NCBI GenBank assembly: GCA_021781915.1
Contig: JAJXVX010000003.1
Span: 1-32,696 of the forward strand
DNA from: a bacterium
Lineage (GTDB): Bacteria > Patescibacteriota > Saccharimonadia > Saccharimonadales > UBA4665
DNA: 32,696 nucleotides
Direction: 5' to 3'
Part shown: piece after piece, positions 1 to 32,696 of the stretch
Layout of the letters: each line of letters starts with the position of its first letter
Position numbering within the stretch: position 1 is the stretch's first letter
Program-made: the position numbers and the translations under genes
Notes under the pieces: generated by a model
What the model saw: the letters and a program-made list of their open reading frames with translations, nothing else
Told to the model about the DNA's origin: nothing
Databases searched by the model: none

Positions 1-682
1 AATGCGGTGTTTGGTTTAATTTAGACACCAGGTTAGTAATAATTAAAAGCTTAGCTTTTGATTTCTTGATTGTCTCTGCCATACCCTTGATTATCAAAAC
101 TGGTAAAATAGAGACGTAAAAGTTGCCTGGTGCAATAACTATTAAGTCGGCTGTAAAAACTGCTTCCTTAGCTTCGGGATTTATCGCCGGAACCGGTTCT
201 TCGTAAAAAAGTTCAGGCTTTGCGGTTTTAAATTTATGGTTTTCAATCTTGATCTGTGAAACTATTGTCTCAGCGCCATCTTTTAAACATAGAGTGTTAT
301 TTTCAAGTGTGGATGGTACGACACGACCTTTAATGTTGAGAACCTCTGATGCAACGGAAACAGCTTTTGCAAAACTGTTATACCTCAGACTTAGTCCAGA
401 CAGAATGATATTACCAAGCGAATGACCCTTGAGTGATCCGGCGCCAAATCGATAACTGAACATTTCTCTTATTTCTGGTTTTGAGCTCAAAGCTACCAGA
501 CATTGTCTGATATCTCCTGGTGGCAAGACACCAAGTTCGTCTCTAAGTAACCCAGTTGAACCGCCATCGTCGCTCATATTCACAATAGCCGATAGTTCAA
601 TGGGCAAATTTTTTAAATCATTTAAGATCGTGTAGCTACCAGTGCCGCCACCGATCAATACTACCTTGGGGGTGTTTTTCAC
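1..682 (-). CDS. yvcK: YvcK/CofD-like gluconeogenesis factor (2-phospho-L-lactate transferase-like fold), C-terminus cut by window start
   Basis: Reverse-strand translation from GTG at 682: VKNTPKVVLIGGGTGSYTILNDLKNLPIELSAIVNMSDDGGSTGLLRDELGVLPPGDIRQCLVALSS...GAGSLKGHSLGNI; GGGTG and DDGGSTG...PGDIRQCL motifs are typical of YvcK. Not in the supplied ORF track (truncated, GTG start). Confidence 0.9.
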   Translation of the reverse strand, partial: MKNTPKVVLIGGGTGSYTILNDLKNLPIELSAIVNMSDDGGSTGLLRDELGVLPPGDIRQCLVALSSKPEIREMFSYRFGAGSLKGHSLGNIILSGLSLRYNSFAKAVSVASEVLNIKGRVVPSTLENNTLCLKDGAETIVSQIKIENHKFKTAKPELFYEEPVPAINPEAKEAVFTADLIVIAPGNFYVSILPVLIIKGMAETIKKSKAKLLIITNLVSKLNQTPH

Positions 683-713
683 ACTACTATTCTAACATTA
701 GTTCTAGCTAGTC

Positions 714-1172
714 TTAGTTGATAGTAATAGAAGTAGCAGTTAAGGTGTTATTGTTGTATTGTCCAACTATATCTACTGTATCGTTAACGGCTAGTGAAGA
801 AGCACCAATATATTGAGTTGAACTATTAGTTGTCACAATATTTGAAGTTCCTCCTCCTACCACTGTAATTTTATCGCCATTGATTTCAGTCACTACTCCG
901 GTGATTTCCAATTGATTAGACATTGATGATGGTGGTGTCGACATGAATGTTGAATTACTCTGCCAGCCAAAGCCGTTTAACCCTCGCATGTTATTGAAAT
1001 TCCTTGATCGTTCAACGTAAAAATTTCTAGATACTCGCCCAGCGGCCATGCCAAACATGAAAACTATAAATAATAAGATAAGTACAATTATTCCAAAAAG
1101 GATTCTATGTTTCCTGTGCTCCCAATGTTTGGAAGTAATATCGTTATTAGTGTCGGCTGATTGTTCTGTCAT
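714..1172 (-). CDS. Single-pass membrane protein with small C-terminal DUF5666/OB-like domain
   Basis: N-terminal TM (ILFGIIVLILLFIVFMFGMAAG); C-term ITGVVTEINGDKITVVGGG...VNDTVDIVGQYNNNTLTATSITIN; SD-like AAAAGGAG before the ATG. Confidence 0.7.
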   Translation of the reverse strand: MTEQSADTNNDITSKHWEHRKHRILFGIIVLILLFIVFMFGMAAGRVSRNFYVERSRNFNNMRGLNGFGWQSNSTFMSTPPSSMSNQLEITGVVTEINGDKITVVGGGTSNIVTTNSSTQYIGASSLAVNDTVDIVGQYNNNTLTATSITIN

Positions 1173-1248
1173 AACTTCTCCTTTTAAACTATTAATTAAA
1201 ATTTAACTTTTTTATCTGAAATTGTGCTTAGTATTTTTATATTTGCCG

Positions 1249-1270
1249 TTATGTCACTAATATGACATAA
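1249..1270. promoter_or_regulatory. Operator-like perfect inverted repeat TTATGTCA-N6-TGACATAA overlapping the -10 (CATAAT 1266-1271) of the 1281 gene
   Basis: Direct reading: TTATGTCA ctaata TGACATAA; TTGCCG (1242-1247) 18 nt upstream of CATAAT; ATG begins 9 nt after the -10. Confidence 0.5.
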
Positions 1271-1280
1271 TATCTCGATT

Positions 1281-2117
1281 ATGGAAGAGCTGGATTTCAC
1301 TAAAATAAAAAACTATATGGATGAGGGTGAAGCTAATGATCTTGCTAGCGAGATGGAAGAGTTAGAGATGTATCAGCAAGAATTGCAGGACATTAGGTAT
1401 ATCACTGAAATAATAAAATCTAGCGACATAGTAGCCCCACTTAATCTTGATTTGGATAACATTACACCTGATGATTTTTTTGAAGTTGAGCAACTAGACG
1501 ATGACGAAGCAGAGTCAATTGAGATCGATTTTATAAGAGCCATATATCAGATGACCCATGTCCTTTATGGTGTCAGATATGATTATCCACTTAGTATATC
1601 GACGGCCGTTACCAGTATTGCTGCATTGGAAGAATTTTCGATTAACGAGATTAAAAGTTGGTATAAACTAATCGAAGATTTATCCGGTTTAAAAATTTTG
1701 TCCGGTTTTGAGAAGATAGATAATAATCGCATAAAAGAATTCCAAGACCTTGAGACCAAAAAATGGGAACAGGACTACATTAAAAGCTACGTTAAACATG
1801 GGTTGATTGATTCGATAACTCATAGTTATGGTCAACATGATAATTTAAGTGAGCTGATTTCTCAGATGATATTATTGGTCGAAAGAAACATTGCCGAAGA
1901 AAGATTCTACAGTTCCACAAGCGTTGAAGTCCTCGGTCTTTTTGACGCCTCTCAATTAAAATCCAATATTAGACGACTGAATGGCGGATATCTAAAGGAC
2001 AGTGATATTGACGGTATCTTAGATCATATTGCGGCGTATTTTGAAGAATCGGAATGGGAAGTTATTGAATATCCAATCTTTTTGCCACCCGAAAAAGCTA
2101 ACTACATGTGGAACTAG
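1281..2117 (+). CDS. Hypothetical protein, paralog of the next gene
   Basis: 278-aa ORF; aligns with 2179..3108: INEIKSWYKLIEDLSGLKILSG vs LNEVKAWFKVIEDFSDVEILSG; both start with a (E)ELDFxKI motif and end near YPIF. Confidence 0.8.
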   Translation: MEELDFTKIKNYMDEGEANDLASEMEELEMYQQELQDIRYITEIIKSSDIVAPLNLDLDNITPDDFFEVEQLDDDEAESIEIDFIRAIYQMTHVLYGVRYDYPLSISTAVTSIAALEEFSINEIKSWYKLIEDLSGLKILSGFEKIDNNRIKEFQDLETKKWEQDYIKSYVKHGLIDSITHSYGQHDNLSELISQMILLVERNIAEERFYSSTSVEVLGLFDASQLKSNIRRLNGGYLKDSDIDGILDHIAAYFEESEWEVIEYPIFLPPEKANYMWN

Positions 2118-2141
2118 CCGGACTCTATTTATAAAATATAC

Positions 2142-2170
2142 TTGAATAAAACTTACATTTATTATATAAT
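2142..2170 (+). promoter_or_regulatory. sigma70-like promoter TTGAAT-N17-TATAAT
   Basis: TTGAAT 2142-2147, TATAAT 2165-2170, ATG 8 nt later at 2179. Confidence 0.6.
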
Positions 2171-2178
2171 ATCTATCT

Positions 2179-3108
2179 ATGGAAAATAGTGGTGAATTAG
2201 ATTTTGAAAAAATAAGACAATTTCTCGGTGGAGTTTCTGCTGAAGAAGCTGGTTTGAAGCCTTTCCAAGGCGAACCCAGTAATCTAAGATTAAACGAAAA
2301 ATTAGCCGAACCAGATAGCGGTGGATTGCACTTTATAGCTGATGGTTTTTCTTTGCTTAGAAATCAGATTGATGAGATGACTTTGATCCCTAATGATGAC
2401 GAGAGTTGGCATTTATTTGACTACCTAGAAGAGCTTAGTCAATTTGGTGTTCCAGTGCCAAGTGAGATCGATATTACCCAGATATCACCTGATCAGATTA
2501 AAAATTGGCGTAATGAAGATTATCCAAATCAACTAAAAACCTTTTTTGGTGTTTTAGAGAACTTAAATCATGCAATGGCCGGTCATAAATTATCAAAAAA
2601 TATTTATATTTCTGAAGCCGCCGCCGGGATTGCTTATTTACCAGGTCTAACACTTAATGAAGTTAAAGCATGGTTTAAAGTTATCGAAGATTTTTCAGAT
2701 GTCGAAATACTATCCGGTGACGATTATACCGATTATCAGTTAATTCTAGACTTGAATATTTTAGAGGGCAAAAAAAAGCAGGCTGAATATTTAAAGAATC
2801 ACTTAAAACAAAGTTTGGTTAAAGATATAACATATCAAATTGGCAATTATTCCGTTATCTCTGAATTAGTTGATCATTCTTTTAATTTTGTCGGATCTTT
2901 GTACGACCAGACGGCTGGAGATTTCAATGATATTGACGAGCTCAACCCCGAAACTAGCTATCTAAAAGAAAAAATATCGACCGCTGCAAAAGAGTTTTTG
3001 AGTCACGATGAAGTTGCCGAAATATTCGATAAAATAGATGACTTTTATAGCACCGTTAAGCCTTTTGAACTTAAGTATCCTATATTTGAAAAATCAAGCT
3101 ACAATTAA
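2179..3108 (+). CDS. Hypothetical protein, paralog of the preceding gene
   Basis: 309-aa ORF with collinear similarity to the 1281..2117 product. Confidence 0.8.
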   Translation: MENSGELDFEKIRQFLGGVSAEEAGLKPFQGEPSNLRLNEKLAEPDSGGLHFIADGFSLLRNQIDEMTLIPNDDESWHLFDYLEELSQFGVPVPSEIDITQISPDQIKNWRNEDYPNQLKTFFGVLENLNHAMAGHKLSKNIYISEAAAGIAYLPGLTLNEVKAWFKVIEDFSDVEILSGDDYTDYQLILDLNILEGKKKQAEYLKNHLKQSLVKDITYQIGNYSVISELVDHSFNFVGSLYDQTAGDFNDIDELNPETSYLKEKISTAAKEFLSHDEVAEIFDKIDDFYSTVKPFELKYPIFEKSSYN

Positions 3109-3111
3109 ATT

Positions 3112-3957
3112 ATGGAATCTAGACAAGAAATTGCTGATGTCTCGAATGGCGTTGGCTTTAGGATGTATGTCGGTGGCCGAAAAGAAACCCATAAGCTAGA
3201 TTCTGTTGATGATTCTTTCAGCGAAAAGTACAATGTTCTAAACCTGGCCGTTAAAGAGAAGGTAATACTATTAAAAGGAGCCAAAGGTTCTGGTAAGTCA
3301 GAGTTCCTCGACAGTTTAATGGAGGACTGCAAGAATAATGATTTGTCGTGTTTTAAACTCAGTGTTCACATTAATGGCGGAAAGTCCGAGGGCGTTGCCA
3401 ATATTATTGATATATTAGAAAAATATCTTGAACACACAGCTCAATACGCTGGCATGATTTTAATCGACAACTGTGATTTTATCGGATATAGGGGAAAGCG
3501 ATCACGAATTAGCGCAGAGGCTTATTCACAAGATTTTCTGGAACTAATAAGTGAACTTAATGATCCTTGGATTAGAAATAATAATCTCATGATTGCTACT
3601 AGTGGTAGTGATCGATGGATTGATGAACAATGGCGTTGGCCGAAGGGTAGTTTAATTTACAAAAATGCTGCCAGTGTACTTGGATTATTTGAACACCGTC
3701 ATCAATTCCAGGGTCAACTAACTAACAGTCATTTTATGGAAATACTGACTTCTCGACTGTTTGATCGGTTTGTTAATCTTAGCGAAGCGGCTGATTTTGA
3801 AAAAACCGATCGAAGAGCCAGATATTTAGCTGGACAGGTTCTTCTAGAAGCCGATGGTAGGGGCTTAGCTGATTTTAAACATGCTACTAAGATTGATCTT
3901 GATTATGTTGAAACCGGCGATATAAAAGCAGCTTTTGATTTACTCTCTAAGACCTAG
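3112..3957 (+). CDS. P-loop (AAA-like) ATPase
   Basis: Walker A GAKGSGKSEF; Walker B-like MILIDNCD; sensor-like NLMIATSGSD. Upstream -10-like TACAAT at 3100-3105. Confidence 0.75.
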   Translation: MESRQEIADVSNGVGFRMYVGGRKETHKLDSVDDSFSEKYNVLNLAVKEKVILLKGAKGSGKSEFLDSLMEDCKNNDLSCFKLSVHINGGKSEGVANIIDILEKYLEHTAQYAGMILIDNCDFIGYRGKRSRISAEAYSQDFLELISELNDPWIRNNNLMIATSGSDRWIDEQWRWPKGSLIYKNAASVLGLFEHRHQFQGQLTNSHFMEILTSRLFDRFVNLSEAADFEKTDRRARYLAGQVLLEADGRGLADFKHATKIDLDYVETGDIKAAFDLLSKT

Positions 3958-5843
3958 AGACTTAATAAGTAACGTATCTCAACTGTTCGATTAAGTGGTA
4001 ATTTATAGAATTCAGAACTTGCCACAGCGTTTTTACTCAAGAATACATAAATAATTTTTCTCCAAGCCGACAGATTTTTCTTGGTAGTCATCACAATTTC
4101 CGATAGAGAAATAAAATAAGATGCGGTCAATAACTCTCTTTTCAGGTGGGGTTTTAGGTTTGGTAGGTTGGATAGGGTTTCAGGGATGTTGATATGATCT
4201 CTAAAACCATAACTTAAAATGACATGATAGATATGGTTTACCTTATCTAAATTAGTAATTTCGGCTCGGTTAGCCTCAGGAACATGAGGTTTATTGGTCG
4301 TCTCAATATTAATTATGAGGATCTCTTGGTGGAGTTCGTGAAATTCACTCAAGTTAGCTCTAAGGGCTAAAGGAGTTAAGTCCTGATGATGTCCGATATA
4401 GATAGCCAGTCCAGGTATTTTTTTAATTTTCGGTGAAGTGTCGTTGATTTCTTTTATAAATTCAGCCAATGGTTTTTCTTGCAGGCGTCTCTCTTTAGAG
4501 ACTATTTCTTGTCCTTTCATCCAAGTTAAGATGATTTGAAAGACAATTAAACCAATGGCAATCGGGAACCAACCACCGGATACAATTTTGATTAAGTTAG
4601 CTCCGACAAATAAGATGTCGAGGGGTAATATAATAAAACCTATCAGGATAACTTTTAGATTGTTAAATAACCAGATTCGCTTGATCAAAATTAAGTACAA
4701 TAAGGCATCTATCAAAAGCGTACCACTGACAGCAATACCGTAAGCGGCGGCTAGTTTGTCTGAGGACTTAAAGTAGATTACTAGAAACGAAACACTCAAA
4801 AATAGCAGAAAATTGATACCAGGAATATAAATTTGACCAATCTTTTTTCTAGAGGTGTGAAAAATATTCATCTTAGGCAAGAAATTCAATGCCACAGCTT
4901 GTTTTATCAAGGAGAATGTACCAGATATAACAGACTGAGAGGCTATGACGGTTGAAACGGTTGCCAGTATGACTACTGGAATTTCAAGATAATTTGGGAA
5001 GAGAGAAAATAAGGGGTTGGCTGCCGCCGCTGAATTATTTAAAATGGTTGCTGCTTCTCCTAAATAACATAAGATAAGGCTTGGAAAAACAATATAAAGC
5101 CAAGCGTTTTGAATGGCTGGCCGGCCAAAATGTCCTAGATCGGCGTAAAGTGCCTCTGCTCCGGTAATTGCCAATACAACTGCCCCCATCGCTATGAAAG
5201 CATTCAAAGGATGGTTAATTATGAAGTTAATACCTGTAAGTGGAGACAAACTTGAAATAACTTGAGGATGGCTGATTAGTCTAATCAGTCCGGCCAGTCC
5301 TATGGTTGTAAACCAAACCACCATAATCGGTCCGAAGTATTTACCAATGTAGCCGCTACCCTTAGATTGAAGTAAAAAGAGAATAGCGATGATTAAAAGT
5401 GTTATTGGAATAATTAAGTTAGCTAGATCCGGAGTGATGACTCGAAGGCCTTCTACGGCCGATAAGACTGAGATGGCCGGAGTTATTGTACTATCACCGA
5501 AAAAAAGAGCTACGCCTATAATTCCCATAATCAGGATTAATTGTTTATGTTTTATTTTTTCGATGTGATGACGCAAAATCGTGACTAAAGATAAAATGCC
5601 ACCGTCACCATCATTGTCCGCTCGCATTAAAAAAACAATAAACTTAATCGAAACGACAATAATCAATGACCAAATAATAAGCGATAGAATACCTAAGACG
5701 TATTCTCTAGAGATCTGAAGTTTGAAGCCGGATCTTGAGAAAGCCGAACTAAATACATAAAGGGGACTAGTGCCAATATCACCAAAGACTACACCGAGTG
5801 CACCGACCGTAAGACCAAGGCTAGTTTTTTTTGTTATCTTCAT
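3954..5843 (-). CDS. kup: KUP/HAK family potassium uptake protein
   Basis: 629 aa, polytopic; N-term SLGLTVGALGVVFGDIGTSPLYVF, FGDSTITPAISVLSAVEGL and GAEALYADLGHFG are KUP signatures. Confidence 0.95.
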   Translation of the reverse strand: MKITKKTSLGLTVGALGVVFGDIGTSPLYVFSSAFSRSGFKLQISREYVLGILSLIIWSLIIVVSIKFIVFLMRADNDGDGGILSLVTILRHHIEKIKHKQLILIMGIIGVALFFGDSTITPAISVLSAVEGLRVITPDLANLIIPITLLIIAILFLLQSKGSGYIGKYFGPIMVVWFTTIGLAGLIRLISHPQVISSLSPLTGINFIINHPLNAFIAMGAVVLAITGAEALYADLGHFGRPAIQNAWLYIVFPSLILCYLGEAATILNNSAAAANPLFSLFPNYLEIPVVILATVSTVIASQSVISGTFSLIKQAVALNFLPKMNIFHTSRKKIGQIYIPGINFLLFLSVSFLVIYFKSSDKLAAAYGIAVSGTLLIDALLYLILIKRIWLFNNLKVILIGFIILPLDILFVGANLIKIVSGGWFPIAIGLIVFQIILTWMKGQEIVSKERRLQEKPLAEFIKEINDTSPKIKKIPGLAIYIGHHQDLTPLALRANLSEFHELHQEILIINIETTNKPHVPEANRAEITNLDKVNHIYHVILSYGFRDHINIPETLSNLPNLKPHLKRELLTASYFISLSEIVMTTKKNLSAWRKIIYVFLSKNAVASSEFYKLPLNRTVEIRYLLSL

Positions 5844-5979
5844 TTTTAAAACCGCATTTTCAAGTTAATTATATCTGATAAAAGCTATATTTGAGCATAT
5901 AATACTTAAGCTTATCTGTTATAAGCATTGGCATTATCTAACAGTTTGGCATCGGGCTTATGTATTTTATATAATAGTA

Positions 5980-6008
5980 TTGACATAGAATAAACAAAGT
6001 GTTAGAAT
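5980..6008 (+). promoter_or_regulatory. sigma70-like promoter TTGACA-N17-TAGAAT
   Basis: TTGACA 5980-5985, TAGAAT 6003-6008, upstream of the 6048 CDS. Confidence 0.6.
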
Positions 6009-6047
6009 ATTGTTTATTAATAAGCATAAGAAAGATTGATATTTATT

Positions 6048-6584
6048 ATGAAAACAGTCGAAAATACAACTAGTAAATACAACGGTAGTCATCGTCAGGC
6101 AAAAAGATCTCATCATTCAGTTCTAAAACCGGTTGCCGACGATAATTCCAACCATTTTTCTGATAGCTTTGAATCCGGGATTAAGCCTAAATCGGGTTTT
6201 AAAAAAGCCATCGGAGTTATCGCTTTAGCAGCATCCGTCATAGGCGGAGCTTACGCTTTTACTAAGTATGAAAATTTTAAAAAAGAACTGACTAATGCAA
6301 CAACAGAACAACAAATCGCTACACAGCTTGATCACCAAGGCATTGTCTTTAATAGTGTAGATGTTTCAGGTAAGCAGGTCATAACAAATATACCAGTGTC
6401 GGCTACTTCGAAAAATAGCTTTGCATTTTATACCGATATATTGCCAACCGGCCAAGTAGAACTGTATCAGAACTTATCTACTGCCAGTGGTGAAACCAGA
6501 CACATTTATCCAATAGTAGATGTTAGGAGTGAGCATATGGCTCAAAAAGCACTTCAGGCAGTAATGAGTCAGGTCAGTAAATAA
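6048..6584 (+). CDS. Hypothetical single-TM exported/membrane protein
   Basis: ATG at 6048 (the tracked ORF uses TTG 6036). TM GVIALAASVIGGAYAF; C-term YTDILPTGQVELYQ resembles the YYPTG motif of the next gene. Confidence 0.65.
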   Translation: MKTVENTTSKYNGSHRQAKRSHHSVLKPVADDNSNHFSDSFESGIKPKSGFKKAIGVIALAASVIGGAYAFTKYENFKKELTNATTEQQIATQLDHQGIVFNSVDVSGKQVITNIPVSATSKNSFAFYTDILPTGQVELYQNLSTASGETRHIYPIVDVRSEHMAQKALQAVMSQVSK

Positions 6585-6622
6585 TCTTTATTTACCAAAA
6601 AAGAACCAAAGGACTAATTTAA

Positions 6623-7759
6623 ATGGAAAAGACGCCAGTCCATAGTCGAGCCTTACCTAAAATCGCAGGTGTTGGTATGGCATCGCTTGCCCTAGTAGGT
6701 ACTCTAAAATATCTAGAAATGACCCAGTCATCGAGTGCTAGCAGTCCTGCTGGGGCTACTTCTAGCGAAATACTGCCCGGGCCAAACTCAGATAGATCAC
6801 CAAGACCAAGTCTTAAGCCATGTTTAACGCAAGAAAAAAACCTGGTTGTAGTGAAGGTTTCCAATCAGCCTCCAAGTAGTGTGACTAAGCAAAACCTCAA
6901 TATTTACACTTATTATCCAACCGGCCAAATTGACTCTACGACCTCAACTACTGTAAAGACCACGTCTAAACAAGAAATTTCGACTAATTACACTTATTAT
7001 CCAACCGGTTCTTTGGATCAGTTGAGTAGTCATAGTCTAAAAAAATCTCCCCAAGGTACTAGCGAGAAATGTTTAACGCCAACAGTCTCGGGCATAAATA
7101 TAGAGCTAATCAAAAAGTCCGATATTTTTACTGACGAGCAGATTAATCAGTTGATTGCCAATAGTGGCGTCTATATGGAGGTCGCTAAAAAGTATAACTT
7201 ACCCTGGCAATTACTGGCGACTATACATTGGCGTGAAACTAATTTATCAATGGTAAATCCCGGCAATAACAATGGTTTATTTCAGGTTTATGACGCTTAT
7301 TTTAAACCTGGCCGTCAGACTGAGAGTAATTTTATTTCTCAGGTCGAAATTGCGGCTAGATTACTAGCCGATAATTATGCTAAAAAGGCTCATATTACTG
7401 GTAGGATTAGCGACGGAAAATCTATTAATATGATGGATTTGGGTAATTTATTAATGGCCTATAACGGTCAATCAAGTTATTATTATCATCAAGCCTATGA
7501 CATGGGTTATCATAGTCCTGATCTTGGATTTTTAGGCTCACCGTACGTCTCGAATCTAATAAATCGGTCATTCGATAGTCGGTTCAATGGAAATTGGGAG
7601 CAAATCAGATACGATAATGGCTACGCTATGCCAGCCGACCAAAGACCCGGTACCTTACCGGTTTTCGTACTCTTAATGCAAGCAACTGATCCTGAAATTA
7701 AACTTGATTTTAGTGGTTTTAAACAATCTTTGGCCAAGGATATTACTAAAAGATTCTAA
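6623..7759 (+). CDS. Exported lysozyme-like / lytic transglycosylase-like protein with two YYPTG repeats
   Basis: NLPWQLLATIHWRETNLSMVNPGNNNGLFQVYD resembles the lysozyme-like catalytic Glu region; N-terminal hydrophobic segment; NIYTYYPTGQIDS and NYTYYPTGSLDQ repeats. Confidence 0.7.
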   Translation: MEKTPVHSRALPKIAGVGMASLALVGTLKYLEMTQSSSASSPAGATSSEILPGPNSDRSPRPSLKPCLTQEKNLVVVKVSNQPPSSVTKQNLNIYTYYPTGQIDSTTSTTVKTTSKQEISTNYTYYPTGSLDQLSSHSLKKSPQGTSEKCLTPTVSGINIELIKKSDIFTDEQINQLIANSGVYMEVAKKYNLPWQLLATIHWRETNLSMVNPGNNNGLFQVYDAYFKPGRQTESNFISQVEIAARLLADNYAKKAHITGRISDGKSINMMDLGNLLMAYNGQSSYYYHQAYDMGYHSPDLGFLGSPYVSNLINRSFDSRFNGNWEQIRYDNGYAMPADQRPGTLPVFVLLMQATDPEIKLDFSGFKQSLAKDITKRF

Positions 7760-7782
7760 AATATATTGTTAGTTTACTTTAT

Positions 7783-7811
7783 TGCCGGTGAAACAATTTC
7801 GGCACTTTTTT
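7783..7811 (+). terminator. Putative intrinsic terminator downstream of the lysozyme-like gene
   Basis: TGCCGgtGAAAcaaTTTCGGCA-c-TTTTTTA: GCC/GGC and GAAA/TTTC arms followed by a T-run. Confidence 0.5.
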
Positions 7812-7876
7812 ATTGTTTAATATAAGCATTTTTGTAGTACACTAATATTTGGAAAAAGTGAGGGAAATTAGAGAAA

Positions 7877-9313
7877 ATGAAATTTTTAAAAGACGCTGCT
7901 ATTAACTATGATCTAACCTATAACGATGTATTTTTAATTCCTAGTTACAGTGATGTTGGATCTCGATTCAGCGTTGATTTAACTCCGTCAGATAATATTG
8001 GTACCCATATTCCGATTGTGGTTGCAAATATGAATGCAGTAGCTGGTCGGAGAATGGCTGAAACGGTTGCCAGACGCGGTGGTGTAGCTATCTTGCCCCA
8101 AGATATTCCGTTTGAACGTCTTCAGTCAATGATTAAACAGATTAAAGCCGCCAATCCTATCTATGAAACCCCGATTGTCTTAAAAACTGGTAATCTAGTG
8201 GCCGATGCTCTTAATATAATTAATAAACGAGCTCATGGAGTAGTCCTGATTGTAGACGAAGATAATCATCCAGTTGGTTTAATTACTGAAAAAGAGGCTC
8301 TAGAAGTTGATCGATTTGCTAATTTAGAGACATTTATTAATCCAGCTCTTATATCGTTATCTCAGGACTTAACTGCCAAGGAAATGTTTGAGAAATTGTA
8401 CGAAAATCACATTAACGCTGCACCTGTTATAGATCAAGCCGGCAAATTAGTTGGTATTATGACTCAAAAAAGTGCCCTGAGAGCTAGTTTATATGAGCCG
8501 GCGCTTGGCAAAGACGGTAAGTTGATGGTTGGAGTGGCAGTTGGAGTGAATGGCGACGTTAAATCTAAAGTTGAAAAAGTATTATCTTTTGGAGTAGATG
8601 TATTGGTCATGGATACAGCCCATGGTCATCAGAAAAAAATGATAGAAGCTATCAAAATTGCCCGGTCAATAAGTCAAGACGTTCAGATAGTGGCTGGTAA
8701 TGTTGTGACAGCTCAGGCCACCAACGATTTAATTGATGCTGGGGCTAATATAGTAAAAGTTGGTGTTGGTCCGGGAGCTATGTGTATTACCAGAATGATG
8801 ACGGGAGTAGGTAGACCACAGTTTAGTGCTGTCCTTGAATGTTCGGCTGTCGCTCGGTCCCGTGGTGCAAAAGTTTGGGCTGACGGGGGAATTAAGTATC
8901 CTCGGGATGTTGCCTTAGCGGTGGCAGCCGGCGCCAGTGCGGTTATGATTGGGTCTTGGTTTTCCGGAACTTATGAAAGTGCTGGCGATATTCTGCGAGA
9001 CGAAAGAGGACTATATAAAGAAAATTTTGGTATGGCATCAAAAAGAGCCGTTCAAAATAGAAGCCAAGATAATCACCCTTATGATCGATCATTGAAGGAG
9101 TTTTTTGAAGAAGGAATTTCAAATTCTAAATTATACATCGACGATAAAACCCCAGGAGTAGAAGATATTATTGATCAAATTACTTCAGGTCTTCGAAGTT
9201 CGATGTCTTATGCCGGCGCAACTTCTTTGGAAGATTTTTACGATAAAGCAATCGTTGGAATTCAATCAGCGGCTGGATACGAAGAAGGTAAGGCTGTTAG
9301 TTCTAGTTGGTAG
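7877..9313 (+). CDS. guaB1: IMPDH/GMPR-family protein with CBS domains, GuaB1-like (possibly GMP reductase)
   Basis: NYDLTYNDVFLIPS, VVANMNAVAGRRMAETVARRGG, tandem CBS region, VMDTAHGHQ, GVGPGAMCITRMMTGVGRPQFSAVLEC, GMASKRAV; closer in motif to recalled mycobacterial GuaB1 than to canonical GuaB (GPGSICTTR). Confidence 0.85.
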   Translation: MKFLKDAAINYDLTYNDVFLIPSYSDVGSRFSVDLTPSDNIGTHIPIVVANMNAVAGRRMAETVARRGGVAILPQDIPFERLQSMIKQIKAANPIYETPIVLKTGNLVADALNIINKRAHGVVLIVDEDNHPVGLITEKEALEVDRFANLETFINPALISLSQDLTAKEMFEKLYENHINAAPVIDQAGKLVGIMTQKSALRASLYEPALGKDGKLMVGVAVGVNGDVKSKVEKVLSFGVDVLVMDTAHGHQKKMIEAIKIARSISQDVQIVAGNVVTAQATNDLIDAGANIVKVGVGPGAMCITRMMTGVGRPQFSAVLECSAVARSRGAKVWADGGIKYPRDVALAVAAGASAVMIGSWFSGTYESAGDILRDERGLYKENFGMASKRAVQNRSQDNHPYDRSLKEFFEEGISNSKLYIDDKTPGVEDIIDQITSGLRSSMSYAGATSLEDFYDKAIVGIQSAAGYEEGKAVSSSW

Positions 9314-9324
9314 TAAGAATATAT

Positions 9325-10170
9325 TTAAATCTGTTCCAAGATTTTTTTGCCAATTGTATTTAGAATTAAGATTGTTCCGACTGTTGTTAAGACAAAACCA
9401 ATCACAGCAATTAGCCATAAATTATTTTTTGGATGATCGTGAAAAAAAATAATGCCAAATAAAATAGGGAAAATAGTTTCAAAAGCGATGACTATTGTGT
9501 TGACATATGATGCTCTGGCTTTTTTCAACGCAATCGTGAAAAAAATCATTCCAACGACGCTATAGATAAAGATTGACCAAATTAAAGGACTACCAAAAAC
9601 GCTCAAATAATTTTTACCAAAATGAAGCGCTCGGCCGACTACAGCTATTGCTCCAAAAGATAATCCGGTTATTGAAGCCAAAACGAAAGTTGAATACTTA
9701 GCTAAGTATTTTGTGAAAATAATACCCAGCAAAGTTAAGATTAATGGTGTTATAACCAACCAAAATTCAGTTAGAGTCGATATTTTAGTCGGTCTTTCGG
9801 GGCTGGCGATTGCCGTCAGTAATCCAAGGCCAACAAACATTAATCCAAGCGATAAAATTAATTTAAGCGTCGGTTTGGATTTTAGGATGATCATTTCTAT
9901 CAGGATAGTGAAGATAACACTACAGGCAATAATTGGTTGAACTACAAATAATGGTAATCGATGAACGGCAACCAATGATAATAACCAGGCAATAATATCG
10001 AGTACTACTCCGATTATGTAGTTAAGACTACTCCTTAAATTTAAAAATAAATTTATACCGGATGTTTGCTTGTTGCTTATTCTATCAACAGCAATTTTTT
10101 CTAAAACGACCGCACTACCATTAGACATGGCACTCAAAAAAGCTGATGAAATGGCTATTATTAAAAACAT
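9325..10170 (-). CDS. EamA/DMT-superfamily multi-TM transporter
   Basis: 281 aa, about 9-10 hydrophobic helices; EKIAVDRISN..., VQPIIACSVIFTILIE, VNTIVIAFETIFPILFGIIFF. Confidence 0.7.
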   Translation of the reverse strand: MFLIIAISSAFLSAMSNGSAVVLEKIAVDRISNKQTSGINLFLNLRSSLNYIIGVVLDIIAWLLSLVAVHRLPLFVVQPIIACSVIFTILIEMIILKSKPTLKLILSLGLMFVGLGLLTAIASPERPTKISTLTEFWLVITPLILTLLGIIFTKYLAKYSTFVLASITGLSFGAIAVVGRALHFGKNYLSVFGSPLIWSIFIYSVVGMIFFTIALKKARASYVNTIVIAFETIFPILFGIIFFHDHPKNNLWLIAVIGFVLTTVGTILILNTIGKKILEQI

Positions 10171-10187
10171 CTATATTAAATTTAATC

Positions 10188-13100
10188 CTATAGTGGTGGA
10201 GCATCAAGAGTTTGCAAGCTACCATTGCTGAAAGTTTTTCCACCCCTCAATCTATAGGCAGATGCTGGGTGATAATAGACAGTCGAATAACTAAGTGAAC
10301 TACGATTGCCAAAAACATCGGGGAATGTTGCTGTCTGGGTATCGTCTAGAATGTATGTTACGAACATGTACCTGCCAATATTGGTGGTTGATCCGCAGCC
10401 GTTTGAAGTAAATACGAGAGGTTTAGGTAGACCCAAGAAACTAAGTCCCAAGGGTAATTTAGTCTGACTATTGAATGTTGTGCAGGCGTTGGAGGCAAAT
10501 TCATATCTTACTCTAATTCCACCTGGACCACTTATTCCTCCGAGTCCGGGATTTGTTAGGTTGGTTGTGCAAAGACCACTATTGCAAGCACCACCATTAA
10601 CTAATATTTCGATTGGAGTTGGGTCGTTTGTACTAGATCCAGTAAAATCTAGTAACATTGAATATCTACCTACTCTTGGCAGGGACTGAAGACCAGCATA
10701 TGATACTGTTGATTGAAGTGTTGAGCCTGATATTGTAGCGCCACCAATTTCATAGACATAGCCATTATAGACAACTGATGTTGCCATATATAAACCAGTA
10801 GCTGGTACTGAAGTTTCAGTCCAGTTACCAAGTGTTCCATCAGAATTAATTGGTGCGTATTCGACTCCTGTTGCTGCGGTACTATTAGCACTACCTTCAA
10901 TTTCATAGACATAACCATTGTAGGCCACCGAAGTTGCCATACTATCCCCCAAAGTACCGTTTATTATATTGATTAGACTAGTCGTTGCTGTCCAAGTTCC
11001 GAGCGCTCCGTTTGAACTAATTGGTGCATAATATACTAACGAAGTTGGGTTTGATCCACTATTACCACCAATTTCGTATAAGTATCCATTATATGCAACT
11101 GATGTTGCGTACCAGCCCATAGTCGGCAGACTAGTCGTTGCTGTCCAAGTTCCGAGTGCCCCAGCTGTTCCAGTACACCCTCCAAGACCGCTATTTGTTG
11201 ATGTGCAAATCAAAGCATAATCTACCACCGTATTGCCACCACCTATCTCATAGACATAACCATTGTAGGCCACCGACGTTGCATTTTGAACTGCGGCCGG
11301 CAGACTAGTCGTTGCTGTCCAAGTTCCGAGTGCCCCAGCTGTTCCAGTACACCCTCCAAGACCGCTATTTGTTGATGTGCAAATCAAAGCATAATCCACC
11401 ACTGCGGTTGTAGCAGTGGTATAGCCACCTATCTCATAAACATAACCATTGTAGGCCACCGACGTTGCTGCATCGGTTGCGGCCGGCAGACTAGTCGTTG
11501 CTGTCCAGGTACCCAATGTTCCGTTAGAATTAATTGGCGCATAATCAACCACCGCACTAACAGATCCACTATTTCCACCTATCTCATAGACATAACCATT
11601 GTAGGCCACCGACGTTGCTGCATCGGTTGCGGCCGGCAGACTTGTTGTGGTATTCCAACTACTTAGAGTACCGGGGCCTCCATTGTTGATTTGAGCATAG
11701 TCAACCGTAGCGACGTTTGCTGTAGTATAACCTCCGATTTTGTAGAGAAAACCGCCGTAAACTGCAGATGTGATTACGGCAGTTCCTGTTGGCAGAGCGG
11801 CTGTAGTCGTCCAGGCCCCCAATGTTCCATTCGAATTTATCAGTGCGTATTGAACTACTGCTGTAGAAGCTGTAGTATAGCCCCCAATCTCGTATAAATA
11901 GCCATTATTTACTTGGACTGAATCATAGTCAGTAGCAGTCGGCAGACTAGTCGTTGTGCTCCAAGTTCCAAGTGTCCCAGCCGTACCGGTACACCCTCCG
12001 ACGCCACTATTTAATGTAGTACAGATTAGAGCATAATAGACAGTCGCAATAATTGAAGTTCCATTATATCCACCGACCAAATAAACATAGGTGTTGTTTG
12101 TTGTTGCCGTAGACACGTCGGTCGTGACCGGCAGACTAGTCGTTGTGCTCCAAGTTCCAAGTGTCCCAGCCGTACCGGTACACCCTCCGACGCCACTATT
12201 TAATGTAGTACAGATTAGAGCATAATAGACAGCAGATTGGGTAACAGTCTTATTATGAGATGTAATAGCGCCACCTATCTCATAAACATAGCCATTAGCC
12301 GTAATTGAAGCAGAGTTAAAGGTGGCAGCCGGCAGACTAGTCGTTGTGTTCCAAGTTCCAAGTGTCCCGCCAGTGATTTGGGCGTAGTAAACAACGGCCG
12401 TCGCTGCTGACGTAAGCCCACCTATCTCATAAACATAGCCATTGTATTCGATTGAAGATGACTCAGAAGTCGCGACTGGCAGACTGGTAGTCGCTGTCCA
12501 GGTCCCAATCGCCCCAGCAACTCCGGTACACCCCCCGATGCCACTATTGGCTGTCGTACAAATCAGAGCAGAATCAACAGTCGTAACAGGACTAGTGGAG
12601 GTTGTTTGACCACCTATCTCGAATAGATAACCATTATAGGCTACAGACGTTGCATAAGCTGTAATAGCCGGCAGACTGGTTGTCGCCGTCCAAACTCCCA
12701 AATATCCAACTGGGTTGATGGCTACAGACGTAACAGTTGCGACATTTGTGCCGTTCTGGGTACCGGCTAATTCATAGACATATCCATTTAACACAGCAGA
12801 TGTAGCTCTGGTAACACTAACACCAACACCGTTTGTCGCCGTCCACGCCCCGATTGTTCCGTCAGAATTAATCGGGGCATAATGAGCTGTAGAAGTAATC
12901 AAATAAATGTAACCGTTATAAACTCCACCTGATGCTGATGCATAGGCTGCCGGTAGGGCAGTCGTCGTAATCCACGCCCCAAGCGAACCGTTAGAATTAA
13001 TTGGTACATAATAGACAGTCGTAACACCGGCTGTGCCATTGTTACCACCCATTTCGTAGATGTAGCCGTTATAAACAACCGACGTAGCAAGTTTAGTGGC

Positions 13101-14609
13101 GACCGGCAAACTGGTTGTCGCCGTCCACGCCCCAAGCGTCCCATTGGCATTGACCGGTGCATAGTAAACATTAGCCATAACTGTACCGGTTGAGTCGTTA
13201 CCACCCATTTCGTAGATGTAGCCGTTATAAACAACCGACGTGGCAACGGAAGCGGCTGTCGGTAAACTGGTTGTCGCCGTCCACGCCCCAAGCGTCCCAT
13301 TGGAGTTAACTTGAGCATAGTCGACAACCGTAACTGAAGGTGATCCACTACCGTCATTACCACCAATTTCATAGATGTAGCCGTTATAAACAACCGACGT
13401 GGCGTAGTAAGTACCTAAAGGCAGACTAGTAGTTGGATTCCAAGCTCCAATTGTTCCTGCGCTGATTGTTGCATAATCAACCACTGGGCTTAAGGTTGTA
13501 GTGTAGCCACCAATTTCATAGATGTAGCCGTTGTAAACAACCGTAGTGGCGCTATAGACGGCAGCTGGCAAAGCTGTAGTAGTCGACCAACTACCAGCAC
13601 TCCCACCAGTTAATGAACCTTCCGTAATTTGATTATTGGTTGTATCAATTTGAATGTCACTTTCATTATTACCGAGTTGCCAATTACTGGCCGATACAAC
13701 TACAATGCTTGGGTCAATTGAAAAACTTCCATGGATTTGGTTTAATCTACTGGCAGAAATTGTCACAATATCGCCACTTAAACTAATCTTTAGGTTGTGA
13801 CTAGCTGAAGATACTTTACCGTTGTCTGTAAAAATTTTTAAAGCTGGCAAAACAAAAACTAAATTATTCTTAACAGAATTTTCTCGTGCACTAATAACTG
13901 CCTGCTGGTCAGATAGAGAACCGTAGCTGATATTACCGAACAAAGCAGGATTAGCTGAGTAGATACCTAGATTGCCGCCTGGCATCATTCTAGCCTCTAA
14001 ACTGCTAGGTAGTTTTAATTTAAAACGAAGAACTATGCTGTTTGGGGCTTTTGAGTATACGATATCTTCTTTAGTGCCATTGGCTTTGACGGTATAGATA
14101 AGCTTTGGGCCATTTACTCCGATTGGATAAACTAGGTGGTTTGATACATATTGTCCTGGTAGAGTTTTAAACAAAGGAATCATCGTAAAAGATAAATTAC
14201 TTTTGTTATCATAGGTCGTAATACCACTGTTTATATTGGTTGGTAATTTGACACTAAAAGGTAGCCTGCCATTAGGGTTATAGCCGATTGTTAGATGTCC
14301 TGATTGGTGCCCCATGCCAGGAAATTCCGTGCTAGACTTATTGATTGAAGATTGTCCTAGAATGTATGAAGCTGTTTTTTTGTCGTAGGCAAATTGTTTC
14401 AGTAGGCTTTGATCCGGTGGCCCGACTAGGTTTTGGATACTAGCCGATAACTTATAACTGTTTGAAACAAGTATGTTAAATGTCGCGATTGAACCAGCCA
14501 CAATAACAACAAAAATAATAGACCCGACAATCGTGTAGACTTCTTTGCGTTTTTTAAGAAGTTTAGTTTTTTTAAGTCGAGCTAAAATCTTTGTGTCTAG
14601 TTTGAACAT
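10188..14609 (-). CDS. Giant membrane-anchored Kelch-like repeat protein
   Basis: 1473 aa; N-terminal cytoplasmic basic segment plus TM (VYTIVGSIIFVVIVAGSIATF); 18 units of consensus GTLGTWTATTSLPAATxxATSVxYNGYVYEIGG...; unique C-terminal domain. Confidence 0.9.
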   Translation of the reverse strand: MFKLDTKILARLKKTKLLKKRKEVYTIVGSIIFVVIVAGSIATFNILVSNSYKLSASIQNLVGPPDQSLLKQFAYDKKTASYILGQSSINKSSTEFPGMGHQSGHLTIGYNPNGRLPFSVKLPTNINSGITTYDNKSNLSFTMIPLFKTLPGQYVSNHLVYPIGVNGPKLIYTVKANGTKEDIVYSKAPNSIVLRFKLKLPSSLEARMMPGGNLGIYSANPALFGNISYGSLSDQQAVISARENSVKNNLVFVLPALKIFTDNGKVSSASHNLKISLSGDIVTISASRLNQIHGSFSIDPSIVVVSASNWQLGNNESDIQIDTTNNQITEGSLTGGSAGSWSTTTALPAAVYSATTVVYNGYIYEIGGYTTTLSPVVDYATISAGTIGAWNPTTSLPLGTYYATSVVYNGYIYEIGGNDGSGSPSVTVVDYAQVNSNGTLGAWTATTSLPTAASVATSVVYNGYIYEMGGNDSTGTVMANVYYAPVNANGTLGAWTATTSLPVATKLATSVVYNGYIYEMGGNNGTAGVTTVYYVPINSNGSLGAWITTTALPAAYASASGGVYNGYIYLITSTAHYAPINSDGTIGAWTATNGVGVSVTRATSAVLNGYVYELAGTQNGTNVATVTSVAINPVGYLGVWTATTSLPAITAYATSVAYNGYLFEIGGQTTSTSPVTTVDSALICTTANSGIGGCTGVAGAIGTWTATTSLPVATSESSSIEYNGYVYEIGGLTSAATAVVYYAQITGGTLGTWNTTTSLPAATFNSASITANGYVYEIGGAITSHNKTVTQSAVYYALICTTLNSGVGGCTGTAGTLGTWSTTTSLPVTTDVSTATTNNTYVYLVGGYNGTSIIATVYYALICTTLNSGVGGCTGTAGTLGTWSTTTSLPTATDYDSVQVNNGYLYEIGGYTTASTAVVQYALINSNGTLGAWTTTAALPTGTAVITSAVYGGFLYKIGGYTTANVATVDYAQINNGGPGTLSSWNTTTSLPAATDAATSVAYNGYVYEIGGNSGSVSAVVDYAPINSNGTLGTWTATTSLPAATDAATSVAYNGYVYEIGGYTTATTAVVDYALICTSTNSGLGGCTGTAGALGTWTATTSLPAAVQNATSVAYNGYVYEIGGGNTVVDYALICTSTNSGLGGCTGTAGALGTWTATTSLPTMGWYATSVAYNGYLYEIGGNSGSNPTSLVYYAPISSNGALGTWTATTSLINIINGTLGDSMATSVAYNGYVYEIEGSANSTAATGVEYAPINSDGTLGNWTETSVPATGLYMATSVVYNGYVYEIGGATISGSTLQSTVSYAGLQSLPRVGRYSMLLDFTGSSTNDPTPIEILVNGGACNSGLCTTNLTNPGLGGISGPGGIRVRYEFASNACTTFNSQTKLPLGLSFLGLPKPLVFTSNGCGSTTNIGRYMFVTYILDDTQTATFPDVFGNRSSLSYSTVYYHPASAYRLRGGKTFSNGSLQTLDAPPL
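11124..11222 (-). repeat. Copy A of a 99-bp perfect direct repeat (copy B at 11298-11396)
   Basis: Identical cggcagactagtcgttgctgtccaagttccgagtgccccagctgttcc...caaatcaaagcataatc read at both positions. Confidence 0.9.
11298..11396 (-). repeat. Copy B of the 99-bp perfect direct repeat
   Basis: Identical to 11124-11222; offset 174 bp. Confidence 0.9.
11940..12043 (-). repeat. Copy A of a 104-bp perfect direct repeat (copy B at 12129-12232)
   Basis: Identical cggcagactagtcgttgtgctccaagttccaagtgtcccagccgtacc...gcataatagacag at both positions. Confidence 0.9.
12129..12232 (-). repeat. Copy B of the 104-bp perfect direct repeat
   Basis: Identical to 11940-12043; offset 189 bp. Confidence 0.9.
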
Positions 14610-14620
14610 TCTATCTGAAT

Positions 14621-14646
14621 ATTATAACAATTTAGATTGTTATAAT
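14621..14646. promoter_or_regulatory. Perfect 11-bp inverted repeat ATTATAACAAT-TTAG-ATTGTTATAAT upstream of the Kelch-like gene
   Basis: Direct reading; minus-strand TATAAT (14626-14621) within the IR lies 11 nt before the ATG. Confidence 0.55.
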
Positions 14647-14800
14647 TGTTAATTTTATTAGTTAATTTAAATTTAAAACAGTACTAGTATTATAGCCTAT
14701 TATCCTCTATCTTAGCGAATATTAAGCTCTTGAAGGTAATTAATATTTTTATCGTTTCGATAGCGGTCTAAGGTGTAACTTGATATAATTAAAAATAAGC

Positions 14801-15868
14801 ATGACTTTTTTAGATTTTTTGGGTATTTTCGGCATTGTTTTAGTTTTGTTTGCCTTATATTTCCTGATTAGCCGGAAATCACCGAGCGCACTCTTGATAA
14901 AAGACGATTTAAATCAACTCAACCAGGCTATTAATTCACTCAAAGAAGGTCTTCAAACACAAATTACCGATCGGCTGGATAAAAATGAGGCATCAATGAA
15001 GGAGTCAATGTTTAAACAGTTTTCCGAAAGTTCTAAACTGATTACTCAAGTGACGGAAAAGTTAGTCAAATTAGATGAGACAAATAAACGAGTAGTTGAC
15101 GTGACGACTGAACTAAAGACATTACAGAACGTATTACAAAATCCCAAACAAAGAGGTGTTTTGGGTGAGTATTACCTAGAGACTTTACTGCAGAATGTTC
15201 TACCGCCAAGTCGCTATAAAATGCAGTATAAATTTAAAGATGGTGAGACGGTTGATGCGGTCATCTTTTTAGAAAAAGGTATGATTTTACCAATTGATTC
15301 TAAATTTTCTTTAGAAAACTATAACCGACTAGTTAATCTAACTGATCCGCAAGCAAAAGCCGAAATGGTTAAAAGTTTTAAAAGTGATTTGAAAGCTAGA
15401 ATTGATGAGACATCTAAATATATAAGACCAAATGAAAAAACAATGGACTTTGCTTTTATGTTCATACCAAGTGAAGCAATTTATTATGAATTATTAGTCT
15501 CTCAAGTTGGGTCAAGCGAGTCAAGCAATCGAGATTTACTTGAGTATGCTTTTCGCGATAAACACGTCATCATTGTTTCGCCAACTAGTTTCATGGCTTA
15601 CTTACAAACTGTCATGCAAGGTCTTCGAGCTCTGTCGATTGAGAAACAGGCCAAAGATATAAGTTTGCGTGTCGGTGAACTAGGTAAACATATCGGTAAC
15701 TTCGAGGGGTTTATGCAAAAACTTGGTTCATCTCTTTCAACTACTGTCGGTCATTTCAATAAAGCCCACCATGAGTTAAAGAAAGTCGACAAGGATGTGA
15801 TTAAAATTGCCGGAACTACGTCAGTTATCGAGGACACAGTCATCGATAAACCGGCTATTGAAGACTAA
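14801..15868 (+). CDS. rmuC: DNA recombination protein RmuC
   Basis: N-term TM, coiled coil, then LQNPKQRGVLGEYYLETLLQNVLPPSRYKMQYKFKDGETVDAVIFL...PIDSKFSLENY, EAIYYELL, VSPTSFMAYLQTV. Confidence 0.93.
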   Translation: MTFLDFLGIFGIVLVLFALYFLISRKSPSALLIKDDLNQLNQAINSLKEGLQTQITDRLDKNEASMKESMFKQFSESSKLITQVTEKLVKLDETNKRVVDVTTELKTLQNVLQNPKQRGVLGEYYLETLLQNVLPPSRYKMQYKFKDGETVDAVIFLEKGMILPIDSKFSLENYNRLVNLTDPQAKAEMVKSFKSDLKARIDETSKYIRPNEKTMDFAFMFIPSEAIYYELLVSQVGSSESSNRDLLEYAFRDKHVIIVSPTSFMAYLQTVMQGLRALSIEKQAKDISLRVGELGKHIGNFEGFMQKLGSSLSTTVGHFNKAHHELKKVDKDVIKIAGTTSVIEDTVIDKPAIED

Positions 15869-17464
15869 CTAGAGAGTGCTTAAATTGGATATTAATTGTT
15901 GGTAGTAGGAACCTAGACCAGCTTCATTTAAGGCTTGCTCAAGTGAAATTGCTCCGGCTGGGGCTGTTACGTTAACTGGAGTTGAGTTTGGTTTTAGGGT
16001 TAGGTTTAGCGATAAACTACTAAGTGATGCACCGCTCCCCGATATGTTAAATACTACTTGGTTTGATTTTGTATCAATTAATGAATTAATAGTAATTGAG
16101 TTACCACCACTACTGAATCCTAAGTAAAAAGGAAATTTTGCGCCATCATAATTCTTTAAGCCAGCTATAACATAATCTGATGAAGTTGATGAGGTCGGTA
16201 CTTTAATCTGTGTAATGTATCTTGTCAGGCCGGTTGAAACCCACATATCAAAAGTATCGGCAGACGTAATACTGTTGACCGATGAAAGAAGGGAATCAGA
16301 ACCCATTAAGTTACTTAGACTTTGACCGCTTGATTTACTAAGCCAACTGGCTAGATAAGTTTTCGCGAAGGCATTCTGAAGAGCAGTAATATAATTTTTT
16401 AGGTTTGCTTTAACTAGGCCAACCTTATAATGGTAAGCCGATTGATTATTAACTAGCTCAATTCCATAATTTTTGACTACCGTTAGGACGGAATATTTCG
16501 GGCTAGAATTAAATAAGTACTGTTTATTAACTAAAGCAATTGAATTGGCGGCCGATATAATATCTGCTGAAGTAGGTGTTTTAGCTGCAATTGATGATTT
16601 ATTTAATTGATTAAGTATAGTGTGGTTTACTTCAATCCATTGATTATCTAATTTGGAGTATGGCGACGCTGCGTTACTGAGGCTACTGAGAATTTTGCTG
16701 AAACCGGCTAATTTCAAATATAAATCTGGGGTTCCAGAAGAGTTCGCAATCTCCATGCCATTAAAGGTCAGGTTTTGCCCAGAAACATTTAAATTTAAAC
16801 TCAATTTTGAGTTGCGTCCATCGGAAAGTTGAGAAATATTCCCAGTAATTTTAGAAGCACCGCTACCATAGCTTAGATTTCCAAACGTAGATGTACCCTT
16901 AATAGGACTATTTGATTGTATTTTAGCGTAAGAAATCAGATTATCTAAACCAGTTGAACTGTTTGACAGAGCCTGACTATAAATTACATTTGGATTCATC
17001 CAATAAGCGAAGTAAAAAACAACTACCACAATAATTAAAAGCACTAAAGCACCGGAAGCCACTACTAGTTTTTTAAATCGTTTGAGAAAATTAACTTTAG
17101 GTTGATTTTGATCAGGCTGTTGCTGGTTAAAATCAGGCTTAGTGATTGATGGCCCACCTACGGTAATGCCGTCAACCTTATAAGAATTCATAGGTTCAAC
17201 GGCTGATATTGGACTGGACATTAGTGAGGTTTCAGGCGTTGCTGGTTCAATAGATTGAGGTTGCTCATTATCCGTAGGCAGATTTTCGCTTATCTGAACT
17301 GGCTCTACTTGAGCAGCGGAATTTTGACTGGTTAAATTATCTGTTGAATCAATTGACGTCATTTCAGTCTGAGGTGCAGGTTGGTTGTCCGGTGGAGTTG
17401 TTGGATTTGGTGGTGGAGTACTTGGGTAATTAGTTTGATTTTGATTGTTGAATTCATTTTCCAT
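15869..17464 (-). CDS. Single-TM membrane protein with Pro/Gln/Asn-rich cytoplasmic N-terminus and a large extracellular domain
   Basis: 531 aa; NQNQTNYPSTPPPNPTTPPDNQPAPQ low-complexity region; TM LVVASGALVLLIIVVVVFYFAYW; soluble Ser/Asn-rich C-terminal part. Confidence 0.7.
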   Translation of the reverse strand: MENEFNNQNQTNYPSTPPPNPTTPPDNQPAPQTEMTSIDSTDNLTSQNSAAQVEPVQISENLPTDNEQPQSIEPATPETSLMSSPISAVEPMNSYKVDGITVGGPSITKPDFNQQQPDQNQPKVNFLKRFKKLVVASGALVLLIIVVVVFYFAYWMNPNVIYSQALSNSSTGLDNLISYAKIQSNSPIKGTSTFGNLSYGSGASKITGNISQLSDGRNSKLSLNLNVSGQNLTFNGMEIANSSGTPDLYLKLAGFSKILSSLSNAASPYSKLDNQWIEVNHTILNQLNKSSIAAKTPTSADIISAANSIALVNKQYLFNSSPKYSVLTVVKNYGIELVNNQSAYHYKVGLVKANLKNYITALQNAFAKTYLASWLSKSSGQSLSNLMGSDSLLSSVNSITSADTFDMWVSTGLTRYITQIKVPTSSTSSDYVIAGLKNYDGAKFPFYLGFSSGGNSITINSLIDTKSNQVVFNISGSGASLSSLSLNLTLKPNSTPVNVTAPAGAISLEQALNEAGLGSYYQQLISNLSTL

Positions 17465-17538
17465 TTGTTTTTATTTCCTGTTGTATTTTTTATCAGTTTA
17501 GCATAATAGTAATCATCTGCAATGATTTTGTTACGCAC

Positions 17539-17566
17539 TTGATTAAAATACATTATGTGGTAAAAT
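17539..17566 (+). promoter_or_regulatory. sigma70-like promoter TTGATT-N16-TAAAAT
   Basis: TTGATT 17539-17544, TAAAAT 17561-17566, ATG 6 nt later at 17573. Confidence 0.5.
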
Positions 17567-17572
17567 ATATAA

Positions 17573-18310
17573 ATGAATCCCGAGACGGAAACCTCGTCTA
17601 TCAAAACTGATATGTTTGATAACCCCATAATCAGACTTCAGTTTATAAATTATGAACATGGCTTTGTACCGGAATCCAAAAGAGAACTGAGTGAGGTCTT
17701 CACATTAATAGGCTACAGTACTCAAACCGGCAAGGCAGCCAGACACTTAAATCACGTCTTGCGACATCAAATTAACAATGGCGTCGAAGAACCTCTAAGA
17801 GCGGTTAGAAGTATTGCTCGTGAGTATGTCTCATATCTTGTTACAAGTCGTCAAAGTGTAGTTGGTTATAAGAACATTTCTAGAGTGTTAGACTCGATGG
17901 ATGGACAAAAGAGAGTGTCTAATAAAGAAATCAGTCGACCTTTTTGGCCGGACATCACTAAATTAGTAGATCTAGACTCACTACTTGAACGAAGAGAGAT
18001 GCCACAAACGGATGAAATCCATGTCTATAATGGTATAGATTACACCAATCCAATCAGTGAAGCTGTTAGCGAAAAAATCTTTCAGACAATGCATTCCACC
18101 AGAATTTCAAAAGCTCGTCGACTAGCTAGAGTGGCTATTGAAACTCAAACTAGACGCTCGGTGTTTTGGTTAGAAATATGTAAACAATCAATGGATCATT
18201 ATGGCGCTAGACCAATTGTTCGTGACGCCATCAATGAAATGAGAAGAATTGAATATTTAACAGAAACACCACTAGACGACCATGAAACCGTCGAAGTATC
18301 GGCAGAATAA
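17573..18310 (+). CDS. Hypothetical protein
   Basis: 245-aa ORF, well-placed promoter, no recognised domain. Confidence 0.7.
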   Translation: MNPETETSSIKTDMFDNPIIRLQFINYEHGFVPESKRELSEVFTLIGYSTQTGKAARHLNHVLRHQINNGVEEPLRAVRSIAREYVSYLVTSRQSVVGYKNISRVLDSMDGQKRVSNKEISRPFWPDITKLVDLDSLLERREMPQTDEIHVYNGIDYTNPISEAVSEKIFQTMHSTRISKARRLARVAIETQTRRSVFWLEICKQSMDHYGARPIVRDAINEMRRIEYLTETPLDDHETVEVSAE

Positions 18311-18311
18311 T

Positions 18312-18491
18312 ATGAATAGATCTTTGCAACGCGAAATTGAGCTTAACTGGCTGCAAGTTGATATAGATAACAGGTTATCGCAGTTAGAACAAAGGATAGG
18401 TGAGCTTACTTTAGTAGCTGAAAATCTGTTGTTTGATGCCGAGGACGCTAACTATAGACGAAAGTTACTAAACTATGTCTTAAATAGATAA
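18312..18491 (+). CDS. Small coiled-coil-like hypothetical protein
   Basis: MNRSLQREIELNWLQVDIDNRLSQLEQRIGELTLVAENLLFDAEDANYRRKLLNYVLNR; ATG 1 nt after the preceding stop (the tracked ORF start at 18282 overlaps the upstream gene). Confidence 0.6.
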   Translation: MNRSLQREIELNWLQVDIDNRLSQLEQRIGELTLVAENLLFDAEDANYRRKLLNYVLNR

Positions 18492-18521
18492 TTTATAATT
18501 GTTGTAATTATATCTACGATA

Positions 18522-18540
18522 GGGCAGGGCGGGAAAAGGG
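18522..18540 (+). other. Canonical G-quadruplex motif GGGcaGGGcGGGaaaaGGG
   Basis: Direct reading in the 66-bp gap between convergent genes. Confidence 0.8.
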
Positions 18541-18557
18541 TGGCTTATAAAAGTTAT

Positions 18558-19361
18558 TTAGATTAAATCTCGTCTATTAAAACCTATAAATGAAATCAGT
18601 AGAGTTATTACGCTCAATCCTAATAGATATATGCTTAATCCTGTATTTATATTTCCGGCTAATAAATCACTTGGAGAAAAGTAATACCAGGGAAATAATT
18701 TAGCTAGGTCTAGCATATAGTGATTGAGATTGGCTAGAGATGTCAGTAAATAACCTAAAAAAGCTAACATAGTTGCGATTGATGCACCTAACCTTTTAGT
18801 TTTTGGCAAAACTGTTGAAATTGCAAACCCAACCAACCCGTACACTAGAATAAATAGAAGTAGCCAAATATCGGCGATAATCAGATGTAACTGTGATATC
18901 GATAAATGAATGATTACCGTCGTTAAACTCGTTACCATTGAAGATATTAACCAAGGAATAGCTATTATTATCAGGTAAGAAATCAGCTTAGATAACAAGA
19001 GTTTGGTTCTTGAAATCGGTCGAGCTAAAACTAGTTCCAGAGTATGTTCCTTTTCGTCGGTTAATAATATTGAACTACCAAGTCCGATTGACATAATTAA
19101 GAAAAGTATTGGTAGAGTGACGAAATAGAGCTGGGAATTCAACCAACCAATTGGACTGACCATACTTTCACTGGCACCACCTGTTTTTAGGTTCATAAAT
19201 GCTGCCGGAAGTTGTTTTATTAGATCATCAAAGGTTTTAAATTGATTTCTGATGGATGGGTAAATTGATAAGATTAAAATAATCGTTAGAGATATGGCAA
19301 TCGTCCACCAGAAAATGTATTTCTTTTTTCTGTTAATTTCCCAAAGTATAATTTCTTTCAT
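18558..19361 (-). CDS. ABC-2 type transporter permease
   Basis: 267 aa, about 6 TM; LTDEKEHTLELVLARPISRTKLLLSKL motif; overlaps the upstream ATPase gene by ATGA. Confidence 0.85.
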   Translation of the reverse strand: MKEIILWEINRKKKYIFWWTIAISLTIILILSIYPSIRNQFKTFDDLIKQLPAAFMNLKTGGASESMVSPIGWLNSQLYFVTLPILFLIMSIGLGSSILLTDEKEHTLELVLARPISRTKLLLSKLISYLIIIAIPWLISSMVTSLTTVIIHLSISQLHLIIADIWLLLFILVYGLVGFAISTVLPKTKRLGASIATMLAFLGYLLTSLANLNHYMLDLAKLFPWYYFSPSDLLAGNINTGLSIYLLGLSVITLLISFIGFNRRDLI

Positions 19362-20251
19362 TTGTTATCCTCGTAAAATGTTAGAAATTCATCTTCTAGA
19401 TCGATTCTTTGTGAGCTAAATTCACTTAATGGTAGGCTAGAAACTTCTTCGAGAAAATCATTCAAAGAAACCGTTGGTTTTATAAGTAGTTCATTGTCAT
19501 TTAATTTAGAAACAAAACTAACGTGTTTAAATTTTTTAATTTTATCGATATCTTTAGGTATGCTTAGTTTTATTTTATATATTTCAGAAGTTATTTTATT
19601 GTCCTGCGAAATAGATTGTTGGTGAATTAGGCTGCCGTTTTTTATAATACCGATTCGGTGACATATTTTTTGAGCTTCATTTAGATTATGGCTGCTCATC
19701 AATATAGCGGTCCCATAATTAGCTAAATCAGTGATAGCATCGTAGAATATATCCTGCATAAGTGGGTCAAGCCCAGATGTTGGTTCGTCTAAAATAAGGA
19801 CTTTCGGTTGACTCATCAACGCCTGAATAATGGCTATTTTTTGTCGGTTACCTTTTGACAATTCTTCGATTGGTCGATTTAGTTCAGCTTGAAAATTTCT
19901 TTCGAGCTGCTTTCGGTAATTCTTATTGACCGGTCGGAGGGATGAAAGAAAATCAAGAATTTGACTGCCTGTTGCATCAGAATATAGTTTTGCTTCGCCG
20001 GGCAGATAGCCGATTTGATCTCGTATATTGGCAGAGTTTGTTTTCAAATTCAAGCCAAAGACGGTTATGTTGCCACTAGTCGGTCGGATGAAGTCCATTA
20101 GCATCCTAATAGTAGTTGTTTTGCCTGCTCCGTTGGCACCTAAGAAACCATAAATCTCACCTGTCTTGATGCTTAAATTTAAGTCTTTAACAGCTGGAGT
20201 TGATTGCTTGGTATAGTATTTGGTAAGTAAATTAGTTTCAATTATTTCCAT
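19358..20251 (-). CDS. ABC transporter ATP-binding protein
   Basis: Walker A GANGAGKTTT, signature ELSKGNRQK, Walker B VLILDEPTSGLDP. Confidence 0.95.
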   Translation of the reverse strand: MEIIETNLLTKYYTKQSTPAVKDLNLSIKTGEIYGFLGANGAGKTTTIRMLMDFIRPTSGNITVFGLNLKTNSANIRDQIGYLPGEAKLYSDATGSQILDFLSSLRPVNKNYRKQLERNFQAELNRPIEELSKGNRQKIAIIQALMSQPKVLILDEPTSGLDPLMQDIFYDAITDLANYGTAILMSSHNLNEAQKICHRIGIIKNGSLIHQQSISQDNKITSEIYKIKLSIPKDIDKIKKFKHVSFVSKLNDNELLIKPTVSLNDFLEEVSSLPLSEFSSQRIDLEDEFLTFYEDNK

Positions 20252-20304
20252 ATTTATAGTCTATACACCTAAATTATGGAACAATTTTAGTTTAAAAACA
20301 AAGA

Positions 20305-20820
20305 TTATCGGGCACCAATCATTAAGGCAAGACAAAAAGTATAATATTCTTCTTCGCTAGCTTCAATCATGCTAAATTTTTTTTCCAGTTCAAAAACTTC
20401 CGCCAGCTGGTTTTGGTCAGTTCTAATTTCTTCAGGGATGTTTTCTAATCTAAGGCTCTGGAGTTTTTTAGTTTTTGGGTAGTAATATTTAATATCAAAA
20501 TTTGAGCTTTTCCTAATTCCATATCGGTCAATCGTTTGTTCCCATATAACAAGTCTGATTTGACTAGGATCTTCTGTTATAGGTAATCCAGTTTCTCGGT
20601 ATTCAGTCAGTTGAAATTGATTATTTTCAAGATCATAGAATTTTTTTCGGCAACTAATAACTGTACCGAATTTATCAACCCATCCTAGGTCTTCGCTGTT
20701 CACTTTTCTGAGACTACGGTTGGTTAAGTTTAATATAGGTTGGTAGTAGACATCACTAAAGATTGTCTCATTGGAATTAAGAGCTTCTGAATTGTAGCCT
20801 TCGAAATTGGGCGTTCCCAT
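20305..20820 (-). CDS. Hypothetical protein
   Basis: 171-aa ORF with strong own promoter. Confidence 0.65.
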   Translation of the reverse strand: MGTPNFEGYNSEALNSNETIFSDVYYQPILNLTNRSLRKVNSEDLGWVDKFGTVISCRKKFYDLENNQFQLTEYRETGLPITEDPSQIRLVIWEQTIDRYGIRKSSNFDIKYYYPKTKKLQSLRLENIPEEIRTDQNQLAEVFELEKKFSMIEASEEEYYTFCLALMIGAR

Positions 20821-20826
20821 TAGTAT

Positions 20827-20855
20827 ATTATATAATAATTACACCTTGAAGGCAA
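20827..20855 (-). promoter_or_regulatory. sigma70-like promoter TTGCCT-N17-TATAAT
   Basis: Minus strand: TTGCCT 20855-20850, TATAAT 20832-20827, then 6 nt to ATG (20820). Confidence 0.6.
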
Positions 20856-20861
20856 CTTACT

Positions 20862-21986
20862 TTAATAGTATTCGGCGCTAATAAAACTGGTTTCACCTAT
20901 AATAATTTTGTTTTTATCTTTGTTTTCGCCGATTAAAACATGATTAGGCATGAGATATGGTTTGAAAATTAACTGATCGTTGGATGCGGTTGATTGTAGT
21001 AGGTCCTGCCAGACATCTTCTGGAATCATTGTTAAATTTTTCCATTTCGCGGTCGGATTAATTCTTTTATTGCCGTTTTTTAATGCTGGCCTATTCTGGT
21101 TAGCGGCCTGTGACCTTTGAATAATGTCATGGGATACGATGTTCGCTATATTGAGAGGTATTGAACCTAGTAATTTAACTGATTGTTGAGTTGATAGTGG
21201 TTTATAACTAATAATCGATCTGGTCTCATCGTCATTTCTAGTTGTTCCGATGATTTTGTACCACCAACCTTCTTGTAGTAATTCAGGGAAATTATTGGGT
21301 GAGACAATAACTTCCTGGGAGCGATCAGTTATCACCGTTAGTCCTTCACTCGAAACAAAGAATGCTGTCGAATCTTCATTGGTCGGTAGATTAACTATAG
21401 ATTGGATTATCTGCTTTCTTTCTTGGTCGGTAAAATCATTGCTATAGTATTTAACCGGGCGAATTGATGCCTGATTATTTTTAACTCTTAAAGATTGAAG
21501 TGGGTTTTGGTGACGCTGGGTACTATTTTGGCTAACCGAGTTTAAAAGAACAGTAGCGTTTTTAATTTTTATAACAGATTCTTCAGAGTAGAGTGATTCA
21601 AAGATTTCGGTGGCTGAGTCGACTGGGTTGATTCGGATTATCTTGGTATCGATTTGTTCTCTGCCGAATTGATTTTTCCTTGTCTTAGAAAATGTTCCCA
21701 GATATTCTTGTCTAATTTTTTCCGGATTTTCATTATAGTCATTTATTGCTAAAAGAACTTGCTCGATACTTAGTCTTCCGATCAGTTTTTTAGTCGTAGC
21801 AGTATCGGGATGAAGTTCTCTTATAATCGTGTTACCAATCGCCCTGACAATTGGTTTTAAGTCTTCGGCTTCAATTGCCCGAACTAGATCTTCTCCTACC
21901 ATTAACACTTCTAGTGGGTTGACCGGCATCAGCGAGTCAAGCCTTCTTAAGGCATCTCTTCGACTGTTTTTACTGGCGTTATCCAT
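20862..21986 (-). CDS. Hypothetical protein with possible divergent J-domain-like N-terminus
   Basis: IIRELHPDTATTKKLIGRLSIEQVLLAINDYNENPEKIRQEYL contains an HPD tripeptide followed by J-domain-like helix spacing. Confidence 0.65.
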   Translation of the reverse strand: MDNASKNSRRDALRRLDSLMPVNPLEVLMVGEDLVRAIEAEDLKPIVRAIGNTIIRELHPDTATTKKLIGRLSIEQVLLAINDYNENPEKIRQEYLGTFSKTRKNQFGREQIDTKIIRINPVDSATEIFESLYSEESVIKIKNATVLLNSVSQNSTQRHQNPLQSLRVKNNQASIRPVKYYSNDFTDQERKQIIQSIVNLPTNEDSTAFFVSSEGLTVITDRSQEVIVSPNNFPELLQEGWWYKIIGTTRNDDETRSIISYKPLSTQQSVKLLGSIPLNIANIVSHDIIQRSQAANQNRPALKNGNKRINPTAKWKNLTMIPEDVWQDLLQSTASNDQLIFKPYLMPNHVLIGENKDKNKIIIGETSFISAEYY

Positions 21987-21997
21987 TAGTGGGCTCC

Positions 21998-22627
21998 TTA
22001 ACTATCTAGGTAATCTTGCAATAATCCACCGGCTGCGATATGCATATCTAGTTTAGCGACCGCTATCCCTCTTCTTATACTTGCAACTCTAATTCGGCCA
22101 ATTTCTCGGTTGTTCTTGGCGATAATATCGATAGCACCATCAATTAAATCTAAATCTTCATCGCAGTCATAGGGGTTAAGACTTAACCGGCCGACTAGTC
22201 TAATTAATCCGTCAATTCTCTTGGGACCGATCCGTAGCTCATCGGCAATTCGCCAGTATTGTTGAATTTCACCAATTTTATGACCCTTGTTTAATAGTTG
22301 TTCGACCTTGTAGGCATTGGGGTTACTCTCTTCAAGAAAAGAAACCATTTGGTTGACATCGCCCATCAATTTCAAAGAAACACCAGATTGTCTCAGAACA
22401 ACGCCCGCTCCGTTACGTAAAACTAAGGCAGTTTTTTTATCATCACGGTCAGTAGAGTCTCTAAGTTCTCTAAGCCTAAAACCAATAAATGCTTCAGCCC
22501 TAGGTTCGGTAGCCGGAAGCGGTAATAGCCTTGGCCAATCTAATTCTAGCTGCCCAGAAGGATTTATTCGAGTTGGTAAATTTGAACCTTGATACGGACT
22601 TAGATTTTGTGACTCGGTAGATGTCAT
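21998..22627 (-). CDS. Hypothetical protein, probably cotranscribed with 20862..21986
   Basis: 209-aa ORF; 11-nt gap to the downstream gene; SD-like AAAGGGG before the ATG. Confidence 0.65.
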   Translation of the reverse strand: MTSTESQNLSPYQGSNLPTRINPSGQLELDWPRLLPLPATEPRAEAFIGFRLRELRDSTDRDDKKTALVLRNGAGVVLRQSGVSLKLMGDVNQMVSFLEESNPNAYKVEQLLNKGHKIGEIQQYWRIADELRIGPKRIDGLIRLVGRLSLNPYDCDEDLDLIDGAIDIIAKNNREIGRIRVASIRRGIAVAKLDMHIAAGGLLQDYLDS

Positions 22628-22692
22628 ATTAACCCCTTTAAATATAAATAATATTATACCTTAAATAGTCATAAAAAGCAACCAAGTAGCAA

Positions 22693-22720
22693 TTGACAAA
22701 AACGATAAATATGATACAAT
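22693..22720 (+). promoter_or_regulatory. sigma70-like promoter TTGACA-N16-TACAAT
   Basis: TTGACA 22693-22698, TACAAT 22715-22720, ATG at 22730. Confidence 0.6.
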
Positions 22721-22729
22721 ATAAGTTAA

Positions 22730-23518
22730 ATGGAAAAAGAACAAACCACAAAACTGACTAATCTATTGGCCAAAGTTACTAGGACAAAACCAATGGTTAA
22801 TTACCGGATTATGCCCGGTGGTGTTACTCGTATTATTGATTGTCATAGTTTAATGTATTTAGTGCCGATTGATAAAACCAATGAATTTGTCCTATTCGAT
22901 AGTGGGCTTAACAAAGAAGCTAAAGGCTTGAGGACCTATCTCGGTCATCTAGGTCTTGGGCTGAGTGCTATCAAAGAGGTGTTCATCACCCATGCACACG
23001 TTGATCATGTTGGTGGGCTAGCTGAAATTGTTGAAGATAGCGCCGCCGAAGTCTACATTGCCGGCGAAGAAATGGCGGTATTCTCGGGTAATAAGAGGAG
23101 CCAAGGACCGCTTCCAAACTTACTTGATGTTGTGTCCAGTAAACATAATGCAGCAGTTGAAGAAGTTAATCCTAATCTAGTTAATGACGGTGAGTTTATT
23201 AAAGTCGCTGGTGGTTTAGCTGTTAGAGGAATTAAAATGCCTGGCCACACAGATGGAAGTATGGCCTGGTTAATTAGTCAAGGTTTGGATAGTAGCAATA
23301 GTTTAATTGTTGGTGACTCGATGGATTTTGACCGCCGAGGACTAATTAGAAACGCGGCCACTCCTTTTACTAACAATACTAATAAAAGCAAAAATTCGAT
23401 TAATCGCTTAGTTGGTGTAGTTGAACAGGATCTCGGGGTTAGGGTAGATAACGTTATACCGTCTCATTCAGGTGAAGGTAGGTGGGGTAGCGTCAAATTG
23501 TTTACCTTCAATAACTAA
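22730..23518 (+). CDS. Metallo-beta-lactamase-fold hydrolase
   Basis: THAHVDHVGG (HxHxDH), GHTDGSMAWL, GDSMDFDRRG. Confidence 0.88.
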   Translation: MEKEQTTKLTNLLAKVTRTKPMVNYRIMPGGVTRIIDCHSLMYLVPIDKTNEFVLFDSGLNKEAKGLRTYLGHLGLGLSAIKEVFITHAHVDHVGGLAEIVEDSAAEVYIAGEEMAVFSGNKRSQGPLPNLLDVVSSKHNAAVEEVNPNLVNDGEFIKVAGGLAVRGIKMPGHTDGSMAWLISQGLDSSNSLIVGDSMDFDRRGLIRNAATPFTNNTNKSKNSINRLVGVVEQDLGVRVDNVIPSHSGEGRWGSVKLFTFNN

Positions 23519-23597
23519 AGTGGCTTAAGATAAATCAGTCATTTTTGGAAATTTATATAAAATATTGTATAGTATATTTTAATTTAATAGGTGTCAG

Positions 23598-24221
23598 ATG
23601 CCCCACCATCATACTCATGTAATAAGTTCATCCAGTCCTGAGGCGAGATCGAAGCGCTTCGCTCTGTCTAGTCTGCTCAGGTTAGGTTCGGCTGGAATTC
23701 AACTAGCCGGCGGAATTATAGGTAATCAACCAGCTTTGATTGTAGAAGCAACCGAAGAAACAGTCGATTCGCTTACTTTTGGTGCCGCCGCCATAGAAGC
23801 CAGGACTACTAAAAAAGGCCTAACCTCTAGGGTTAGAAATTTCGCTATAACTTTTGCAGTCGCCGGTTCGGCGTTGTCGACTTATGACGCTGCCTCCGAA
23901 ATGGTGGCAGATAGATTTAGCTTTTTTAAGTCAATTGAAGGTTTTAATATATCTCATACCGATATAAGAGCAGCGATCGGGGCTGTAGCTATAAATTCAG
24001 TAGTATTTGCGATTAATCGTAAAGGACTTAATTCAGGAAAAAATAGTGATAAGTTTGCTTACAGAGATTCACTGCGAGATTTTGTCATACCTAGCGCTGT
24101 ACTTGGACTATCTTTTATGAAAGCCGATCACTTATTTGAATATGCTTTTGAAGCTGGCGGTGTGACTTATGGCTGGTACAATGCGATTCAGTTATGGAAG
24201 GGTTGGCGTAATACCAGATAA
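23598..24221 (+). CDS. CDF (cation diffusion facilitator)-like membrane protein, degenerate metal site
   Basis: MPHHHTHV N-term; SLLRLGSAGIQLAGGIIGNQPALIVEATEETVDSLTFGAAAIE aligns by eye to CDF TM1-TM2; second half RDSLRDFVIPSAVLGLSF like CDF TM5. Confidence 0.5.
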   Translation: MPHHHTHVISSSSPEARSKRFALSSLLRLGSAGIQLAGGIIGNQPALIVEATEETVDSLTFGAAAIEARTTKKGLTSRVRNFAITFAVAGSALSTYDAASEMVADRFSFFKSIEGFNISHTDIRAAIGAVAINSVVFAINRKGLNSGKNSDKFAYRDSLRDFVIPSAVLGLSFMKADHLFEYAFEAGGVTYGWYNAIQLWKGWRNTR

Positions 24222-24230
24222 TTGGCAGCC

Positions 24231-24902
24231 TTAGTCAGCTTGTTTAAAAGCGTCGTAAGCGGATAATTTACCAATTACAAGTGTTTGTTTAGATAGCTCT
24301 TCGTTTAGTTTCATACTGATTGAAATATCAAAAGGTCGGTTTTTGGGCATGGCAATAGTTCCTATTATGAGAGAAATCGAACTACGTGACTTCATTTCAT
24401 CGATTCGGCCAGATTGGTTTATCTCATCTCTAGCATAAGGTAGTCCAAGACTGGATTGTATAATCCTTCTTTCATCATAGATAACTGATCCGAATCCATC
24501 AATTCTTGGAATGTCTCTTAAGCGAGCTCTAACGTCTCGTCTGCCATCGCCGAAACTTTTAAAATAAAAAGATTCAACGGCCAGTTGCATGCCTCTATCT
24601 GTTTGTAATGGCGATAGCACGTTATTATTTTTTAGATTTTCAATCAGTTCCTCGGTGTTGGATATATCTCTTGTGTGCTTTGAGTCAACTCCCCTTGCAT
24701 GTTTAATTTCGTTTCCAATAATATAGGTGATGGCTGGAGTTTTACGATAAGTAACAGCAAAATCATGACTGGTCGCTAATCTACCAATATGATGGCTTAA
24801 TTTAGCCATGAAGGCTTTATCTACTAGCGGACGACCTAAATCTTCGAAAAACAAATGATGAATATTGTTTAGTTGATCATTATTTTTTTTGTAGCTTCTC
24901 AT
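24231..24902 (-). CDS. Hypothetical protein
   Basis: 223-aa ORF with TTGCCA-N17-TATAAT promoter. Confidence 0.65.
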   Translation of the reverse strand: MRSYKKNNDQLNNIHHLFFEDLGRPLVDKAFMAKLSHHIGRLATSHDFAVTYRKTPAITYIIGNEIKHARGVDSKHTRDISNTEELIENLKNNNVLSPLQTDRGMQLAVESFYFKSFGDGRRDVRARLRDIPRIDGFGSVIYDERRIIQSSLGLPYARDEINQSGRIDEMKSRSSISLIIGTIAMPKNRPFDISISMKLNEELSKQTLVIGKLSAYDAFKQAD

Positions 24903-24913
24903 ACAGAAAACAA

Positions 24914-24942
24914 ATTATAATATATTAATTAGGTTTTGGCAA
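24914..24942 (-). promoter_or_regulatory. sigma70-like promoter TTGCCA-N17-TATAAT
   Basis: Minus strand: TTGCCA 24942-24937, TATAAT 24919-24914, 11 nt to the ATG. Confidence 0.6.
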
Positions 24943-24953
24943 GCAATAAACCA

Positions 24954-26042
24954 TTAGTTTTCGTGCAGGATATAGCCCTCGCCTTTTCTCGATTCAATCG
25001 TGTAATTTTGTGAATCAAAAGCACTGTGTTTTCTTAATCTGTAAATCAGTGCATTGAGAGCCCAGTCGCTGATAATGCCATCTTTCTCACTCCAGACATA
25101 GTCACAGATAGTTTCTTTTAGGACTATTCTGCCTTTATTTTGTAGCAAAATTTTGAGCAATCTTTTTTCTTTTATCGGTAGATGCTGCTTGCCGAGTGAA
25201 TGAATATATTCTTCAAGCAATGGAGAAAAAGTCTCATATTTATTATTTTGTTTTCTGATATAACCAAGATTTAATAGTTCATTGCCTCGGTCGGGATTGT
25301 TCCTCGACAGAACGGAATTTAGTATTTTTTTGTTTTTAGCACTCAGTCCGTTATAGAGATCTTTTACAACTAGATTAACCATTGGGTCGGACAATGGTCG
25401 ATTAAGATTTTGACATCTCATTAGAACTTGAAGGAGTAATAGATGACCGCCGGCTAGATGAAGTGCTCTTGGGTCAATTTTTTGTTTGTCAATTGATCGG
25501 TAAACCTCACTTAAATCATTTTCAGTGTATCCAGTAAAATAGTTAGTTTTAGTAACTAGGCTTAAAATGTCTTTAATCTTGTGGCCATGAGTTTCTATGA
25601 GGGGATGAGAAGAAACTAGAATCATCGTAATTTTATTTCGATTAGAATCTCTTAGGAAACGAAGATTATCGAAAAGATTTTGATCTAAAATGTCTTCTAG
25701 TCGATCCAGCCTATTAAATACGATAATTAGTCGACCTGTTTGATTAGATTTTTCAACCATTGCTTGGCTGATATCGCTAAGAGAGGCATTATCTTTTTTT
25801 AGATTAAGTTTTTGTGCAAATTGGGCATAAAAAGCTTCTCGGCTGAATTCAGCCATTTCAAAGGAATTTATGAAAAGATAATTTCTAGAGTCTTTTTGTG
25901 AGAGGGAACGAAGGAAGAAAGTAACTCCGGCCCCTGGCATCGCGACCAGATTTATCGATATGCCGGAATCAATATCGTCGTGGCATTGATTGGATAAATC
26001 TTTACAAAAATCGTCAGAATAATGATGAGAAGTATATAACAT
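24954..26042 (-). CDS. AAA/STAND-like (degenerate P-loop) domain fused to C-terminal OmpR/PhoB-type winged-helix DNA-binding domain
   Basis: N-term VAMPGAGVTFFLRSL (P-loop without Lys), LIIVFNRLDRL; C-term KGRIVLKETICDYVWSEKDG...DWALNALIYRLRKH...YTIESRKGEGYIL matches the trans_reg_C pattern. Confidence 0.8.
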   Translation of the reverse strand: MLYTSHHYSDDFCKDLSNQCHDDIDSGISINLVAMPGAGVTFFLRSLSQKDSRNYLFINSFEMAEFSREAFYAQFAQKLNLKKDNASLSDISQAMVEKSNQTGRLIIVFNRLDRLEDILDQNLFDNLRFLRDSNRNKITMILVSSHPLIETHGHKIKDILSLVTKTNYFTGYTENDLSEVYRSIDKQKIDPRALHLAGGHLLLLQVLMRCQNLNRPLSDPMVNLVVKDLYNGLSAKNKKILNSVLSRNNPDRGNELLNLGYIRKQNNKYETFSPLLEEYIHSLGKQHLPIKEKRLLKILLQNKGRIVLKETICDYVWSEKDGIISDWALNALIYRLRKHSAFDSQNYTIESRKGEGYILHEN

Positions 26043-26060
26043 TATCTTTAACTCGTCATT

Positions 26061-26089
26061 ATTCTATCATTTTTATATCAAGCAATCAA
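26061..26089 (-). promoter_or_regulatory. sigma70-like promoter TTGATT-N17-TAGAAT
   Basis: Minus strand: TTGATT 26089-26084, TAGAAT 26066-26061. Confidence 0.5.
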
Positions 26090-26137
26090 AAAGAATATAG
26101 TTTAAAATTTAGCCATATCTTTAAAAAAGGATTCAAA

Positions 26138-27103
26138 GTGTTACAACCAAGACCAGTTAATCTATCAGCTAATAAACTATTAATTCAGGAAGTTCTAACT
26201 ACTGCTACTAAAGAAGCTGCCATAGCGGTAGCTCCACATGTTGGTAAGGGAGATAAGATAGCCGCCGATCAAGCAGCCGTCGATACGATTGGTCGAATTT
26301 TAAGCGATAATGATGTTTTCAGTTGTGAGGTGGTTATGGGCGAAGGGGTTAAAGATGAAGCCCCTATGTTAGCTCATGGCGATGTGTTGGGTAATAACTT
26401 TGATAGTCTATATGACTTAGCCGTTGATCCAATAGAAGGAACTACTTTTGTTGCCAACGGTCAAGACGGTGGACTGTCAATCGTGGCATTAGCTGAGAAG
26501 GATCAGATGTTACCATGGGCTGGCATCAGATATATGAAAAAGTTATTTGTCGGACCAAAGGCTAAAGATTTATTAACAATTTCTGGAGATGTTCGGTTGA
26601 ACGGTGATCCAGAAACAAATCTAAGATTGATTGCCGAAGCACTTGGTAAAAAAGCCTCTGAGTTAGTTATCGCCGCTTTGCTAAGAGACAGAAACAGTGA
26701 TATCTTAAATGCTGCTGCCAAAATTGGCGCCCACGTAATTGGACTTTCTGGTGGCGATGTCTTGCCTGCTATCAGTACATGCTTTGACGATAGTGAAGTA
26801 GATGTGCTATATAGTTCCGGTGGTTCTCCTGAAGGTGTTATTGCAACAGCTGCCGTCGAAATTCTAGGTGGCGGAAGTCAATTAATGTGGGATCCTCAAA
26901 ATGATAAACCGATTGAGCGAAGACTGGCTAATGAAAGAGGTGAGTTAGGTAAGGTCTTGTTTCCTAAATCAATAGTTGGACAGGGCGAGCTCCATGTCGC
27001 CTTCACGGCAATTACGCCTTATCAAGATAAACTGACCGGTGTCTCGCTTGACGATGCTGGAAACTGGTTACCTGGCGATACTTTTGCTCGCTCCAGAGCC
27101 TAA
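26138..27103 (+). CDS. glpX: Class II fructose-1,6-bisphosphatase (GlpX)
   Basis: GKGDKIAADQAAVDTI, MGEGVKDEAPML, DLAVDPIEGTTFVANGQDGGLSIVAL, SGGSPEGVIATAAVEILGG; GTG start with AAGGA upstream. Confidence 0.93.
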   Translation: MLQPRPVNLSANKLLIQEVLTTATKEAAIAVAPHVGKGDKIAADQAAVDTIGRILSDNDVFSCEVVMGEGVKDEAPMLAHGDVLGNNFDSLYDLAVDPIEGTTFVANGQDGGLSIVALAEKDQMLPWAGIRYMKKLFVGPKAKDLLTISGDVRLNGDPETNLRLIAEALGKKASELVIAALLRDRNSDILNAAAKIGAHVIGLSGGDVLPAISTCFDDSEVDVLYSSGGSPEGVIATAAVEILGGGSQLMWDPQNDKPIERRLANERGELGKVLFPKSIVGQGELHVAFTAITPYQDKLTGVSLDDAGNWLPGDTFARSRA

Positions 27104-27146
27104 TAAGTAGTTTTATTTAAAGCAAAAACCGTTACAATTAAGACAA

Positions 27147-27926
27147 ATGGCTTATTTAGATTACTTGGCAATTATCTTGGCGGTCTCAATAATCGGCTAT
27201 ATTATTTCGTTGTTTATTAAGAACGCCTCAATCGCTGATGTTTTCTGGGGTCTATATTTTGTCTTAATAACCGATTATTTGCTATTTAGCGCTAGGTCGC
27301 TTAACACCGCCAAATTAACGCTGGCATTTGTGATTAATGTTTGGGGATTTCGCCTTAGTTTTCATATCTTAGGCCGGTTAATTAAATCTAAAAAAGAAGA
27401 TAGGCGTTACGCCGATTTTCGAGTTAAGTGGGGTGATAAATTTAACTATCGAAGCTTGCTACAGAACTTTTTATTTCAAGGACTGCTAGCTTTCTTAATT
27501 GCTTTACCGATAATTATTGTCCTTAAACGACCGAGCAATATTTTGATTAACTGGGCTGTCTACGGCGGTTTTTTTGTTTGGCTGGTTGGTTTTATGGTCG
27601 AGTCTTTGGCCGATTACCAGATGACCATTTTTCTTAAGAATAAGAGGGGTAATAATGAAATTCTAGATAGTGGCCTTTGGCGATACTCTCGTCATCCTAA
27701 TTATTTTGGTGAGCTTTTATCATGGTGGTCGATTTGGCTAATATGTTTTGGACTAAATGTCCCAGTTTTAAGCTTGCTGTCTCCCCTACTCCTTTCAGTT
27801 CTTATTTTGTTCGTTTCCGGAGTTCCGTTGGCTGAAAAAAGACTAAGATCAAATCCTAAATATGAAAAATATATCTTAACCACTTCTGTCATCATCCCTT
27901 GGCCGCCTAAAAAAATAAATAATTAA
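27147..27926 (+). CDS. DUF1295 / steroid 5-alpha-reductase-like membrane protein
   Basis: ADVFWG..., NVWGFRLSFHILGR, GLWRYSRHPNYFGELLSWW, KYEKYILTTSVIIPWPPK. Confidence 0.88.
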   Translation: MAYLDYLAIILAVSIIGYIISLFIKNASIADVFWGLYFVLITDYLLFSARSLNTAKLTLAFVINVWGFRLSFHILGRLIKSKKEDRRYADFRVKWGDKFNYRSLLQNFLFQGLLAFLIALPIIIVLKRPSNILINWAVYGGFFVWLVGFMVESLADYQMTIFLKNKRGNNEILDSGLWRYSRHPNYFGELLSWWSIWLICFGLNVPVLSLLSPLLLSVLILFVSGVPLAEKRLRSNPKYEKYILTTSVIIPWPPKKINN

Positions 27927-27928
27927 TT

Positions 27929-28321
27929 ATGAAATATAATCTATTGGTCATATATCTATTAACACTGATAGTTTTTTTAGCTCTAGACAGTATATGGTTG
28001 GGTAAAGTATCGCCGAAATTATATAAGCATTATCTAAAAGAAGTCTTAGCGACTAAACCGAACTTGGTGGCCGGTGGAGTATTTTATCTTTTGTTTATAG
28101 TTGGCTTATTATTTTTCGTGATTTATCCAAACCAACACCAGTCTTGGCATCATTATCTTTTATTTAGTGCTATGTATGGATTAATGACTTACGCTACATT
28201 TGATTTAACTTCTCAGGCCATCCTGAAGAAGTGGTCGAGTATTATAACAGTTATTGATATGACCTGGGGAGTTATCATAACTTCACTGACCACTTTAGTA
28301 GTTATGGGACTGCTTCGCTAA
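27929..28321 (+). CDS. DUF2177 family membrane protein
   Basis: LIVFLALDSIWLG...YKHYL, GVFYLLFIVGLLFFVIYP, MYGLMTYATFDLTSQAILKKWS, DMTWG. Confidence 0.85.
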   Translation: MKYNLLVIYLLTLIVFLALDSIWLGKVSPKLYKHYLKEVLATKPNLVAGGVFYLLFIVGLLFFVIYPNQHQSWHHYLLFSAMYGLMTYATFDLTSQAILKKWSSIITVIDMTWGVIITSLTTLVVMGLLR

Positions 28322-28324
28322 ATT

Positions 28325-28954
28325 ATGAAAATAGCAGTCATTGGAGCTAGTGGTAAAAGTGGTTTAAAATTTATTGACTTAGCACTTCTTAAAGGTTATC
28401 AGGTTAAAGCCGGTGTCAATAGAACTAACAAATTGACTCTAGAGAAGGAAAACCTGGAAGTAATTAAATGCAATGCTCTTAATTACGCTGAAGTCGAAAA
28501 CCTAATATCCGGTTGTCAGGCGGTCGTCAGTCTAATTGGACACGGTAGAAAATCGCCGTCCAATTTACAGACAGAGGCAATCTCGAATGTAATTAAAGTG
28601 ATGGAAAATAATAATATCAGGCGATTAATTAGTCTAACCGGTACTGGAGTCAGGAAAGAGGCAGACAAAATAACTTTACTTGATCGGCTACTAAACTTTT
28701 CGATTGGATTAATTGACCCTAAACGAATTTCTGACGGAATTAAGCATAGCCAAGTTATTGCTAGCTCTAATCTCGACTGGACGGTTTTAAGAGTTTTAAA
28801 ACTTCATGATCTGTATGAGTCAAAATTTACTTTGACTGAATTCGGTCCGGCTAAAACTCTAGTGTCTAGGGAGGAAGTTGCAAGAGCAATTATTCTATTA
28901 ATCGAAGATAACTCTTTTGTAAAAAAGTTTCCTATTATCAGTAAAATAAAATAA
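28325..28954 (+). CDS. NAD(P)H-binding Rossmann protein (atypical SDR/NmrA-like)
   Basis: MKIAVIGASGKSGLKFIDLAL (GxxGxxG), AVVSLIGHG, RLISLTGTG, LDWTVLRVLKL. Confidence 0.85.
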   Translation: MKIAVIGASGKSGLKFIDLALLKGYQVKAGVNRTNKLTLEKENLEVIKCNALNYAEVENLISGCQAVVSLIGHGRKSPSNLQTEAISNVIKVMENNNIRRLISLTGTGVRKEADKITLLDRLLNFSIGLIDPKRISDGIKHSQVIASSNLDWTVLRVLKLHDLYESKFTLTEFGPAKTLVSREEVARAIILLIEDNSFVKKFPIISKIK

Positions 28955-28966
28955 AATGATTATGAT

Positions 28967-31078
28967 ATGAAAAATAGAAAAAATTATTATCTGTTAGCTT
29001 TTGTTTTAATCGGGTTTTGGTTAGTGGTAGCCGGATTTGGTGGTCCGACGTTTGGAAAAATAAGTGGCTTATCTAACAATGCCGAATCGTCGTTTTTGCC
29101 TAAAACGGCACAATCGACACTAGTCGAAAATCAAATTGGCAATTTCAGTCAATCTAATACTTTGCCAGCAATTTTGCTTTTTACTTCCCAAAAGGCCATA
29201 AAATCTAGTGTTAACAATGCTTATCTAACTGGTCTGATTCCTAAACTAAGCTTGGTACCTGACTTAGCTATTAGTAAAACATCGGCTGTTGTCGGTCCAA
29301 TCTATTCAGCAGACGGTTTCGCGGCTGAAATATTTGTACCGATTAAAGCAGTTGCCGACAATACACCTTCCATCAATGCTATCTCAAAAATTATTAATAC
29401 CAACAAACCAGTTGGGCTTATCAGTTATGTGACTGGTCCAGCCGGTATCGTTAATGCTTTTTCAACTGCGTTCAATGGGATTAATGGTATTTTGACATAT
29501 GTTGCGATTATTTCGGTTTTAGTCATCTTACTGTTGGTTTATCGGTCGTTGCTTTTACCGTTTTTGGTTTTAATTAGTGCAATTTTTGCTTTGTCAGGTT
29601 CTATCTTAGTCGTTTTTGCCTTGGCATCACATAATATAGTTAGTTTAAATGGCGAGAGTCAGGGAATACTATCAATACTAGTCATTGGAGCTACCACCGA
29701 TTATTCAATTCTAATTTTATCTAGATTTAAAGAGAAATTACATGAATTTGAATCAAAAGTCGAAGCGGTAAAACAAACATTATTCGCTTCTTGGGAGCCA
29801 GTTTTAGCAGCCGCCTCAACAGTAGTTGCGGCCTTGCTTGGCCTTCTTTTCTCATCACTTAATTCCAATCGAAGCTTAGGTCCGATAGCCGCCATTGGCA
29901 TCATAGTTTCTTTTTTGGTTGCCATGACATTTTTCCCTTCCTTGCTACTGATTTTCGGTCGAAAAGCATTTTGGCCACTTAAAGTTAAATATCAGCCGGA
30001 CTTAGTCAAAAAAGAGAATCTAAGTAGCTACAATGTATACTCGAGATTTTGGAGTAAAGTCGCTTTATTTGTTGAGAAAAAGTACAGATTAATTTGGATT
30101 AGTTTAACCGTTGTTCTTTTGGTATTGATTGTGCTAGCTTTGCCGACCTTTAAGGCTTCGGGAGTCACCCAGACTGAAACTATTATGGGTAACCCAGAGG
30201 CGGTCCAGGGTCAAAATTTGGTTGGCAAATATTTTCCGGCTGGATCCGGTAACCCGGTTGAAATTATTGCTAGACAAACTTCGGCCGCTCAGATAATCTC
30301 AGAGCTTAGTAAGAACTCGGCTGTGTCGTCTTCATTGGTGGTCTCTAGTTTTAATCCTTTAACAAAAAAAGCTACTCCGATAGTCTACGACGGTAAGGTT
30401 TTGATTCAGACTACAATTAATTATCAGGCTCAATCAACCCCAGCACAGAACTTCATTAAGTCTATTCGAAGCTCACTAAAACAGTATGATCCGAATGTCT
30501 TGGTTGGAGGCAATACTGCCATTCAACTCGATGTTAATACAGCGGCCAGTCGTGATTTGCACGTTATTATTCCGATAGTACTAACAGTCATATTGGTCAT
30601 CCTGATGTTGCTACTGCGATCTATTCTCGCGCCAATTGTATTAATTTTGTCAGTCGTATTGAGTTTTGCCAGCACTTTAGCTATTTCAGCTTTATTCTTC
30701 AATCATGTTTTTAATTTCCCCGGTTCGGATCCTTCGGTACCGCTATTTGGTTTTATCTTTTTAGTCGCCCTAGGAGTTGATTATAATATCTTTCTGATGA
30801 CTAGAATCAGAGAAGAGTCAATCAGACACAGTACCAGGTTCGGTATCTTAAAAGGTCTTAGTATGACGGGTAGCGTGATAACATCAGCCGGTATAGTATT
30901 AGCTGCCACTTTCGCCGCTCTTGGCGTAATTCCAATTCTTTTCTTAGCTGAGATTGCCTTCATAGTTGCTTTTGGAGTTTTGCTTGATACTTTAATCATC
31001 AGATCGCTCCTAGTCACTTCAATTTCTTATGATTTGGATAAGAAAATATGGTGGCCCAATCAAAAGAAATTTAAATAG
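28967..31078 (+). CDS. MMPL/RND-family transporter
   Basis: 703 aa, two homologous TM halves; GATTDYSILILSRFKE and LGVDYNIFLMTRIREE motifs. Confidence 0.9.
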   Translation: MKNRKNYYLLAFVLIGFWLVVAGFGGPTFGKISGLSNNAESSFLPKTAQSTLVENQIGNFSQSNTLPAILLFTSQKAIKSSVNNAYLTGLIPKLSLVPDLAISKTSAVVGPIYSADGFAAEIFVPIKAVADNTPSINAISKIINTNKPVGLISYVTGPAGIVNAFSTAFNGINGILTYVAIISVLVILLLVYRSLLLPFLVLISAIFALSGSILVVFALASHNIVSLNGESQGILSILVIGATTDYSILILSRFKEKLHEFESKVEAVKQTLFASWEPVLAAASTVVAALLGLLFSSLNSNRSLGPIAAIGIIVSFLVAMTFFPSLLLIFGRKAFWPLKVKYQPDLVKKENLSSYNVYSRFWSKVALFVEKKYRLIWISLTVVLLVLIVLALPTFKASGVTQTETIMGNPEAVQGQNLVGKYFPAGSGNPVEIIARQTSAAQIISELSKNSAVSSSLVVSSFNPLTKKATPIVYDGKVLIQTTINYQAQSTPAQNFIKSIRSSLKQYDPNVLVGGNTAIQLDVNTAASRDLHVIIPIVLTVILVILMLLLRSILAPIVLILSVVLSFASTLAISALFFNHVFNFPGSDPSVPLFGFIFLVALGVDYNIFLMTRIREESIRHSTRFGILKGLSMTGSVITSAGIVLAATFAALGVIPILFLAEIAFIVAFGVLLDTLIIRSLLVTSISYDLDKKIWWPNQKKFK

Positions 31079-31112
31079 CCATTAAATTATTTTTAAGACT
31101 AATCTTTTTAAA

Positions 31113-31604
31113 TTAAATCCCAATATTGAAGGTTGCAATAATTGATTTATTTATACTTGCTCGACTAGTTTTCTTGCCTAGGCTAAGAGTCTTAATTAAG
31201 TAGGGAAAATCGGGTAGTGATTGATTGGTTTTTAGGGTTACGTGAGGCGAATAGTTATCTAGAGCGTAGCTATAGTCTAAAATCCGACAACTACTAAAAC
31301 CTAAGTAAAAAATTAATGAGTTATGAAGCTTGTGCAACTGGTTTTGATTATCTTTCACTTCCAGGACAGGGATGTTTTCATTCGGACCGTAGAGAGCTTT
31401 TTTACCGGAATTTATTTCTATCGGATCAAAAGCTTCAACGACGGCTTTGGAAACACCAATTATGTCAGTTTCGCTGATAGAATCTGTAATAAAAAATGGC
31501 GTAATCGTACAGTGAAGCGGCCAAGCCGATAGTTTCTTGCCAATTGAAGTGTTTTCAAAATCATGAAGGATATAGAATTCACTATTTGAAACAGATTTAG
31601 TCAT
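31113..31604 (-). CDS. 2H phosphoesterase (2'-5' RNA ligase-like)
   Basis: Two HxT motifs: WPLHCTITPFF and SPHVTLK, spaced as in 2H proteins. Confidence 0.75.
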   Translation of the reverse strand: MTKSVSNSEFYILHDFENTSIGKKLSAWPLHCTITPFFITDSISETDIIGVSKAVVEAFDPIEINSGKKALYGPNENIPVLEVKDNQNQLHKLHNSLIFYLGFSSCRILDYSYALDNYSPHVTLKTNQSLPDFPYLIKTLSLGKKTSRASINKSIIATFNIGI

Positions 31605-31654
31605 AGTTAATCTAATTATGAAATAGACCTGTTTTTAATACAAGCGTAAACAGT

Positions 31655-32696
31655 TTATGAAGCATTTAATAATTGATCAAAAATTGAATGAGACAAAGAA
31701 CTATTTTTATCTTTAGACTGATTATGTTTCCAATCTTCCAATGGATCAGATATTCTAATGCCAACTTGTCCGGCATCTCGAAGAGCCGCTAGCAGTATTG
31801 GTTTATTGTGATCGCTGGGGTCTAAAATAATACAACTGGGGTAGGCTACTTCCTTTAGGTCAGCTCGTTTAGGCGGTAAGTCCTTAACGGAGATGCCAAA
31901 ATCATCGGCTCTGGCTAAAAGTTTTATAAAATCCGCTTGGGCATAACCTTGTTCTTGGTTTAGTTTAAGAATGCAGTGGGCGACGCTGTATTCTCTATAG
32001 TCTTTAATTTGATGGTCCTTAAAACCGGCTACATGGAAGAGGAGCGATAGATCACCATTGGCTAGTAATTGCATGTCGTTGGGACCAATCCATCGTTTAA
32101 GTGGACCATCATTAATAATTAAACTATCAAGTCCTCGAATCGGGTTAGAGTTGGCTAAAAATTGGCTGTCGATCTCTTCGAAGGAATCAGCGATTGAAAA
32201 ATTTATGCTGTATTGTCCATCTTTTGATGGTCTAGATGTAACGCCTATCCGACCGTCTAAAAGTTCGACGTAACGGACACCCTTGGTATCTGTATCTGAT
32301 TCAACTAATATTCTAAGGCTGTTGAGTTTTTCTCCTATAGCTGTCACAGATCGGAAAGTGCAGCCTTTGTCTGGATTATCGACATCATTCGGCTCAACCT
32401 CTACCCATGAGATCACCCAGTTATTCCGAACAAAAGAAATTGAAGGATCTTGAGTCACCTTAATATTGGTTAATTCTTCGAGATTAGAGATGGCCGATGG
32501 ATAACAATCCCGTCCGTCTGGACTAACTTCATAAATCGCTAGTTTTGATGTAAATTCTTGATCGGCTCTTTTGCCTTCAATTCGGACTAACATATGCGGT
32601 TTTTCGTCCACCATGAAGGTCTTACTGGCGTTGTAAGCTACTTTATCTCTCGGTAATTCATGAAATTTAATTAACCAACCGGCCGAAGCTGGTTTT
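31655..32696 (-). CDS. DUF1861-like beta-propeller protein (GH130-like), N-terminus cut by window end
   Basis: ORF is open beyond the tracked ATG (KPASAGWLIKFHELPRDKVAYNASKTFMVDEKPHMLVRIEG...); GVRYVELLDGRIGVTSRP, WIGPNDMQLLANGDLSLLFHVAGF resemble DUF1861. Confidence 0.6.
   Translation of the reverse strand, partial: KPASAGWLIKFHELPRDKVAYNASKTFMVDEKPHMLVRIEGKRADQEFTSKLAIYEVSPDGRDCYPSAISNLEELTNIKVTQDPSISFVRNNWVISWVEVEPNDVDNPDKGCTFRSVTAIGEKLNSLRILVESDTDTKGVRYVELLDGRIGVTSRPSKDGQYSINFSIADSFEEIDSQFLANSNPIRGLDSLIINDGPLKRWIGPNDMQLLANGDLSLLFHVAGFKDHQIKDYREYSVAHCILKLNQEQGYAQADFIKLLARADDFGISVKDLPPKRADLKEVAYPSCIILDPSDHNKPILLAALRDAGQVGIRISDPLEDWKHNQSKDKNSSLSHSIFDQLLNAS

Follow-up and report, generated by a model that had tools for sequence, protein, structure and literature searches.

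The window, a 32,696-nt stretch of contig JAJXVX010000003.1, belongs to a metagenome-assembled genome of the Saccharibacteria (Saccharimonadia; 518 kb in 47 contigs, 68% complete), and the organism is a tiny, probably parasitic Saccharibacterium. Its largest gene is a single open reading frame at positions 10188-14609 that starts with ATG, contains no internal stop codons, and encodes 1473 amino acids; the next largest encodes 703. A sequence-only reading of this DNA had the length, position, and rank of the gene right; its strand had to be corrected, to minus. The encoded protein consists of a basic N-terminus, one transmembrane segment, a domain of about 280 residues, 18 Kelch-type units, and a C-terminal domain (Table 1). 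In a promoter and terminator scan, candidate sites were no more frequent than in shuffled sequence. The GC3 of the gene is 0.35, similar to its neighbors (0.28-0.37), and its high GC content is due to codon positions 1 and 2; a foreign origin by base composition was rejected on the strength of the GC3 match.

Table 1. Positions, in the window, of the gene and of the parts of the protein it encodes.
Feature	Positions	Strand	Evidence
Whole gene, 1473-aa protein	10188..14609	-	ORF
Basic cytoplasmic N-terminus, aa 1-27	14529..14609	-	10 K/R vs 2 D/E in aa 1-25
Single transmembrane segment, putative uncleaved signal anchor, aa 28-49	14463..14528	-	Hydropathy and AlphaFold helix
N-terminal extracytoplasmic beta-sandwich-like domain, aa 50-329	13623..14462	-	Alignments, AlphaFold pLDDT 86.4
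Kelch units 1-6, aa 341-639, proposed propeller 1	12693..13589	-	Unit HMM, AlphaFold, Foldseek
Kelch units 7-12, aa 640-984, proposed propeller 2	11658..12692	-	Unit HMM, AlphaFold, Foldseek
Kelch units 13-18, aa 985-1311, proposed propeller 3	10677..11657	-	Unit HMM, AlphaFold, Foldseek
Region holding five Cys-pair loop inserts	11175..12560	-	Motif count
C-terminal domain, aa 1312-1473, ending RLRGGKTFSNGSLQTLDAPPL; without Pfam family	10191..10676	-	Alignment

Hydropathy along the protein reaches its Kyte-Doolittle maximum (2.4) at aa 31-49, and the same measure found no further hydrophobic stretch in the 1473 residues. The C-terminus ends in LQTLDAPPL and does not carry the sortase-anchor signature (LPXTG, transmembrane segment, basic tail). 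Given the positive-inside rule and the single transmembrane segment, we infer that the N-terminus anchors the protein in the cytoplasmic membrane in the N-in/C-out orientation. The N-terminal membrane anchor of the sequence-only reading was thus upheld from sequence alone, with one such segment following ten K/R against two D/E.

The tryptophan-anchored units start at aa 341, 390, 443, 495, 546, 589, 640, 704, 753, 820, 883, 933, 985, 1035, 1097, 1155, 1206, and 1263. A unit HMM likewise recovered 18 units, every one significant, in agreement with the number reported from the sequence alone; the consensus given then (GTLGTWTATTSLPAATxxATSVAYNGYVYEIGGxT...VVDYAPINSN) is correct. The protein matches Pfam Kelch_1 (E 7e-10, 38.6 bits against a cut-off of 20.1), and a phmmer search against PDB Kelch domains matched the Kelch domain of KLHL17 (E 8e-11). 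Relatives match Kelch HMMs far more strongly, one of them (L151) with 268 bits to Kelch_KLHDC2. At the sequence level, Kelch homology is secure and far above chance. A match of aa 983-1023 to the HigB_toxin profile (2.7e-6) sits on one Kelch unit, and no single stretch passes alone; we took it as a spurious or mis-seeded profile and dropped the toxin reading. Five units contain a loop insert with two cysteines (ICTTxNSGxGGCTGxAG; cysteine pairs at aa 684/694, 800/810, 863/873, 1077/1087, and 1135/1145), a feature that had gone unmentioned before.

The units of the window protein resemble one another closely (mean pairwise identity 52.6%, against 35% for units at the same position in different proteins), and most other family members are much less homogenized (25-43%). 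Units 9 and 10 differ at 7% of four-fold sites and units 14 and 15 at 11%, where saturation would give 71%; these near-identities point to recent copying between neighboring units, and the total nevertheless stays at 18.

The same genome carries a homologue in two pieces, one cut off at the end of contig 30 and the other lying at the start of contig 2. Because an identical stretch of 126 bp is present at both contig ends, the pieces most likely derive from a single gene that was split in assembly; when units are counted across this overlap, their number is again 18. The data do not support recent gene conversion between this copy and the window gene: no long near-identical DNA tract was found (at best 71-77% identity over 65-124 bp, and 82-89% over just 38-49 bp), and the phylogeny of the N-terminal domains separates the copies. 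This tree contains two well-supported groups, A (20 rows, including the window) and B (33 rows). Members of group A mostly have no big inserts, and those of group B mostly have inserts and the neighboring genes described below. The window domain clusters with G053, from another family, and G029, from its own; G053 is the nearest relative at 54% identity (bootstrap 96, SH-aLRT 62). From this placement, horizontal transfer of the window gene is possible but unproven.

Separate profiles for the N-terminal (A1) and C-terminal (A2) domains were searched against 198 genomes of the order. A1 matched in 52 genomes and A2 in 49, and the two sets largely coincide. The family is patchy, present in about 25% of the sampled genomes and often single-copy, and missing from most relatives; of six genomes of the same genus, four are without it. 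In a sample of the phylum, strong matches to the N-terminal domain are confined to the class, with weak partial ones beyond it. Every complete ORF with this domain that we examined has Kelch units, and most have the C-terminal domain at or near the end; the window ORF combines all three, with 18 units, which is the set that defines this Saccharimonadia family.

Both terminal domains are conserved across the family, and the Kelch units vary. Residues 50-329 form a conserved folded domain (AlphaFold pLDDT 86, pTM 0.83), modeled as a long N-terminal helix, which is the transmembrane segment, followed by a beta-rich, sandwich-like domain. The earlier description of this part as a Gly/Ser/Asn-rich stalk of about 270 residues does not hold, since its G+S+N content (31%) is close to that of the repeats (29%) and the C-terminus (30%) and it is confidently modeled as folded. 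Pfam scans of the N-terminal and of the C-terminal domain returned no significant match for either. The former was left without a fold assignment, its Foldseek matches to GH92-type beta-sandwich domains being partial and weak (TM about 0.31, rmsd 10 Å). The C-terminal domain had been called unique; homologues across the order share it, with the signature RLRxGKTFxxGxxQPLDTP.

We counted units with an iterated unit HMM in 48 complete ORFs that contain the N-terminal domain; a regular-expression count, which gave 9-18, was too strict and was set aside. Eighteen units were found in 39 ORFs, 17 in four, 12 in three, and 19 and 11 in one each. In two of the four 17-unit ORFs (L039 and L147), an eighteenth unit appears at a looser threshold, and L032 has a blade-sized gap among its units. 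Six Kelch ORFs at family loci that are without the N-terminal domain have six units each (one unit being weak in L049), and a 3344-aa Kelch ORF from a genome of the same genus has groups of 6/6/6/6/5 units parted by 60-residue non-Kelch fiber repeats. The sequence-only reading had named repeat-number variation between strains as a check; across species such variation is contradicted, the number being nearly invariant. As homologues share only about 30% identity, the constant number cannot be due to recent common descent alone.

These counts bear on the possibility that the array is a freely expanding tandem repeat, forming a surface protein, superhelical or of variable length, in which unit number changes for antigenic or length variation. 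The likeness of the units and the nearly identical pairs 9/10 and 14/15, which imply recent duplication or conversion, are what such expansion would produce; however, 39 of 48 homologues have 18 units and most of the others a multiple of six, which largely refutes it, and we consider it very improbable. A number that stays fixed despite recent copying between units makes the protein a clear natural example of fold closure limiting repeat number.

Positions of inserts were compared with the proposed grouping of blades (1-6, 7-12, and 13-18). A linker of 31-42 residues lies exactly between units 6 and 7 in about 22 of 46 members, and four members have an insert between units 12 and 13. Other inserts in relatives follow unit 1 or lie between units 14 and 17; these fall inside propellers, off the proposed boundaries, and count against the grouping. 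They include Gly_rich_2 and PA14 domains.

The structure of aa 280-1473 was predicted with AlphaFold using 27 homologues (mean pLDDT 79, pTM 0.73). The model has regular short beta strands all through the repeats, and the C-terminal domain is strand-rich with lower confidence. Foldseek matched it to single six-bladed Kelch domains, namely of human NS1-BP (TMt 0.82-0.85, rmsd 2.9-3.2 Å). Phage and poxvirus Kelch proteins matched likewise in a search of a viral structure library; these matches reflect fold only. Because of the unit numbers (18, or 12 and 6), the linker after unit 6, and the AlphaFold and Foldseek results, three six-bladed propellers are, as a predicted fold, strongly favored over both a superhelix and freely expanding repeats. 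The sequence-only reading had offered up to three six-bladed propellers or a superhelix, and had named a model of the repeats as a check; the propeller option is now well supported by prediction, the TMt values above being matches to Kelch propellers, and the superhelix is disfavored.

The protein might also be an exported Kelch-type enzyme, resembling galactose oxidase or NanM, and the Pfam NANM profile (PF24996) does attain its cut-off (E 1e-12, 48.1 against 45 bits). The match is not full-length to this one-propeller enzyme profile, however: its best stretch covers positions 298-339 of 350, one blade only. There is no galactose-oxidase family match in the window protein by Pfam, and three propellers of homogenized units (52% mean identity) offer no obvious single catalytic site. 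We regard an enzymatic role as improbable.

At about 30 of 53 family loci, the gene immediately upstream, in the same orientation, encodes an exported fiber-like protein of 0.9-2.2 kaa; at about 20 of 53, a gene for a single-TM protein of about 250 residues lies directly downstream. Four of six fiber-like proteins scanned contain a CBM_4_9 carbohydrate-binding domain. The window locus does not have this three-gene arrangement. Its gene is flanked by rmuC on the opposite strand and by a same-strand gene for an EamA-type transporter, which starts 17 bp downstream, neighbors that are not conserved at family loci; it and its paralogue each stand alone among housekeeping genes. A search of this genome gave no homologue of the fiber-like or the small membrane protein; as the assembly is 68% complete, this is weak evidence of their absence. 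No pil genes were recognized in the window.

The conserved neighbors raise the possibility that the protein serves the adjoining giant fiber-like protein, as its stalk, cap, or membrane anchor, and itself binds no partner cell. Such a structural role would account for the large upstream ORF and the frequent membrane protein downstream, and for terminal domains that are conserved while the units vary. In the window genome, however, both copies stand alone, and no fiber homologue was found in this incomplete assembly; we consider this role rather unlikely.

The loops of Kelch propellers are common sites of ligand binding. Cultivated Saccharibacteria are epibionts that live on other bacteria (PMC12206443, PMC10633639, PMC11665869), and among them is one for which predicted surface adhesins proved essential (PMC10633639, PMC11665869). 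From loop binding, epibiotic life, the CBM-bearing fiber neighbors, and the accessory distribution of the family, we infer, as the likeliest role and the one toward which we lean, that the protein acts at the cell surface to adhere to partner cells or matrix or to recognize them. Against it count the window copy without either conserved neighbor and the many relatives without the gene. The protein is a plausible candidate host-attachment factor, as had been suggested earlier; occurring in about a quarter of the genomes of the order, it cannot be the general attachment factor of the group, and its absence from most relatives implies that it is dispensable for epibiosis in general.

In this reading, the folded beta-rich domain beside the membrane bears three consecutive predicted six-bladed Kelch propellers, followed by the conserved C-terminal beta domain, an architecture backed by homology, the constant unit number, and structure prediction. 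The propeller loops would present a ligand-binding surface, enlarged in places by the Cys-pair inserts, which may form disulfides, and in relatives by Gly_rich_2 and PA14 domains, and would recognize glycans or proteins of the partner cell or matrix. Blade number would be locked, as each propeller must close, leaving loop sequence free to change. Tentatively, the 18-blade protein may even be the constant core of an undescribed Saccharimonadia surface apparatus that, together with the CBM-bearing giant fiber and the small membrane protein, chooses the partner cell; its blade number would be frozen by propeller closure while adjacent blades are still copied onto each other, giving sequence variation at constant architecture. 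What is known of partner recognition in Saccharibacteria is largely limited to type IV pili, together with a type IV secretion system and some predicted adhesins (PMC12206443, PMC10633639, PMC11665869). A family with two domains new to Pfam, which about a quarter of the genomes encode, in many cases within a small conserved locus, is a concrete target for its study.

We found no earlier report of Kelch proteins in Saccharibacteria or Patescibacteria in the open-access literature searched. The six-bladed Kelch propellers of the KLHL family, Keap1, NS1-BP, and the designed SAKe6 share with the window protein the unit of about 50 residues, the GG motif, the W/Y anchors, and six-blade closure. In contrast to them, the window protein would have three propellers in a row outside the cytoplasm, has no BTB/BACK domains, and is flanked by N- and C-terminal domains without a Pfam family. 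DDB1, which was among the Foldseek matches, also has three propellers per chain, but their arrangement differs (rmsd near 30 Å overall), and DDB1 is an intracellular, non-Kelch protein.

Another counterpart is PilX2 of TM7x, a minor pilin of type IV pilus 2 with a seven-bladed RCC1 propeller, which was proposed to be a host-binding adhesin (PMC12206443). It is likewise a Saccharibacterial surface propeller, but repeat family and blade number differ: PilX2- and PilY1-type propellers are seven-bladed and of RCC1 or PQQ type, whereas that of the window protein is Kelch and predicted to be six-bladed. PilX2-type proteins also have a pilin-like N-terminal helix and a pilus neighborhood, where the window protein has no pilin fold but a signal-anchor segment followed by a beta-rich domain. 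PilY1 of Pseudomonas and Myxococcus is a propeller-bearing surface adhesin, as the window protein may be, but is set apart by its description there as seven-bladed and pilus-associated (PMC12206443). Brachyspira BPP43_05035 and the Vibrio biofilm adhesins are beta-propeller surface adhesion proteins as well (PMC11444514, PMC10102183); as described, they are not Kelch triple propellers, and their flanking domains are unrelated. The 18-unit protein would be a Kelch propeller surface protein, itself a known kind, and the family marked by its N- and C-terminal domains is defined here.

The Kelch repeat region (aa 341-1311; 971 aa) is nearly devoid of lysine (0.3%) and arginine (0.1%), and threonine makes up 17.7% of its residues; judged from this composition, the repeats may be O-glycosylated or may present an unusual surface chemistry. 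The gene for an EamA-type transporter starts 17 bp downstream of the Kelch gene, and co-transcription of the two is possible. This adjacency is not conserved in the family loci of relatives.

Coordinates of the Kelch gene and other features in the window
Feature	Position	Strand	Description
EamA-type transporter gene	9325-10170	-	same strand as the Kelch gene
Kelch gene	10188-14609	-	
531-aa protein	15869-17464	-	single TM, Pro-rich N-terminus
Two successive proteins	6036-7759	+	each with a hydrophobic stretch at the N-terminus
Three-gene set	1281-3957	+	
Regulator	24954-26042	-	N-terminal AAA ATPase fused to C-terminal OmpR-type winged helix

A Pfam scan returned no match for the 531-aa protein or for either member of the successive pair, the second of which looks lytic-transglycosylase-like when its sequence is inspected by eye. 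The first two genes of the three-gene set encode similar-looking products without a Pfam family, and the third encodes a P-loop protein, weakly AAA/NACHT-like. The regulator matched Trans_reg_C (6.9e-11) and AAA_22 (1.1e-6), an unusual domain combination for a regulator.

In genome G179, the conserved C-terminal domain terminates an open frame (L137/L138) that is 10,914 aa long; no Kelch unit was found in its last 5882 aa. In a genome of the same genus, locus L035 (2592-12626) encodes a protein of 3344 aa whose roughly 30 Kelch units are grouped in sixes, and 60-residue fibre repeats separate these groups, an arrangement that resembles beads on a fibre.
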